Shown one piece after another: positions 1-64,000 of a stretch of DNA of 64,000 bases; position 1 is the first letter of the stretch; each line of letters opens with the position of its first letter. A program made the position numbers and the translations under genes. The DNA is from Sinorhizobium sp. RAC02. GTDB taxonomy: Bacteria; Pseudomonadota; Alphaproteobacteria; Rhizobiales; Rhizobiaceae. The notes under the pieces are model-generated. The model did no database searches. It was not told the origin of the DNA and worked only from the letters and a program-made list of their open reading frames with translations. The stretch lies in NCBI RefSeq assembly GCF_001713395.1, contig NZ_CP016450.1:1364001-1428000 (forward strand), in the 5' to 3' direction.

Positions 1-597
1 GAACTCGTCTGGCTCGTCGAACACCCGCCGCTCTACACAGCCGGAACCAGCTCGAACGCGGCGGATCTCGTCGCGCCGGACCGCTTCCCGGTGTTTTCCA
101 CAGGCCGCGGCGGCGAATACACCTATCATGGCCCTGGCCAGCGGGTCGTCTACGTCATGCTGGACCTGAAACGGCGCCGGCAGGACGTGCGCGCCTTCGT
201 GGCGGCGCTTGAAGCTGTGGTGATCGACACGCTCGATTCCATGAATGTCCGCGGCGAACGGCGCGAGGACCGTGTCGGCGTCTGGGTGCGCCGGCCGGAG
301 CGCCCGCCGCTGCCCGATGGCTCGCCGGCCGAAGACAAGATCGCCGCGATCGGCATCCGCCTGCGTCGCTGGGTGAGCTTTCACGGCTTCTCGTTGAATG
401 TCGATCCCGATCTCGAGCATTTTTCTGGCATCGTGCCCTGCGGCATTCGCGGCTATGGCGTCACAAGCCTGGTCGATCTTGGTCTGCCCGTCATGATGAG
501 CGACGTGGATGTCCGGATCCGCGATTCGTTCGAGCGGGTATTCGGATCCACCATTTCCGAAGCGGACTGTCAGCCGAAAAGCCGGTCGCAGGCATAG
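1..597 (+). CDS. lipB: Octanoyltransferase LipB (5' end outside window)
   Basis: The reading frame is open from base 1, so the start codon lies upstream of the window. LipB transfers the octanoyl group from octanoyl-ACP to the lipoyl domains of 2-oxoacid dehydrogenases and GcvH (gcvH is also in this window). The motifs are visible: [13 protein letters not shown], the lysine of EDKIAAIGI, and the catalytic-cysteine segment [15 protein letters not shown]. The C-terminal tail is ordinary. The gene ends tail-to-tail with the M50 protease, overlapping it by 28 bases. Identification is firm; only the N-terminus is missing. Confidence 0.96.
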
Positions 598-1814
598 ATG
601 ATCGCATAGCCGTGCAGCACGATGGCGGCGTAAAGGCCGAAGCCGGCGAGCAGCCGCTGCGGCGCCGTCAGCGGATCGAGCGCTCGGCGCGGCTTGACGC
701 CGCCGGCACCGATGAGGCTGAGCACGGTGAAGACGGCAAGCCCGGCGATCAGCATCTGGGTCTGCAACCCGATTCGCCAGCCGACCCAGAGAATGACCAG
801 CGTCACGAGGAAACTTGCGACGAGAAGGCTTGTACGGGTCGAGAAGACCTGGCGCATGACCTGTCCCCCGTCGAAACGATGCATCGGCAGCAGGTTCAGC
901 AGGTTGAAAGCACCGAGAATCAGCAGGAACACCATAAGCGCGCCACCGACCATATGGCTGGCGGTATCGTGCAGCGCGATGATCGGCGGGACGAGAAAAG
1001 CCGACATGCCCGCCCCCATGAGGGCGCAGACCGCCACCTCAAACCGCGAATTGTAGGGTCTTCCGCCAACGGCAATACCACCGAGCAGCGGCAGGAAGAT
1101 CATGCGCACGCGTTGGTGCCCAAAGGCACGGTAGGCGGCCATGTGACCGAATTCGTGCAACACGATCACGACGGTCAGCATGGAGGACAACAACAGACCG
1201 CGCAGGCTTAGCCCGAAGAACGGCCAGAGCAGCAAGGTGGAGAACACCGCGAGCCCCACCTGCATCAGCGGATGCTCCAGAACGCCCCGCACCTCGCCAT
1301 TTCCCGTCGCCAGCCATTGGTCGAGCGCCTTCATCTCGCGACGGAGCTGGATGTAGCGGAAGAGCAGAAAGGCGATACCGCGATATTTGTCGGTCTGCTC
1401 GACGGTCAGCGCCGTGCCCCCTGAAACCGGGCGCAAAAAACGCCGCTCGACGTAGTTTTTCCAGAAGGACGCGTCGAGTGCGCTGTCTTCGACGACCCGG
1501 GTCTCACAGGCGAGGCCTGCGGTATCGGTTGTCTCGCTGACCGCGAGCGTGCGGGTGATCGGCTCACCCCGGCGGTCGGGATAGGAAAAGGTCTGCCTGA
1601 CGCGATTGTCGGCCAGCCGATTGCTGGAGAGAATCGAGGGATGCCAGTCCGCCTCTGCGCCAAGTGGACTGACGAGCGCCGCAATGCGGCTCGGGGACGC
1701 GCTGAGGACGCGTGTGAGCCGGAGTGTACGGCGCCCGATCGGCGCGGCGATCAAGAGCCAGATCAGGCCAAGATTGATCGCCAGAAGCAGAAGCACCGAA
1801 AGCGAGGTCGACAT
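570..1814 (-). CDS. Site-2-protease-like zinc metalloprotease, M50 family
   Basis: A 414-residue membrane protein. An N-terminal helix is followed by a soluble segment (about residues 35-150) that resembles an SRPBCC/START-type fold; that resemblance is inference. A multi-helix core then carries the zinc motif HEFGH, followed by the second metal-ligand motif [11 protein letters not shown]. Family members cut substrates within the membrane; no substrate is suggested by the neighbours. I chose the start at 1814 because an AGGGAGG Shine-Dalgarno lies six bases upstream; two upstream in-frame ATGs overlap that element. The 3' end overlaps lipB tail-to-tail. Family assignment is good, function unknown. 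Confidence 0.85.
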
Positions 1815-1890
1815 GCCCATCCTCCCTGTCGTCATGGCAGGCAGGCCCTAGGCTAACGGCAAGTTCCTAACAAACGTTAAGAATCGCAAA

Positions 1891-3843
<1,953 letters not shown>

Positions 3844-3940
3844 GCTTTCCTCCCGGCAGTCTCAGACGGGAGTTGTAGCCACAAACACCCTGCCCGTACA
3901 ACGGCGTCGCAACCGCAATTTGCCCGTTGCCTCAAGCACT

Positions 3941-4882
3941 TTAGTCGAACGCGATGTCGGCCGAGGCCTTCCGGTTCTTGTGTTCGCGCCAGATGATGAA
4001 GAGACCGGAGGCGACGATGATGGCTATGCCGAGCCATTTGGACGGCGTGGGAAAGTCGCCGAAGATGGCATAGCCGAGCACGGTCGCCGAGATGATCTCG
4101 AAATACTGGAACGGTGCCAGCAGCGAGAGCGGCGCCATGCGGAAGGCGCGCACGACCAGCATATGCGCATAGCCGGACAGCGCGCCGAGGATGACGAGCA
4201 GGACGAGGGCAAAGACCGATGTCGGCAGCGACGGTGCAAAATCGCCAATGCCGGCCGAATGGCCCGCGAAAAGTGCTGCGCCCATGAAGATCGTGCCGCC
4301 GAAGCCGGCGATCGTCTGCATGGTCAGCGGCGAATCGGCATCACCGATCGCGCGGTTCATGAAGAGGTAGATCGAATAGAGGAAGGCGCAGGCGACCGGC
4401 AGCAGCGCCGTCCAGCCGAAAAGCACGAAGCTCGGCTGGATGACGATGAGCGCACCGCCGAAGCCGACGATGATGGCAAGCCAGCGCCGCCAGCCGACCC
4501 TGTCGCCGAGGAACGTGGCGGACATGGCCGTCAGAATGAAGGGCTCGACGAAGTAGATCGCGAACACATCGGCGAGCGGCATGTATTTGACCGCCGCGAA
4601 GAACAGCAGGCTTGCCGCACCGTGGATGGCGCCACGCAGCAGGTTCAGCCACGGCTGCTTCGGCCGCAAGGTTGCGGCACCGGCGGCGGTGAAGATCAGC
4701 GGGATCGTGCAGACGACCTGGAAGAAGAAGCGATAGAACGTCACCTGGCCGGGCGACATGTCGGCAAATGTCGCCATATATTTGGCGATCGCGTCCATGC
4801 CGGGCAGAAGCAGCATGGCGACGGACATCAGCACGACGCCCCGCATGATACTTCCGTCCTGTTGGTCCGTCGTGGTGCTCAT
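3941..4882 (-). CDS. DMT-superfamily (EamA) transporter
   Basis: A 313-residue protein with about ten hydrophobic helices arranged as two EamA repeats, typical of drug/metabolite exporters in the inner membrane. I place the start at 4882 (residues MSTTTDQQD); the frame stays open further upstream but that extension is basic and atypical. It ends 97 bases before pccA on the same strand, so co-transcription is possible. It is divergent from the XRE regulator at 5050. The substrate cannot be inferred. Confidence 0.85.
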   Translation of the reverse strand: MSTTTDQQDGSIMRGVVLMSVAMLLLPGMDAIAKYMATFADMSPGQVTFYRFFFQVVCTIPLIFTAAGAATLRPKQPWLNLLRGAIHGAASLLFFAAVKYMPLADVFAIYFVEPFILTAMSATFLGDRVGWRRWLAIIVGFGGALIVIQPSFVLFGWTALLPVACAFLYSIYLFMNRAIGDADSPLTMQTIAGFGGTIFMGAALFAGHSAGIGDFAPSLPTSVFALVLLVILGALSGYAHMLVVRAFRMAPLSLLAPFQYFEIISATVLGYAIFGDFPTPSKWLGIAIIVASGLFIIWREHKNRKASADIAFD

Positions 4883-5049
4883 GATGCGACTCCCTAGATC
4901 GCCCCTGCATAGCCCTTTTGTGCCGTCCTGCAATGCCGGAAATCCTGCCCCCGGACGACCGGCACGCAGGCGTCGCGAAGCGGCGCATTTGAGGTAGAAG
5001 GCGATCGTGGATTGCCTGTAAACTCTCGGCGAAGACAATGGAGGCCGCG

Positions 5050-5454
5050 ATGACCTTTCCCGGCGAGAACAACACGATCCCCTTTCCTTCCGGCCGCGTC
5101 GACGGCGATACGCTCGGTGGCCGCATCTGGCGGGCGCGCGATGCGCTGGGCCTGTCTCTGGCAGATCTCGCCTCCCGCCTCGGCCTGCCGGAAGAAACGG
5201 TCAGTGGCTGGGAACGCGACCACGCCGAGCCCGACACCAAGGCGATGTTCATGCTCGCCGGCGTGCTCTCCGTCTCCCCCTCCTGGCTGATCGCCGGCAT
5301 CGGCGAGGCTCCGGCAGACCCGACCGGGGATGAGCACCTGCACCCGCTGCTGCGCCAGCTTCGTGAAATCCACCAGCTCCACGACCAGACGGGCAAGGCG
5401 ATCACAGCGCTCGAAGCCGAGATCGCCAAATTGATCAAATCAGATCACGACTGA
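5050..5454 (+). CDS. XRE-family helix-turn-helix regulator
   Basis: A 134-residue protein. An HTH_3 domain (about residues 18-78, with LSLADLASRLGLPEETVSGW) is followed by a short charged C-terminal segment with heptad-like leucines, a probable dimerisation coiled coil. Two ATGs are possible, at 5038 and 5050. I prefer 5050 because GGAGG at 5040-5044 sits five bases upstream, and the 5038 ATG overlaps that element. It lies divergent from the DMT transporter and 85 bases before adhC, so it is a candidate local regulator of either; that is inference. Confidence 0.85.
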   Translation: MTFPGENNTIPFPSGRVDGDTLGGRIWRARDALGLSLADLASRLGLPEETVSGWERDHAEPDTKAMFMLAGVLSVSPSWLIAGIGEAPADPTGDEHLHPLLRQLREIHQLHDQTGKAITALEAEIAKLIKSDHD

Positions 5455-5539
5455 CATTTTTGCCATTACCGCACTTGAGGCGCCGGACCGGCTCTGCAAT
5501 GGTCCGCCCGAACAGAGAATCCGCATAGGGAGATAGAAG

Positions 5540-6663
<1,124 letters not shown>

Positions 6664-6667
<4 letters not shown>

Positions 6668-7128
6668 CGTCTACGGACCACTACAGCGTCGACGTGCGGA
6701 GGCTGCATGCATTCTCCGCCGTCGAACTCTATGCGCTGCTGAAGCTGCGCGTGGACGTCTTCATCGTCGAGCAGGCCTGCGTCTATCCGGAACTGGACGG
6801 CAAGGATCCGGAAGCGCTTCATCTTCGCCTGTTGATCGGCGGTGAGACGGCCGCGTATGCGCGACTATGGCGGCCTGTGGACGCGCCGCCACGCATCGGC
6901 CGGGTGCTTGTCGCACCCAACCATCGCGGCAAACGCCTTGGTGATGCCGTCATGCGCGAAGCGATCCGCGTCTGCGAAATGCATTTTCCCGGCGAGCCGA
7001 TTGCGCTATCCGCGCAAAGCCACCTGGAGCGCTTCTACCGGTCCCTTGGCTTCACGCCGACATCGGAGGAATATGTCGAGGACGATATTCCGCATATCGA
7101 CATGCAGCGTCCTGCCGGCCATTCTTGA
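6664..7128 (+). CDS. elaA: ElaA-family GNAT N-acetyltransferase
   Basis: A 154-residue protein matching the ElaA-type GNAT family in length and in the segments ELYALLKLRVDVFIVEQ, RIGRVLVAPNHRGKRLGDAV (the acetyl-CoA pyrophosphate-binding motif) and LERFYRSLGF. The start is a TTG at 6664 whose last two bases form part of the frmA stop (TTGA overlap), implying translational coupling; no ATG occurs in the right place. The next gene begins three bases after its stop. The substrate of ElaA proteins is unknown, so a role in formaldehyde metabolism is only suggested by position. Confidence 0.85.
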
Positions 7129-7131
7129 GCC

Positions 7132-7611
7132 ATGCAAAAGAACAGCACCATGATCTATGTCGACGCCGATGCCTGCCCGGTAAAGGCCGAAATCCTGAAG
7201 GTTGCCGAACGGCACGAGATGGAAGTGACCTTCGTCGCCAATTCCGGCCTGCGCCCGTCGCGGGACCCGATGGTGAAGAACATCATCGTGTCCGGCGCCT
7301 TCGACGCCGCGGACAACTGGATCGCCGAGCATGTCGGCGACGATGACATCGTGATAACGGCCGACGTGCCGCTTGCGGTGCGCTGCGTCGAGAAGGGCGC
7401 GCACGTGACCGGCCCGACCGGCCGGCTCTTCGACAAGACCAATATCGGCATGGCGAGCGCCATGCGTGATCTTGGTGCGCATCTGCGCGAGACCGGCGAA
7501 AGCAAGGGCTACAACGCCGCCTTTTCGCCACGCGACCGCTCGGCCTTCCTCGAAACGCTCGATCGCCTCTGCCGCCGCGCGAAAAATGCCCGCACGGGGC
7601 CTGCTGCATGA
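7132..7611 (+). CDS. YaiI/YqxD family protein (UPF0178, DUF188)
   Basis: A 159-residue protein with the family signature YVDADACPVK near the N-terminus and GPTGRLFDKTNIG in the middle. The family has a NYN/PIN-like fold and is suspected to be a nuclease; function is not established. The start could also be the ATG at 7150, which would give the shorter family-typical N-terminus MIYVDADACP. Neither start has a strong Shine-Dalgarno. It begins three bases after elaA and overlaps the next gene by four bases, so it belongs to the frmA-frmB run. Confidence 0.86.
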   Translation: MQKNSTMIYVDADACPVKAEILKVAERHEMEVTFVANSGLRPSRDPMVKNIIVSGAFDAADNWIAEHVGDDDIVITADVPLAVRCVEKGAHVTGPTGRLFDKTNIGMASAMRDLGAHLRETGESKGYNAAFSPRDRSAFLETLDRLCRRAKNARTGPAA

Positions 7612-8264
7612 GCAAAGATCCGGGGCAGAGGATTTTCGGCCGCCACGTCCCCTTCTATGCCGGCATCGGCGCGGCGGCGCTCGGCCTCGCGGTTGCGCTC
7701 TGGCTGAAGCCGGATTTCGCCATTGAGATCGCTGCCGTCGCCTTCTTCCTCTGCTATCTGCTGCTGACCGCCTGGCGCGTGCCCTACCTCACGGCCGTCC
7801 ATCTCGAGCACTATGCGACGGATAGCGACGAGCCAGTGGCCATCATCTTCGGCGTGACCTTCGCCGCCGTCGCCATCTCGACAGGCTCGCTCTTCGTGGT
7901 GTTGAACCGGCCGGCCGCGTCACTTGCGGAATTCACTCTTGCCTTCGCGTCCGTTGCCCTCGGCTGGCTCACCATCCACACCATGGCGGCCATGCACTAT
8001 GCCCATCTCTACTGGCGGCCCGGCAGCACCGAAACCAGTTCCGACGCCGGCCGCAGTCTCGATTTTCCGGGCGATGCCGCGCCCGGCGCCTATGATTTCC
8101 TCTATTTCGCCTTCGTGATCGGCATGACGGCGCAAACCTCGGACGTCGCGATCACCTCCACGGCGATGCGCAAGGTCAACCTGCTGCACGCCGTGGTTTC
8201 CTTCTTCTTCAACACGGTGCTGGTCGCCGCCGCCGTCAACGCGGCGGTGTCGCTCGCTACCTGA
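7608..8264 (+). CDS. DUF1345 family inner-membrane protein
   Basis: A 218-residue protein with about five predicted transmembrane helices and the family-like segment YDFLYFAFVIGMTAQTSDV followed by MRKVNLLHAVVSFFFNTVLVA. The ATG overlaps the previous stop (ATGA). The family is uncharacterised. Position between yaiI and frmB, with 19 bases to frmB, puts it inside the formaldehyde-detoxification transcription unit, but nothing in the protein indicates a link. Confidence 0.82.
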   Translation: MSKDPGQRIFGRHVPFYAGIGAAALGLAVALWLKPDFAIEIAAVAFFLCYLLLTAWRVPYLTAVHLEHYATDSDEPVAIIFGVTFAAVAISTGSLFVVLNRPAASLAEFTLAFASVALGWLTIHTMAAMHYAHLYWRPGSTETSSDAGRSLDFPGDAAPGAYDFLYFAFVIGMTAQTSDVAITSTAMRKVNLLHAVVSFFFNTVLVAAAVNAAVSLAT

Positions 8265-8283
8265 ACCACATTCGGAGTTTTTA

Positions 8284-9117
8284 ATGAAAGTGCTTTCCCA
8301 GAACACCGCCTTCGGCGGCATGCAGGGTGTCTTCGCCCACGATTCCGAGGCCTGCAAGGGCGAGATGACCTTCGCCGTCTTCGTGCCGCCGCAGGCGATC
8401 AAGGAGCCGCGCCCGGTGCTCTGGTATCTGTCCGGCCTCACCTGCAGCCATGCCAATGTGATGGAAAAGGGTGAATACCGCCGCATGGCCGCCGAACTCG
8501 GCCTCATCATCGTCTGCCCGGATACCAGCCCGCGCGGCAACGACGTGCCGGATGAAATCACCAACTGGCAGATGGGCAAGGGCGCCGGCTTTTATCTCGA
8601 CGCCACCGAGCGGCCCTGGGCGGAAAACTTCCAGATGTACAGCTACGTGACGGAAGAGCTGCCCAACTTCGCCAGCCAGCATTTCCGCATGGACATGAGC
8701 CGCCAGGGCATTTTCGGTCACTCGATGGGTGGTCATGGCGCCATGACGATCGCGCTGAAGAACCCGGAACGCTTCAAGAGCTGCTCGGCCTTCGCGCCGA
8801 TCGTCGAGCCCTCGACCGCGGACTGGTCGATGCCCGCCTTCGAAAAATATCTGGGCGCCGACAAGGCAGCCTGGCGTCAATATGATGCGTGCGCGCTTGT
8901 TGCGGACGGCGCGCGTTTCCCGGAATTCCTGATCGACCAGGGCAAGGCCGACGGCTTCCTGGACAACGGCCTGCGACCTTGGCTCTTCGAGGAGGCGATC
9001 AAGGGCACGGATATCGGGCTGACGCTGCGCATGCACGAGCGCTATGACCACTCCTACTATTTCATCTCGACCTTCATGGACGATCACCTGAAATGGCACG
9101 CCGAACGTCTCGGCTGA
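8284..9117 (+). CDS. frmB: S-formylglutathione hydrolase
   Basis: A 277-residue esterase-D family alpha/beta hydrolase that releases formate and glutathione from S-formylglutathione. The nucleophile elbow GHSMGGHGA (about residue 145), the oxyanion segment LSGLTC, and the C-terminal histidine region HERYDHSYYFI are all present. Length is typical (also called fghA). It is the last gene of the run that starts at frmA; a GC-rich hairpin lies about 15 bases after its stop. Confidence 0.96.
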   Translation: MKVLSQNTAFGGMQGVFAHDSEACKGEMTFAVFVPPQAIKEPRPVLWYLSGLTCSHANVMEKGEYRRMAAELGLIIVCPDTSPRGNDVPDEITNWQMGKGAGFYLDATERPWAENFQMYSYVTEELPNFASQHFRMDMSRQGIFGHSMGGHGAMTIALKNPERFKSCSAFAPIVEPSTADWSMPAFEKYLGADKAAWRQYDACALVADGARFPEFLIDQGKADGFLDNGLRPWLFEEAIKGTDIGLTLRMHERYDHSYYFISTFMDDHLKWHAERLG

Positions 9118-9131
9118 GGAAGAGATATGGC

Positions 9132-9158
9132 GGGGGTGCATGGCTGACATGTCACCCC
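9132..9158 (+). terminator. Hairpin after frmB, possible terminator
   Basis: An inverted repeat with arms GGGGTG (9133-9138) and CACCCC (9153-9158), plus inner pairing ATG/CAT. No T-run follows, so factor-independent termination is uncertain; it may only protect the 3' end. It separates frmB from the guanidine-II riboswitch. Confidence 0.4.
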
Positions 9159-9197
9159 TGCCCTTGCCCTTCCCGTCCGGATCGGCAATAGTTCGCC

Positions 9198-9269
9198 CGG
9201 TAGACGACTACCGCCGGATTCTTCGTCCGGTCACGATCGCGGGGACGGCCTCGCTCCTTTGAAACGGAG
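9198..9269 (+). promoter_or_regulatory. Guanidine-II (mini-ykkC) riboswitch with SD-sequestering platform
   Basis: Two hairpins with the ACGR loops that define this class. The first is CGGTAG-ACGA-CTACCG at 9198-9213. The second is GCGGGG-ACGG-CCTCGC at 9239-9254. A third small hairpin (CCGGA/TCCGG, 9214-9230) sits between them. Downstream, CTCC (9254-9257) can pair with GGAG (9266-9269), the Shine-Dalgarno of gdx. The C at 9254 is needed by both the second ACGR stem and the anti-SD stem, so guanidinium binding should free the SD. Guanidine-II RNAs are known to precede guanidinium exporters of the SMR family, exactly the gene found here. Confidence 0.9.
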
Positions 9270-9277
9270 TAGGCATC

Positions 9278-9592
9278 ATGCCCTGGATTCTTCTCGCTCT
9301 CGCCGGCATCTTTGAAATCGGCTGGGCGATCGGCCTCAAATACACCGACGGCTTCACCAAACCACTTCCTACGGCGCTCACTGCCGGCTCGATGGTCATC
9401 TCGATCGTGCTGCTCGGCCTTGCCGTGAAGACGCTGCCGATCGGCACTGCCTATGCGATCTGGACCGGTATCGGTACCGTCGGCACGGTGATGCTCGGCA
9501 TCTTCCTCTTCGCCGAGCCGGTAACGGCGATCCGCATGGGCTGCATCGCGCTCATCGTCACCGGTATCCTCGGCCTGAAGTTTGCGGCTTAA
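9278..9592 (+). CDS. gdx: Guanidinium exporter Gdx (SugE-type SMR protein)
   Basis: A 104-residue four-helix SMR transporter exporting guanidinium in exchange for protons, acting as a dual-topology dimer in the inner membrane. The Gdx-type residues known from characterised exporters are at the expected positions: E13, W16, S42, Y59 and W62. The segment GWAIGLKYTDGF is characteristic of the SugE branch rather than the EmrE branch. GGAG at 9266-9269 is the Shine-Dalgarno and lies inside the riboswitch expression platform. It is convergent with the DoxX gene. The older name is sugE. Confidence 0.95.
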   Translation: MPWILLALAGIFEIGWAIGLKYTDGFTKPLPTALTAGSMVISIVLLGLAVKTLPIGTAYAIWTGIGTVGTVMLGIFLFAEPVTAIRMGCIALIVTGILGLKFAA

Positions 9593-9634
9593 AGCAAGTC
9601 CAGCAAACGTGCGCAGCCAAATTGCGTTCCTCTC

Positions 9635-10018
9635 TTAACGACGGTTGTCGAGGGCGAAAGCCCCCGGCCCTGCCGCGGTAATGTAGAGAAAGATGAAGCA
9701 GAACAGCACCGCGGCGTCGCCGCGGTTGTTGATCGGGAAAAAGCTCTGCGGCGCATGCGCCATGAAATAGGCAACCGCCGTGAAGCCGCAGAGCACGAAG
9801 GCCACAGGCCGCGTGAAAAGACCCACCAGAATCAGCAGGCCGCCGACAATCTCCAGCACGCCCGCCAGGCCGATCAGGTTCATGAGATCGCCAAAGGGCT
9901 GTTCTGCGGGCGGAAAATTGAAGAATTTCTGCGTGCCGTGCTCGATGAGCAGCAGCGCCGTCATGATTCGAAGCGCTGCGAGCGCCTGCGGACGGTAAGC
10001 GGATAGTCGGTCGAACAT
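9635..10018 (-). CDS. DoxX family membrane protein
   Basis: A 127-residue protein with four hydrophobic segments and the DoxX/TQO pattern (RIMTALLLIEHGTQKFF, then GVLEIVGGLLILVGLFTRP). Family members are small inner-membrane proteins, some linked to redox or detoxification functions; the exact role is unknown. It begins 23 bases after pccB on the same strand, so it is probably co-transcribed with pccB. Confidence 0.85.
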   Translation of the reverse strand: MFDRLSAYRPQALAALRIMTALLLIEHGTQKFFNFPPAEQPFGDLMNLIGLAGVLEIVGGLLILVGLFTRPVAFVLCGFTAVAYFMAHAPQSFFPINNRGDAAVLFCFIFLYITAAGPGAFALDNRR

Positions 10019-10041
10019 GCTCTAACTCCCTGCCGGTTCAC

Positions 10042-11574
10042 TCACAGGGGAATGTTATCGTGTTTCTTCCACGGATTTTCCAGATCCTTGTTGCGCAGCA
10101 TGCGCAGCGCCCGCGCGATGCGCTTGCGGGTCGAATGCGGCATGATCACCTCATCGATGTAACCGCGCTCCGCCGCGACGAAGGGCGAGAGGAAACGATC
10201 CTCGTACATCTTCGTGTGTCCCGCGATCTTCTCCGGATCGTTGATATCCTTGCGGAAGATGATCTCGACTGCCCCCCTGGCACCCATCACGGCAATCTGC
10301 GCCGTCGGCCAGGCATAGTTGATATCGCCACGCAGGTGTTTTGACGCCATCACGTCATAGGCGCCCCCATAGGCTTTTCGCGTGATCAGCGTCACCTTGG
10401 GGACGGTCGCCTCGGCAAAGGCAAAGAGCAACTTGGCGCCATGCTTGATGAGGCCGCCATATTCCTGCGCGGTGCCCGGCAGGAAGCCCGGGACATCGAC
10501 GAAGGTCACGACGGGAATGCTGAAGCAGTCGCAGAAGCGCACGAAACGCGCGGCCTTGCGGCTGGCGTCCGAATCGAGCACGCCGGCCAGCACCATCGGC
10601 TGGTTGGCGACAAAGCCGACCGTCGAGCCTTCGATACGGCCGAAGCCGCAGACGATGTTTTTGGCAAAACTCTCCTGGATCTCGAAGAAATCACCCTCGT
10701 CAACGGTCTTGAGGATCAGTTCCTTGATGTCATAGGGCTTGTTGGCATTGGCCGGGATCAGGGTATCCAGCGACTCATCGACATCCTCGACCGACTGGAA
10801 GCACTCGATCTCCGGCACGGGAGATGTGTTCGACTGCGGCAGGAAATCGACGAGGCGCCGGACCTGCAACAGCGCATCGACGTCATTGTCATAGGCGCCA
10901 TCGGCGATCGAGGATTTCGTCGTGTGCACGGAGGCACCGCCAAGTTCTTCCGCAGTGACGGTCTCGTTCGTCACCGTTTTCACCACGTCCGGCCCGGTCA
11001 CGAACATGTAGGACGTGTCACGCACCATGAAGATGAAATCCGTCATGGCCGGCGAATAGACATCGCCGCCGGCACATGGCCCCATGATGACCGAAATCTG
11101 TGGGATGACACCGGAGGCGAGCACATTGCGCTGGAAGACTTCGGCATAGCCACCAAGCGCTGCGACACCCTCCTGGATGCGCGCGCCGCCCGCATCGTAA
11201 AGGCCGATGATCGGCGCGCGGTTCTTCAGCGCCATGTCCTGGACCTTCATGATCTTCTGGGCATGGGTTTCGGAAAGCGAGCCGCCGAAGACCGTGAAAT
11301 CCTTGGCGAAGACGAAGACGGTGCGGCCGTTGACCGTGCCCCAGCCGGTGACGACACCGTCGCCGGCGATCTTCGATTTCTCCATGCCGAAATCCGTCGA
11401 GCGATGCTCGACGAACATGTCGAATTCCTCGAACGAGCCCTCGTCCAGAAAGACATCGATGCGTTCGCGCGCCGTCAGCTTGCCGCGCTTGTGCTGTGCA
11501 TCGATGCGCACCTGGCCGCCGCCCATGCGGGCGCGCTCGCGCCGGACTTCGAGCTCGTGGAGAATTTCCTTCAT
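10042..11574 (-). CDS. pccB: Propionyl-CoA carboxylase beta (carboxyltransferase) subunit
   Basis: A 510-residue acetyl-CoA carboxyltransferase-fold protein of the PccB family, with the N-terminal segment [13 protein letters not shown], the oxyanion regions [11 protein letters not shown] and [12 protein letters not shown], and the C-terminal [11 protein letters not shown]. It transfers carboxylate from biotin on PccA to propionyl-CoA. The partner pccA lies 6.2 kb further along the minus strand, separated by DoxX, gdx, the formaldehyde run and the DMT transporter. It is followed on the same strand by DoxX. Confidence 0.95.
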
Positions 11575-11661
11575 GCCTTCGGTTCCTCCCGTTTCACCAA
11601 TGGCTTAGCATGCGGGATCGGGAGCTTGAAGGGGCGTTTTCTAGATCGAAGGTCTTAGAAT

Positions 11662-12315
11662 TCACTCGCAACTGATCGTCTGGGTGACGACGCAGGGCGC
11701 GATCTTCTTCTTGGAGCCGTCCGGCAGCGCGCGCGAGCGCACCGTCAGCGCCGCTTCGGTCGGGATGACAACTGGGCGCGTGTCCCTGCGCGAATGGTCC
11801 TGGACGGTCTGGCGTGCCGCCGGCTTGCGCTGGCCACCGGCATGCTTTCGTCCCTTGCCGGGGCGTTTGCCAATGGAGGTCTTTCCGGCCGAAACCGGTG
11901 CCAGGTGGTAGGCGAGCGCCACCCGCTTGGCGATTGCGTCACCAAGTGCTGTTTCGCGGCCCTTGCGGCCGGGCATATAGCTGTTGACCGTCATGGCCTG
12001 GCGCGACGAGGTGCCGCCCTTCAGGTCAGACAGGGTGACCGTGACATTGGCCGAACTCTGGCCATCAGCCGTCTGCTTGAGTGCTGAGACCCGCACATCC
12101 AGGGCAGCGCGGTCAATCTGCATCGCGCGACGGGTGGCCCCGGCCGCGCGCTTCAGGTGTTCGCCGGTCCGTTTCAGCACGCTTGACGGGACGCTTTCAT
12201 CGCCGCTCACCACGACCTTGCGGATATCCCGCACGGGAAATCCTTCTGCGGCGGCGGCAAGCGGTGCGGAAACGAGGAGGCAGGCGGAGAGAAGCGTGCG
12301 GAGAAGGAACTGCAT
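11662..12315 (-). CDS. Secreted basic hypothetical protein
   Basis: A 217-residue protein with a clear N-terminal signal peptide (MQFLLRTLLSACLLVSAPLAAAAEG, cleavage probably after AAA). A central region of alternating beta-type sequence (about residues 27-130) is followed by a lysine/arginine/proline-rich stretch (about 140-180) and a C-terminus with two cysteines. I chose 12315 because it starts exactly at the signal peptide; the upstream TTG at 12360 gives an unlikely charged extension. I do not recognise a family. It follows the ATP12 chaperone gene in reverse order, 74 bases away. Confidence 0.7.
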   Translation of the reverse strand: MQFLLRTLLSACLLVSAPLAAAAEGFPVRDIRKVVVSGDESVPSSVLKRTGEHLKRAAGATRRAMQIDRAALDVRVSALKQTADGQSSANVTVTLSDLKGGTSSRQAMTVNSYMPGRKGRETALGDAIAKRVALAYHLAPVSAGKTSIGKRPGKGRKHAGGQRKPAARQTVQDHSRRDTRPVVIPTEAALTVRSRALPDGSKKKIAPCVVTQTISCE

Positions 12316-12389
12316 GAGACGAATACCGGTATGCGATGTCAATGGTCGGTGGCGTGTCAAAATGGTGCGAAAGTCTTAACGAATGCTGA

Positions 12390-13175
12390 TCAGCGCGAAA
12401 TCTCGGCGAACACGGACGCAGCAATGTCCATTTCCTCGCGCCGAAGCTCGCGGCGACGGAAGGCTTCCTCGTCGGTGCCCCAATGCTCGATCTGCCAGTC
12501 TTCGTCGAGATGGGCGAGCGCCCAGGCCTTGTCGGCATCGATCTCGCCTTCGGCGAGCGCCAGCGCCAGCAGCGCCGAACCGGTGAGCGTGGTCACCGTG
12601 TGCAGGCAGGCGAGCGCGAGCGGGTGACGATACGCGGCAAGTGCTGCGGAAAATGCCGCGACTGCCGGCACCGGCTGCTCCTGATGGATGACGCCTTCGA
12701 TGAGAATGAAACGTGCGCCCTTGGCGTCCGCGGCCCAGCGGATAACCGGGTCCCAGCCATCGCGCTGGCGATCGACCAGACCGGTCGGCGAATCCGCGCG
12801 GTAGCAGAGAAGGTCCGTGCCGGAAAAACGCACGATCTCGTCGAACACGGCGTCAAAATTATCGGCGACGCCATCGATGGCGGTGTTGACGAGACGTGTC
12901 ACCGGCATTTTTGCGGGGTCGATCTCCTCGCCCTGCCCGTCCCATTCGGCGCGCAGGCGATCGGCAATGGCCTGCGTCGGCACGGCCAGCAGCTTCTTGC
13001 CGGGCGTGCGCACCGGGCGGCCGTCGAGCAGGATGCGGAAACCCTCCTCGGAGGCGTCGGTCGAAACCTCCTTGTAGAAACGCTTCGGTAGCGGGCGTTT
13101 CATCTGGATCTGTGCGCGGCGCACCGGATCGGGATCGCTCATCGCGTCGGAAAGGTCGCTCAGAATGTCACGCAT
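12390..13175 (-). CDS. ATP12-family F1-ATPase assembly chaperone
   Basis: A 261-residue protein with the ATP12 pattern: RFYKEVST near the N-terminus, ILLDGRPVRTPGKKLLAVPT, then DLLCYRADSPTGLVDRQRDGWDPVI, and the C-terminal AWALAHLDEDWQIEHWGTDEEA. In mitochondria ATP12 guards the F1 alpha subunit during assembly, and alphaproteobacteria carry the same family. The start at 13175 overlaps the end of the HAD gene by eight bases, suggesting coupling in the order rluA-type, HAD, ATP12. Confidence 0.93.
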   Translation of the reverse strand: MRDILSDLSDAMSDPDPVRRAQIQMKRPLPKRFYKEVSTDASEEGFRILLDGRPVRTPGKKLLAVPTQAIADRLRAEWDGQGEEIDPAKMPVTRLVNTAIDGVADNFDAVFDEIVRFSGTDLLCYRADSPTGLVDRQRDGWDPVIRWAADAKGARFILIEGVIHQEQPVPAVAAFSAALAAYRHPLALACLHTVTTLTGSALLALALAEGEIDADKAWALAHLDEDWQIEHWGTDEEAFRRRELRREEMDIAASVFAEISR

Positions 13176-13833
13176 CGGAAATCTCCAACCATTCGAGAAG
13201 GTCGGCGGGCGTGCGCAGGATGTGATCCGCCCCCGCCTCGACCAGTTCGGGCACGCTGGCATAGCCCCAGGAAACGCCGATCGCCGCAGCACCGGCCGCC
13301 TTCGCCATCTGCATATCGTAGATCGCATCGCCGATAACAACCGTCCTGGCCGCGTCGATGCCCGCTTCGCTGCAGCATTCCGTCACCATGGCCGGATGCG
13401 GCTTGGACGGGCAATCGTCCGCGGTACGCGAGACGAAGAAGGTCTTGTCGAAGCCATGGGTCGCGCGGATCAGATCGAGGCCGCGGCGGGACTTGCCGGT
13501 GACCGCGCCGAGGATCAGGTCGTCCTCCCGCTCCAGCCTGGCCATCATCTCCGCGATGCCTGGGAAAAGCGGCTCCTGGAAGCCCGGCTCCCCGCGCACG
13601 CCCATGTAGGTCGCCTTGTAGTGCGCGGTCATAGCCAACGCCTCGTCGTCGACATGCGGCTTGCCCTGCATGCGGGCAATCGCGATGTCGAGCGTCAGGC
13701 CGATGATCGCCTTGGTCTCGGAAACGTCCGGCCGGGCATGGCCGAAATCGACGAAGGTGCGGGCCATGACCTCATGGATCAGCCCGACGCTGTCGACCAG
13801 CGTGCCGTCGCAATCGAAGAGTACCAGTCGCAT
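13168..13833 (-). CDS. HAD-family phosphatase (phosphoglycolate phosphatase-like)
   Basis: A 221-residue HAD hydrolase with motif I FDCDGTLVDS at the N-terminus, motif II around GAVTGKSRRGLD, the motif III lysine in SKPHPAM, and motif IV GDAIYDMQMAKAAG. The alpha-helical cap lies between motifs I and II. Substrate is unproven; the Gph/beta-phosphoglucomutase-like subgroup is likely. Its ATG shares one base with the stop of the pseudouridine synthase gene (TGATG). Confidence 0.88.
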   Translation of the reverse strand: MRLVLFDCDGTLVDSVGLIHEVMARTFVDFGHARPDVSETKAIIGLTLDIAIARMQGKPHVDDEALAMTAHYKATYMGVRGEPGFQEPLFPGIAEMMARLEREDDLILGAVTGKSRRGLDLIRATHGFDKTFFVSRTADDCPSKPHPAMVTECCSEAGIDAARTVVIGDAIYDMQMAKAAGAAAIGVSWGYASVPELVEAGADHILRTPADLLEWLEISDA

Positions 13834-14825
13834 CAGTCTTCCTCGTCCGCCGAGGTCATGTCGAAGCCGAAGAGGTTCCAGGTCTGCACCATGTGCGCCG
13901 GCATCGGCGCCGTCACGCGCAGCCGCCCGCCGGAGGGGTGCGGGACGTCGATGCGGCGGGCGTGGAGATGCAGCTTGTTCTGCACGCCGCCCGGGAAGGC
14001 CCAGTTGAACTCTGCCTCGAAATATTTCGGATCGCCGATAATCGGATGGCCGATATGGGCGGCGTGCACGCGAAGCTGGTGCGTGCGGCCGGTATAGGGT
14101 TCCATCTCCAGCCAGGCGAAGTTCTGCGCCGCCTGCTCGATAATCCGGTAAAAGGATACTGCGTGGTCGGCGCCGTCCTCGCCATGTTTGGCAATGCGCA
14201 TGCGGTCGCCGTCCGGCGTCTGCTCCTTGACGAGCCAGGTCGAAATCTTGTCCTCGCGCTTCTTCGGCACGCCCATCACCAGCGACCAGTAGGTCTTCTT
14301 GGTATCGCGCTCGCGGAAGGCGGCCGTCAGCTTCTGCGCCGCGCCACGCGTGCGGGCGATGACGAGCACGCCGGACGTGTCGCGGTCGAGCCGGTGCACA
14401 AGGCGCGGCTTCTCGCCCTTCGGGCTGGTCCAGGCTTCGAGCATCTGGTCGATATGCCGGTTGATGCCCGATCCGCCCTGCACGGCGATGCCGGGGGGCT
14501 TGTTCAGCACGATGACCTTGTCGTCCTCATGCAACAGCATACGGGAGAGAAGTTCATGATCCGAGGAATGTTTGAGATCGCGGCCGGCGATCGGCCCGGC
14601 CTTCGCAGCCTTGGCGTCGACCTCCATCGGGGGGACGCGGATCATCTGCCCCGGCTGCACGCGGGTATCGCTCTTGACGCGGCCACCATCGACGCGCACC
14701 TGCCCGGAACGCAGCAATTTCTGGAGCGGGCCGAAGCCGAGGCCCGGATAATGGGTCTTGAACCACCGGTCCAGGCGCATGCCCGCCTCGTCGTTCTCCA
14801 CCTGCCTGTGTTCAATGCCTGCCAT
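13833..14825 (-). CDS. RluA-family 23S rRNA pseudouridine synthase (RluC-like)
   Basis: A 330-residue protein with an N-terminal S4 RNA-binding domain (MRLDRWFKTHYPG, about residues 15-75) and a catalytic domain with the aspartate motif RLDRDTSGVLVIAR near residue 145, plus GRTHQLRVHAAHIGHPIIGD. The S4 domain and length favour RluC/RluD-type enzymes, which modify 23S rRNA uridines; the exact target sites are not decidable by reading. It is first gene of an overlapping trio with the HAD phosphatase and the ATP12 chaperone. Confidence 0.92.
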   Translation of the reverse strand: MAGIEHRQVENDEAGMRLDRWFKTHYPGLGFGPLQKLLRSGQVRVDGGRVKSDTRVQPGQMIRVPPMEVDAKAAKAGPIAGRDLKHSSDHELLSRMLLHEDDKVIVLNKPPGIAVQGGSGINRHIDQMLEAWTSPKGEKPRLVHRLDRDTSGVLVIARTRGAAQKLTAAFRERDTKKTYWSLVMGVPKKREDKISTWLVKEQTPDGDRMRIAKHGEDGADHAVSFYRIIEQAAQNFAWLEMEPYTGRTHQLRVHAAHIGHPIIGDPKYFEAEFNWAFPGGVQNKLHLHARRIDVPHPSGGRLRVTAPMPAHMVQTWNLFGFDMTSADEED

Positions 14826-14880
14826 CTTCGCCTTCTTTCGTTGCGCGTGCTTTAACGCAAGAACGGGCGAAGGGGAACAG

Positions 14881-15117
14881 CTAGAAGGCGCGGAACGTCA
14901 GCGTGGTCAGCGATCGCATGATGCCGGGAATGGAGGCGACGTGATCGTTGATGAACTTGCCGATATCCTCCTCGCTGTCGACATAGATCTTCAGGAGCAG
15001 GTCGTAATCACCGCTGGTGGAATAAAGCTCCGAGATGAGTTCCGTAGCGTAAAGCGCATCGGCCACCTCATAGGTCTTGCCCGGAGCGCATTGCAATTGC
15101 ACGAAAATCGGCTTCAT
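14881..15117 (-). CDS. Stand-alone Lrp/AsnC ligand-binding (RAM) domain protein
   Basis: A 78-residue protein consisting only of the alpha/beta RAM domain of Lrp/AsnC regulators, with the typical core ISELYSTSGDYDLLLKIYVDS and IPGIMRSLTTLTFRAF. The DNA-binding HTH is absent and nothing upstream encodes one, so it is not a truncation caused by a frameshift here. Such stand-alone RAM proteins form oligomers and bind amino acids; the role in rhizobia is unknown. Confidence 0.88.
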   Translation of the reverse strand: MKPIFVQLQCAPGKTYEVADALYATELISELYSTSGDYDLLLKIYVDSEEDIGKFINDHVASIPGIMRSLTTLTFRAF

Positions 15118-15386
15118 CGGTCCTCCCGCGCCATCGGCGGCATGCTGACTGTTCTAGCGCAATCCCGGACGCAAAACCGCTTCACACTTTTGCTGGGATT
15201 GCTTCGGCCACCGATTCCGGCGGCATTTCCTTACCTCTTATGACGGATTTGGCTTGTTAAAGGCAAGACCGGCCGAAATTCGCACAGACTGTTAAAATTC
15301 GATGAAAATGCAACCACCGCGTTTTACACGCAGGAAAGGCGCAACTGTTAACTTGCACGGACGCAAACCAACTTTGTTGAACGCCC
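15118..15386. other. Intergenic region between divergent genes
   Basis: These 269 bases lie between the RAM-domain gene (minus) and the small unknown gene (plus). Apart from the palindromic repeat they hold an AT-richer part (about 15230-15385) that must contain the promoter of the plus-strand gene. I see no convincing sigma-70 hexamer pair and no conserved RNA. Confidence 0.5.
15156..15203 (+). repeat. Interspersed palindromic element, copy 1
   Basis: An imperfect palindrome. The 5' arm is GCGCAATCCC, then GGAC and GCAAAA; a loop CCGCTTCACAC follows; the 3' arm is TTTTGC, T, then GGGATTGCT. Nearly the same element lies at 25168-25214. A variant with compensating arm changes lies at 23478-23520, and a degenerate inverted copy at 62838-62866. 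I recognise it as the kind of short dispersed palindrome that is frequent in Rhizobiaceae genomes. Confidence 0.75.
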
Positions 15387-15674
15387 ATGACCCAGATCGT
15401 GACAGTCTCACCAACCACAGCCGCCTATGCATCGCAGGGGATGAGACCGCAGACACGCGCGAATACGCTTTTCGAGGAGCGTATCCACGTCTGGAGCGAA
15501 GATGCAAAGATCCGCGGCGACGCGCGCACCGTCGCCATGCTCAATGTCATTCAGCCGCCGGCGCTGGCTCTTGCCCTCATCACCGCGACGAGCGGCACGC
15601 CGCAAGTGACCGTCGCAGAGGCGCAACGCGTCTATGACGAAAACGGTTCGCCCGCTCTGCAAGAACCCGTCTGA
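15387..15674 (+). CDS. Small hypothetical protein upstream of the gcv riboswitch
   Basis: A 95-residue soluble protein, rich in alanine and threonine, with a mid-region RTVAMLNVIQPPALALALITATSGTPQVTVAEA. I do not recognise a family. The ATG lacks a clear Shine-Dalgarno, which lowers confidence, but the reading frame is free of competing genes and a hairpin with a short T-rich tail follows it. It is separate from the gcv unit. Confidence 0.55.
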   Translation: MTQIVTVSPTTAAYASQGMRPQTRANTLFEERIHVWSEDAKIRGDARTVAMLNVIQPPALALALITATSGTPQVTVAEAQRVYDENGSPALQEPV

Positions 15675-15707
15675 TCCTCCCTCAAGAACCAGCCGTCCTC
15701 CAAACTC

Positions 15708-15735
15708 TTGGCCCCGTTTCGGGGTCATTCTTTTG
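15708..15735 (+). terminator. Hairpin terminator after the small unknown gene
   Basis: A seven-pair stem GGCCCCG/CGGGGTC (15710-15716 and 15720-15726, one G-T pair) with a TTT loop, followed by ATTCTTTTG. The T-run is interrupted, so efficiency is uncertain. Confidence 0.55.
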
Positions 15736-15823
15736 TCTCTTTCCCTCCACGACAAAAAATTGTTCCACAGCGACGCCGCCTCTTGCCAAAACACAGGCAA
15801 GGTCGTTATCTGAGGCCGACCTC

Positions 15824-15990
15824 GCTGGGAGAAGCTGGCCGCCTCGAAAGGGCATGGCCGGTGCCGAAGGAGCAACCGCCCCGGAAACTCTCAGGCAAAA
15901 GGACCAGCAAGGTGCCGTCGGAACTCTGGAGAGAAGCGTTTTTTTGAAGCGCTCGCCGAAGGGATAACAATCTCAGGCGAAGGGACAGAG
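15824..15990 (+). promoter_or_regulatory. Tandem glycine riboswitch
   Basis: Two glycine aptamers in series. Aptamer I runs from GCTGG (15824-15828) to CCAGC (15904-15908), with the core GCCGAAGGAGCAA and CTCAGGCAAAAGGACC. Aptamer II runs from CTCTG (15924-15928) to CAGAG (15986-15990), with GCCGAAGGGATAA and TCTCAGGCGAAGGGACAG. Aptamer II differs from the common GGCAAAAGGACAG core by having GGCGAAGGGACAG. Glycine riboswitches of this type switch on gcv operons, and gcvT follows 87 bases later. Confidence 0.95.
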
Positions 15991-16050
15991 GGGGCTCAGG
16001 AGAACGGCGCGCAAGCGCCGATATTGTGAGCCGGTGCCCGGTCGGATGAT

Positions 16051-16079
16051 GGGCGCCAAAAGACTGGAGGGCGCCTTTT
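16051..16079 (+). promoter_or_regulatory. Hairpin at the gcvT start, likely riboswitch expression platform
   Basis: GGCGCC at 16052-16057 can pair with GGCGCC at 16070-16075, and TTTT follows directly (16076-16079). The Shine-Dalgarno GGAGG (16066-16070) lies in the loop and the base of the 3' arm. The TTG start codon (16078-16080) lies in the T-run. The element could act as a terminator, as an SD-blocking stem, or both. Which one operates is inference. Confidence 0.65.
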
Positions 16080-17217
16080 GGACGTATCGTCTGAACTCAA
16101 GAAAACCCCGCTTCATGCGCTGAACCTGTCGCTCGGCGGCCGCATGGTGCCGTTCGCCGGCTATGAGATGCCGGTGCAATATACGGCCGGCGTCATGAAG
16201 GAACATCTTCAAACCCGCGCCGCGGCCGGCCTGTTCGACGTGTCCCACATGGGCCAGGTGACGGTGCGCGCCCGCTCCGGTGACAATGCCGACGCTGCGC
16301 GCGCGCTCGAGACGCTGGTGCCGGTCGATGTGCTTGGCCTTGGCGAAGGCCGCCAGCGCTATGCGCTGTTCACCAATGACGACGGCGGCATTCTCGACGA
16401 CCTGATGATCGCCAATCGCGGCGACCATTTTTATGTCGTCGTCAACGCCGCCTGCAAGGACGCGGATTTCGCCCATATGCAGGCGAAGATCGGCGACGTC
16501 TGCGAACTGACACTGCACAACGACCGCGCGCTGGTCGCCCTTCAGGGGCCACACGCGGAATCGGTGCTTGCCGAACTCTGGGCCGACGTCTCCTCCATGC
16601 GCTTCATGGATGTGCGCGCCTGCGACCTGCATGACGCCGACTGCATCGTCTCGCGCTCCGGCTATACCGGCGAAGACGGTTTCGAAATCTCCATTCCGGC
16701 GGACCTTGCCGAAGCAGTCTGTCGCCGCCTGCTCGACCATCCGGACGTGCTGCCGATTGGCCTGGGCGCGCGCGATTCGCTGCGCCTCGAAGCCGGCCTC
16801 TGCCTCTACGGCAACGACATCGATACCAGCACGACGCCCGTCGAAGGCGCGCTCGAATGGGCGATCCAGAAGGTGCGCCGCAAGGGTGGCGAGCGCGCCG
16901 GCGGTTTCCCCGGTGCCGATATCATCCTCGACCAGCTCGAGAACGGTGCCGAACGCCGCCGCGTCGGCCTGAAGGCCGAAGGCCGCGCGCCCATCCGTGG
17001 CGGGGCGGTGCTTGCGACCGATGCCGAGGGCGAAGATGTCGTCGGAACCGTCACTTCCGGCGGCTTCGGCCCGAATGTCGATGGCCCTGTCGCCATGGGC
17101 TACGTCACCAAATCGGCAGCAACGCCCGGCACCCAGCTTTATGCCGGTGTGCGCGGCAAGTTCCTGCCGATTTCCGTGGCAACCCTGCCCTTCGTCAAGA
17201 ACACCTTCAAGCGCTGA
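16078..17217 (+). CDS. gcvT: Glycine cleavage system T protein (aminomethyltransferase)
   Basis: A 379-residue tetrahydrofolate-dependent aminomethyltransferase. It starts at a TTG, seven bases after GGAGG. The N-terminus KKTPLHALNLSLGGRMVPFAGYEMPVQY, split by no gaps relative to the family, and DVSHMGQ, SRSGYTGEDGFEI and GLGARDSLRLEAGLCLYGND identify it. It takes the methylamine group from lipoyl-GcvH, releasing ammonia and giving methylene-tetrahydrofolate. Controlled by the upstream glycine riboswitch. gcvH follows after 94 bases. Confidence 0.96.
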   Translation: MDVSSELKKTPLHALNLSLGGRMVPFAGYEMPVQYTAGVMKEHLQTRAAAGLFDVSHMGQVTVRARSGDNADAARALETLVPVDVLGLGEGRQRYALFTNDDGGILDDLMIANRGDHFYVVVNAACKDADFAHMQAKIGDVCELTLHNDRALVALQGPHAESVLAELWADVSSMRFMDVRACDLHDADCIVSRSGYTGEDGFEISIPADLAEAVCRRLLDHPDVLPIGLGARDSLRLEAGLCLYGNDIDTSTTPVEGALEWAIQKVRRKGGERAGGFPGADIILDQLENGAERRRVGLKAEGRAPIRGGAVLATDAEGEDVVGTVTSGGFGPNVDGPVAMGYVTKSAATPGTQLYAGVRGKFLPISVATLPFVKNTFKR

Positions 17218-17311
17218 ATCACGGTCCGCTTCCCGGCCTGCGTGGAGACAGGGCTGACAGGCGGATGAGCGGCAAACCGGACAACAATCACTTTCCGAGA
17301 GAGGAACAAAC

Positions 17312-17674
17312 ATGCTGAAATTCACCGAAGAACACGAGTGGCTGCAGATCGACGGCGACGTAGCGACCGTCGGCATCACGGCGCACGCGGCCGAGCAGCT
17401 CGGCGACCTCGTCTTCGTCGAACTGCCCGAGGTTGGCGCCACCTTCTCGAAGGGCGGCGATGCGTCGACCGTCGAATCCGTCAAGGCTGCCTCCGACGTC
17501 TACTGCCCGCTCGACGGCGAAATCGTCGAGGTGAACGAAGCGATCGTTGCCGATCCCTCCCTCGTCAACAGCGACCCGCAGGGCGCCGGCTGGTTCTTCA
17601 AGCTGAAGCTTGCCAACAAGGCCGATGCCGATGGCCTGATGGACGAAGCCGCCTACAAGGAGCTTGTCGGCTGA
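17312..17674 (+). CDS. gcvH: Glycine cleavage system H protein
   Basis: A 120-residue lipoyl carrier with the lipoylated lysine in [10 protein letters not shown] near residue 65. It shuttles the aminomethyl group between GcvP, GcvT and the lipoamide dehydrogenase (L protein, not in the window). The lipoyl group would come from the LipB/LipA route, and lipB is at the window start. Its stop shares one base with the gcvP start (TGATG). Confidence 0.97.
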
Positions 17675-20535
17675 TGTCTCTCCCCAAGGACTTTGCCTTT
17701 ACCGATTACCAGCCCTACGACTTCGCCAACCGTCGCCATATCGGCCCTTCGCCGAAGGAAATGGAGGCGATGCTCAAGGTAGTCGGTTACCCGAGCCTCG
17801 ACGCGCTGATCGACGACACCGTTCCGAAATCGATCCGCCAGACCAAGGCGCTCGAATGGGGTGCGCCGATGACCGAGCGCGAGGCGCTCGACAAGATGCG
17901 TGAGACCGCCAACCGCAACAAGAAGCTCGTCTCGCTGATCGGCCAGGGCTACTACGGCACGATCACGCCGCCGGTCGTCCAGCGCAACATCCTGGAAAAC
18001 CCGGCCTGGTACACGGCCTATACGCCCTACCAGCCGGAAATCAGCCAGGGCCGCCTCGAGGCGCTGCTCAACTACCAGACCATGGTCTGCGACCTCACCG
18101 GTCTCGACGTCGCGAATGCCTCACTGCTCGACGAGGCGACCGCGGCTGCCGAAGCCATGGCGATGGCGCAGCGCGTGGCGAAGTCTAAGGCGAATGCCTT
18201 CTTCGTCGACGAAAACTGCCACCCGCAGACGATCGCACTGCTGAAGACCCGTTCCGAGCCGCTCGGCTGGCAGATCATCGTCGGTGATCCCTTCACCGAT
18301 CTCGATCCCGTCGACGTGTTCGGCGCGATTTTCCAGTATCCGGGTACCTATGGTCATGTGCGCGATTTTTCGGGCCTGATCGCCCGCCTGCACCAGACCG
18401 GCGCCATCGCCGTCATGGCGGCCGATCCGCTGGCGCTCGCCCTCCTCAAGTCGCCCGGCGAGATGGATGCGGATATCGCCATCGGCTGCACCCAGCGTTT
18501 TGGCGTGCCGGTCGGTTATGGTGGGCCGCATGCCGCCTACATGGCCGTCAAGGACGCCTACAAGCGCTCGATGCCCGGCCGCCTCGTCGGCGTCTCCATC
18601 GATGCCCGCGGCAACCGCGCCTACCGCCTGTCGCTCCAGACCCGCGAGCAGCACATCCGCCGCGAAAAGGCGACGTCGAACATCTGCACCGCGCAGGTCC
18701 TGCTCGCCGTCATGGCTTCGATGTATGCCGTGTTCCATGGTCCGCAGGGCCTGAAGGCGATCTCGCAGAGCGTGCACCAGAAGACCGTGCGCCTCGCCAT
18801 GGGCCTGGAAAAGCTTGGCTACACCGTTGAGCCGGAAGTGTTCTTCGACACGATCACCGTGCATGTCGGCAAGCTGCAGGGCATCATCCTGAAGACGGCC
18901 GTCGCGGAAGAAGTAAACCTTCGCAAGATCGGCGACGACCGTATCGGCATCAGCCTCGACGAGCGCTCGCGCCCCGTCACGCTGGAAGCCGTCTGGCGGG
19001 CCTTCGGTGGTGATTTCGAGGTTGCGGAATTTGAACCGGGCTATCGCCTGCCGGAAGACCTGCTGCGCACCAGCGAATACCTGACGCATCCGATCTTCCA
19101 CATGAACCGCGCGGAAAGCGAGATGACACGCTACATCCGCCGGCTTTCCGACCGCGACCTCGCGCTCGACCGCTCGATGATCCCGCTCGGCTCGTGCACG
19201 ATGAAACTCAACGCCACGGCGGAAATGCTGCCGATCACCTGGCCGGAGTTCGCGGAGATTCACCCCTTCGTGCCGGCCGACCAGGCGCAGGGCTACCGGC
19301 ACCTCATCGAGGACCTGTCGCAGAAACTCTGCGACATTACCGGCTACGACGCCGTCTCCATGCAGCCGAATTCCGGCGCGCAGGGTGAATATGCCGGTCT
19401 GCTGACGATCCGTGCCTATCATCTCGCCAACGGCAATACGCATCGCGACGTCTGCCTCATCCCGACCTCCGCGCACGGCACCAACCCGGCGTCGGCACAG
19501 ATGGTCGGCATGAAGGTCGTCGTCGTGAAGGTGTCCGACAACGGCGACATCGACATGGACGACTTCCGTGCCAAGGCAGAACAGCATGCGGACAACCTGT
19601 CCTGCTGCATGATCACCTACCCGTCCACGCATGGCGTCTTCGAAGAGAACGTGCGCGAAATCTGCGAGATCGTGCACAAGCATGGCGGCCAGGTCTATAT
19701 CGACGGTGCCAATATGAACGCCATGGTCGGGCTTGCCCGTCCGGGTGATATCGGCGGCGACGTCAGCCACCTCAACCTGCACAAGACCTTTTGCATCCCG
19801 CATGGCGGCGGTGGTCCCGGCATGGGACCGATCGGCGTCAAGGCGCATCTTGCACCCTTCCTGCCGGCAAACCCGACGACAGGCGAGGCCGGTGCAGTCT
19901 CGGCGGCTCCCTTCGGCTCGGCCTCCATCCTGCCGATCTCCTGGAGCTATTGCCTGATGATGGGTGGCGAAGGCCTGACACAGGCGACGAAGGTGGCGAT
20001 CCTCAACGCCAACTACATCGCCGCCCGCCTGAAGGGCGCGTATGACGTGCTCTACAAGTCCGCCAAGGGCCGCGTGGCACATGAATGCATCATCGACACG
20101 CGTCCGCTCGTCGACAGCGCCGGCGTGACCGTCGACGACGTCGCCAAGCGCCTGATCGACTGCGGCTTCCACGCGCCGACCATGAGCTGGCCGGTCGCCG
20201 GCACGCTGATGATCGAGCCGACCGAATCGGAGACCAAGGCCGAGATCGACCGCTTCTGCGATGCGATGCTGGCGATCCGCGAGGAAGCCCGCGCCATCGA
20301 GGAAGGCCGGATGGACAAGGTCAACAACCCGCTGAAGAACGCCCCGCACACAGTGGAAGACCTCGTCGGCGAATGGGATCGTCCCTATTCGCGGGAGCAG
20401 GCCTGCTACCCGCCGGGCGCCTTCCGGGTCGACAAATACTGGTCGCCGGTCAACCGCGTCGACAACGTCTATGGCGACCGCAACCTCGTCTGCTCCTGCC
20501 CGCCGCTGGAAGACTACGCGGACGCAGCCGAATAA
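17674..20535 (+). CDS. gcvP: Glycine decarboxylase (P protein)
   Basis: A 953-residue single-chain P protein, full length for the family, with the N-terminal and C-terminal PLP-type halves. The PLP lysine is in [18 protein letters not shown] near residue 703. It decarboxylates glycine and loads the aminomethyl group onto GcvH. Longer upstream extensions of the frame run inside gcvH and are not used; the ATG at 17674 overlaps the gcvH stop. A strong terminator closes the operon. Confidence 0.97.
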
Positions 20536-20563
20536 AAACGGCTACGCCAAGGGCAAAAACTTG

Positions 20564-20596
20564 AACCCCGGCCGATCCTATCGGCCGGGGTTTTCC
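20564..20596 (+). terminator. Rho-independent terminator of the gcv operon
   Basis: A perfect ten-pair GC-rich stem, CCCCGGCCGA (20566-20575) with TCGGCCGGGG (20581-20590), loop TCCTA, followed by TTTT. It lies between the ends of gcvP and the response-regulator gene. Confidence 0.93.
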
Positions 20597-20614
20597 ATTG
20601 CGGGCAGGGAGAAG

Positions 20615-21022
20615 TCAGGGCGCGACCGCGACGTCCACCCAGAAACGGGTAAAACCTTCGGCGAAATCGCGATAGCCGCTGACCGTCGAAGGTTTGACGG
20701 CATAGGCATTGGCGCCGTTCTGATAGGCGCGGTTCACATCGACGGAATTCGACGAGGAGGACAGCATGATCACCGGCGTGACTGCCGTGCGCGTGCGTGC
20801 GCGCAGCCGCTTGAGCAGGTCCATGCCGCTCGTTCCCGGCATGTTGATGTCGAGGAGGATATAGTCGAAGGCTTCGATATCGAGCCGGTCACTCGCCTGT
20901 TCCGCGTCGGCAACGTGGGTGATTTCGATCGGGCTGCCGGCATCGCTGAAGGCACGCATGACGAAGCGTACATCGACGGGATCGTCATCGACGACGATCA
21001 GCTTTCTAGCCGAGCCTGCCAC
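20615..21022 (-). CDS. Single-domain response regulator (Rcp1/CheY-like)
   Basis: A 135-residue receiver domain with no output domain. The acidic pocket VDDDP, the phospho-acceptor D58 in LLDINMPG, the serine-rich switch MLSSSSN and the conserved lysine K110 in AVKPS are all present. This subgroup often pairs with phytochrome-like kinases. The GTG start (Shine-Dalgarno GGGGAA) lies 17 bases inside the end of the kinase gene, so the two are translationally coupled and probably partners. Confidence 0.92.
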   Translation of the reverse strand: MAGSARKLIVVDDDPVDVRFVMRAFSDAGSPIEITHVADAEQASDRLDIEAFDYILLDINMPGTSGMDLLKRLRARTRTAVTPVIMLSSSSNSVDVNRAYQNGANAYAVKPSTVSGYRDFAEGFTRFWVDVAVAP

Positions 21023-22871
21023 GTTCGTTCCCCCTTGACTTTACGGGTTGCGGAAACGTCACCACGAAGCGTGCGCCCGGACCATAGGTGGTGTCAAGCG
21101 CTATAACGCCGTTGTGGCTCTCGACGATCCGCCGCGCCAGCGCCAAGCCGACGCCGGTGCCCTGATAAACCGACTCGTCCCGGTGAAGTCTCTGGAAAAC
21201 ATCGAAAATCCGCTCGACATGCTGCGGATCGATACCAATGCCGTCATCTTCGACCACGAAAGCAATACCGGCTTCGTTGTGTTGCGAATAGACGCGCACC
21301 ACGGGGGCCTTGTCAGGGTGGTGGTATTTCAGCGCATTGCCGATCAGGTTCTGGGCCAGGCGCTTCAGAAGCTCCGGGTCGCCCATGACCTCCGGCAGCG
21401 ACCGGATATCGACCCGCCCGCTGGTTTCCTGCACATGGGTTTCAAGCAGCACCAGCGCGTCGCGAACCACATCGGCGAGTGCGACCGGCTTTGGCGACGT
21501 GATGCGGTAGGCGATCTGGGAAAATTCGAGCAGGCTGTCGATGATGCGGCGCATGCGCGCGGCACTTTTGCGCACATGGTCCGAATAATGCGCCAGTTCG
21601 GCAAACTCGCCGCGGTGCAGATCTTCGGAAATCATCTCGGCAAACATCGAGAGATGGCGTAGCGGCGCCTTCAGGTCATGCGAAACCGTCGCGGTGAACT
21701 GGTCGAGCGCCTCGTTCTTGCGACGCAGTTCGTTCGTCTGCGCCTCCACCTTATGCTGCTGGTGCTTGGCCTCGGTGATGTCACGCCCAACGCTGACGAC
21801 CTCGGTGACGCCGCTCTCATCGAAGATGGCGACGGCCGTCCAGAACATCCAGTCCTCTTTGCCATCCGGCCCCTCGGTGCAGACTTCGAGCGAGCGCACG
21901 GGCGCCTCGCGCGTATAGCTGTCGATGTTCATCAGGTCGGCCGTCTGTTCCGGCGCGCAGGCAACGTCCGGCAGATAGCGACCGACAAGCTCGTCGGTGG
22001 TCGAGCCGACATGCGCGGCATATTTGTCGTTGGCAAAGCGGATGGTGAGGTTCCTGTCGAAGCGCAGGATCATATCCGGCAGGATCTGCAGCAGCGAGAG
22101 ATAGTCGCGGCGCTTCTCCTCGAGGGCGGCCTCGGCGCGTTTCAGCTCCGAAACATCGACGCGCAACGCGACGATATCGCCGGTTTCAGCCACATGGCTT
22201 TCGCCGCGGATCCAACGGTCCTTGCCGAACTGGAAGACGCTTCCGCCACTATCGGTGTTCCTGTGGCTTTCAAGGCGCTGGCGCACCGTCTCCTCTGCCT
22301 CCGGCGTGCCTTCCTGAACGCCGGGAAACATGCCCACGCGCAGGCTGGCGCGCGCGATGCTCTCCAGCGTCGCACCGACGCGCACGGCATCCCGGGCATG
22401 CCCGCAACGCTCCTTATAGGAGCGGTTGAACATAACCAGCCGCTCTTCCTGATCGAAGATCGCAAATCCCTCGTTCATCGTATCCAGCGCGGCGGCGATG
22501 CGCTGGCCGAGCAGGATCTGCTCGCCATGGCTGCCGCCACTCAACAGACTGCGCAGAAGAAGCGCATAACGCGCGCCACCCGGTTCGTCGGAAACGGCGA
22601 TCACATGGGCCGTTGCCTCGAAGAGCGAGCCGTTGTCGTGGCGGAAGGAGAAGGCGTGCGTATTTTCCCGCCCCGCTACGGCATGACGGGCCAGCAGGGC
22701 CGCGACATCCGCCCCATCGATGATGGGGGCATCGGCGGGCTTCTGGCCATTCCGGTTCCAGCCGAAGGCACGCGCCGCCGCGTCGTTGTGCGAGACGACA
22801 TGCGCCTCAGCATCGACAATGAGCGCGGGAAACGGCAGGTTCTGGTAAAGTGCCGCGGCAAAGCCGGTCAT
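21006..22871 (-). CDS. PAS-domain sensor histidine kinase
   Basis: A 621-residue cytoplasmic kinase without transmembrane helices. I see an N-terminal PAS region (about 1-115), a second PAS (about 125-245), a third (about 255-375, with SVGRDITEAKHQQ at its end), a HisKA dimer with phospho-histidine HDLKAPLRHL near residue 397, and an HATPase domain with NLIGNALKYH, DDGIGIDP and GTGVGLALARRI. The HisKA-HATPase part resembles bacteriophytochrome kinases, but the chromophore-binding GAF/PHY domains are absent. Signal unknown. Confidence 0.92.
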   Translation of the reverse strand: MTGFAAALYQNLPFPALIVDAEAHVVSHNDAAARAFGWNRNGQKPADAPIIDGADVAALLARHAVAGRENTHAFSFRHDNGSLFEATAHVIAVSDEPGGARYALLLRSLLSGGSHGEQILLGQRIAAALDTMNEGFAIFDQEERLVMFNRSYKERCGHARDAVRVGATLESIARASLRVGMFPGVQEGTPEAEETVRQRLESHRNTDSGGSVFQFGKDRWIRGESHVAETGDIVALRVDVSELKRAEAALEEKRRDYLSLLQILPDMILRFDRNLTIRFANDKYAAHVGSTTDELVGRYLPDVACAPEQTADLMNIDSYTREAPVRSLEVCTEGPDGKEDWMFWTAVAIFDESGVTEVVSVGRDITEAKHQQHKVEAQTNELRRKNEALDQFTATVSHDLKAPLRHLSMFAEMISEDLHRGEFAELAHYSDHVRKSAARMRRIIDSLLEFSQIAYRITSPKPVALADVVRDALVLLETHVQETSGRVDIRSLPEVMGDPELLKRLAQNLIGNALKYHHPDKAPVVRVYSQHNEAGIAFVVEDDGIGIDPQHVERIFDVFQRLHRDESVYQGTGVGLALARRIVESHNGVIALDTTYGPGARFVVTFPQPVKSRGNERGRLG

Positions 22872-22993
22872 CGCTGGTGCCCCTCTCCCTGGCGATCACG
22901 CCGGCTGGCAAATGCCGGCCGGGATCGCGAGACTAGGCAAAACCATCAGCGAAAGAAAGGTGCAAGGATTAAGGGGGCTTGCACCTGCTGATT

Positions 22994-23383
22994 TCAGGCG
23001 CGGACCGTCGGTTGGCCGGCAGCGGCAAGCGCTGCGAGGTCGGCCGGCTTCAGTTCGACCGATTCGCCGCAGCCGCAGGCGGACGTCTGGTTCGGGTTGT
23101 GGAAGGTGAAGCCGGAGCGCAGCGTCGTCACCTCGAAATCCATCTCGGTGCCGAGGAGATAGAGCACGGCTTCCGGTGCGACCCACACACGGGCGCTGTT
23201 CCGCTCGATCAGGTCGTCCTTGGCGTTCGGTTCGGTCACGAGGTCGATGGAATATTCCATGCCCGCGCAACCGCCCTTCTTGATACCGACGCGAATGCCC
23301 TTGGCGTCAGCGCCGGCATTGTCGACGATCGCCTTGACGCGGTCTGCCGCCGCATCGGTGAGCTTCATAACTGCAAAGGCCAT
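22994..23383 (-). CDS. sufA: SufA, A-type iron-sulfur carrier
   Basis: A 129-residue HesB/IscA-type protein. The three cluster-binding cysteines are at C39 (GGCAGMEYS) and C103/C105 (SACGCGES). It accepts Fe-S clusters from the SufBCD scaffold and passes them on. It is the last gene of the suf run, separated from sufT by 136 bases that include a palindromic repeat, so its expression may be partly uncoupled. Confidence 0.94.
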   Translation of the reverse strand: MAFAVMKLTDAAADRVKAIVDNAGADAKGIRVGIKKGGCAGMEYSIDLVTEPNAKDDLIERNSARVWVAPEAVLYLLGTEMDFEVTTLRSGFTFHNPNQTSACGCGESVELKPADLAALAAAGQPTVRA

Positions 23384-23477
23384 GGGCCATTTCTCCTTCG
23401 ACCTGTCAGGTTCAAGGCCTGACGGTTTCCGAATCCGAATCTAGTGCCGCACGGTTAAGCGATCAATACTGTCTGCC

Positions 23478-23520
23478 GCATGATCTTGTCCGAAAAGCCT
23501 GCAACTTTTCGGGAGCATGC
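23478..23520 (+). repeat. Interspersed palindromic element, copy 2
   Basis: Arms GCATGATC...CCGAAAA and TTTTCGG...GCATGC around GCCTGCAAC. Compared with copies 1 and 3, the inner arm GCAAAA/TTTTGC is replaced by CGAAAA/TTTTCG and the outer arm is GCATGATC rather than GCAATCCC. Pairing is kept, which suggests selection for the hairpin or a second subfamily. It abuts the sufT stop codon, sharing one base with it. Confidence 0.7.
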
Positions 23521-23900
23521 TAGTACCAACCAACAGCAACCTGCGCTTCTTCCGACATGCGGTCGGGCGTCCACGGCGGATCGAAGGTCATCCTGACCTC
23601 CACGCCGGACACACCTTCGACCGCGCTGACGGCATTTTCCACCCAGCCCGGCATTTCGCCGGCCACGGGGCAACCGGGCGCGGTCAGCGTCATGTCGATC
23701 TTGACCATGCGGTCGTCTTCGATGTCGATCTTGTAGATCAGGCCGAGTTCAAAAATGTCGGCCGGGATTTCCGGGTCGTAGACCGTTTTGAGCGCGGAGA
23801 TGACGTCGTCGCTGAGACGCGCCAGTTCGTCGGCCGGGATTGCCGAATGAACGATGCCGTCGCGGACGTCGATCTTGTCTTCCGTTGCGTCGAGGGACAT
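23520..23900 (-). CDS. sufT: SufT-like DUF59 (MIP18) iron-sulfur assembly factor
   Basis: A 126-residue DUF59 protein with the signature VYDPEIPADIFELGLIY and the cysteine region LTAPGCPVAGEMPGW. DUF59 proteins act in Fe-S maturation. In Agrobacterium the gene at this operon position is called sufX. Shine-Dalgarno GGAGGTGG precedes the ATG, and the gene begins 12 bases after sufS. Confidence 0.93.
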   Translation of the reverse strand: MSLDATEDKIDVRDGIVHSAIPADELARLSDDVISALKTVYDPEIPADIFELGLIYKIDIEDDRMVKIDMTLTAPGCPVAGEMPGWVENAVSAVEGVSGVEVRMTFDPPWTPDRMSEEAQVAVGWY

Positions 23901-23912
23901 GGGTCCACCTCC

Positions 23913-25151
23913 TCAGGCAAAAAACTTGCGGGCATGATCAAGCGCGTCGGCGAGAGCATCCACCTCGGCGCGCGTATTGTACAGGCCGAACGATGCACGG
24001 CATGTGGAGGTAACGCCGAAGCGTTTCAAGAGCGGCTGCGCACAATGGGTGCCGGCGCGCACAGCGACCCCTGCCCGGTCGATGACCATCGAGACGTCAT
24101 GGGCATGGATGCCTTCCAGCTCGAAGGAGAAGATCGAGCCCTTGCCCGGCGCCGTGCCGAAGATTTTCAGCGAATTGATCGCCGACAGGCGCTCATGGGC
24201 ATAGTCACGCAAATCCGCTTCATGGACCGAAATCGCCGCGCGGCCGATCTTTTCCATATAGTCGAGCGCATGGCCAAGCCCGATCGCCTGCACGATCGGC
24301 GGCGTGCCGGCCTCGAAGCGGTGCGGCGGCTCGTTGTAGGTGACAATATCCTCGGTGACGTCGACGATCATCTCGCCGCCGCCCTGGAAGGGCCGCATCT
24401 CCTTGAGGCGATCCATCTTGCCATAGAGCACGCCGATGCCCGATGGGCCGTAAAGTTTGTGGCCGGTCATCACGTACCAGTCGCAATCGATGTCGCGCAC
24501 GTCGACCGGCATGTGCACGGCGCCCTGCGAGCCATCGACCAGCACCGGAATGCCGCGCTCGCGGGCGATACGGCAGATTTCCTTGACCGGAACGATGGTG
24601 CCCAGCGCATTCGACATATGCGTGATCGCGATGAGCCTGGTGCGCTCCGTCAGGCACTTTTCGAACTCTTCGATGTGGAACGCGCCCGTCTCGTCCACCG
24701 GCGCCCAGACCAGCTTGGCGCCCTGCCGTTCGCGGATGAAATGCCACGGCACGATGTTGGAGTGGTGCTCCATGATCGACAGTACGATCTCGTCGCCCTC
24801 GCCGATCTTCGGCATGCCGTAGCCGTAGGCAACGGTGTTGATCGCCTCGGTCGAGGATTTCGTGAAGATGATCTCGTCGACAGAGGAGGCATTCAGGAAG
24901 CGGCGCACCTTTTCGCGCGCCGCCTCATAGGCATCCGTGGCAGCATTCGACAGGAAGTGCAGGCCACGATGCACGTTTGCATATTCGTTGGAATAGGCAT
25001 GTGAAATCGCGTCGATCACCGACTGCGGCTTCTGCGCCGAAGCGCCATTGTCGAGATAGACCAGCGGCTTGCCATAGACCGTCTTCGACAGGATCGGGAA
25101 ATCCTTGCGGATCGCCTCGACGTCGTAGGCCTTTGCGGGTGCGTGTTCCAT
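23913..25151 (-). CDS. sufS: Cysteine desulfurase SufS (group II)
   Basis: A 412-residue PLP enzyme that strips sulfur from cysteine for the SUF scaffold. The PLP lysine is in MTGHKLYGPSGIGVLYG near residue 230; the catalytic cysteine is in RAGTHCAQPLLKRFG near residue 370. The start at 25151 has Shine-Dalgarno AAGGAAG; an upstream in-frame extension would run into the palindromic repeat and is rejected. No sufE is visible in the window. Confidence 0.96.
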   Translation of the reverse strand: MEHAPAKAYDVEAIRKDFPILSKTVYGKPLVYLDNGASAQKPQSVIDAISHAYSNEYANVHRGLHFLSNAATDAYEAAREKVRRFLNASSVDEIIFTKSSTEAINTVAYGYGMPKIGEGDEIVLSIMEHHSNIVPWHFIRERQGAKLVWAPVDETGAFHIEEFEKCLTERTRLIAITHMSNALGTIVPVKEICRIARERGIPVLVDGSQGAVHMPVDVRDIDCDWYVMTGHKLYGPSGIGVLYGKMDRLKEMRPFQGGGEMIVDVTEDIVTYNEPPHRFEAGTPPIVQAIGLGHALDYMEKIGRAAISVHEADLRDYAHERLSAINSLKIFGTAPGKGSIFSFELEGIHAHDVSMVIDRAGVAVRAGTHCAQPLLKRFGVTSTCRASFGLYNTRAEVDALADALDHARKFFA

Positions 25152-25167
25152 CTCGACTTCCTTGTTT

Positions 25168-25214
25168 ACGCAATCCCGGACGCAAAACCGCTGCACACTT
25201 TTGCGGGGACTGCT
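25168..25214 (+). repeat. Interspersed palindromic element, copy 3
   Basis: Nearly identical to copy 1 at 15156-15203: the 5' arm CGCAATCCCGGACGCAAAA is identical, the loop differs by one base, and the 3' arm is TTTTGCGGGGACTGCT. It fills the gap between the end of sufD and the start of sufS, so it is transcribed within the suf operon and would form a hairpin in the mRNA. Confidence 0.75.
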
Positions 25215-25218
25215 CCTG

Positions 25219-26493
25219 TTACGCGTGCTTTTCCAGCCAGGCGGCGATGACGCCTTCCAGCGCCTCGACCAGCGGCTCGTCTTCCAGCTCCTCGACGATC
25301 TCGGCGACGAAGGCGTTGACCAGCATGGCGCGCGCCTTGTTTTCCGGGATGCCGCGGGCCATCAGGTAGAAGAGCTGGACGTGGTCGATGTCGATCACGG
25401 TCGCACCGTGGCCGCACTGTACGTCGTCGGCAAAGATTTCCAGCTCCGGCTTGGCGGAGAAATCCGCCTCGTCCGACAAGAGGAGCGTGTTGCACGACAT
25501 CTTCGCGTCGGTCTTCTGCGCATCGGGGGCGACGCGGATCTGGCCCTGGAAGACGCCGCGGGCGCGATCGAAGATCACGTTGCGGATGACTTCCGTCGAC
25601 GTCGTGTGCGGCACGTTGTGACCGACCGTGAAGGTCACGTCATTGTGCGTCTCGCCGCCGAGCAGGTTGATGCCGCGCAGCTGGAGATCGGACCCTTCGC
25701 CGGAAACGACGACATGGATCTCCTGCCGCACGAGCTTGCCGCCGGCATTGATCACGTAGAGGCGAAGTTTTGCATCCGTGCCGAGCGTGATGCGGATCTG
25801 GCCGAGATGCGTGTCCGCACCGCCCTGCCCCTGGAAGATGATCCAGGTGATTTCGGCGCCGTCCGCCAGCGAAATGTCGCTGACCGTCGTCACGAAGGCG
25901 GCGTTATCGCCGGTCGCCACATGGCGCTCGATCACGGTCGCCTTGACGTTTGCGCCAAAGGTTGCCGGGAAACGCGTGTGCGTCTGGCCGGCGTTCTGCG
26001 TCGTCTGGATTTCCAGCGGCGCTGCAAGCTCGGTGCCATCAGGGAAATCCAGCACGAAACCGTCGCGCACGAAGGCACCGTTGATGCGGCCGATCGTGTC
26101 GTCGCTGTCGCGGGCGGTGAGGCCTTCTGCGGCGGTGCCGTCAGCAAGCGCTTCCGCGAAGGTGCGCAGCGTCACGCCATCCACCGAACCGCGGGTATCC
26201 GCAACGCCGTTGACGACTGAAAGCACCGTCGAGCCTTCGACCAGCGGCGCGACCTTGGCGGCGGACGCCGCCGGATCAAACGCAGGCACGGCGCGCAGCA
26301 GCGCCTTGAGGTCCGTATAGTGCCAGGCCTCGACGCGGCGCGTCGGAAGACCAGCGTCCTTGAAGTCGCTGATCAGAATGTCGCGGGCCGCGATTACGGC
26401 ACCATCGCCCGGCAGTTCGCCGATCGCGTGGTCGTAGGCTTCGCAGAGCGCGGTCTCGGCGACCGAGAGCTTCATGCCTGTCTGCATGTTCAT
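25219..26493 (-). CDS. sufD: SufD, Fe-S scaffold complex subunit
   Basis: A 424-residue SufB/SufD-family beta-helix protein, with the C-terminal core RDAQKTDAKMSCNTLLLSDEADFSAKPELEI broken here into recognisable parts CNTLLLSDEADFSAKPELEI and QCGHGATVIDIDHVQLFYL. It forms the SufBC2D scaffold. Shine-Dalgarno GGAG precedes the ATG, and the gene begins 22 bases after sufC. Confidence 0.95.
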   Translation of the reverse strand: MNMQTGMKLSVAETALCEAYDHAIGELPGDGAVIAARDILISDFKDAGLPTRRVEAWHYTDLKALLRAVPAFDPAASAAKVAPLVEGSTVLSVVNGVADTRGSVDGVTLRTFAEALADGTAAEGLTARDSDDTIGRINGAFVRDGFVLDFPDGTELAAPLEIQTTQNAGQTHTRFPATFGANVKATVIERHVATGDNAAFVTTVSDISLADGAEITWIIFQGQGGADTHLGQIRITLGTDAKLRLYVINAGGKLVRQEIHVVVSGEGSDLQLRGINLLGGETHNDVTFTVGHNVPHTTSTEVIRNVIFDRARGVFQGQIRVAPDAQKTDAKMSCNTLLLSDEADFSAKPELEIFADDVQCGHGATVIDIDHVQLFYLMARGIPENKARAMLVNAFVAEIVEELEDEPLVEALEGVIAAWLEKHA

Positions 26494-26515
26494 GAGATTA
26501 CTCCTTCACGATGCC

Positions 26516-27271
26516 TCAGGCAGCGGCATCGATGATGTCGGCATAGCCATTTGCTTCCAGCTCATGCGCCAGCGTCTTGTCGCCGGACTTGATGACCTGG
26601 CCCTTGTAGAGAACGTGGACAGTATCCGGCACGATGTAGTCGAGCAGGCGCTGGTAGTGCGTGATGACGACGACGGCGCGATCCGGCGAACGCAGCGCAT
26701 TGACGCCATCAGCGACGATCTTGAGCGCATCGATATCGAGGCCGGAATCCGTTTCGTCGAGAACGCAGAGCTTCGGCTCGAGCAGTGACATCTGCAGGAT
26801 TTCGGCGCGCTTCTTCTCACCGCCGGAGAAACCGACGTTCAGCGGACGGCGCAGCATTTCCGGCGCGATCTTCAGCTCGGCAGCGGCTTCCTTGACGCGG
26901 CGCATGAAGTCCGGCGTCGTCAGTTCCGCTTCGCCGCGCGCCTTGCGCTGCTCGTTCATCGCGACCTTGAGGAACTGCATCGTGGCGACACCCGGGATTT
27001 CGACGGGGTACTGGAACGCCAGGAAGATGCCCTTGGAGGCACGCTCGGCCGGATCGAGTTCCAGAATGCTCTCGCCATTGTAGAGGATTTCGCCTTCGGT
27101 GACTTCGTAGTCTTCGCGGCCGGCGAGGATGTAGGAGAGCGTCGACTTGCCGGAGCCGTTCGGGCCCATGATGGCGGCGACTTCTCCGGCCTTCACGGTG
27201 AGGTTCAGGCCGCGGATGATCTCGGTGCCGTCTTCGGCGATGCGAGCGTGCAGATTCTTGATTTCAAGCAT
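26516..27271 (-). CDS. sufC: SufC, ABC-type ATPase of the SUF scaffold
   Basis: A 251-residue ATPase with Walker A GPNGSGKST, the SufC-type signature NVGFSGGEKKRAEILQM, Walker B LCVLDETDSGLD and the switch histidine in VVVITHYQRLL. It powers the SufBC2D scaffold in the cytoplasm. The start MLEIKNLHA at 27271 is preferred over a nine-residue upstream extension. The small membrane-protein gene ends 49 bases upstream. Confidence 0.96.
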   Translation of the reverse strand: MLEIKNLHARIAEDGTEIIRGLNLTVKAGEVAAIMGPNGSGKSTLSYILAGREDYEVTEGEILYNGESILELDPAERASKGIFLAFQYPVEIPGVATMQFLKVAMNEQRKARGEAELTTPDFMRRVKEAAAELKIAPEMLRRPLNVGFSGGEKKRAEILQMSLLEPKLCVLDETDSGLDIDALKIVADGVNALRSPDRAVVVITHYQRLLDYIVPDTVHVLYKGQVIKSGDKTLAHELEANGYADIIDAAA

Positions 27272-27320
27272 GGTTTCTCGGTCCTGCGTTCGGAGCACAT
27301 CCAGCGCTCCCGTCTTGGTT

Positions 27321-27482
27321 TCAGAAGCCGAGGAAGAAGTGAACCACCGGAAGCATCATGGCGGAGAAACCGCCGAGGCCAAGCCCCACCACCGTGCGTA
27401 CCGCCAAATTCCGAAGATTTGGCGCATACGCTGCTAGTCCACCGCACACCACGGCATAATACGTCAGATTGACCGGATCCAT
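27321..27482 (-). CDS. Small membrane protein inside the suf operon
   Basis: A 53-residue reading frame starting MDPVNLTYYAVVCGGLAAY and ending VVHFFLGF. A GGGAGA Shine-Dalgarno lies seven bases before the ATG. Two hydrophobic segments (about residues 8-20 and 31-52, the second rich in glycine) suggest one or two membrane passes; one cysteine (C13). It lies on the suf strand, between the 201-residue unknown gene and sufC. I do not recognise a family. Coding potential is supported by the SD, the position and the hydrophobic pattern only. Confidence 0.6.
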   Translation of the reverse strand: MDPVNLTYYAVVCGGLAAYAPNLRNLAVRTVVGLGLGGFSAMMLPVVHFFLGF

Positions 27483-27561
27483 GTCGTCTCTCCCGATGAG
27501 AACCGTACCCGTCTATTATAACGGATCACGGGAAAACTTCATCGAACGGCTTGTCCGGCCA

Positions 27562-27581
27562 CCCGGCGGAAAACCGCCGGG
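27562..27581. other. Intra-operon hairpin between the unknown suf gene and the small ORF
   Basis: A perfect eight-pair stem CCCGGCGG/CCGCCGGG with an AAAA loop. No T-run follows on the minus strand. In the suf mRNA it could protect the 3' end of the sufB section or reduce read-through into sufC. The surrounding gap (27483-27642) holds nothing else that I can identify. Confidence 0.55.
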
Positions 27582-27642
27582 GTATTCTTGTCAGCTATGG
27601 TCCCTATCGTGGGCCAGCCAACAAATTCCCTGTTTCATGCAC

Positions 27643-28248
27643 CTACCGTCCTTTTCCGAAGGAAGCACCGGCACCGAAAAGGTGGCTGCCGGCGAACCGG
27701 TTGAGAAAAGCGTCGAAATCCCGATCCTTGTGGATTTCGGCAACGATGGACGTCCAGCCCGCCCTGATCTTGGCATCGATGCAATCTATCAAGGCGATGA
27801 CGCTGTTTCGGTCGTCGGAAATCAGATTCAGAGCCGGCGGCACATCAGCCTCGCCGCAGTTCTTTCGAACGAATTCACGCGACCAGACACCAAGGTCGGC
27901 CCATTCAAATCCGCGCGTGGAACTGCGCTTGATGACCTCTCCCAAGTAGGCGACAGCCGCCGTCATCGGATTGTTGAGGCCATTGGTCAAAATGGGCGAC
28001 GTCTTGAAAAGCCTAAGCTCCTCCCGCCCCATCAGCGAAAAGATCATGTCGACTTCGGAAAGGGACGCCAGCGAATAATCAAGTTTCTTCGGCATCTTGC
28101 CGAAGAAGGGGATTTTGAATCTCCTGACGTACTTTTCCGGCATCGCCCGAACGGTCGCGAAGCTTTCCGCTGCAGCAGTCACCTTCCGGATAAACTCCGG
28201 ATTGGCTTTTGCATCGAAGCCTGCGCTCACGACCGAAGTCTGGCTCAT
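27643..28248 (-). CDS. Unknown 201-residue protein coupled to sufB
   Basis: A soluble protein of mixed alpha character with no signal peptide or membrane helix. Recognisable stretches are KIPFFGKMPKKLDYSLASL, VDMIFSLMGREELRLFK and a glycine-rich C-terminus. Two cysteines, C131 and C156. I cannot assign a family. Its ATG shares one base with the sufB stop (TGATG), so it is translated with sufB. In the known Agrobacterium order, sufB is followed directly by sufC, so this gene looks like an insertion. By eye its base composition is slightly less GC-rich than its neighbours. Confidence 0.8.
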   Translation of the reverse strand: MSQTSVVSAGFDAKANPEFIRKVTAAAESFATVRAMPEKYVRRFKIPFFGKMPKKLDYSLASLSEVDMIFSLMGREELRLFKTSPILTNGLNNPMTAAVAYLGEVIKRSSTRGFEWADLGVWSREFVRKNCGEADVPPALNLISDDRNSVIALIDCIDAKIRAGWTSIVAEIHKDRDFDAFLNRFAGSHLFGAGASFGKGR

Positions 28249-29717
28249 CAGCCAACGCTCCCTTCCAGCGAGATGCCGATCAGCTTCTGCGCCTCGACGG
28301 CGAATTCCATCGGCAGTTCCTGGATGACTTCCTTGACGAAGCCGTTGACGATTAGCGCGATCGCCGCCTCGGTCGGGATGCCGCGCTGCAGGCAATAGAA
28401 CAGCTGGTCCTCGGAGATCTTCGAGGTGGTCGCCTCGTGCTCGAACTGGGCCGTCGCGTTCTTCGCCTCGATGTAGGGCACGGTATGCGCGCCGCACTTG
28501 TCGCCGATCAGGAGCGAGTCGCACTGCGTGAAGTTGCGGGCGTTCTCCGCCTTGCGGTGGGCCGAAACCTGGCCGCGATAGGTGTTGTTGGAGAAGCCGG
28601 CGGAAATGCCCTTCGAGACGATGCGGCTCGACGTGTTCTTGCCGAGATGGATCATCTTGGTGCCACTGTCGATCTGCTGGTGACCGTTCGAGACCGCGAT
28701 CGAGTAGAACTCGCCGCGCGAACCGTCGCCGCGCAGGATGCAGGACGGATACTTCCAGGTGATCGCGGAGCCGGTCTCGACCTGCGTCCACGAAATCTTG
28801 GAGTTCTTGCCCCGGCAATCGCCGCGCTTGGTGACGAAGTTGTAGATGCCGCCCTTGCCGTCCTTGTCGCCCGGATACCAGTTCTGGACGGTGGAGTACT
28901 TGATCTCGGCATCATCGAGCGCAACCAGCTCGACGACGGCAGCATGCAGCTGGTTTTCGTCACGCTGCGGCGCGGTGCAGCCTTCGAGATAGGAGACGTA
29001 GGCGCCGTCTTCGCAAATGATCAGCGTGCGCTCGAACTGGCCGGTGTTCTTCTCGTTGATACGGAAGTAGGTGGACAGTTCCATCGGGCAACGAACGCCC
29101 TTCGGCACGAAGACGAACGAGCCGTCCGTGAAGACGGCGGAGTTCAGCGTCGCATAAAAGTTGTCGGTCGTTGGGACGACGGTGCCGAGATACTTTTTCA
29201 CGAGATCGGGATGCTCGCGGATGGCTTCGGAGATCGACATGAAGATCACGCCGGCCTTCTTCAGCTCTTCCTTGAAGGTCGTGACGACCGAGACCGAGTC
29301 GAACACGGCGTCGACGGCGATCTTCGAGGTCTGCACGCCGGCCAGGATTTCCTGCTCGCGCAGCGGAATGCCGAGCTTCTCGTACATTTTCAGAAGTTCG
29401 GGATCGACTTCGTCAATGGACTTCGGGCCGCTCTGGTTCTTCGGAGCGGCATAGTAGTAGAGGTCATTGAAGTCGATCTTCGGATATTCGACGCGCGCCC
29501 AGGTCGGCTCTTCGAGCGTCAGCCAGCGCTGGTAGGCAGCAAGGCGCCATTCGAGCATCCATTCCGGCTCGTCCTTCTTGGCGGAAATGAAGCGGATGAT
29601 CTCCTCGGACAGGCCCTTCGGGGCCTTTTCCATTTCGATCGTCGTCTCGAAACCGTATTTGTACTGGTCGACGTCAATCTGACGGACCTGATCGATCGTT
29701 TCCTGCACCGCAGGCAT
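28248..29717 (-). CDS. sufB: SufB, Fe-S cluster scaffold protein
   Basis: A 489-residue scaffold subunit, typical length, with [37 protein letters not shown], the core [20 protein letters not shown] and the [17 protein letters not shown] motif. It builds the nascent cluster with SufC and SufD. The start [11 protein letters not shown] at 29717 is used rather than a 36-residue upstream extension. It is coupled downstream to the unknown 201-residue gene; 150 bases separate it from the first gene of the operon. Confidence 0.97.
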
Positions 29718-29867
29718 ATCGTTCTCCAATCTCGCCGGATCCAAGGTCCGGCAGTTTGTCAACGTGTGGCGGGTGTTCCGCCGGTTATGTAAGGGCCAAA
29801 GGGCGGTTTTCCCACCTTTTGGCAAGCGAAAACTTGAGTTTCCGCAAGATTCCGCTCAGGCCGCATT

Positions 29868-31025
29868 TCACGTCATGCGCCGCCTGGAGACGACACGCGA
29901 AAAGGCTGCCAGAAAGCGTTCCACATCGGCCGTGGTCGAACCCGGACCGAGCGAGACACGAAGCCCGCCAGGGGCCGCATCGAAGCCCATCGCCGTCAGC
30001 ACGTGGCTCTGTCCGACCTTGCCGGACGAGCAGGCCGAGCCCGCCGACAGCGCGATACCTTCGAGATCGAAGGCGATCTGCCCGGTTTCCGATTTCAGGC
30101 CCGGCAGGCTGAAGAAGGAGGTGTTGGCGACCCGCTCTCCATCCGCGCCGTGGATGATGATATCGTTCGTTGTCGTTCGCATGCCGGCTTCCAACGCATC
30201 CCGCAAACCGGCGATCCGGGCATTGCGCTCTGCCAGACCGGTCAGGGCAGCACGGGCGGCGGCGGCAAAGCCGGCGAGCGCTGCCGGGTTCTCCGTGCCG
30301 GAGCGATGCCCCTTCTCCTGCCCGCCACCGCGGATCAGCGGCGCCGGCATCAACACCTCGCCACGCGAGACGAGCGCGCCAACGCCCTTCGGGCCGCCCA
30401 GCTTGTGCGAGGAGATGATCAGGAAATCCGCGTCGAGCGCCTCTACATCCACCGGCATGCGGCCAACCGCCTGAACGGCATCGACGACCAGCAGGCCGCC
30501 GTGACGACGCACGATTTCCGTCGCGGCCTTGACCGGCTGCACGATACCCGTCTCGTTGTTGGCGAGCATGACGGCGACCATCGGCAGGCCCCTGGCCTTG
30601 TCGTGGGCCTGGAGGAGCACGCCCAATGCGTCGAGATCGACGATGCCGGCACGGGTGACAGGAATGGTTGTGACATCCTCGCGGGAAAAACGTCCGCCTT
30701 CGCGGATCGCAGGATGCTCAATCTCGGACACATAGAGATGGCCGATCGAAAGCGGCGTACGACCCATGCGGTAGTGAGGCGTCAGAACGAGGTTTGCGGC
30801 CTCCGTCGCACCGCTCGTGAAGATCACATGGGCAGGCGCTGCGTTGACGAGAGCGGCCACGTCGCGGCGCGCGGCTTCCACCAGCATGCGCAGCGCCCGG
30901 CCTTCACCATGAACAGACGACGGGTTGCCGACCATGTCGAGCGCCGCGACAGAGGCCTCGCGCGCCGCCGGCAACAGGGGTGCCGTGGCGTTCCAGTCCA
31001 GATATGTGCGCTCGATCTTCGTCAT
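29868..31025 (-). CDS. sufS2: Cysteine desulfurase of the IscS/NifS group, first gene of the suf operon
   Basis: A 385-residue PLP enzyme. The PLP lysine is in IISSHKLGGPKGVGALV and the mobile-loop catalytic cysteine in SAGSACSSGKVGQSHVL, the group I (IscS/NifS) pattern, unlike the group II SufS at the other end of the operon. In Agrobacterium the gene in this place is called sufS2. The promoter region upstream carries a RirA-type box. Confidence 0.93.
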   Translation of the reverse strand: MTKIERTYLDWNATAPLLPAAREASVAALDMVGNPSSVHGEGRALRMLVEAARRDVAALVNAAPAHVIFTSGATEAANLVLTPHYRMGRTPLSIGHLYVSEIEHPAIREGGRFSREDVTTIPVTRAGIVDLDALGVLLQAHDKARGLPMVAVMLANNETGIVQPVKAATEIVRRHGGLLVVDAVQAVGRMPVDVEALDADFLIISSHKLGGPKGVGALVSRGEVLMPAPLIRGGGQEKGHRSGTENPAALAGFAAAARAALTGLAERNARIAGLRDALEAGMRTTTNDIIIHGADGERVANTSFFSLPGLKSETGQIAFDLEGIALSAGSACSSGKVGQSHVLTAMGFDAAPGGLRVSLGPGSTTADVERFLAAFSRVVSRRRMT

Positions 31026-31146
31026 CCGTTTTCCGTGCCCGCGTAGCCAAGTTCCATGCGACGTGCATTTTTCTTGAAATTGCCGTCTGGCTTGCCTTAT
31101 GACACCAAGCTCACGGCGCCCGATGCGCCTATACAGTTTCGAATTG

Positions 31147-31186
31147 TTCTAAACTAGGTTCTAGAAAAGCTGACTGCTTTCGTCAA
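31147..31186 (-). promoter_or_regulatory. suf operon promoter with RirA-type box and Irr-like half-sites
   Basis: On the minus strand, TTGACG (31186-31181) and TAGAAC (31163-31158) are spaced by 17 bases and form a plausible sigma-70 promoter for sufS2. TGA-N9-TCA, the iron-responsive operator pattern bound by RirA in rhizobia, occupies 31171-31185 and overlaps the -35. TTTAGAA (minus strand, 31153-31147) and TTCTAGAA (31159-31166) around the -10 resemble Irr ICE half-sites; that part is weaker. Confidence 0.65.
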
Positions 31187-31237
31187 GACTTCAGTTGACA
31201 AGAATCCGGTCCGGAACGCGAACTTGCCGGAGTAAGA

Positions 31238-31915
31238 ATGCCCGAAATCATCTTCAACGGACCCGCCGGTCGCCTCGAAGGCCGTTACCAGCCGTCCAAG
31301 CAGAAGAACGCCCCCATCGCCATCGTGCTGCATCCGCACCCGCAGTTCGGCGGCACGATGAACAACCAGATCGTCTACCAGCTCTTCTACATGTTCCAGA
31401 AGCGCGGTTTCACGACGCTGCGCTTCAACTTCCGCAGCATCGGCCGTAGCCAGGGCGAATTCGACCATGGTGCCGGCGAACTGTCCGATGCGGCTTCCGC
31501 ACTGGACTGGGTGCAGAGCCTGCATCCCGATTCGAAGAGCTGCTGGGTTGCCGGTTATTCCTTCGGCGCCTGGATCGGCATGCAGCTCTTGATGCGCCGC
31601 CCGGAAATCGAAGGCTTCATGTCGATTGCGCCGCAGCCGAACATCTACGACTTCTCCTTCCTCGCCCCTTGCCCGTCGTCCGGCCTGATCATCAACGGCG
31701 ATGCCGACAAGGTGGCACCGGAGAAGGACGTCAACGGCCTGGTGGAAAAGCTGAAGACGCAGAAGGGCATCCTGATCACCCACCGCGTGGTGCCGGGCGC
31801 CAACCACTTCTTCAACGGCCAGACCGAAACGCTGATGGCGGAATGCGAGGACTATCTCGACCGCCGCCTCGCTGGCGAACTGACGCCGGAACCGGCCGCC
31901 AAGCGCATCCGCTAA
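31238..31915 (+). CDS. Alpha/beta hydrolase (YfbB/dienelactone hydrolase-like)
   Basis: A 225-residue hydrolase with the oxyanion segment LHPHPQFGGTMNN, the nucleophile elbow VAGYSFGAWIGMQ and the C-terminal histidine in VPGANHFFNGQ. This subfamily is common in alphaproteobacteria; its substrate is unknown. It is divergent from sufS2 and shares the 212-base intergenic region with the RirA-type box, so co-regulation by iron is possible. A strong terminator follows. Confidence 0.88.
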   Translation: MPEIIFNGPAGRLEGRYQPSKQKNAPIAIVLHPHPQFGGTMNNQIVYQLFYMFQKRGFTTLRFNFRSIGRSQGEFDHGAGELSDAASALDWVQSLHPDSKSCWVAGYSFGAWIGMQLLMRRPEIEGFMSIAPQPNIYDFSFLAPCPSSGLIINGDADKVAPEKDVNGLVEKLKTQKGILITHRVVPGANHFFNGQTETLMAECEDYLDRRLAGELTPEPAAKRIR

Positions 31916-31939
31916 CACCGGCCGAGAACTTGAACGCAT

Positions 31940-31970
31940 AAAGCCCGATGGCCCGCCATCGGGCTTTTTC
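31940..31970 (+). terminator. Rho-independent terminator after the alpha/beta hydrolase
   Basis: A nine-pair stem GCCCGATGG (31943-31951) with CCATCGGGC (31956-31964), loop CCCG, followed by TTTTT. AAA before the stem may let it also work for the convergent diguanylate cyclase gene. Confidence 0.93.
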
Positions 31971-31981
31971 TTTGCGTGCTT

Positions 31982-33160
31982 TCAGTTGACCAGCTTGAAG
32001 GCCTCGACCACCACCGCCGCCGGCTCCGCCTCATGCACCCGGTCACGCCCGGCATTCTTGGCGGCATAGAGCGCATCGTCGGCCCGGCGCATGGCAAAAC
32101 GCAGCGGCTCGGTCTGGCCGATTTCAGCGACGCCGAAGCTGGACGTGACCCGCACGCTGGGCGGCAGGCCCGGAATGGGCGAGACGGCGCGCGTCGCGCG
32201 CAGCGCATGGGCAAAGAGCAAGGCGGCATCCCTGCCGGTGCGGGGTAGAAACAACACGAACTCTTCGCCGCCGATACGGGCAACCAGCGCCCCTTGCGGT
32301 GCGGCGGCCTGCAGCATTTCGCCAAACGCGCGAATGGCGGCATCACCACCCTGGTGGCCATGGGTGTCGTTGACCAACTTGAAGTGATCGAGGTCGCAGA
32401 GCACGATGCTATGCGGCCCGTGCGCGGCCATCAGGGCTTCGACCCGATTGTCGAAGCCACGGCGATTGAGGACGCCCGAAAGCGCGTCGATCTCCGCATT
32501 GACCTTCTCCTCCGCGACGATTTCCAGCACGAGCACGCAGAGCAGCATCAGGCCGACCGCAACGATCAGCACTGCGCCCATGCTTTGCGAGACAAGGGCG
32601 AACTGGCTGGCGAGATAGTCCTTTGCCGTACTGCCCGAACCGGCCAATACGGCGGCAAAGGCCTTGGCGATGAAATGCACGCTGGTCACCGCCAGCAGCA
32701 CGACGAGCGCCCGGTCGACGAAGGATTTCGCCCGCGCCCGCCAGGCCGCCCAGGCGCACATGCCAACCGCCACCGCAAAAGGCGTCTGGTAGGGCAGCGC
32801 ATGTTCCAGCGTGCCGCGCGGCAGGTCGTAGATCACGACATCGAGCACCACGAAGGCGCCGAAGACGGCGGCCAGAACCGTATGGTTGGTTTTCAGGCCG
32901 TAGAGATGGCCGATGCCGACGCGCAGCATGAACATGCCGCCGAGCATCGCGGCGAAGGCGAGGATCGCCCAGGGCTTCGGCGGCGGCACATAGGCGACGA
33001 GAAGTTCGAAGACGGTGGCGAGTGAGGCGACGGCAAAGGCGCCTGCAAACCAGCGGGCCGCAACGCGATTGCGGCTCCGGGTAGAGACGACCAGGAAAAA
33101 CATGCAGAAACACTGCGCGATGAGAAAGTTCACCGTCAACAGGAAGCCCGCGCCACTCAT
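31982..33160 (-). CDS. Membrane-bound diguanylate cyclase (GGDEF)
   Basis: A 392-residue protein with about eight N-terminal transmembrane helices (residues about 5-215) and a C-terminal GGDEF domain with the active-site motif RIGGEEFVLF near residue 295 and the substrate-binding segment LCDLDHFKLVNDTHGHQGGD. It should make cyclic di-GMP at the inner membrane. No RxxD inhibitory site is obvious in the expected place. The start at 33160 is supported by AGGTGG just upstream. Confidence 0.92.
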   Translation of the reverse strand: MSGAGFLLTVNFLIAQCFCMFFLVVSTRSRNRVAARWFAGAFAVASLATVFELLVAYVPPPKPWAILAFAAMLGGMFMLRVGIGHLYGLKTNHTVLAAVFGAFVVLDVVIYDLPRGTLEHALPYQTPFAVAVGMCAWAAWRARAKSFVDRALVVLLAVTSVHFIAKAFAAVLAGSGSTAKDYLASQFALVSQSMGAVLIVAVGLMLLCVLVLEIVAEEKVNAEIDALSGVLNRRGFDNRVEALMAAHGPHSIVLCDLDHFKLVNDTHGHQGGDAAIRAFGEMLQAAAPQGALVARIGGEEFVLFLPRTGRDAALLFAHALRATRAVSPIPGLPPSVRVTSSFGVAEIGQTEPLRFAMRRADDALYAAKNAGRDRVHEAEPAAVVVEAFKLVN

Positions 33161-33250
33161 TGGCCACCTACGCAAAACAGGACCGACTGCCCGCGCAAAA
33201 GCCCCCGGGCCGATCCGGATTGATGCTAGAGAATGGCTGCGAAAAAAGCG

Positions 33251-34384
33251 TTAATCGCGGAGGCTGGTTTTCCGGAGGACACCGCCGGTCACAGGGATCT
33301 TGACGCCCGTCGTTGCGGGGAAAGTGAGCGGCAGCCCCCGCAGCGACCGCACGGCGAGATAGGCCCAGGCCTCGGCCTCCATACTGTCACCGTTGAGATC
33401 GACGGCTTCTGCCGCGACGACCTCCGCCCTCTCCGTTTCGGCAAGAGCCGCGAGGTCACCCATGATGATCCGGTTCAACCGGCCACCGCCGCAGACGACG
33501 TAGAGTTTCGGCCGCTCCGGCAGGTGGCGGGCCGACCGCAGGATCGCCGCCGCCGTGACATGCGCCAGGGTGCGTGCGCCGTCCTCGAGGCTCGCATCCC
33601 TGCCCTCCGGCGGGCGGAAATCATTGCGATCCAGCGAGCGGCGCACGGGAGCGGTGAAGAAGGCGTGGCTCAGGTAGCGATGGGCAAGGTCCGGATCGAC
33701 GCGGCCTTCGGAGGCGATCATGCCGCCCTGGTCGAAGGGAATGCCGGCATGGGCCTCGACCCATTGGTCGATCAACGTGTTGCCCGGCCCGCTGTCATAG
33801 GCGACGATGGCGCCATCGCTGCCGATAAAGGTGAGATTGGAAATCCCGCCGATATTGACGAAGACCACGGCCTTGCCGGCCGAACTCGAAAGGCTCGCGG
33901 CGAGTGCGGCGTGATAGACGGGAATGAGCGGCGCCCCCTGCCCGCCATGCACCATGTCGTTTGCCCGCATGTCATAGACGACGTCGATTCCCGTCTCGCG
34001 CGCCAAAAGCCCGCCATCGCCAAGTTGCACCGTCAGCGCCGCGTCGGGACGGTGCAGGACAGTCTGGCCGTGGAAACCGACGACGTCCACATCGGATGGC
34101 GTCAGGTCATTTTCGGCAAGGAAAGCCCGGACGGCCTCGGCATGGCGCTGCGTCAACTCCCGTTCGATGTCGGCGAGATCGCCCGGCCGCTCGTCGCGTT
34201 CGCCGATCGCCTTGGCGGTTTCCAACGCGCCTTGCAGGCGGCGCCGGAAGGCCGAATCGTAGGAGCGCCCCATGGATGGACCTCGCTCGACCACAGCTTC
34301 ACCGTCCGTGCGCACCAATGCGACGTCGATGCCATCGAGGCTCGTGCCGCTCATCAGACCGATCGCTGTCCGCAGTGCCGTCAT
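33251..34384 (-). CDS. anmK: Anhydro-N-acetylmuramic acid kinase
   Basis: A 377-residue sugar kinase with the family N-terminus [16 protein letters not shown], the segment [13 protein letters not shown], and [11 protein letters not shown]. It phosphorylates and opens 1,6-anhydro-MurNAc during cell-wall recycling, giving MurNAc-6-phosphate. No murQ is visible nearby. A perfect 19-base palindrome (34398-34416) lies 14 bases upstream of the start, a candidate operator. It is divergent from tyrS. Confidence 0.95.
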
Positions 34385-34397
34385 CCCATCGCTCCAG

Positions 34398-34416
34398 AAT
34401 CACTTTTGAAGTGATT
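34398..34416. promoter_or_regulatory. Perfect palindrome in the anmK-tyrS intergenic region
   Basis: AATCACTT-TTG-AAGTGATT, eight-base arms with a three-base centre, 14 bases before the anmK ATG and 98 bases before the tyrS ATG. It is AT-rich in a GC-rich region and has no T-run use as a terminator, so an operator is the simplest reading. Confidence 0.55.
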
Positions 34417-34513
34417 ATGCGGTGAAACAGTGTTAAACGCCCGGCGGTTCGCCGGAAAATTACATCCGGCCGCAAACATCCCGCCCAAAGCATCCCGGCA
34501 AGAGAGACAGGCC

Positions 34514-35767
34514 ATGTCCGAATTCAAATCCGATTTCCTTCGCACACTCAAAGAGCGCGGCTTCATCCACCAGATTTCCGATGAAACCGGCCTCGACGAT
34601 CTTCTCGCCAAGGAAACCGTGACGGCCTATATCGGCTTCGACCCGACGGCGCCGAGCCTGCATGCCGGCGGCCTCATCCAGATCATGCTGCTGCACTGGT
34701 TCCAGAAGACCGGCCACCGTCCCGTCTCGCTGATGGGCGGCGGCACCGGCATGGTCGGCGACCCGTCCTTCAAGGACGAAGCGCGCCAGCTGATGACGCC
34801 GGAAACCATCGACAGCAACATTGCCAGCATCAAGAAGGTCTTCTCCAACTACCTGACCTACGGCGACGGTCCCAAGGACGCCTTGATGATCAACAATGCC
34901 GACTGGCTGCTCGGCATCAACTACCTCGAATTCCTGCGCGATGTCGGCCGCCACTTCTCGGTCAACCGCATGCTCGCCTTCGACAGCGTGAAGATGCGCC
35001 TCGAGCGCGAACAGTCGCTGTCCTTCCTCGAATTCAACTACATGATCCTGCAGGCCTACGACTTCGTCGAACTCAACAAGCGCCACGACGTGCGCCTGCA
35101 GATGGGCGGCTCCGACCAGTGGGGCAACATCATCAACGGCATCGACCTCGGCCACCGCATGGGGACACCGCAGCTTTATGCGATGACCTCGCCGCTTTTG
35201 ACGACTGCGTCGGGCGCCAAGATGGGCAAGTCGCTCTCCGGCGCCGTATGGCTCAACCCGGACATGCTGTCGGCCTATGACTTCTGGCAGTACTGGCGCA
35301 ACACGGAAGACGCGGACGTCTCGCGCTTCCTGAAACTCTACACGACGCTGCCGATGAATGAGATCGCCCGGCTTTCCGCGCTCGGCGGCGCGGAGATCAA
35401 CGAGGTGAAGAAGATCCTCGCCACCGAAGTGACGGCGATGCTGCACGGACGCGCCGACGCCGAACAGGCAGCAGAGACCGCCCGCAAGACCTTCGAGGAA
35501 GGCGCAATCGCCGAAAACCTGCCGTCGGTCGATGTCGCCGCAAGCGAACTCGAAGCCGGCATCGGCCTGCTCTCCCTCGTCGTCAAGGCCGGCCTTGCCA
35601 CCTCCAACGGCGAAGCCCGCCGTCATGTGCAGGGTGGCGCGGTGCGCATCAATGATGTCGCCGTTTCCGACGAGCGTCGTCTCATCGGCACGGCCGATGT
35701 GTCTGCCGACGGCGTCATCAAGCTCTCGCTCGGCAAGAAGAAACACATCCTCGTCCGCCCGGCCTGA
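34514..35767 (+). CDS. tyrS: Tyrosyl-tRNA synthetase
   Basis: A 417-residue class I synthetase. The HIGH signature appears as HAGG in [13 protein letters not shown], and KMSKS as KMGKS near residue 235. A C-terminal S4 domain ([19 protein letters not shown]) binds tRNA. The start [12 protein letters not shown] at 34514 is chosen over a 28-residue upstream extension that runs through the leader. The leader contains a short hairpin, CCGGCG-GTT-CGCCGG (34441-34455). A terminator follows. Confidence 0.97.
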
Positions 35768-35788
35768 GCGGGGCAACAGACCATGGAT

Positions 35789-35815
35789 CAAGGCCGCCTC
35801 CGGGCGGCCTTTTTA
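35789..35815 (+). terminator. Rho-independent terminator after tyrS
   Basis: AGGCCGCC (35791-35798) pairs with GGCGGCCT (35803-35810), loop TCCG, then TTTTA. The stop codon of the convergent AsmA-type gene (35813-35815) lies within the T-run. Confidence 0.92.
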
Positions 35816-38800
35816 TTGGAATTCGAAAATGTTGCGGAACACGCCCGGTGCGATGATCGACAGCGGGTTGATGGTGAGGTGCGGCTTGTCGAAGGGACCC
35901 GACAGCTTGAAGGTGATGCCGATCAGCCCGCGATCATTGCCGTTGCCGAGAAGGATGCCGATGATCGGCAGTTCGGCAAACAGCCGGTTGAGGCCGTAGG
36001 CCGGCATGAAGGTGCCGGTCATCTCGGTCCGGCCGCTGGCATCGCGGACCGTCCCGCGGAAGGTCGCCCCCACCATGTCGCCGCGCACCACGCCGTTTTC
36101 GAGGCTGAGAGAGCCGCCGCCAGTGCGCACCTGCGCAAAGCCGCGGGAAAACTGCACGGCGCTCACGTCGATCTCGCGCCGCACCGCTTCGTTGAGGCTG
36201 CGCCCGCCGTCACCGGCCGGCGTCGAGACGAGGGAGCGCAGGCGCTCTTCACCGACGAGGGCGAAATTCCGGATATCGACAGAGCCGAGCCATCCGTCAT
36301 TGGGCGTCGCGCGCAGGCGCACGTTCAAGAGGCCACCACGCATGTGGCGGTAGATATCGGCAAAACGAGCGATCGCGCCAGCATCGCCACTGGTGAGCTG
36401 GACGGCATCCGAGCCGCCGTTTTTAGCCAGTTGCACGACGACCGGTGCGCCGCCGGCGGTCACCGCTGAAAGATCCACGGCGGAAATACGGTTGCCCGCC
36501 TTGCTGTAGCGGAAATTGACGTTGGAAAGCGCCTCGCCGTTGAAACCGATGGCCCGCGACAGGTTGGCCGTAACGCTGACGCCCTGTTTTTCGCCGGCGG
36601 CACTGCCGTTCCCACTGTTCTTGAGCCGCCCCAGCACGGCGCGCACATCGGCCGTCTCGCCATCCGCGACGACAGTGTAGCCGGATTTGCCACGCGTCAC
36701 CTTCAGGCGGTACCGGTCGTCGGCGGACAGCCGGACCGTCGAGAAATTGGCCGTATCCAGCGCTGAACCACGGAACGTCATATTGCCGGCGACATTGAAA
36801 CCATCACCGGCAAAGCGGAAATCGGAGACCCGCGTCACGCCGTCCGTGGTTTCCGCCGTCAGCTTCACCGTGCCGCCGATGCCGGCCCCCTTGGTCCAGC
36901 CGATCCACGGAATGGAAACCGCAGCCGCGCCGACATCAACCTCCACCGCGCGTGGCCCGTCGCCATCCTGCTCCATGCGCACGTCGATCGGGCCTTCCAG
37001 CACGTCCTCGAAACCCGGCAGCAGTTTGCGGCGATCCTTGTTGCCGAGCGTGCCGGAGAGGATGGTTCTGCGTGTGATGTTGGCCGCCTTGTTGACAGGT
37101 TCGATCAGTTCGAGATCGAAGGTCACGCCGTCGATATCGGCCTTGGCCTTGAGGTCTGCCTTCTGCGGATCGATAGCGAGAAGCCCGTGCAACGCCGTCA
37201 CGGCACGGCCGGCGACGGGTTTGGCGACGTCGACATCGTCGAGAGTCAATGCGGCCGTCCATTGCGGCGGCGGCGGCTTGTGCGCGGCGATGATGCCGAA
37301 ATGCGCCTTGACGTTCGCCTTCACCTGGCCCGAAAAATCCTCCGGCTTGAAGCCGGTTGCCGGCAAAGCGCGGATCGGCCGGTAGGTCACGAGTTCCGCG
37401 ATCGCATCGGCATTGCCGGCTACGTCGATGTCCATGTCGGCCATCAGCGGTTTGGTGTAGTTGTCCGGCAGCACGAATGTGCCACCGGTCAGCGCGACGG
37501 AGCGGCCGGACGGGAAATAGGCAGCACCGCCCGTGATCTCGATTTCGGTGCGCGGCCCGCGCAGGCGGAATTTTCCGGATGTGTCGCGCAAGGGCGGGAT
37601 TTCGCCCGCGACATTCATGCGGGCGCCCTCAATGTCGAAGTCGATCTTCAGTTCTTCGGGGCCGAGACGCATCGGCACGCCGGGCAGGCGTTCGCGCCCT
37701 TCGGCAAGGTAGAACTCGATCCGCCCGTTGGTGATGGTGCCGCCAAAGATGTTCTTGATCACCCAGCTGCGCGCCATCTTGGCCATCCAGAACGGCCAGA
37801 GCTGCTTGACGGCGGCCGAGTCGAGTTCGCTCGCGATCATCACGAAGCTGACTTCCGGTGCGCGGTCGCCGAAGCGCATCGCCAGTGATCCCGCCGCATT
37901 GCCCTTTTCGCTGGAGACCGTCATCTCCTCGAACAGCAGGTTTTTCGTCTTCGGCAGGTAGTATCCGTTGACCTTCGCGTCGAAGCGGATCGGGGCCTCG
38001 GTGGAATCGACCGGCCGGCTGATCGCGTTGCTGAAGACAAGGTCGATGGCAAATCCCTTGTCCGGCCGGTCGGAGACGCGGTCGAGATCGATGAGGCCGC
38101 CGGTGAAGGGGAAATGCGACTGGCCGACGCTGGCATCCTTCGAGGCAAGCTCGATCGACCCCTTGTCGAAATTGTAGACGGCCTTGAGGGTCGACGGGCG
38201 CAATTCCGCGGGAATGCCGTCGCCGTAGACGGTGCCTGCCGCTAGGCTGATATCGAGGCCGAGCACCGGCTTCGTACCGGTTGTTTCGCGCACGGCATTG
38301 ACGGAAATGTCGGCCGTCGTATCGACACCGGCATGAACATTGCCGTTCACGTCGTTGCCGAGCAGGAATTTTCCGAGCGCCACATTGCGGATCGAGCCAT
38401 CCAGTGTCTGGACGACATCCTGCGCGCCGGATGCGGTCAGGTCGATTTCGCCCTCGGCGCCATCCATGGAGAAATGGCCGTCGATCGACATGGTGCTGTC
38501 GCCGTCGCGGGTGAACTGAAGGCTGTCAATGGCAAGCGTCACCGGCTTGCCGCCCGGCCCCTGGAACGTCGCGCCGAGATCGGCGATCCTGACGGTCTGC
38601 ATGCCGTTGGCGTCGATCAGCCGGTGAATGCCATCCAGCCGTTCGAAGGTGGTTTCGAGGTAATCCGGCACGTCGGAGATGCGCAGCGCGGCGAGGTCGA
38701 GCGGCTTGCTCTTGGGCAGGAGTGCTGCATTGAACATGGCGCCGTCCACATCGAGCCGCGACACGGCAATGCGCCCCGTGGCGAGGGCCAGAGGATCGAG

Positions 38801-39205
38801 CACGATGCCGACCGCTTCGATCGTCGCCAGTTCCCGTTCCGATTCGATCTCGATGACGCGGGCGTTCTCGGCCTTCAGCGCGAAGCCGTCGAAGCCGGCA
38901 AGGCGCAGCACCGTATGGTCGACGGAGGCGCGGTAGCGCGGGCCGAGCGCCTGGTTGAGGGCGGTGACGGCCCGGGCGTTCAAGGTGCTATCGAAGATGC
39001 CCATCTCGACCAGGCCGATCAGCGCGGCGCCGAGGAACAGCGCGAGCGCAACAGTGGCCGCGATGATTCGGCAGGCGATCCCGGTGCGGCTGGCCTGGCG
39101 GGTGTGCAGGACGATAGGCTCATGCGCCTGCGCGGACGGCAGTTCGTGCAGTGGAACGATGTCCTGCTTGCGGAACACGACTTTCTCGCCGCGGATTTCT
39201 CCCAT
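35813..39205 (-). CDS. YhdP/AsmA-type inner-membrane protein (DUF3971 and AsmA-like C-terminal domain)
   Basis: A roughly 1130-residue protein. A short cytoplasmic N-terminus is followed by one transmembrane helix (about residues 48-70, IIAATVALALFLGAALIGLV), then a very long periplasmic beta-rich region. The C-terminus is the AsmA-like signature LNRLFAELPIIGILLG ... LTINPLSIIAPGVF. YhdP-type AsmA proteins bridge the inner and outer membranes and move phospholipids. The start at 39205 is inferred: the frame extends further, but into the divergent bcp gene. A 148-base gap separates it from bcp. Confidence 0.88.
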   Translation of the reverse strand: MGEIRGEKVVFRKQDIVPLHELPSAQAHEPIVLHTRQASRTGIACRIIAATVALALFLGAALIGLVEMGIFDSTLNARAVTALNQALGPRYRASVDHTVLRLAGFDGFALKAENARVIEIESERELATIEAVGIVLDPLALATGRIAVSRLDVDGAMFNAALLPKSKPLDLAALRISDVPDYLETTFERLDGIHRLIDANGMQTVRIADLGATFQGPGGKPVTLAIDSLQFTRDGDSTMSIDGHFSMDGAEGEIDLTASGAQDVVQTLDGSIRNVALGKFLLGNDVNGNVHAGVDTTADISVNAVRETTGTKPVLGLDISLAAGTVYGDGIPAELRPSTLKAVYNFDKGSIELASKDASVGQSHFPFTGGLIDLDRVSDRPDKGFAIDLVFSNAISRPVDSTEAPIRFDAKVNGYYLPKTKNLLFEEMTVSSEKGNAAGSLAMRFGDRAPEVSFVMIASELDSAAVKQLWPFWMAKMARSWVIKNIFGGTITNGRIEFYLAEGRERLPGVPMRLGPEELKIDFDIEGARMNVAGEIPPLRDTSGKFRLRGPRTEIEITGGAAYFPSGRSVALTGGTFVLPDNYTKPLMADMDIDVAGNADAIAELVTYRPIRALPATGFKPEDFSGQVKANVKAHFGIIAAHKPPPPQWTAALTLDDVDVAKPVAGRAVTALHGLLAIDPQKADLKAKADIDGVTFDLELIEPVNKAANITRRTILSGTLGNKDRRKLLPGFEDVLEGPIDVRMEQDGDGPRAVEVDVGAAAVSIPWIGWTKGAGIGGTVKLTAETTDGVTRVSDFRFAGDGFNVAGNMTFRGSALDTANFSTVRLSADDRYRLKVTRGKSGYTVVADGETADVRAVLGRLKNSGNGSAAGEKQGVSVTANLSRAIGFNGEALSNVNFRYSKAGNRISAVDLSAVTAGGAPVVVQLAKNGGSDAVQLTSGDAGAIARFADIYRHMRGGLLNVRLRATPNDGWLGSVDIRNFALVGEERLRSLVSTPAGDGGRSLNEAVRREIDVSAVQFSRGFAQVRTGGGSLSLENGVVRGDMVGATFRGTVRDASGRTEMTGTFMPAYGLNRLFAELPIIGILLGNGNDRGLIGITFKLSGPFDKPHLTINPLSIIAPGVFRNIFEFQ

Positions 39206-39353
39206 CGCGCGCTGGTTTCCTTTGCCCCTGGCGCAGCCTATTCCATGGAATCGGTGCGCATCGTCTGCTGGCCGCTGGACGATTCTGCCTGTCACTATAT
39301 ATGCGGGATGCCGGGTCCTTGACTCAAAAAGCCGGCCAAAGAAAGGAAATCCC

Positions 39354-39821
39354 ATGGCAGAATTGATCCCGGGCGCGAACGCTCCGGATTTCACCCTCCC
39401 GCGCGACGGCGGGGAGACCATTTCCCTTTCCCAGTTCCGCGGCCAGCCCGTCGTTCTCTTCTTCTATCCCAAGGACGATACACAAGCCTGCACGGTGGAA
39501 GCCAAGGATTTCACCGCCGCGAAGGCGGATTTCGATGCCGCCGGTGTCGCGCTGATCGGCCTTTCGCCCGATCCGGTGAAAAAGCACGACAAGTTCGTCA
39601 AGAAACACGAGCTCGGCGTAGCGCTCGCTTCGGACGAAAGCCTTCAGACGCTGGAGGCCTATGGCGTGTGGAAGGAAAAGAGCATGTATGGCCGCACCTA
39701 TATGGGCGTCGAACGCACGACGGTGCTGGTCGATTCCGCCGGCAAGATCGCGGAAATCTGGCCGAAGGTAAAGGTCGGCGGCCATGTCGACGCGGTGCTC
39801 GACGCCGCCAAGAAACTTTAG
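39354..39821 (+). CDS. bcp: Peroxiredoxin, Bcp/PrxQ family
   Basis: A 155-residue thiol peroxidase of the AhpC/TSA fold. The peroxidatic cysteine is C46 in DDTQACTVEAKDF. Many Bcp proteins have a resolving cysteine five residues later; here that position is K51, and no other cysteine occurs, so the enzyme should work as a 1-Cys peroxiredoxin needing an external thiol. Shine-Dalgarno AAAGGAAA precedes the ATG. The DUF455 gene follows 22 bases later. Confidence 0.93.
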   Translation: MAELIPGANAPDFTLPRDGGETISLSQFRGQPVVLFFYPKDDTQACTVEAKDFTAAKADFDAAGVALIGLSPDPVKKHDKFVKKHELGVALASDESLQTLEAYGVWKEKSMYGRTYMGVERTTVLVDSAGKIAEIWPKVKVGGHVDAVLDAAKKL

Positions 39822-39843
39822 CATAGTAATACAAGGCACTGGA

Positions 39844-40671
39844 ATGATTGAAATTCCGCACATCGAAAGCCTTCGCGGCGGGGCCACGGCGGCGATCAAC
39901 GCCGCCGATCTCGACGTGAAGACGGAACTGGCGCAGGAAACGGCGCGGCGCTGGTTTGCCCGCACGCTTTCGATGCGCTCGCCGCGCGATCCGGCGCTGC
40001 CGACCCGTCCCGGCCGACCGGAAAAGCCCCCGCTTATTCCGCCGAAGCACATGAAAAAGCGTTCGCTGCATACCGAGAAGGGCCGTATCGCCCTCCTCCA
40101 TGCGCTTGCCCATATCGAACTCAACGCGGTCGACCTTGCGCTCGATATCGTTGCCCGCTTCACCACAGAGCGCGTACCGCATTCCTTCTTCGACGGCTGG
40201 ATGCAGGTTGCCTTCGAGGAGGCTAAACATTTTCGCCTCATCCGCGATCGCCTGCGCGCGCTCGGCGCGGACTATGGCGACCTGCCGGCACATGATGGCC
40301 TGTGGCAGGCCGCACACGACACCCGCAACGACCTGACGGCTCGCCTCGCCGTCGTGCCGCTCATCCTGGAAGCCCGCGGCCTGGACGTGACGCCCCCGCT
40401 GCAGGCCAAGATGCGCGAGACCGGTGACCACGCCAGTGCCGATATCCTCGACATCATCTACAACGACGAGAAGGGTCATGTCGCCGTCGGCGCCAAGTGG
40501 TTCCGCTTCCTGTGCGCCCGGGAGAAGAAGGACCCATCCGCCACCTTCAAGGATCTGGTACGCACGAATTTTCGTGGGCCGCTGAAGCCGCCGTTCAACG
40601 ATGTCGCGCGGGCCGAGGCAGGCCTCACGCCGTCCTTCTACCGCTCGCTCGTTTCCGTCAGTCAGAGCTAA
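39844..40671 (+). CDS. DUF455 ferritin-like protein
   Basis: A 275-residue protein with the family segments LLHALAHIELNAVDLALD and WMQVAFEEAKHFRLI, which carry the E/H residues of a ferritin-like di-iron four-helix bundle, and HDTRNDLTARLAVVPLILEARGLD. Function of DUF455 proteins is not established. It follows bcp closely and is probably co-transcribed, which hints at an oxidative-stress or iron role; that is inference. Confidence 0.87.
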   Translation: MIEIPHIESLRGGATAAINAADLDVKTELAQETARRWFARTLSMRSPRDPALPTRPGRPEKPPLIPPKHMKKRSLHTEKGRIALLHALAHIELNAVDLALDIVARFTTERVPHSFFDGWMQVAFEEAKHFRLIRDRLRALGADYGDLPAHDGLWQAAHDTRNDLTARLAVVPLILEARGLDVTPPLQAKMRETGDHASADILDIIYNDEKGHVAVGAKWFRFLCAREKKDPSATFKDLVRTNFRGPLKPPFNDVARAEAGLTPSFYRSLVSVSQS

Positions 40672-40767
40672 TATTTTGACCTAAATACCCGCCGGGAAAG
40701 CCTTTATTAACCCTAACAATGTGTAATTCCCGCACGAGACCAGCTGAATCGGTCGGGGAGCAAACGA

Positions 40768-42057
40768 GTGGCGGAGCGTCCAGAAAACCGCGTCTTCGGA
40801 AAACGCGCTGAGCAGCATGTCGTTATCCTGGCGAGCGGCGACAAAATCCGTCACATGACGATCCGCCCCTGGATGGCGGCCGTCACCTTCTGTTTTGCCG
40901 GCATGTTCACGGTCGGTTATCTCGCCGCCACCTCCTATCTCGTGCTGCGCGACGACCTGATCGGCGCTACCATGGCGCGGCAGGCCCGCATGCAGCACGA
41001 CTATGAAGACCGCATCTCGTCGCTGCGCGCCCAGGTCGACCGCGTCACCAGCCGCCAGCTTCTCGACCAGCAGGTCGTGGAGGAGAAGGTCGAAAAACTC
41101 ATGCAGCAGCAGCTCGCCCTCTCGGAGCGCCATGGCAAGCTCGATGCGCTGCTGAACCGTGCCGAAGGCAGCGGCGTACAGGCGACCGACAGCGTTCCCC
41201 TTCCGGATACAAAACCGGTGACCGACGGGCGCCGCGCCGATGCTGCCGGTGCAATCCATGCCATCATGGGCCTGTCTGGCGATGCGACGCCGAAGACGGC
41301 CCAACTCGCCTATGCATCAACCGGCGAATCGGTTGCCGACCGTTCCGATCGGCTGTTCTCCCGAGTGACGCTTTCGCTGAAAGACCTCGAGCACGAGCAG
41401 ATGGGCCGCATCCAGTCCCTCACGGCCGGCGCCTCCGAGACGGCGGACGCCATCCAGACCATCCTGCGCCGTACCGGCTTCGACGTTGCCGAGGCTCCCC
41501 CGGCGGAAGTCGACGCGGAGTCGGGCATTGGCGGCCCCTTCGTCGAACCGGCGACGTTTACCGACCCCTTCGAGGACTCGATCAACGATCTCGACAGCGC
41601 GCTGGAGCGCCTCGACAGCGCGCGCCGCACGGCGAAAATGCTGCCCTTCGGCAACCCTTCGCCGGGCAGCAACATCACCAGCCGCTTTGGCAACCGTACC
41701 GATCCGTTTTTCGGCCGTCTCGCGCTGCATGCCGGCATAGACTTCCGCGCCAGCACCGGTACGGAGATCAGGTCCACCGGCGCCGGCAAGGTCACCGTCG
41801 CCGGCCGCAACGGCGGCTACGGCAACATGGTCGAAATCGACCATGGAAACGGCCTGACGACCCGCTACGCCCACCTCTCGCGCGTGCTCGTCAAGGTTGG
41901 CGACCATGTGGAAGCCGCCGACCCGGTCGGGCTTTCCGGCACCACGGGCCGTTCCACGGGGCCGCACCTGCACTATGAAGTCCGCCGCGGCGGCAAGGCG
42001 ATCGACCCCATGCGTTTCCTCACCGCCGGCATGAAGCTGACGACCTATATGGATTGA
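40768..42057 (+). CDS. M23 family (LytM) peptidoglycan endopeptidase with membrane anchor
   Basis: A 429-residue protein starting at a GTG with GGGGAG upstream. One transmembrane helix (about residues 35-57) is followed by a coiled coil (about 70-130), a disordered region, and a C-terminal LytM domain with zinc ligands in LHAGIDFRA (near 320) and HLHYEVRRGG (near 401). Both zinc-ligand motifs are intact, so it should be active on peptide cross-links in the periplasm. It resembles the M23 protein RgsM of Sinorhizobium polar growth in layout; that link is tentative. Confidence 0.9.
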   Translation: MAERPENRVFGKRAEQHVVILASGDKIRHMTIRPWMAAVTFCFAGMFTVGYLAATSYLVLRDDLIGATMARQARMQHDYEDRISSLRAQVDRVTSRQLLDQQVVEEKVEKLMQQQLALSERHGKLDALLNRAEGSGVQATDSVPLPDTKPVTDGRRADAAGAIHAIMGLSGDATPKTAQLAYASTGESVADRSDRLFSRVTLSLKDLEHEQMGRIQSLTAGASETADAIQTILRRTGFDVAEAPPAEVDAESGIGGPFVEPATFTDPFEDSINDLDSALERLDSARRTAKMLPFGNPSPGSNITSRFGNRTDPFFGRLALHAGIDFRASTGTEIRSTGAGKVTVAGRNGGYGNMVEIDHGNGLTTRYAHLSRVLVKVGDHVEAADPVGLSGTTGRSTGPHLHYEVRRGGKAIDPMRFLTAGMKLTTYMD

Positions 42058-42065
42058 CGTAACGC

Positions 42066-42080
42066 AAGGCGGGACGCCTT
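42066..42080 (+). terminator. Short hairpin after the M23 peptidase gene
   Basis: AAGGCG-GGA-CGCCTT, six pairs, nine bases after the stop codon, not followed by a T-run. Possibly a weak terminator or 3' end stabiliser. Confidence 0.35.
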
Positions 42081-42146
42081 CGTATGACAAATTTGTCCGC
42101 CATGAACTTCAAATTGCTGGCGGATTTACCAAATTCGCTGAATTCC

Positions 42147-42175
42147 TTGACTTTCCGGCACTTTCGGCATATCTG
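42147..42175 (+). promoter_or_regulatory. Sigma-70-type promoter of the DEAD-box helicase gene
   Basis: TTGACT (42147-42152), a 17-base spacer and TATCTG (42170-42175). The predicted transcript would have a leader of about 70 bases before the TTG start at 42251, a common arrangement for RNA helicase genes controlled at the leader. Confidence 0.55.
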
Positions 42176-42250
42176 CGCTGCATCCTCGCGGCACGATGCC
42201 CGCTGAAACCCATTGCGTTCGCAAGAACCGGAACGGAAACTGTTTTCCCT

Positions 42251-43753
42251 TTGACCACTTTTGCTGATCTTGGCCTGAGCCCGAAAGTCCTGTCCGCCGT
42301 TACAGATTCGGGCTACACGATCCCGACACCGATCCAGGCTGGCGCCATTCCGCCAGCACTTTCGCGGCGCGACATCCTCGGAATCGCCCAGACGGGCACC
42401 GGCAAGACTGCGTCCTTCGTGCTGCCGATGCTGACGCTCCTGGAAAAGGGCCGTGCCCGGGCACGCATGCCGCGCACGCTGATTCTCGAGCCGACCCGCG
42501 AACTCGCCGCCCAGGTTGCCGAGAACTTCGAAAAATACGGCAAGAATCACAAGCTGAACGTCGCGCTGCTTATCGGCGGCGTTTCCTTCGACGAACAGGA
42601 CCGCAAGCTGGAGCGTGGCGCAGACGTCCTGATCTGCACCCCCGGCCGCCTGCTCGACCATTGCGAGCGTGGCAAGCTCCTGATGACGGGCGTCGAAATC
42701 CTCGTCATCGACGAAGCCGACCGCATGCTCGACATGGGCTTCATCCCGGATATCGAGCGCATCGCCAAGCTCATCCCGTTCACCCGCCAGACGCTGTTCT
42801 TCTCGGCCACCATGCCGCCGGAAATCCAGAAGCTCGCGGACAAGTTCCTGCAGAATCCGGAACGCGTCGAAGTATCGGCCCGCTCCTCCACGGCCACGAC
42901 CGTGACGCAGCGCCTCGTCGCCACCCACGGCAAGGATTATGAGAAGCGCGCCACGCTGCGCGACCTCATCCGCGCGCAGGAAGACTTGAAGAACGCCATC
43001 ATCTTCTGCAACCGCAAGGTCGATGTCGCGGATCTCTTCCGCTCGCTCGACCGCCACGGCTTCTCCGTGGGCGCGCTGCACGGCGACATGGACCAGCGCT
43101 CGCGCACGACCATGCTGGCCAATTTCAAGGAAAACAAGCTCACGCTTCTCGTGGCATCCGACGTCGCTGCCCGCGGGCTCGATATCCCGGACGTCAGCCA
43201 TGTCTTCAATTTCGACGTCCCGATCCACGCCGAGGACTATGTCCACCGCATTGGCCGCACCGGCCGTGCCGGCCGTTCGGGCGCCGCCTTCACCCTCGTC
43301 TCCAAGCGCGACGGAAAGTTCGTCGATGCCATCGAAAAGCTGATCGACAAGAAGATCGATTGGCTGAGCGGCGGCCTCGAGGACCTGCCGCAGGCGGTGG
43401 AGAGCGAGGAGCGCGAACGGCCCCGCAACGGGCGCGATCGCGGTGGTCGTGACCGCGACCGTGATCGTTCCCGTGGACGCAACAAGGGCGAAGCCCGCGT
43501 TACGGAAACCCGCATCGAGACCGTTGAGACCGAAGAAAAGGTGGAAGTCGTGAAAGCTGAACGCAAGGCGGAAGGGCGGCCGCAGAATCCCGCTCGCAAT
43601 CCGCGGGCCGCAAACCATGCCGCACCGCGTCCGGCCAATGACGACAGCCGTGATCGCCGCAACCGCTATCGCCGCGACGACGATGACGGCCCGACGCCGC
43701 TCGGCTTCGGCGACGAAGTCCCAGCCTTCATGCTGGTCGCCGGCAAGGCCTGA
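42251..43753 (+). CDS. DEAD-box RNA helicase (RhlE-like)
   Basis: A 500-residue ATP-dependent RNA helicase starting at TTG; no ATG precedes the conserved N-terminus TTFADLGLSPKVLSAV. Motifs in order: Q motif GYTIPTPIQAGAIP, I AQTGTGKT (about 46), Ia PTRELAAQ, II DEAD (about 154), III SAT, and VI HRIGRTGRAGRSG. A basic arginine/aspartate-rich tail (about 395-480) should bind RNA. It probably acts in ribosome assembly or RNA decay. Confidence 0.93.
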   Translation: MTTFADLGLSPKVLSAVTDSGYTIPTPIQAGAIPPALSRRDILGIAQTGTGKTASFVLPMLTLLEKGRARARMPRTLILEPTRELAAQVAENFEKYGKNHKLNVALLIGGVSFDEQDRKLERGADVLICTPGRLLDHCERGKLLMTGVEILVIDEADRMLDMGFIPDIERIAKLIPFTRQTLFFSATMPPEIQKLADKFLQNPERVEVSARSSTATTVTQRLVATHGKDYEKRATLRDLIRAQEDLKNAIIFCNRKVDVADLFRSLDRHGFSVGALHGDMDQRSRTTMLANFKENKLTLLVASDVAARGLDIPDVSHVFNFDVPIHAEDYVHRIGRTGRAGRSGAAFTLVSKRDGKFVDAIEKLIDKKIDWLSGGLEDLPQAVESEERERPRNGRDRGGRDRDRDRSRGRNKGEARVTETRIETVETEEKVEVVKAERKAEGRPQNPARNPRAANHAAPRPANDDSRDRRNRYRRDDDDGPTPLGFGDEVPAFMLVAGKA

Positions 43754-43762
43754 TTTCTAAAA

Positions 43763-44176
43763 ATGCCTATTCCCGGCATCGATGTGCCAGGCCTCGGTTG
43801 CGGCCTGGCCATTTTGCGTGAGGGCAAGCTTTTGCTCTACCGGCGCCGCAATGCGCCGGAAGCCGGCTGCTGGAGCATTGTCGGCGGCAAGGTCGACCAT
43901 ATGGAGCGCGCAATCGATTCCGCCCGCCGCGAGGCGCAGGAAGAATCGGGGCTGACCGTCGGCGCGATCGACCTTCTCTGCATTTCCGAACAGATCATCG
44001 AGGACGAGCGCCAGCACTGGCTGTCGCTCATCTATGTGACGGAAGATTTTGCCGGAGAGGCTCGCGTCATGGAGCCGGAAAAGCTGCCGGAATTCGGCTG
44101 GTTCCCGCTCGATGCGCTGCCCACCCCCCTCTCGCGCTTTGCCGCGGACGCCGTCAAGGCGCTCCGCGTGCGTTAA
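43763..44176 (+). CDS. NUDIX hydrolase
   Basis: A 137-residue NUDIX-fold protein. The NUDIX box is complete: GGKVDHMERAIDSARREAQE followed by ESGL, giving the metal-binding REAQEE. The substrate may be a nucleoside diphosphate derivative such as ADP-ribose or an oxidised nucleotide; nothing in the sequence decides. It begins nine bases after the helicase stop, and lies in the same transcription unit. Confidence 0.9.
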   Translation: MPIPGIDVPGLGCGLAILREGKLLLYRRRNAPEAGCWSIVGGKVDHMERAIDSARREAQEESGLTVGAIDLLCISEQIIEDERQHWLSLIYVTEDFAGEARVMEPEKLPEFGWFPLDALPTPLSRFAADAVKALRVR

Positions 44177-44209
44177 GCGCGCTGCGCTAAGACCTCTGCG
44201 GTGCTTGTC

Positions 44210-46360
44210 TCAGAACCGCGCGGTGGCGCCGAGGATGAAGGTCCGGCCCCGGCCGTTGTTGATGCCGGCGAGGTTGTCGGAAAGCCCTGAATTTGCCTTC
44301 ATATAGGCCTTGTCGAACACGTTCTCGACGTTGAAGAAGACCTTGGCGTTCTCGTTGATCTCCCAGGAGGCGTGCACGTCGAAGAGCGTGTAGGCATCGA
44401 CCTTGTAGGCATCGGGTTTCCCGAGGAACGCCTGCTTGCTTTCCCCGACATACCGCACGCGCCCACCAACCGTCAGCGCCTCGTCGAGGAAGCGCATGCC
44501 GACGTCGACGGTGGCGAAATCGTCCGGCAGCTGGCCGGTGTCGCTCGTCGTGCCAGATGAAGAGCCCTGCGGCTGGTCCGTATCGGCAATCGTCAGCGAG
44601 AAGCCGGCATAGTAGCGCCCGGCATCGTAGCCGCCTTCGATTTCGAGACCCTTCATGACAGTGGTGCCGTCGAGATTGACCCAGCACGCAACGCTGCCGT
44701 CACCGGGCTCCCAGTTGGGGCACAGCGTGCCGCTGGTATCGGTGCGGTAGGTGATGTAGTCGCTGATGCGGTTGTGGAAGTAGCCGACCTTGAGCCAGGC
44801 GGTATCGCCGGCCGTCAGCAGATCGTCGCCCTTGAGATTGACGCCCAGTTCCCAACCGCGGCTCTGTTCCGGCACCAGGTTCGGGTTGTTGTTGACCGGG
44901 TCCGGCGAGCCGTCAAAGCTGTGGCCGCCCGGATAGAACATTTCGGCCGCCGTCGGCGGGCGCGAGGTGTGGGCATAGGTGACATAGGGCTGCAGCCAAT
45001 CGAACGGCCGTGCCGACAGGGTGATCTTCGGGTTGAGGTCGCCGCCATGCCGCGAGACGGCGTCCCCGGGGCACGGATCGCCATCGGGATCGCAGCCGTT
45101 GGAGCCCGGCGCATCGTAGCCGCTGATGCCCTTTACCGACCAGTAATCGTAGCGCAGGCCACCGGTCAGGTCGAAAATGCCGCGTGTCAGCGTCGCCTCG
45201 CTGAAGGCGCCGGCCTTCACCAGCGTTCCATCGGCATTGGCGCCGCGCTTGGCGTTGCCTTCGTACTCGTCGTGGCTATAGGCCGCGCCATAGGAGAGCT
45301 TCAGTTCGGTCTCGTCGCCGAGATCGAAGTGCATGCGGTTGGTGATATCGAAACCGGTCGTCGTGTTGGTGCCCTTGCGGCCATCGAACGCCGCACCATC
45401 GATGCTGGAACCATCGAACTCAAGATCGGTGATGTTGAGGTAGGCGTTGGCCGAGAGGTCGATCAGGTCGCTGCCCGGCTTGTAGGAATATTTTGCCGTA
45501 TAGGTCTGGTTCTCGATTATCCAGTTGTAACCGGAGCTACCCGGCAGGAACTCGCTGCCGTACCAGATGCCGCCGAGAGACAGCTTGTGATCGGAGTCCG
45601 GCAGGATGTTGACCTTGAAGAGGCCCGACTTCGGATGCTCGTCGCCGGCGCTCGGATAGACGATGCCGTCGCCATTTTCGTAGGGGCTTTTCTTCGTGTC
45701 GCTGAGCGCGCCGACGACGCTGATTTCGCCCTCGCCCATGTCCGTGCGGGCCGCCCCGGTCAGCAGGCGCGAATAGTCGAAGCCGTTCGTGCCGACGCGC
45801 ACGGTGGACATCACGCCGACATCCTTGCCGGGCAACAGCACGTCATCGACGTCGAGCGTGCGAAAGTTCGCGGCCCCTGCCAGCGTGCCCATGCCCTCGG
45901 CGCCTGACACCGCGCCACGCGACACCTCCACACCCACCAGCATGTTCTGCTCGACATACAGCATGTTGTCGAACGTGCCGGCGTGACCGGACAGGTTACG
46001 GAAGGTCTGCGGTACGCCATCGATCATGCTGTTGACGCGGCCCATGCCCTGCAAACCACGGATATTGACCATGATGCCGGGCTGGTCGGCCGGTTCGCGC
46101 GTGAACGTGCCCGGTGTCGAGCGCAAGACCTGCTTGACGTCACCGGCAAATTGTTCCTGGATTTTCACCCGGCCCGCCTTGGAGACCGCGGCCGGCACGT
46201 CGACAACGCCGTCGCCGTTGCTGTCGCCTTCCACGTTGATCTGCTGGAGCAGGGTTGCCGGTGCCTCCTGCGCCTTCACCGGCACAGCCGTCGCCAGAAG
46301 CACAAGCGCCATGGCCGTGCCAGCCAGAAGCGTCGACGCGTGGAAACGATCATCTTTCAT
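44210..46360 (-). CDS. TonB-dependent haem/haemoglobin-type outer-membrane receptor
   Basis: A 716-residue receptor with a signal peptide (about 1-30), an N-terminal plug (FTREPADQPGIMVNIRGLQG, and the segment TFRNLSGHAGTFDNMLYVEQ typical of the haemoglobin/transferrin receptor family) and a 22-strand barrel ending in GATARF with the C-terminal phenylalanine. It resembles rhizobial haem receptors such as HmuR/ShmR. The start at 46360 is supported by GAGG five bases upstream. A RirA-type box and a perfect palindrome lie in the promoter region. No TonB or haem ABC genes are in the window. Confidence 0.9.
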   Translation of the reverse strand: MKDDRFHASTLLAGTAMALVLLATAVPVKAQEAPATLLQQINVEGDSNGDGVVDVPAAVSKAGRVKIQEQFAGDVKQVLRSTPGTFTREPADQPGIMVNIRGLQGMGRVNSMIDGVPQTFRNLSGHAGTFDNMLYVEQNMLVGVEVSRGAVSGAEGMGTLAGAANFRTLDVDDVLLPGKDVGVMSTVRVGTNGFDYSRLLTGAARTDMGEGEISVVGALSDTKKSPYENGDGIVYPSAGDEHPKSGLFKVNILPDSDHKLSLGGIWYGSEFLPGSSGYNWIIENQTYTAKYSYKPGSDLIDLSANAYLNITDLEFDGSSIDGAAFDGRKGTNTTTGFDITNRMHFDLGDETELKLSYGAAYSHDEYEGNAKRGANADGTLVKAGAFSEATLTRGIFDLTGGLRYDYWSVKGISGYDAPGSNGCDPDGDPCPGDAVSRHGGDLNPKITLSARPFDWLQPYVTYAHTSRPPTAAEMFYPGGHSFDGSPDPVNNNPNLVPEQSRGWELGVNLKGDDLLTAGDTAWLKVGYFHNRISDYITYRTDTSGTLCPNWEPGDGSVACWVNLDGTTVMKGLEIEGGYDAGRYYAGFSLTIADTDQPQGSSSGTTSDTGQLPDDFATVDVGMRFLDEALTVGGRVRYVGESKQAFLGKPDAYKVDAYTLFDVHASWEINENAKVFFNVENVFDKAYMKANSGLSDNLAGINNGRGRTFILGATARF

Positions 46361-46423
46361 GGGAACCTCACCGGACATCAGGCCGCGCGATTTCGCACGC
46401 GAACTGCCCGGTAATGGACAACA

Positions 46424-46438
46424 TGATAAACCAAGTCA
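46424..46438 (-). promoter_or_regulatory. RirA-type iron-responsive operator upstream of the haem receptor
   Basis: TGA-N9-TCA on the minus strand (TGACTTGGTTTATCA), the operator pattern known for RirA in rhizobia. It overlaps a TTGACT hexamer that could be a -35. The centre is about 70 bases upstream of the receptor ATG. Confidence 0.6.
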
Positions 46439-46442
46439 AGTT

Positions 46443-46457
46443 TAATTGCGGCAATTA
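46443..46457. promoter_or_regulatory. Perfect 15-base palindrome upstream of the haem receptor
   Basis: TAATTGC-G-GCAATTA, perfect seven-base arms, four bases beyond the RirA-type box and 13 bases before the end of the TfoX gene. Candidate operator for a second regulator, or an extension of the iron-control region. Confidence 0.5.
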
Positions 46458-46470
46458 TCCGACTGTATCG

Positions 46471-46788
46471 CTACTTCGCGCGAAGGGCTGCTTGATAGGC
46501 CCGGCGCACCCATTGGGCCATCTCGTCCGGATCGTCGAAGGCCTCGTCGGGGATGGACCAGTAGGGCATTTTCACAGGCTTGCCCTGCTTGCCCTCATAG
46601 AACCATTGCCGGCAACCGGCCGCCTCGAAATCCGGCGCACTGGTCTCGTCGGCCTTGAGCAAGATTTCGTCGGAGACTTCCAGCGCGAGAATCCGGCCCT
46701 GGTGATAGATGCCCTTGCCGCCGAACATGCGCTTGATCGTCACCGGCCCAAGCGCCTGAAACATTTCTTCGATCGCATCCCGGTCCAT
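46471..46788 (-). CDS. TfoX N-terminal domain protein
   Basis: A 105-residue protein of the TfoX/Sxy N-terminal domain family, with the characteristic KRMFGGKGIYHQGRILAL and VKMPYWSIPDEAFDDPDEM. The C-terminal helix-hairpin-helix-like domain of Escherichia TfoX is missing, as in many alphaproteobacterial members. Function in these bacteria is unknown. It begins three bases after the MocA-type gene, so it is the last gene of the maturation operon. Confidence 0.88.
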   Translation of the reverse strand: MDRDAIEEMFQALGPVTIKRMFGGKGIYHQGRILALEVSDEILLKADETSAPDFEAAGCRQWFYEGKQGKPVKMPYWSIPDEAFDDPDEMAQWVRRAYQAALRAK

Positions 46789-46791
46789 GCC

Positions 46792-48402
46792 CTACCCTTT
46801 CAGAATGCCACCCGCGGCCACCACAGCCTCCGGCGTATCGACGTCGACATGCGCCGCCTCACCGATCTCCACGTCCACCACGTCGAGCCCCGCGCTCTCC
46901 ACGATATGCCGTGCCCCGACATCGCCTTCAAGCTGAAGGATGGCGGAAAATGTCGTGCGCGGCAGCACGACGGGGTTGCCGCGCTTGCCGCCGGAAACGG
47001 CCCGCACGATGGCGTGTCCACCCGCGGCCGCGAAGGCGTCGAGCAACCGGCGCACATCCGCCCCGGTGACATGCGGCATGTCGGCCAGCATCACCACCAC
47101 GCCCTCACAGCCCGGCGACACGGCGGAAACGCCAGCCCTTAGCGAGGTCGACATGCCCTGCGCGTGATCCGGGTTGCGCAGGACATCCACGGTGAGCCCG
47201 GCCAGCTCTGCCTCCACCTCGTCCGCCCGGTGCCCGGTCACGACGAGCACCTGCGCCGGCTTTGCCGCCAGCGCAGCCTCCACCGAGCGTCGTACCAGCG
47301 CCTTGCCGTCGAAGGTGGCCAGCAGCTTGTGGCCGCCGTTCATGCGGCTGGCGCGCCCGGCAGCCAGAACCAGCGCCGTGACGGAAAGCGCCCGCTCAGG
47401 TGCACGCAGCTCGCGCGGTTGCGGACGGCTTGGAATTTCCGCAAGAAGGCCACCGACGCCCATGCCTGTAATCTCCTCGGATCCCGGCTTTTCACCGGCG
47501 AAAATGCGGGCCAGAACCCAGTCGAAGCCGTTCTCCTTCGGGCTGCGGGCACAGCCGGGCGCGCCGAGCACCGGCACCGTCCCGACATGGCCCAGGACCA
47601 GCAGGTTGCCCGGATCGACCGGCATGCCGACATGCACGACTGCGCCGCCCGCGGCACGGATGGCAGCTGGAATGACATCGTTCGCATCCGTGACGGCAGA
47701 GGCGCCGAAGACGACAACAAGCTCGTTCTCGCCGGCCGCTTGGCGGACCGCCTCGGCAAGCGCCGCTGGCTGGTGCGGCACGCGCCTTTCCCCCGTCAGC
47801 CGACTGCCGGAAGGGTGCAGGCGCTGTTCAAGAAGACGGCGCGTCTTGTCCATGACGGACGTCTTGAGCGTCGGCAGCTCCGTCGCAACCAACCCGACCC
47901 GGTGCGCGACGAAGGGCTTGACCTCCAGCGTCCGGCTCGCTGACAGCAAAGCCGCCGCCCTGCGGGCAAGGGCGTCCGGCACGGCCAGGGGAATGATCTT
48001 GATCGTCGCCACCATGTCGCCCGCAGCAACGCTTGCATGATCCGGCAGGGTGGCGATGGTGATGGCCGGATCGACCCGGTTGAAGCGATCGATCACCACC
48101 CGGTCGACGACGAAGAGACCGTTCGCCTTGGCATGGAGATTGATGCGGCCGGTCGCGGGCGGGGTAAAGCTGAGATGATCGGGCACGATCGCCGCGGCGA
48201 TCAAAGCGGCCGCCTCGTCCTCACCGATATCGCCCTCCTCCAGGCGCACCGCGATTACGGCGGCGACGCCTGCCGCGGCAAGAGCTGCCTGATCGTCCGC
48301 CGTTACCACATGCCCCTTGTGCAGCGACAGGCCCTCGACCCGTACGCCATGGGCCAATCGTGCGCCGATCGCCTCGGCAACCGGGATTTCGCCAAAAATC
48401 AC
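46792..48402 (-). CDS. Molybdopterin-binding / MocA-type cytidylyltransferase fusion protein
   Basis: A 536-residue fusion. The N-terminal two-thirds (about 1-335) is a MoeA-like molybdopterin-binding domain with VVVFGASAVTDANDVIPAA. The C-terminal third (about 345-536) is an NTP-transferase domain with VTALVLAAGRASRMNGGHKL and MLADMPHVT, typical of MocA-like enzymes that attach CMP to molybdopterin for Mo hydroxylases. It begins with GTG overlapping the previous stop (GTGA). It should make the cytosine dinucleotide cofactor in this operon. Confidence 0.88.
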   Translation of the reverse strand: MIFGEIPVAEAIGARLAHGVRVEGLSLHKGHVVTADDQAALAAAGVAAVIAVRLEEGDIGEDEAAALIAAAIVPDHLSFTPPATGRINLHAKANGLFVVDRVVIDRFNRVDPAITIATLPDHASVAAGDMVATIKIIPLAVPDALARRAAALLSASRTLEVKPFVAHRVGLVATELPTLKTSVMDKTRRLLEQRLHPSGSRLTGERRVPHQPAALAEAVRQAAGENELVVVFGASAVTDANDVIPAAIRAAGGAVVHVGMPVDPGNLLVLGHVGTVPVLGAPGCARSPKENGFDWVLARIFAGEKPGSEEITGMGVGGLLAEIPSRPQPRELRAPERALSVTALVLAAGRASRMNGGHKLLATFDGKALVRRSVEAALAAKPAQVLVVTGHRADEVEAELAGLTVDVLRNPDHAQGMSTSLRAGVSAVSPGCEGVVVMLADMPHVTGADVRRLLDAFAAAGGHAIVRAVSGGKRGNPVVLPRTTFSAILQLEGDVGARHIVESAGLDVVDVEIGEAAHVDVDTPEAVVAAGGILKG

Positions 48403-49097
48403 GAGGCGGGTCCCCGCAAGGGTCGGCGGCGCAGGTGCTCCACGATATCCGCCAGGATAGCGACGGCGATTTCGGCGGGGCTCGCAGCACCGATATCGAG
48501 GCCGATCGGCGCGGATATTGTCGCGATCTCCGCGTCGCTGTGCCCGAGTGCCGTCAGGCGTTCGACACGCTTGGCATGGGTCTTCCGGCTGCCGAGTGCG
48601 CCGATATAGAAACAGCCGGTGGAGAGCGCCTGCGACAGCGGAAAATCGTCGATCTTCGGATCGTGGGTAACAGCCACGAGCGCGGTATAGGCATCAAGCG
48701 GCCGCGCGCCCAGCACATCCTCCGGCCAGTCCGCGACAAGGTCGATGCCGGCGAAGCGCTCTTCGGTGGCAAAGGCCGTGCGCGGATCGATGATCGTGAT
48801 GTCGAAGCCCGCTATCCCGGCCATCTGCGCCAGCGCCTGGCTGATATGCACCGCGCCGATGACCACGATACGGGTCGGCGGCAGGTGGACGTTCAGGAAG
48901 AAATTGCGATCCTCTGCCGCCACAATGGCGGATTTTCCGGAGCGGAATGCGCTCTCGATTGCCGTGCCGAACGGTCCGGCGACCGGATCGCCCTCGCAGA
49001 CCACCCGGTCGCGGCCATCGCCGAGATCCGTGAGGTGGATGACGGCGCGGCGGGCGGCGCGCTCCGTGTTCAGCTTGCGCAGCAGGTAGGGATCCAT
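48399..49097 (-). CDS. XdhC C-terminal (Rossmann) domain protein
   Basis: A 232-residue protein carrying only the C-terminal half of XdhC/CoxF-type maturation factors, with the Rossmann segment RIVVIGAVHISQALAQMAGI and CFYIGALGSRKTHAKRVERL. XdhC inserts the sulfurated molybdenum cofactor into xanthine-dehydrogenase-family enzymes. Here the N-terminal half is a separate gene just upstream, with TGATG overlap. The first 90 residues (KLNTERAARRAVIHLTD) are divergent linker sequence. Confidence 0.92.
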   Translation of the reverse strand: MDPYLLRKLNTERAARRAVIHLTDLGDGRDRVVCEGDPVAGPFGTAIESAFRSGKSAIVAAEDRNFFLNVHLPPTRIVVIGAVHISQALAQMAGIAGFDITIIDPRTAFATEERFAGIDLVADWPEDVLGARPLDAYTALVAVTHDPKIDDFPLSQALSTGCFYIGALGSRKTHAKRVERLTALGHSDAEIATISAPIGLDIGAASPAEIAVAILADIVEHLRRRPLRGPAS

Positions 49098-49423
49098 CAG
49101 CCGACCCGCTCCACATAGACCCGGATGCGCCCACCACAGGACAGGCCGACACGCCAGGCCGTCTCGTCGGCAACGCCGAATTCCAGCAGGCGTGGTTCGC
49201 CGTCGCCGATCACCTCCATCGCTTCGCCGATCACCGCCCCCTCGACGCAACCGCCCGAAACGGAACCGTGAAAATTTCCCTCGCCGTCGATGACCAGATG
49301 GCTGCCGACCGGACGCGGCGCCGAGCCCCAGGTCTCGACGACGGTGGCAAGCGCCACCGTGCGGCCATCGTCCATCCAGCGTTCCGCGATGGTCAACGGG
49401 TCGAGTGCGTCACTTGTATCCAT
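49097..49423 (-). CDS. XdhC/CoxI N-terminal domain protein
   Basis: A 108-residue protein with the N-terminal XdhC_CoxI motif: ATVVETWGSAPRPVGSHLVI, then GSVSGGCVEGAVI and SCGGRIRVYVE, where the GGC and CGG cysteines are those that hold the cofactor sulfur. It ends one base into the start of the C-terminal-domain gene, so XdhC is split into two co-translated polypeptides. I chose the start at 49423 because earlier in-frame ATGs lie inside the CoxE gene. Confidence 0.9.
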   Translation of the reverse strand: MDTSDALDPLTIAERWMDDGRTVALATVVETWGSAPRPVGSHLVIDGEGNFHGSVSGGCVEGAVIGEAMEVIGDGEPRLLEFGVADETAWRVGLSCGGRIRVYVERVG

Positions 49424-49433
49424 TCCGTCCTCC

Positions 49434-50675
49434 TCACGCCGCCGGCAGAAAACGCCTGGGATCACCGGCACCGCGCGGCGCTTCGCCGGAAAGCGCCGCC
49501 ACCAGATCCGCCATGGCCTCCAGATTGTGTACGGGCCGTAGTTCGTCGACATGCGGCAGCATGGCCCTCACCCCACGCGCCCGCGCTTCAAACCCCTCGA
49601 AACGCAGCAGCGGATTGAGCCAGACCAGTCGCCGGCAGGAGCGGTGCAGCCGGTCCATCTCCGTCTCGAGCAGGTCCGTATCCTCGCGCTCCAACCCATC
49701 GGTGATCAGCAGCACGACGGCGCCCTGCCCCAGCACGCGGCGCGACCAGAGCCGGTTGAACTCCTTCAGCGTCTCGCCGATGCGCGTGCCGCCGGACCAG
49801 TCGCTGACCGTCTGACTGCACGCCTCCACGGCGAGATCGGGATCGCGGTGGCGCATCTGGCGCGTGACATTGCTGAGGCGCGTGCCGAACAGGAAGGCGT
49901 GCACGCGACGGCGATGCTCGCCCAGCGCATGCAGGAAATGCAGGAAGATGCGCGTGTACTGGCTCATCGAGCCGGAAATATCGGCCAGCACGACGAGCGG
50001 CGGATGGATCGTCTTCGGTTCCCGGTAGCGTGGCAGGATGAGTGCGCCGCCGGTGCGCATGGCGTGGCGCATCGTGGCGCGGGCATCGATGGCCACCGGC
50101 CGGTTGCTGCGGCGGAAACGGCGCGTGCGCACCTCGTCCACCGGCAGCACAAGATTGGAAATCGTGCGCTTGGCCGCGGCCAGTTCCGCCGTCGTCATCT
50201 GGGCGAAATCGGTCCGGCGCAGGATTTCGCTGCCGGAGGCGGTGAAACGGGCGTCGATTTCGACATCCGGCTCGTCGCGTTGCGGCCGTTCGTCCGGCCG
50301 TTCGCCAAACAACGCATCGGACACGCGGGCTTCCCCCGCCTTGCGCTTTTCCCGCTCCTCCTGCCGCGTCACGACCGGCGACATCAGCGCGATCATTTTC
50401 CCCACAAGATCACGCGACCGCCAGAACAGGCGAAAGGCTTCGTCGAAGACGGCGTCGTCCTCATGCCGCTTGACCAGCGTCGCATGCAGCGCGGTGTAGA
50501 ACTCCTCGCGCTCGCCAATGCCGATCGCCTGCACCGCCTCGATGGCATCCGTCACCGCCGCCGGCCCGATGCGCAGCCCCGCCTTGCGCAGCACGCGCGC
50601 GAAATGCACGATATTGTCGGCGAGCCGGCCATCCGTGGCAGCATCTGCACTGTCGTTGTCCGCCGCCAGGGTCAT
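49434..50675 (-). CDS. CoxE-like von Willebrand factor A domain protein
   Basis: A 413-residue protein with a C-terminal VWA domain whose MIDAS motif is DISGSMSQYTR near residue 230, followed by TDGLEREDTDLLETEM. CoxE-type proteins work with a MoxR-family AAA ATPase, here the next gene upstream (three bases away), in maturing molybdenum hydroxylases such as CO dehydrogenase. The N-terminal half is helical and of CoxE type. Confidence 0.92.
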   Translation of the reverse strand: MTLAADNDSADAATDGRLADNIVHFARVLRKAGLRIGPAAVTDAIEAVQAIGIGEREEFYTALHATLVKRHEDDAVFDEAFRLFWRSRDLVGKMIALMSPVVTRQEEREKRKAGEARVSDALFGERPDERPQRDEPDVEIDARFTASGSEILRRTDFAQMTTAELAAAKRTISNLVLPVDEVRTRRFRRSNRPVAIDARATMRHAMRTGGALILPRYREPKTIHPPLVVLADISGSMSQYTRIFLHFLHALGEHRRRVHAFLFGTRLSNVTRQMRHRDPDLAVEACSQTVSDWSGGTRIGETLKEFNRLWSRRVLGQGAVVLLITDGLEREDTDLLETEMDRLHRSCRRLVWLNPLLRFEGFEARARGVRAMLPHVDELRPVHNLEAMADLVAALSGEAPRGAGDPRRFLPAA

Positions 50676-50678
50676 CGT

Positions 50679-51605
50679 TCAGCCTGTCGCCGCCAGGCCG
50701 GTTTTCACCTCGTCGAGCAGCTTACGGCCCTCGGCGCCGTCGATGCGGGCGATGTCGTCCTGATATTTGAGCAGCGTGCCGAGCGTGTCCGAGACCGTCT
50801 CGGGGTCGAGCGCCACCCGGTCGAGTTCGGTCAACGCCGTCGCCCAGTCGATGGTTTCGGCGACACCCGGGTTCTTAAAGAGATCGAGCGTGCGCAGCTT
50901 CTGCACATAGGCGACGACCTGGCGCGACAGCACCTCGTTGCAGCGCGGCACCTTGCGGCGGATGATCTCCAGTTCCTGTGCCGCTGCGGGATAGTCGACC
51001 CAATGGTAGAGACAGCGCCGCTTCAGTGCGTCGTGCACTTCGCGCGTGCGGTTCGTCGTGATGATGACGATGGGCGGTTCGGCCGCTCGGATCGTGCCGA
51101 GTTCCGGCACCGTCACCTGGAAATCCGACAGCACCTCCAGCAGGAAGGCTTCGAAGGCCTCGTCGGTTCGGTCCAGTTCGTCGATCAGGAAGACAGGGGC
51201 GCGGCCATCCGGCGACGACAGCGCCTGAAGCACCGGACGGCGGATGAGATAGCGCTCGGAAAAGATGTCGGCCTCGATGCGGCCGCGGTCCGTGGTACCG
51301 GAAGCTTCGGCGAGGCGGATTTCCAGCATCTGCGCCGGATAGTTCCACTCATACACGGCCGAGGCGATATCGAGGCCCTCGTAACATTGCAGGCGGATCA
51401 GCGGGCGGTCGAGCGAAGCGGCCAGCACCTTGGCGATCTCGGTCTTGCCGACGCCGGCCTCCCCCTCGAGGAAAAGCGGCCGCTTCATGCGCAGCGACAG
51501 GAAAAGCACCGTCGCCAGCGAACGCGCGGCGAGGTAGTTGCCAGCCGACAGCATCTCGGCGGTCTCGTCGATCGATTGCGGGATATGTCCGCGTTGGTAA
51601 ACCAC
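50679..51605 (-). CDS. MoxR-family AAA+ ATPase (CoxD-like)
   Basis: A 308-residue AAA+ ATPase, GTG start with GGAGG upstream. Walker A FLEGEAGVGKTEIAK is near residue 45, Walker B VFLIDELDRTDE further on, and sensor motifs such as VIITTNRTRE are intact. CoxD in Oligotropha remodels CO dehydrogenase to load the Cu/Mo site; this protein has the same neighbours (CoxE, XdhC). It begins 27 bases after the flavin reductase gene. Confidence 0.93.
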   Translation of the reverse strand: MVYQRGHIPQSIDETAEMLSAGNYLAARSLATVLFLSLRMKRPLFLEGEAGVGKTEIAKVLAASLDRPLIRLQCYEGLDIASAVYEWNYPAQMLEIRLAEASGTTDRGRIEADIFSERYLIRRPVLQALSSPDGRAPVFLIDELDRTDEAFEAFLLEVLSDFQVTVPELGTIRAAEPPIVIITTNRTREVHDALKRRCLYHWVDYPAAAQELEIIRRKVPRCNEVLSRQVVAYVQKLRTLDLFKNPGVAETIDWATALTELDRVALDPETVSDTLGTLLKYQDDIARIDGAEGRKLLDEVKTGLAATG

Positions 51606-51632
51606 ACCGCTCCTCCACTCCGGAGGAGGAAC

Positions 51633-52130
51633 TTATAGCGTGTGGTAGCCCCGGTCCATATAGAGAAGCGCCGGTTTGTGCGCGCCGGCGGAAACGCCCA
51701 TCACTTCGCCGATCAGCATCATGTGCGTCGCCATGACCTTGAATTCGACAAGCCGGCAGTCGAAGGCGGCGAGCGCGTTCTTCAGCACCGGTGCCCCGGT
51801 CACCAGTTCCTCCCAGTCGCCCTTGGCGAAGCGCTCTTCCGAGGTCAAGGCGGGATCGCGGCCGGAAAAGGCATTGGCAAGCTCGATCTGGTCGGCGGCA
51901 AGCGTGTTCAGCGCAAAGCGGCCGCTTTTCTCGAAGATGGCATTCTTCGGGTTGGAGGCGTTGACGCAGGCGAGAACCATGGCCGGATTGTCCGACACCG
52001 AGCAGGCAGCAGTGATCGTCACCCCGCGCCGCTCGCCCTCGAAGGTCGTCGTCACGATCTGCACATGGCCTGCATAGCGGCTCATCGCGTTACGGTAGAG
52101 CGATGGGTCCAGCATCAATCTGTCCAACAC
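51633..52130 (-). CDS. Flavin reductase-like FMN-binding protein
   Basis: A 165-residue split-barrel flavoprotein of the flavin_reduct (DIM6/NTAB) family with the segment GVTITAACSVSDNPAMVLACV and FALNTLAADQIELANAFSGRD broken across the conserved region. It should reduce or bind FMN. The GTG start at 52130 follows AAGGAGA; an upstream extension is rejected. It is the first gene of the minus-strand run leading to the Mo-hydroxylase maturation genes, so a supporting redox role is possible. Confidence 0.9.
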   Translation of the reverse strand: MLDRLMLDPSLYRNAMSRYAGHVQIVTTTFEGERRGVTITAACSVSDNPAMVLACVNASNPKNAIFEKSGRFALNTLAADQIELANAFSGRDPALTSEERFAKGDWEELVTGAPVLKNALAAFDCRLVEFKVMATHMMLIGEVMGVSAGAHKPALLYMDRGYHTL

Positions 52131-52302
52131 GGCGTTCTCCTTCTCATGAAGGAGATACATGGCGAAAATGAAGAAAAATGTAACCCCCTTAAAGTGGATT
52201 TTTCTCATCCAGTTTTTCCGCGCGGATTTTCAACGGAGATTTCCCTTTGACGCCCTTCGCGCGATCCTTACAAAAGACTTAGCTTTGCCCCATGGATCCA
52301 GA
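52131..52302. other. Divergent promoter region, flavin reductase and binding protein
   Basis: These 172 bases must hold the promoters of both the putative maturation operon (minus) and the binding-protein gene (plus). The part 52160-52250 is AT-richer. I see no conserved RNA and no TGA-N9-TCA box. Confidence 0.5.
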
Positions 52303-53379
52303 ATGAAGACCGCGTCCCTCCTCACCCTGTTCAGCACCCTTCTGTTTGCAGCCAGCCCGGCCGCAGCCGCAGGCCTGACCTTTGCCGTCGTCGCGCCGCA
52401 GGAGGGGCCGCTCGCCATTCTCGGCCAGCAGGTTCGCGATGGCGCGCGTTTTGCAGCGGAGGCGAATGGCGACACCATCGTGACCATTCCCGAATCCTGC
52501 GACGAAAACGATGGCGAGGGAATTGCCAAGCAGATCCTCGCCGCGGATGCCGTAGCCGCCGTCGGCTTCCTGTGCACCGAAGGGCTTGCCGCCTCACTTC
52601 CCGCCCTTGCGGAGGCAAACATACCGGCGATCACGTTGTCGGTCCGCTCCGGCATTCTCATGGAAGATGCGCTGAAGAAGAAATGGCCGCTCTTCCGCCT
52701 CGCCCCTGGCCCGAAGGCCGAGGCGGACAAGGCCGTCGACATCATCACCCGCGCCTGGAAATCCGAGCCATTCGCCCTCATCGACGATGGTACGATCCAT
52801 GCCCGCGAACTGGTCGAGACGGTTCGGCTGCGGCTGGAGGAGGTCGGCATGAAGGCGGCGTTCGTCGATACCTACCGTCCGACGCAGGAACAGCAGCTCA
52901 CCCTCATCCGGCGCCTCATCAAGACCGGCGTAACCCATGTTTTCGTCGGTGGCGACCGCACCGATATCGCTGTCATCGCCCGTGATGCGAAGAGCGAAAA
53001 GACGCCATTGACCCTGCTTGGCGGCGAGGCGCTGCTCGGCGCCGATCCACTCGTGCCGATGACGGATGGCGTGGAGGCGATTGCATTGCCCGATTACCAG
53101 ACGCTGCCGGCAGGGCTGCCGGTCGCCAGGGCGATGCAGGAGAGCGGCATCGTCGCCGAAGGCTATGTTTTGCCTGCCCACGCCGCAGTTACCGCACTTG
53201 CGGCCGCCGCGGCAGAGGGCGGCAACCTCGTGGAAACACTGGCCGGCGGCAATTTCCAGACGACAATCGGCACCGTCGCCTTTGGCGCGGATCATGAGAT
53301 GCGTGAAAACCCCTACCGCCTGCTCGTCTGGCAGGCCGGCGCCTTCGTGCCGGTGGAAGCAGCCCCGGAGAGCGAGTAG
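52303..53379 (+). CDS. Periplasmic branched-chain amino acid-type substrate-binding protein
   Basis: A 358-residue protein with a signal peptide (MKTASLLTLFSTLLFAASPA, cleavage near residue 23) and a leucine-binding-like type I periplasmic fold (GLTFAVVAPQEGPLAILGQQ). No permease or ATPase genes follow, so it is an orphan binding protein. Its stop codon is directly followed by the ATG of a P1 peptidase gene, zero bases apart, so the two are coupled. Ligand unknown. Confidence 0.85.
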   Translation: MKTASLLTLFSTLLFAASPAAAAGLTFAVVAPQEGPLAILGQQVRDGARFAAEANGDTIVTIPESCDENDGEGIAKQILAADAVAAVGFLCTEGLAASLPALAEANIPAITLSVRSGILMEDALKKKWPLFRLAPGPKAEADKAVDIITRAWKSEPFALIDDGTIHARELVETVRLRLEEVGMKAAFVDTYRPTQEQQLTLIRRLIKTGVTHVFVGGDRTDIAVIARDAKSEKTPLTLLGGEALLGADPLVPMTDGVEAIALPDYQTLPAGLPVARAMQESGIVAEGYVLPAHAAVTALAAAAAEGGNLVETLAGGNFQTTIGTVAFGADHEMRENPYRLLVWQAGAFVPVEAAPESE

Positions 53380-54378
53380 ATGAAACCGGGGCCGAACAAC
53401 CGCATCACGGATGTCGCCGGTCTCAAGGTCGGCAACGCGACGGATCACGCCCTGCGCTCCGGCGTCACCGTCGTGCTCTGCGACGAGCCGGCCGTGGCCG
53501 CGGTACAGGTGCTCGGCGGCGCGCCGGGAACGCGCGAGACGGACCTTCTGGAGCCGCACAACACCGTTCAGACCGTTGACGCCCTCGTGCTGTCCGGTGG
53601 TTCGGCCTTCGGGCTGGATGCGGCGTCCGGCGTGCAGGCGGGCCTGCGCGAGGCAGGACGCGGTTTTGCCGTCGGGCCTTTTCGCGTGCCGATCGCGCCC
53701 GCCGCAATCCTGTTCGACCTGATGAACGGCGGCGACAAGGACTGGGGCCGCTACCCACCCTATCGCGAGCTTGGTTATGCGGCACTTGTCAGGGCCGCCG
53801 AAGACTTCGAGACCGGCAGCGCCGGTGCCGGCACCGGTGCGCTCACCGCCACCTTCAAGGGCGGCCTCGGTTCTGCTTCCACCGTTCTGGAGGCCGGCTT
53901 TACCGTTGGCGCCCTCGTGGCGGTCAATGCGCTCGGCTCCGCGACGGTCGGCGACACGCGCCATTTCTGGGCGGCGCCCTTCGAGGAAGCGGAAGAGTTC
54001 GGGGGCCTCGGCCTGCCCTTCCCCTTCCCGGCCGGCGCGCGCATACCACGCACAAAAATGTCGCGTCGCCCCACCGGCACGGAGAACACCACCATCGCCG
54101 TCATCGCCACGGATGCCTTGCTGAGCAAGGCCGAAGCGAAGCGTCTCGCCATTGCCGCCCATGACGGTTTTGCCCGTGCCCTCTGGCCGGCCCACACGCC
54201 GCTCGACGGCGATCTCGTCTTCGCGCTGGCGACCGGCAAAAGCGGCCGCGCGCCGGCGCCGGAGGACTTCATCGGCCTCTGCGCCGCCGCCGCATCCACC
54301 ATGGCGCGCGCCATCGCCGGCGGCGTGCATGATGCCACGCCGATGCCGGGCGACGTCATGCCAAGCTGGGCGCGGTAA
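53380..54378 (+). CDS. P1-family (DmpA-like) aminopeptidase
   Basis: A 332-residue N-terminal-nucleophile hydrolase of the S58/P1 family. The autoprocessing site should be in [16 protein letters not shown], with the threonine or preceding residue as nucleophile, giving two chains. [13 protein letters not shown] and [12 protein letters not shown] also fit. It has no signal peptide, so it acts in the cytoplasm. It is coupled to the upstream binding-protein gene. Confidence 0.93.
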
Positions 54379-54442
54379 ATCGCCCGTTGTTCGCCAATCC
54401 CGGGGATGGTATGGCGACGCAAATTCTTCCACGGAGCCTGAC

Positions 54443-55120
54443 ATGACCCTTCCCATCCGGATCGCGCCCTCCATTCTCGCCGCCGACTATGCGAAACTCG
54501 GCCAGGAAGTGCGCGACGTCGTCGCGGCAGGCGCCGACTGGATCCATCTCGACATCATGGACGGCCATTTCGTGCCGAACATCTCCTTCGGCCCGGATGT
54601 CATCAAGTCACTGCGTCCGCATACCGACGCCTTCTTCGACTGCCATCTGATGATCGCGCCGGCCGATCCCTATCTCGAAGCCTTCGCCAAGGCCGGCTGC
54701 GACAGCATCACCGTGCATGCCGAGGCAGGCCCCCATCTCGACCGTTCGCTGCAGGCGATCAAAGCGCTGGGAAAACGTGCCGGCGTGTCGATCAACCCGG
54801 CGACCTCGGAAAGCGTGCTCGACTATCTTCTCGACAAGATCGACCTCATCCTCGTGATGACGGTCAACCCGGGCTTCGGCGGCCAGAAATACATTCCGGC
54901 GATGCAGGAAAAGCTTCGCCGCGTGCGTTCGCTCGTCAGCGACCGGCCGATCGACATCCAGGTCGATGGCGGTATAGCGGTCGATACGATCGCCATGCCC
55001 GCCGCCGCCGGTGCCAATGTCTTCGTCGCGGGCTCCGCCATCTTCGGCGGCGGTCACATTGACGCCTATCGCAAAACCATCGACACTCTGCGCAGCAATG
55101 CGGAGGGTGCGCGGGCGTGA
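54443..55120 (+). CDS. rpe: Ribulose-phosphate 3-epimerase
   Basis: A 225-residue TIM-barrel epimerase interconverting ribulose-5-phosphate and xylulose-5-phosphate. Motifs: [43 protein letters not shown] and QVDGGI, carrying the catalytic aspartates and metal-binding histidines. Typical length. Its stop overlaps the GTG start of the DUF2259 gene (GTGA). Confidence 0.97.
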
Positions 55121-55851
55121 GGATTTTGCGAAAGGCGGCGTTCGCCCTTCTGGTGACCGTGCTGGCAACGGCAGGTGCGTCAGCCGGCGACTTCTCGACC
55201 TTCCAGACCCTTGGCTTCTCGCCGGACGGTAAGGTCTACGCCTTCGAGGAATTCGGCGTCCAGGACGGTTCCGGCTTTCCCTATTCGACCATCTACTTCA
55301 TCGACACGCAGAAGGACGCCTATCTTCCCGGCACGCCGATCCGTGCGCGGATCGACGACGAGGAAGCGGACCTTGCAAAGGCGCGGGCGGAAAGCCGTGA
55401 CAAGGCGAAAAACCTGATCGCACAGCACAAGGTGCTCTCCAATCCGGGCCTGCTCGCGGCATTCAATCCGATGGGCGAAGCCGGTGTCGACCGCAAGCGT
55501 GTCGAGTATTTCCCGCATGCGATCGAGCCGATGGTCGGCGGAAGCTATGCGCTGGCCCTCGAAGACATCGCGCTCGCCATGACGGACAAATGCCGTGATC
55601 TCACTCCCGACGGGATAAAAGGATTTCGCCTTAAGCTCGTGAGACGCGACGGCCAGGTGGCCGACACGGTGGTGCACGAGGATACGCGCGTGCCCGAGAG
55701 CCGCAACTGTCCGCATTCCTACCAGATATCCGGCGCCGTAACCTTCAACGCGTTCAACGCCGATCCGGTGCATATGGCGCTCGTGCTGGTGCGCAGCTTC
55801 GGCTTCGAAGGCAGCGACGGCCGCTGGATCGCCGTACCGTTCCGGCCTTGA
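55117..55851 (+). CDS. DUF2259 family secreted protein
   Basis: A 244-residue protein with a signal peptide (residues about 1-23) and the family core [20 protein letters not shown] near the N-terminus. GTG start inside the rpe stop. The family is uncharacterised. A small membrane-protein gene follows three bases after its stop. Confidence 0.85.
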
Positions 55852-55853
55852 GC

Positions 55854-56393
55854 ATGGATCTGGCGGCGGGGGCGACAGGCGCAAGCGCCACGTTTCAGAG
55901 CAGGCCCGCGCCGGTCTTCCCCTCCCGTCCCCTTCACCTTGGCGGCTCCGTTGCCTGGGGTCTGCTGATGGCGGCCTGCGCCTTCGTCTCGCTTGCAATG
56001 CAGGGGCGTGCGCAGACATTTCACCTCGCAATGATCCTGCTGATCTTTTTCGCAGGCGGCGTGCTTGCCTGGATCGTCGTTCTGCCGATGGCCCGCCTGC
56101 TGACGCGACGGCGCAGCGCCGAGACGCGCTTTGCCGCCCATTTCGCGCTGCTCAGCCTCGGCACCGTCGTCGCCACGGCCTTTCTTTTCGCCATGGATTA
56201 CCGGCTGTTCTACGCGCAATGGCACCAGCCCTTCGGCACGCGCATCTGGGCCTATCAGTTCGTTTTCACCTCCGCCGGCGCCGTCTATCAGTTCCTCGTC
56301 ATGGGGCTGCGGCTCTACCTACCGGTCGGCCTGCCCATTCTGGCGGGCGCCAGCCTGTGGCTCGCGCGGTCGATGCCCCCATACATGCGTTGA
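55854..56393 (+). CDS. Small hydrophobic hypothetical membrane protein
   Basis: A roughly 179-residue protein with four predicted transmembrane helices (about 32-50, 58-80, 94-112, 135-170) and an arginine-rich loop TRRRSAET. I do not recognise a family. A TTG at 55848 overlapping the previous stop is an alternative start. It is in the rpe-DUF2259 run, 59 bases before purB. Confidence 0.7.
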   Translation: MDLAAGATGASATFQSRPAPVFPSRPLHLGGSVAWGLLMAACAFVSLAMQGRAQTFHLAMILLIFFAGGVLAWIVVLPMARLLTRRRSAETRFAAHFALLSLGTVVATAFLFAMDYRLFYAQWHQPFGTRIWAYQFVFTSAGAVYQFLVMGLRLYLPVGLPILAGASLWLARSMPPYMR

Positions 56394-56452
56394 GCTTGCC
56401 GGCCATCTTTGCTAAAGCGGCGGCAACGCCCACCTGAGAAAGTCTTGAGCCG

Positions 56453-57760
56453 ATGATCCCTCGCTATTCCCGACCGGACATGGTCGCCATCTGGTCGCCC
56501 GAAACGAAGTTCCGCATCTGGTTCGAGATCGAAGCCTATGCCTGCGATGCGCTGGCCGAACTTGGCGTCATTCCGAAGTCGGCAGCTGAAACCATCTGGG
56601 GAAAGGGCGGCAAGGCGGAATTCGACGTTGCCCGCATCGACGAGATCGAAGCCGTCACCAAGCATGACGTCATCGCCTTCCTGACGCATCTCGCCGAATT
56701 CGTCGGCCCCGACAGCCGCTTCGTGCACCAGGGCATGACCTCGTCGGACGTGCTCGACACGACCTTCAACATCCAGCTCGTGCGCGCCGCCGACATCCTG
56801 CTTTCCGGCATGGATCGCCTGCTCGCCGCGCTGAAAACCCGCGCCTTCGAGCACAAGGACACGATCCGCATCGGCCGCAGCCATGGCATCCATGCCGAGC
56901 CGACGACAATGGGCCTGACGCTCGCCCGCTTCTACGCCGAGATGGACCGCAACCGCGCCCGTCTCGTCGCAGCCCGCGCCGAAATCGCAACCGGCGCGGT
57001 CTCCGGCGCCGTCGGCACCTTTGCCAATATCGATCCGCGCGTCGAAGAACATGTCTGCGCCAAGCTCGGCCTGGTGCCGGAGCCGGTCTCGACGCAGGTC
57101 ATCCCGCGCGACCGTCATGCCATGTTCTTCGCGACCCTCGGCGTCATCGCCTCGTCGATCGAAAACGTCGCGATCGAAGTCCGCCACATGCAGCGCACGG
57201 AAGTTCTGGAAGCGGAAGAGTTCTTCTCGCCGGGCCAGAAGGGTTCGTCCGCCATGCCGCACAAGCGCAACCCGGTGCTGACCGAGAACCTGACAGGTCT
57301 TGCTCGCCTGGTCCGCATGGCCGTAACGCCCGCGATGGAAAACGTGGCGCTCTGGCACGAGCGCGACATTTCCCACTCCAGCGTCGAGCGCGGCATCGGC
57401 CCGGACACGACGATCACGCTCGACTTCGCGCTGAACCGTCTTGCCGGCGTCATCGAGAAGCTGGTGATCTATCCGGAGAACATGCTGAAGAATCTCAACA
57501 AGTTCCGCGGCCTCGTTCATTCGCAGCGCGTTCTGCTTGCCCTTACGCAAGCCGGCGTTTCGCGCGAAGATTCCTACCGCCTCGTGCAGCGTAACGCGAT
57601 GAAGGTGTGGGAAAAGGGCGCGGACTTCCTGGAAGAGTTGCTGGCCGACGCCGAGGTACGGGCAGCCCTCTCCGAAGAGCAGATCCGCGAAAAATTCGAC
57701 CTCGGCTACCACACCAAACACGTCGACACGATCTTCCGCCGCGTCTTCGGCACCGTCTGA
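56453..57760 (+). CDS. purB: Adenylosuccinate lyase
   Basis: A 435-residue member of the fumarase/aspartase superfamily catalysing two purine-synthesis steps: cleavage of SAICAR and of adenylosuccinate. Motifs: the catalytic histidine segment GRSHGIHAEPT, MTSSDVLDT, and the signature GSSAMPHKRNP near residue 262. purC, which makes SAICAR, is about 5.2 kb downstream. A GC-rich hairpin follows the stop. Confidence 0.97.
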   Translation: MIPRYSRPDMVAIWSPETKFRIWFEIEAYACDALAELGVIPKSAAETIWGKGGKAEFDVARIDEIEAVTKHDVIAFLTHLAEFVGPDSRFVHQGMTSSDVLDTTFNIQLVRAADILLSGMDRLLAALKTRAFEHKDTIRIGRSHGIHAEPTTMGLTLARFYAEMDRNRARLVAARAEIATGAVSGAVGTFANIDPRVEEHVCAKLGLVPEPVSTQVIPRDRHAMFFATLGVIASSIENVAIEVRHMQRTEVLEAEEFFSPGQKGSSAMPHKRNPVLTENLTGLARLVRMAVTPAMENVALWHERDISHSSVERGIGPDTTITLDFALNRLAGVIEKLVIYPENMLKNLNKFRGLVHSQRVLLALTQAGVSREDSYRLVQRNAMKVWEKGADFLEELLADAEVRAALSEEQIREKFDLGYHTKHVDTIFRRVFGTV

Positions 57761-57775
57761 GATCGATCCGGAACA

Positions 57776-57800
57776 GGCCGGCGAAGTCTCTTCGCCGGCC
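57776..57800 (+). terminator. GC-rich hairpin after purB
   Basis: A perfect ten-pair stem GGCCGGCGAA/TTCGCCGGCC with a GTCTC loop. It is not followed by a T-run (CACGCCTCTG), so it may slow RNA decay or terminate weakly. Confidence 0.5.
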
Positions 57801-57860
57801 CACGCCTCTGTATTAGACTTCCCTCGCGTGCAATGCCGCACGCGCCATTGGGAGCTGATC

Positions 57861-58103
57861 ATGAGGTTTCTTGCTATCGCACTGCTTGCCGCAGCGTCTC
57901 TTGCCGGATCCGCGCAGGCGCAGACGCCGCAATCCATCCTCGAATTGCTGAAAATCGGCTACGACATCATCAACGTGTCGCCGATCGCCGAAAGCTATGT
58001 CGTCTTCCTGGAAAAGGATGATGACGACAGCATCGTCATCTGCCAGATGGGCTTCAAGGACGACGCCTTCTCCACGGACAAATGTTATCCGCTGACGAAG
58101 TAA
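57861..58103 (+). CDS. Small secreted hypothetical protein
   Basis: An 80-residue protein. The signal peptide MRFLAIALLAAASLAGSAQA (about 20 residues, cleavage after AQA) is followed by a mature part of about 60 residues rich in acidic residues (FLEKDDDDSIVI) and holding two cysteines (CQMGFKDD and KCYPLTK), which could form one disulfide in the periplasm. I do not recognise a family. Confidence 0.72.
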   Translation: MRFLAIALLAAASLAGSAQAQTPQSILELLKIGYDIINVSPIAESYVVFLEKDDDDSIVICQMGFKDDAFSTDKCYPLTK

Positions 58104-58104
58104 C

Positions 58105-58131
58105 AGCGATGGCGCCCAAGGCGCCATCGCT
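58105..58131 (+). terminator. Hairpin after the small secreted protein gene
   Basis: An 11-pair stem GCGATGGCGCC/GGCGCCATCGC with a CAA loop, starting three bases after the stop codon. No clear T-run follows (TCCCC). Confidence 0.5.
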
Positions 58132-58188
58132 CCCCTCTGACAGGCGGTTTCACGCCCTCCTCCTGGCGGGTTCCGCCTGCAAAACCGT

Positions 58189-58992
58189 TTACGGCCGCTC
58201 GTCGACGACGATCTTGCGATAGAGATGCCAGGTCGCATGGCCGAGGATCGGCATGATCACGGCAAGGCCGACAAAGAGCGGGATGGTGCCGGCAATCAGC
58301 AGTGCGGCGACGATCAGGCCCCAGGCGGCAATCGGCATCGGATTCATCAGCGTGGCGCGCAACGACGTTTCCATCGCGGCGACTGCTCCGACATCGCGAT
58401 CCAGCATCAGCGGAAAGGCGATGACCGTCGTGGCGAGCACGACCAATGCAAAGCAGAAGCCGATCGCGTTGCCCGCCAGCATGAGCAGCAACCCGTTTTC
58501 CGAACTGAAGATCGAGGCCATGAACAGGGCCAGCGATTGCGGCGGCTCCGGCCCGAACAGGTTGGTATAGAGCAGTTGCGCAAAGACCAGCCAGGCGATG
58601 AAAAGCACAAACAGCAAGGCGCCGACGGCGAGAATGGACGGAAGTGCCGGCGAATGGCGGACTTCAAGCGCATGACGCCAGGAGGTGTCCATGCCAAGTT
58701 CGCGCCGGCGGCTGATCTCGTAGAGGCCGAGGGCGAAGAACGGTCCGAGCAGTGCAAAGCCGGCGATCAGCGGAAAGATCAGCGGCAGCAGGTTGGCGCC
58801 GGAACTCCAGGTGACGAGCACCACGCCGCAAATCGGATAGATCAGGCTTAGAAAGACATAGTGCGACGGTTTCGCGCGAAAATCCTCGAAACCGAGCGCC
58901 AGTGCGTCCCAGACATCGGACAACGTGATCCGCCGGATCGCCGGTCGCGTTACCATGTCGTCGGAACCTGCCATCACATGAAAAGTCGTCAT
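58189..58992 (-). CDS. DUF2189 family inner-membrane protein
   Basis: A 267-residue protein with six predicted transmembrane helices and the family pattern YVFLSLIYPICGVVLVTW, then FPLIAGFALLGPFFALGLYE. The start at 58992 has AGGAG eight bases upstream; an ATG at 58998 is too close to it. Uncharacterised family, common in alphaproteobacteria next to respiratory genes. It is convergent with the small secreted protein gene. Confidence 0.86.
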   Translation of the reverse strand: MTTFHVMAGSDDMVTRPAIRRITLSDVWDALALGFEDFRAKPSHYVFLSLIYPICGVVLVTWSSGANLLPLIFPLIAGFALLGPFFALGLYEISRRRELGMDTSWRHALEVRHSPALPSILAVGALLFVLFIAWLVFAQLLYTNLFGPEPPQSLALFMASIFSSENGLLLMLAGNAIGFCFALVVLATTVIAFPLMLDRDVGAVAAMETSLRATLMNPMPIAAWGLIVAALLIAGTIPLFVGLAVIMPILGHATWHLYRKIVVDERP

Positions 58993-59159
58993 GACCATTT
59001 CTCCTGCCGGTCTGGAACCGTCACGGCCTGCGTGTGGAGGGCAATTGTCCGCCACCACGAAGGACCGTGATTGGCATTGAAGACGACGCAGCATACACCC
59101 GCGTACTGATTTGTCCCAGCCTCTTGACTTCAGCACTTCGTGAACGCACATGCCGGCGC

Positions 59160-59720
59160 ATGAAAGCGTCAGAAGCAGAAATCCTCATCGTTCCCGGCTA
59201 CACCAACTCCGGGCCCGACCACTGGCAGAGCCGCTGGCAGTCCAGGCTCGGCTCGGCGCGCCGCGTCGAGCAGGCGGAATGGGCAAAGCCCGTGCGCGAA
59301 GACTGGGTAAAACGGGTGATCGAGGAAGTGGCGGCCGCAACGAAGCCGGTCGTGCTCGTCGCGCATTCGCTGGGTGTCGCGACCGCGATCCATGCCGCGC
59401 CCCATCTCGGCAACAAGGTCGCCGGCGCCTTCCTCGTCGCGCCGCCGGATGTTGCCAACCCGGAAATCCGCCCCAAGCACCTGATGACCTTCGGCCCCTA
59501 TCCGCGCGAGCCGCTGCCGTTCCCCTCCCTCGTCGTGGCGAGCCGCAACGATCCGTTTGGGACCTATGAGCATGCCGACGACATCGCGGCCGCCTGGGGC
59601 TCGCTGCTGCTCGACGCGGGCGAAGCCGGGCACATCAACACCGAGTCCGGGCATGGCCCCTGGCCGGAAGGCACGATGGTGTTCGCGCAGTTCCTCAGCC
59701 GCCTGAAGGCGCCCGAGTAG
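59160..59720 (+). CDS. RBBP9/YdeN-type alpha/beta hydrolase
   Basis: A 186-residue hydrolase. The N-terminal pattern VPGYTNSGPDHWQSRW, the nucleophile elbow VAHSLGVATA and the C-terminal GEAGHINTESGHGPWPEG with its catalytic histidine identify the RBBP9/YdeN serine hydrolase family. Substrate unknown. It has a 168-base leader region, divergent from the DUF2189 gene. Confidence 0.92.
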   Translation: MKASEAEILIVPGYTNSGPDHWQSRWQSRLGSARRVEQAEWAKPVREDWVKRVIEEVAAATKPVVLVAHSLGVATAIHAAPHLGNKVAGAFLVAPPDVANPEIRPKHLMTFGPYPREPLPFPSLVVASRNDPFGTYEHADDIAAAWGSLLLDAGEAGHINTESGHGPWPEGTMVFAQFLSRLKAPE

Positions 59721-59805
59721 GCCTTTCCGGCTTTTGTTATTAAGAAGAACTTCATAGAAATCCTGCACGCTGCGGCTGTTGAGTTCATTGCAGGCGCCGC
59801 GTTTC

Positions 59806-62394
59806 ATGGCCAAACCGTCCGGTTCGACCTTCACTGCCGTGCGAGAAACGGAGAGCGAACCGTTTTATCGTCGGCTTTTCGCGCGTTCCGGCTTTGGTTT
59901 CGCCGCTCTGGATGCGGAAGACCGCATCATCGATGCCAATGCGAGCCTGCTCTCCGCCTTCAATGCCACCGCGCTCTCGCAATTGCCGTCCTTCGAGGCA
60001 TGCGTCTCTCCCAAGGATCGTTCCGTCCTCGCCTTCGCCATGCGACGCGATGCTTTCGAACAGGCCCCCTGGGAAATCCGGCTGAAGCGCCTAGATGGCG
60101 AGGAATTCTGGGTGCTCGCCTCCTTCATCGTGCCACCGTGCCTTCCGGGCGAAGACATCACGCCCGCGCTGATCGTTCAGACGATCGATATCGATGAGCG
60201 CAAGCGCAACACGCTCGAATTGGCGGAACGCGAAAGCCGCTGGAATCACGCGCTCGAATCCGCCGGCCAGGGTGTATGGGACCACGATTTTGCGCGTGGC
60301 GATCTCTTCTATTCCCGCCAGTGGCGCACCATCCGCGGCCTGCAGCCGAACGACCCGATCGATGCGTCGCTGGAAACCTGGATCCAGACCGTGCATCCGG
60401 ATGACCGGGCACATGTTCTCGCCGAAATCGCCAGGCAGGAAAGCGGTGCAGCCTCCTTCAACGTCTTCAGCTACCGCGAAAGACACAAGGATGGGCACTG
60501 GGTCTGGATCGAAAGCCGCGGCGCTGTCGTCGAATACGGCTCCGACGGAAAGCCGAGCCGCATCGCCGGCACCGATACGGATGTCACCGAACGCAAGGAG
60601 GCGGAGGAACGCCTCGCCCAGATGTCCCGACGCCTCGAGCTCGCGCTCGGCGTGTCGCGCATCGGTGTGTTCGACGTCAATCTGCGGACCAATGACGTGC
60701 GGTGGGACGACCGCATGATCGAGATGTACGGCCTGACCGAAGAGCCCGATGGGGCCAGCTGGGAGCGCGCGCTGCATCCCGAAGACCGGCGCAAGGCGAC
60801 GGCAAAGGTCGAAGACGGCATCTTCCGCAACCGGGATTTCGCCAACGAATTCCGTATCGTCCGCGGTGACGGCGAAATCCGCCACCTGCGCGGACGCGCT
60901 GCGCCCTATGTCGACACGACGGGCGCACCCCGCCTCATCGGCGCGAACTGGGACGTGACGGATGACGTGCGCCTGCAGGAAGAGCTGAAACACGCGAAAG
61001 AGCTGGCCGAAGCCCGCAACGACGAGCTGGAAGCCGCCAGGGCACGCATCGAATATATCGCGCTGCACGACCATCTGACTGGCCTGCCGAATCGACGTTA
61101 TCTGGATGCGGCAATCGAGGAGGCCGCACAGGAGGCACAAAAAACCGGCCAGCGCCTTGCCGTGCTGCACATCGACCTCGATCGTTTCAAGGAGATCAAC
61201 GACACGCTCGGCCACCTCGCCGGCGACCAGATGCTGGTGCACGCCGCAGGTGTTCTGAACGAGTTGAAAGGCCCCGGTGAATTTGTCGCCCGCATCGGCG
61301 GCGACGAATTCGTCTTTCTCTCCACGGGCTCTGCGCGGCGCAATCTCGCAACGCTTGCAGAGGCCATCGTGGCGGCCATGCGCAAGCCGGTTACCTTCAA
61401 CGGTCATATTTGCCGATTCGGCGCAAGCGTCGGCATTGCCAGCCAATCGGGCAGTGCGGTCGACGCCAAGCAGCTCCTCGTCAATGCCGACCTTGCGCTC
61501 TACCGCGCCAAGAATCGCGGCCGCAGCCGGCACGAATTCTTCACCAGCGATTTCCAGGCACAGATCATCGTCAACAAGCAGACCGCCGACGAGATCCTTT
61601 CCGGCGTGGAGCAGCGGCGCTTCCTGCCCTATTACCAGCCGCAATTCTGCGCGCGCACGCTGGATATTGTCGGCGTCGAGACTTTGGCGCGCTGGGATCA
61701 TCCAACGCGCGGCATCCTTGCGCCCGACACGTTTCTCAAGATCGCCGAAGATCTCGATTGCGTGGCGACCATCGACCGGATCGTGCTTGAACGATCGCTC
61801 GCCGATTTCGCCGAATGGCAGACGCTCGGGCTTGGCATCGACAAGATTTCGGCCAACGTCTCGTCAAAGCGCCTGCACGACCCCGAGCTTGGTCGTTCGC
61901 TGCGCACGCTCGACATCCAGCCGAAATCGCTGTCCTTCGAGCTTCTGGAATCGATCTTCCTCGATGACTGTGACCGCACGGTGCTGGAAAACCTCGCCGA
62001 GATGCGCAAGCTCGGCATCGATATCGAGATCGACGACTTCGGCACCGGTCACGCATCGATCATCAGCCTGATGAAGCTGAGCCCACGCCGCCTGAAGATC
62101 GATCGCCAGCTTGTGAAGCCCGTCAGCCGCTCGCCCGGCCAACGCAAGCTCATCGGCACCATTATCGAGATCGGCCGGTCCCTGAACATCGAGGTGGTGG
62201 CCGAAGGCGTCGAGACGCCCGCCCATGTCGCCATCATGCGCGATCTCGGCTGCGATATCCTGCAAGGCTACGCGCTTGCCCGCCCCATGCCTGCGCATGC
62301 CGTGCCGGACTTTGTGCACCGGCAGGAATGGCGCGCGCACGGTGGCGCAGTGCGGGACCTGCAGAACGAAGTGCGCCGGGCCATCAACCGCTAA
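59806..62394 (+). CDS. PAS-PAS-PAS-GGDEF-EAL cyclic di-GMP protein
   Basis: A roughly 862-residue cytoplasmic protein with three PAS regions (about 20-140, 150-270, 285-400), a GGDEF domain with RIGGDEFVFL near residue 496 and an intact active site, and an EAL domain. The EAL signature reads ETL (GVETLARW, near 624) instead of EAL, but the downstream catalytic segments SANVSS, IDDFGTGHASI, LKIDRQLV and VVAEGVE are present. It could be cyclase, phosphodiesterase or both. TTG at 59779 is an alternative start. Confidence 0.92.
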   Translation: MAKPSGSTFTAVRETESEPFYRRLFARSGFGFAALDAEDRIIDANASLLSAFNATALSQLPSFEACVSPKDRSVLAFAMRRDAFEQAPWEIRLKRLDGEEFWVLASFIVPPCLPGEDITPALIVQTIDIDERKRNTLELAERESRWNHALESAGQGVWDHDFARGDLFYSRQWRTIRGLQPNDPIDASLETWIQTVHPDDRAHVLAEIARQESGAASFNVFSYRERHKDGHWVWIESRGAVVEYGSDGKPSRIAGTDTDVTERKEAEERLAQMSRRLELALGVSRIGVFDVNLRTNDVRWDDRMIEMYGLTEEPDGASWERALHPEDRRKATAKVEDGIFRNRDFANEFRIVRGDGEIRHLRGRAAPYVDTTGAPRLIGANWDVTDDVRLQEELKHAKELAEARNDELEAARARIEYIALHDHLTGLPNRRYLDAAIEEAAQEAQKTGQRLAVLHIDLDRFKEINDTLGHLAGDQMLVHAAGVLNELKGPGEFVARIGGDEFVFLSTGSARRNLATLAEAIVAAMRKPVTFNGHICRFGASVGIASQSGSAVDAKQLLVNADLALYRAKNRGRSRHEFFTSDFQAQIIVNKQTADEILSGVEQRRFLPYYQPQFCARTLDIVGVETLARWDHPTRGILAPDTFLKIAEDLDCVATIDRIVLERSLADFAEWQTLGLGIDKISANVSSKRLHDPELGRSLRTLDIQPKSLSFELLESIFLDDCDRTVLENLAEMRKLGIDIEIDDFGTGHASIISLMKLSPRRLKIDRQLVKPVSRSPGQRKLIGTIIEIGRSLNIEVVAEGVETPAHVAIMRDLGCDILQGYALARPMPAHAVPDFVHRQEWRAHGGAVRDLQNEVRRAINR

Positions 62395-62397
62395 ACT

Positions 62398-62430
62398 GAA
62401 AAAGCCGCCCGGCAGGACCGGACGGCTTTC
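62398..62430 (-). terminator. Bidirectional terminator between the GGDEF-EAL and DUF1476 genes
   Basis: GCCGTCCGG and CCGGGCGGC (minus strand) form a stem with one mismatch and a TCCTG loop, followed on the minus strand by TTTTT, ending the DUF1476 gene. On the plus strand the tail is a short TTTC. Confidence 0.75.
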
Positions 62431-62453
62431 AAAAGCGAAAAATCTCGCTGCGA

Positions 62454-62774
62454 TCAGTTGGCTTCGAGCTGCGCGATAGCGACGGCAAGAAGTTCCAGCA
62501 TCTGAACGCGGATCTCGTCTTCGCTGCGGGCAACGCCGGCGGCGTCGAAATCGGCCTTGACCTTGCGCACGACATCCTCGTGGCCGACTTCTTCGAAATC
62601 GGCGGCGACGACTTCCTTGGCATAGGCGTCCGCATCACCATCCGTCTTGCCGAGCAGGCCAGCGGCCCAGAGGCCAACCAGCTTGTTGCGGCGAGCCTCG
62701 GCCCTGAAGCGCAGTTCCTCGTCGAGAGCGAACTTGGCCTCGAACGCCTTTTCCCGATCCTGCATATTGGTCAT
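62454..62774 (-). CDS. ATPase inhibitor subunit zeta (DUF1476)
   Basis: A 106-residue protein matching the alphaproteobacterial zeta subunit that blocks ATP hydrolysis by F1Fo-ATP synthase: N-terminal [19 protein letters not shown], the inhibitory segment, followed by [15 protein letters not shown] and a four-helix body ending in QLEAN. The start is 62774 with GGGAG seven bases upstream; 62765 is an alternative ATG. The ATP12 chaperone of the same enzyme is at 12390-13175, not linked. Confidence 0.95.
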
Positions 62775-62837
62775 CCTTTGACTCCCGTAGATTCTTTTTC
62801 CCAGTGGGGTTTTCCAAGCCCATAAATCAAAACGACG

Positions 62838-62866
62838 GCAAAAGTGCAATGCGAACTTTTGTCCGG
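62838..62866 (-). repeat. Degenerate copy of the interspersed palindromic element, inverted
   Basis: On the minus strand this reads CCGGACAAAAGTTCGCATTGC followed by ACTTTTGC. It keeps the core order of copies 1 and 3 (CCGGAC, AAAA, loop, ACTTTTGC) but has lost the outer arm. It lies in the divergent region of DUF1476 and purC. Confidence 0.5.
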
Positions 62867-63001
62867 CCGGACTTCCCGGAGCGGCCGGAAATCGGGGGAT
62901 CGGGTGTAACGCCGATTGTTAAAGTGCGGCAATTCGTTTATGGAGCCGGGAACGAACGACACCTGCGCGAGCCCCAAGCGCGCCAACAAAGAGAAAAATC
63001 C

Positions 63002-63766
63002 ATGAACCGTCGCCGCCGTATCTACGAGGGCAAGGCCAAGATTCTCTATGAGGGCCCCGAGCCTGGCACACTGATCCAGTTCTTCAAGGACGATGCGACC
63101 GCATTCAACAAGAAGAAACATGCGGTCATCGACGGCAAGGGCGTGCTGAACAACCGTATTTCCGAATACGTCTTCACGCAGCTCAACAAGATGGGAATCC
63201 CGACCCACTTCATCCGCCGCCTCAACATGCGCGAGCAGCTGATCAAGGAAGTCGAGATCATTCCGCTCGAAGTGGTCGTGCGCAACGTCGCTGCCGGCTC
63301 GCTCTCCAAGCGCCTCGGCATCGAGGAAGGCACCGTGCTGCCGCGCTCGATCATCGAATTCTATTTCAAGGCCGATGCGCTCGAAGACCCGATGGTTTCC
63401 GAAGAGCACATCACCGCCTTCGGCTGGGCGAGCCCGCAGGAACTCGACGACATCATGGCGCTCGCCATCCGCGTCAACGACTTCCTCTCCGGCCTGTTCC
63501 TCGGCGTCGGCATCCAGCTCGTCGATTTCAAGATCGAATGCGGCCGGCTCTATGAAGGCGACATGATGCGTATCATCATCGCCGACGAGATTTCGCCGGA
63601 CAGCTGCCGCCTGTGGGACATCGCCACCCAGGAGAAGATGGACAAGGACCGCTTCCGCCGCGATATGGGCGGTCTGGTCGAGGCCTATCAGGAAGTTGCC
63701 CGCCGCCTTGGCATCATCAACGAGAACGAGCCCGTGCGCGGCACCGGCCCGGTTCTGGTGAAGTAA
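63002..63766 (+). CDS. purC: SAICAR synthetase
   Basis: A 254-residue phosphoribosylaminoimidazole-succinocarboxamide synthase, step eight of IMP synthesis. N-terminus [20 protein letters not shown] and core [20 protein letters not shown], then [12 protein letters not shown], are the family hallmarks. The start [10 protein letters not shown] is used; the in-frame region upstream is leader. purS follows 44 bases later, so the purCSQL order is expected beyond the window. Confidence 0.97.
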
Positions 63767-63810
63767 CTCTTCACCGGCCGGCTGACACTATTTGGTTTGA
63801 AGAGGAAGAC

Positions 63811-64000
63811 ATGATCAAGGCACGCGTAACGGTGACGCTCAAGAACGGTGTTCTGGACCCGCAGGGCAAGGCGATCGAAGGCGCGCTCGGCAGCCTCGGC
63901 TTCGAGGGCGTCGGCGCCATCCGCCAGGGCAAGGTTTTCGACCTCGAGCTTCAGACCGCCGACCGCGCGAAGGCGGAAGCCGACCTCAAGGCGATGTGCG
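63811..64000 (+). CDS. purS: FGAM synthase subunit PurS (3' end outside window)
   Basis: The first 63 residues, starting MIKARVTVTLKNGVLDPQGK and continuing into EGALGSLGFEGVGAIRQGK, match PurS, the small subunit that holds PurQ and PurL together in FGAM synthase. Shine-Dalgarno AGAGGAAG precedes the ATG. The frame is open to the end of the window. Confidence 0.95.
   Translation, partial: MIKARVTVTLKNGVLDPQGKAIEGALGSLGFEGVGAIRQGKVFDLELQTADRAKAEADLKAMC

Follow-up and report, generated by a model that had tools for sequence, protein, structure and literature searches.

A rare gene inserted behind sufB in a Shinella genome, at a hotspot for small unrelated genes

We describe a rare gene inserted between sufB and sufC in the suf operon of a Shinella genome, at a junction that is an insertion hotspot where small genes have been repeatedly gained and lost, and whose product is linked by its core motifs to an uncharacterised superfamily. 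We consider it likely that this is a horizontally acquired accessory gene that hitchhikes at the sufB stop within the hotspot, and that its product does a stand-alone job rather than taking part in Fe-S assembly. The window is the whole stretch of 64,000 nucleotides that was analysed, and all coordinates (Table 1) refer to it.

The gene and its setting in the suf operon

The window genome is a Shinella, and its SufD and the one from Shinella sp. CPCC 101442 (L002) are 100% identical. The gap between sufB and sufC measures 976 bp in the window versus 324 bp in L002, and comparison with L002 and five other named Shinella loci shows a clean insert that lies after the sufB stop and before the hairpin, with one long gene as its content. 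The first-pass annotation of this DNA had proposed an unknown gene inserted in the suf operon and placed for coupled translation, and our comparison bears this out. The sequence confirms the details it gave: the frame is open for 201 codons, its ATG and the sufB stop share one base (TGATG), and the downstream spacer measures exactly 160 bases (27483-27642), with the hairpin inside. The frame that follows is a small ORF of 53 aa. The neighbours of the gene in the window are sufB on one side and the 53-aa frame and sufC on the other. In a terminator scan the hairpin scored as terminator-like on the + strand alone, the operon strand giving no such call, and no Rfam element was found in 27200-28700. 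The 53-aa frame is itself membrane-like and recurs in several Shinella; Shinella sp. WSJ-2 (L006) has it in interrupted form.

Table 1. Features around the sufB-sufC junction of the window
Feature	Position	Strand	Remarks
Gene under study, 201 codons + stop	27643..28248	(-)	open frame, homologues, profile recovery
sufB, 489 aa; its TGA and the ATG of the gene overlap by one base	28248..29717	(-)	
Small ORF of 53 aa (MDPVNLTYYAVV...), next frame before sufC	27321..27482	(-)	
sufC	26516..27271	(-)	
sufD	25219..26493	(-)	
GC-rich hairpin	27562..27581	(-)	common to most of seven Shinella rows compared
AAGGGAG, Shine-Dalgarno-like, within the last sufB codons	28258..28264	(-)	nine bases upstream of the ATG
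Insert relative to L002, ~650 bp net	27590..28260	(-)	alignment breaks at 27589 and 28261

Of 21 Shinella genomes, seven have a sufB-sufC gap of 73-77 bp and ten one of 320-328 bp, while gaps of 504, 577, 700 and 976 bp occur once each, the last being that of the window genome; in the 700-bp gap lies a different gene, whose start also overlaps the sufB stop as TGATG. The insert is not framed by any repeat pair, and the idea that the gene is the cargo of a transposable element was set aside, there being neither terminal repeats nor a transposase at the insert. Over positions 23100-31800, the suf block is 91-99% identical to L002 per 300-base bin and the flanking bins 66 to 94%, while identity to S. 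kummerowiae (L003) along the same stretch is more even. Because identity to L002 is high inside the block and lower in the flanking bins, an exchange of the suf block by recombination is suggested.

A search of 5.8 billion proteins returned three close homologues (P0002-P0004), at 90, 76 and 79% identity, in a type of search that relies on short exact words and can miss remote relatives. The homologues are 200-201 aa long and align over the length of the gene product without internal gaps, with at most one extra N-terminal residue. A further search with the four-sequence profile added two matches, both below significance. Whole-genome searches of 61 relatives, 21 Shinella and 394 members of its family each found the gene in one genome, which was always that of the window, and the genome_contigs collection gave no match. 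Its GC3 is 69.8; the 45 other frames of the window that were compared average 80.1 (sd 3.8), and only one of them lies below the gene. The rarity and the low GC3 fit a recent arrival from outside, and we infer that the gene was transferred horizontally. It has no match among viral contigs, plasmids and phages, which does not by itself settle a phage or plasmid origin; nor was P0005, a remote relative discussed below, matched in plasmids, or the gene product itself (P0001) in PHROGs.

Rarity, low GC3 and a fast-changing spacer might also be expected of a spurious or decaying frame that arose as the spacer expanded and makes no functional protein. We regard this as very improbable, in that full-length homologues persist at 76-90% identity without internal gaps and the core motifs of the remote superfamily are kept. 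Judged by those homologues and by the recovery of the gene with a profile from which it had been left out (see below), a chance frame is ruled out, and 27643..28248 reads as a genuine gene.

The last sufB codons of the window are GGG AGC GTT GGC, where six other Shinella loci have GGC or GGT, TCG, GTC, and GGC or GGT. Relative to these six, five synonymous changes at sufB nucleotides 1458-1464 create the motif AAGGGAG, which is absent from all of them. By its sequence and place, AAGGGAG at 28264..28258 can act as the Shine-Dalgarno of the gene. It need not have been selected for the gene, because comparable sufB endings with AGC or AGT exist in other Rhizobiaceae with no such gene at that spot (L050). 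A scan for promoters of the sigma-70-like type found none in 27300-28700. The gene would most likely be co-transcribed with suf, and would be translated by ribosomes finishing sufB or by ribosomes recruited at AAGGGAG; we infer that it is co-expressed with sufB.

The sufB-sufC junction as an insertion hotspot

In 42 of 80 Rhizobiaceae loci, sufB and sufC stand more than 200 bp apart, these 80 being the best 80 of 496 confirmed relatives and related to each other. Elsewhere in the operon, gaps of this size occur among the same best 80 of 496 at iscS-sufB in two loci, at sufC-sufD in none, at sufD-sufS in two, at sufS-sufT in none and at sufT-sufA in nine. The first-pass annotation had given sufB running directly into sufC as the known Agrobacterium order; that order is seen, with a gap of ≤150 bp, in 35 of the best 80 of 496, and a longer spacer stands in the remaining 45. 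A tree of sufC, sufD and sufS with 81 rows requires at least 32 changes in what the junction contains, a figure that depends on 14 labels set by hand and may drop by about one, L009 having later joined the MSEAD group. The occupants are mutually unrelated, and include GIY-YIG nucleases (PF01541), a nucleotidyltransferase (PF18765) beside a protein whose HEPN-like match stays under the cut-off, a J1-like protein, and small proteins that look coiled-coil-like or membrane-like.

The pattern extends beyond the Rhizobiaceae. A gap above 300 bp is found in 16 of 120 further alphaproteobacterial loci, which come from among the listed matches of 220 class genomes with SufB, with some loci close to contig ends and the bottom of the list left out and short assemblies under-represented; by eye, the contents of this set include a tautomerase-like and a PdxJ-like protein. 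Frames of at least 50 aa whose start overlaps the sufB stop number, by a mechanical count, 11 in the best 80 of the 496 Rhizobiaceae relatives and 11 in the 120 other alphaproteobacterial loci. Since the junction takes unrelated genes and overlapping frames are not unusual there, coupling to sufB says little about function, and is weak evidence of a role in Suf.

The J1-like gene, which is the occupant in L006, was considered as a generally Suf-linked gene and rejected: it matched in 6 of 289 class genomes, and the flanks of the seven loci taken from these showed no suf gene (L118 was not re-matched). Exact 23-nt palindromes flank the GIY-YIG genes in the gap, with ATCCTCGGGCTTGTCCCGAGGAT preceding the gene and ATCCTCGGGACAAGCCCGAGGAT following it. 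This arrangement is present in 11 of 12 Rhizobiaceae loci (L035 has none after the gene) and in the Shinella locus L094, and not in L148 or L151; the bracketed loci are L021, L022, L027, L047, L048, L049, L050, L052, L054, L060, L080 and L094. Of 61 relatives, 26 carry related GIY-YIG genes, with up to four per genome. Finally, sufT-sufA is a second, weaker hotspot, with gaps above 200 bp, and up to 1385 bp, in nine of the best 80 of 496 (L004, L035, L037, L040, L043, L055, L067, L068 and L080).

A divergent branch of the AYLGEVI superfamily

Sequence comparison identifies the gene product as a divergent member, or new branch, of the uncharacterised AYLGEVI superfamily, with which it shares the core motifs LDYS..SL..VD and AYLGEVI..R...W. 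Profile A3, built without the gene and its close family, recovers the gene at E 9.7e-7 as the only match in its genome, and hhalign connects the family of the gene with the superfamily at 96.7% (E 3.8e-10). The LDYS..SL..VD and AYLGEVI core is common to the gene and to the P0005 family, which comes mostly from metagenomes and, by source name, from Dactylosporangium and Paraflavitalea. The gene product differs from that family in its longer N-terminus and its C-terminal part: the match spans positions 34-112 of the 157 in the profile, and the conserved P and K of the C-terminus (P128 and K131 of P0005) are not matched. In an ungapped alignment made by eye, Leu153 and Cys156 would face these two residues.

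Prediction from the four close sequences alone gave a useless structure (mean pLDDT 41.5), while the addition of 22 remote members raised the mean pLDDT to 67.1 with a pTM of 0.71; since the quality came with those members, the predicted fold is partly borrowed from them. Foldseek returned nothing at E <0.001 from the PDB and viral models, and the superfamily profile found nothing under E 0.2 among the sequences of solved structures. The sole match of P0001 among solved structures, 35 residues of CagY repeats at E 0.0076, was taken for chance. No obvious signal peptide is seen by eye in P0001.

Eleven loci with matches to profile A3 were checked, and sufB was found in three (L121, L122 and the window's own locus, L124) and not in the other eight; a 24% sufC-like match in L120 was taken for a common ABC ATPase. 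In L121 and L122 the superfamily member sits between sufB and sufC. Indeed, a member occurs in 20 of 105 genomes of f171, a distant alphaproteobacterial family (L121, L122 and L251-L268), and within the stretch examined it is flanked by both sufB and sufC in 17 of the 20, by sufB only in L257, and by sufC only in L258 and L266. This branch shares the superfamily core and the junction with the window gene. It differs in that most of its members have, by eye, a lipoprotein-like N-terminus, and in a length of about 229-269 aa, with one frame of 312; a SnoaL-like gene precedes the member in 13 of the 20 loci. Because most N-termini look lipoprotein-like, the f171 members probably act outside the cytosol.

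The profile of the gene's own family ranks five soil-type proteins, with P0005 first, above the best f171 member. A tree that unites both suf-linked groups is not rejected, and outscores the free quick tree by 4.79 log units (p-AU 0.666), on long branches. The generality of the hotspot and the apparent difference in compartment lead us to favour two separate captures at one hotspot over one old Suf-linked branch. A single ancient Suf-linked branch, whose cytosolic and exported forms would modulate Fe-S assembly or iron stress in Alphaproteobacteria, appears distinctly unlikely.

Function and comparison with known systems

Under the hitchhiking reading that we prefer, the gene would have landed at the sufB stop by horizontal acquisition, and would ride the sufB transcript and its ribosomes by way of the overlapping stop and start and the Shine-Dalgarno-like motif. 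Its product would probably work independently, perhaps in a protein-binding or an immunity-like, neutralising role, and not in Fe-S assembly. Two findings speak against the gene being a mere hitchhiker: the f171 branch occupies the same junction under a joint tree that is not rejected, and the four close sequences are well conserved, unlike those of a decaying passenger.

The first-pass annotation had ventured that the gene may act with SufB. More fully stated, a lineage-specific Suf accessory, produced in proportion to SufB, would bind it or the SufBC2D scaffold, and would modulate or protect cluster assembly under iron or oxidative stress. The stop-start overlap, the Shine-Dalgarno-like motif, the strong conservation among the four sequences and the second branch in f171 would all suit such a protein, as would the listing of a gene in the same Caulobacter slot as iron-responsive with suf in the accessible part of one report (PMC3751524). 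Nonetheless, 20 other Shinella and 393 other genomes of the family would have to do without it, unrelated genes fill the slot elsewhere, and the f171 branch looks exported and therefore could not meet cytosolic SufB. The two cysteines that were suggested as possibly important, C131 and C156, do not help the case: only C156 is invariant in all four close sequences, and P0004 has Tyr in place of C131, so that the two are unlikely to work as a pair. The junction is a hotspot for unrelated occupants, overlapping frames are not unusual there and the close family is nearly an orphan; the f171 branch stands on the side of the original proposal. The gene probably does not work with SufB, and we consider a Suf accessory unlikely.

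An immunity-like role is a guess from one uncertain context. In L126 (745-1851), a superfamily member starts three bases after a 226-aa frame that, by eye, resembles the terminal part of a polymorphic toxin. A protein of the orphan immunity or antitoxin type might neutralise a toxin met from outside and exploit steady suf expression, and the nucleotidyltransferase with a weakly HEPN-like neighbour, another occupant of the hotspot, points the same way; nucleotidyltransferases with a HEPN partner form the MNT/HEPN toxin-antitoxin pairs. Set against this, neither the 226-aa frame nor the member beside it matches any Pfam or NCBIfam model, padloc gave no match for P0001, P0003 and P0004, no toxin gene adjoins the window gene, and most other superfamily contexts inspected show no toxin-like gene. 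We hold this possibility to be rather unlikely.

Regardless of what the product does, its position behind sufB alone does not assign the gene to the iron-sulfur machinery. Unrelated small genes have docked again and again at a single junction within a core operon, some with starts that overlap the sufB stop. Much guessing of gene function relies on the rule that genes which share an operon or are translationally coupled also share a function, and at this junction the rule does not hold. The site is also a natural catalogue of small genes of unknown role, among them a superfamily present there in two distant lineages.

Known families and systems provide partial parallels. DUF6278 (PF19794) is weakly matched by a remote relative, P0006 (E 0.0074, 16.4 bits versus a cut-off of 26.4), and not by P0001 itself or by any of P0001-P0004 in Pfam. 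DUF3806 (PF12713), which we take to be the C-terminal part of BT_1490 (PDB 3hlz), has no match in the gene or anywhere in the window genome, and was rejected by sequence, three reference proteins scoring at best E 0.016 with the superfamily profile. Foldseek's own list for the predicted fold holds nothing significant. For the GIY-YIG genes with their palindromes, which possibly form a small mobile unit, REP elements with their transposase offer a comparison.

The closest positional parallel comes from Caulobacter. The literature as available to us, in part as excerpts, yielded nothing on this gene or on a general sufB-sufC hotspot, and did bring up the Caulobacter insert. According to the accessible portions of two reports (PMC11475020, PMC3751524), CC_1863 / CCNA_01939, annotated as an ADP-ribosylglycohydrolase, lies between the Caulobacter sufB and sufC, and RT-PCR of some junctions supports a single operon. 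A table of iron-responsive genes lists the slot gene at 8.30, sufB at 7.81 and sufC at 7.89 (PMC3751524, available in part). CC_1863 and the window gene share the slot and differ in annotation, and are likened by position and annotation only. From this listing of another occupant of the slot alongside sufB and sufC, it is fair to predict, by analogy, that expression of the window gene is linked to iron as well.
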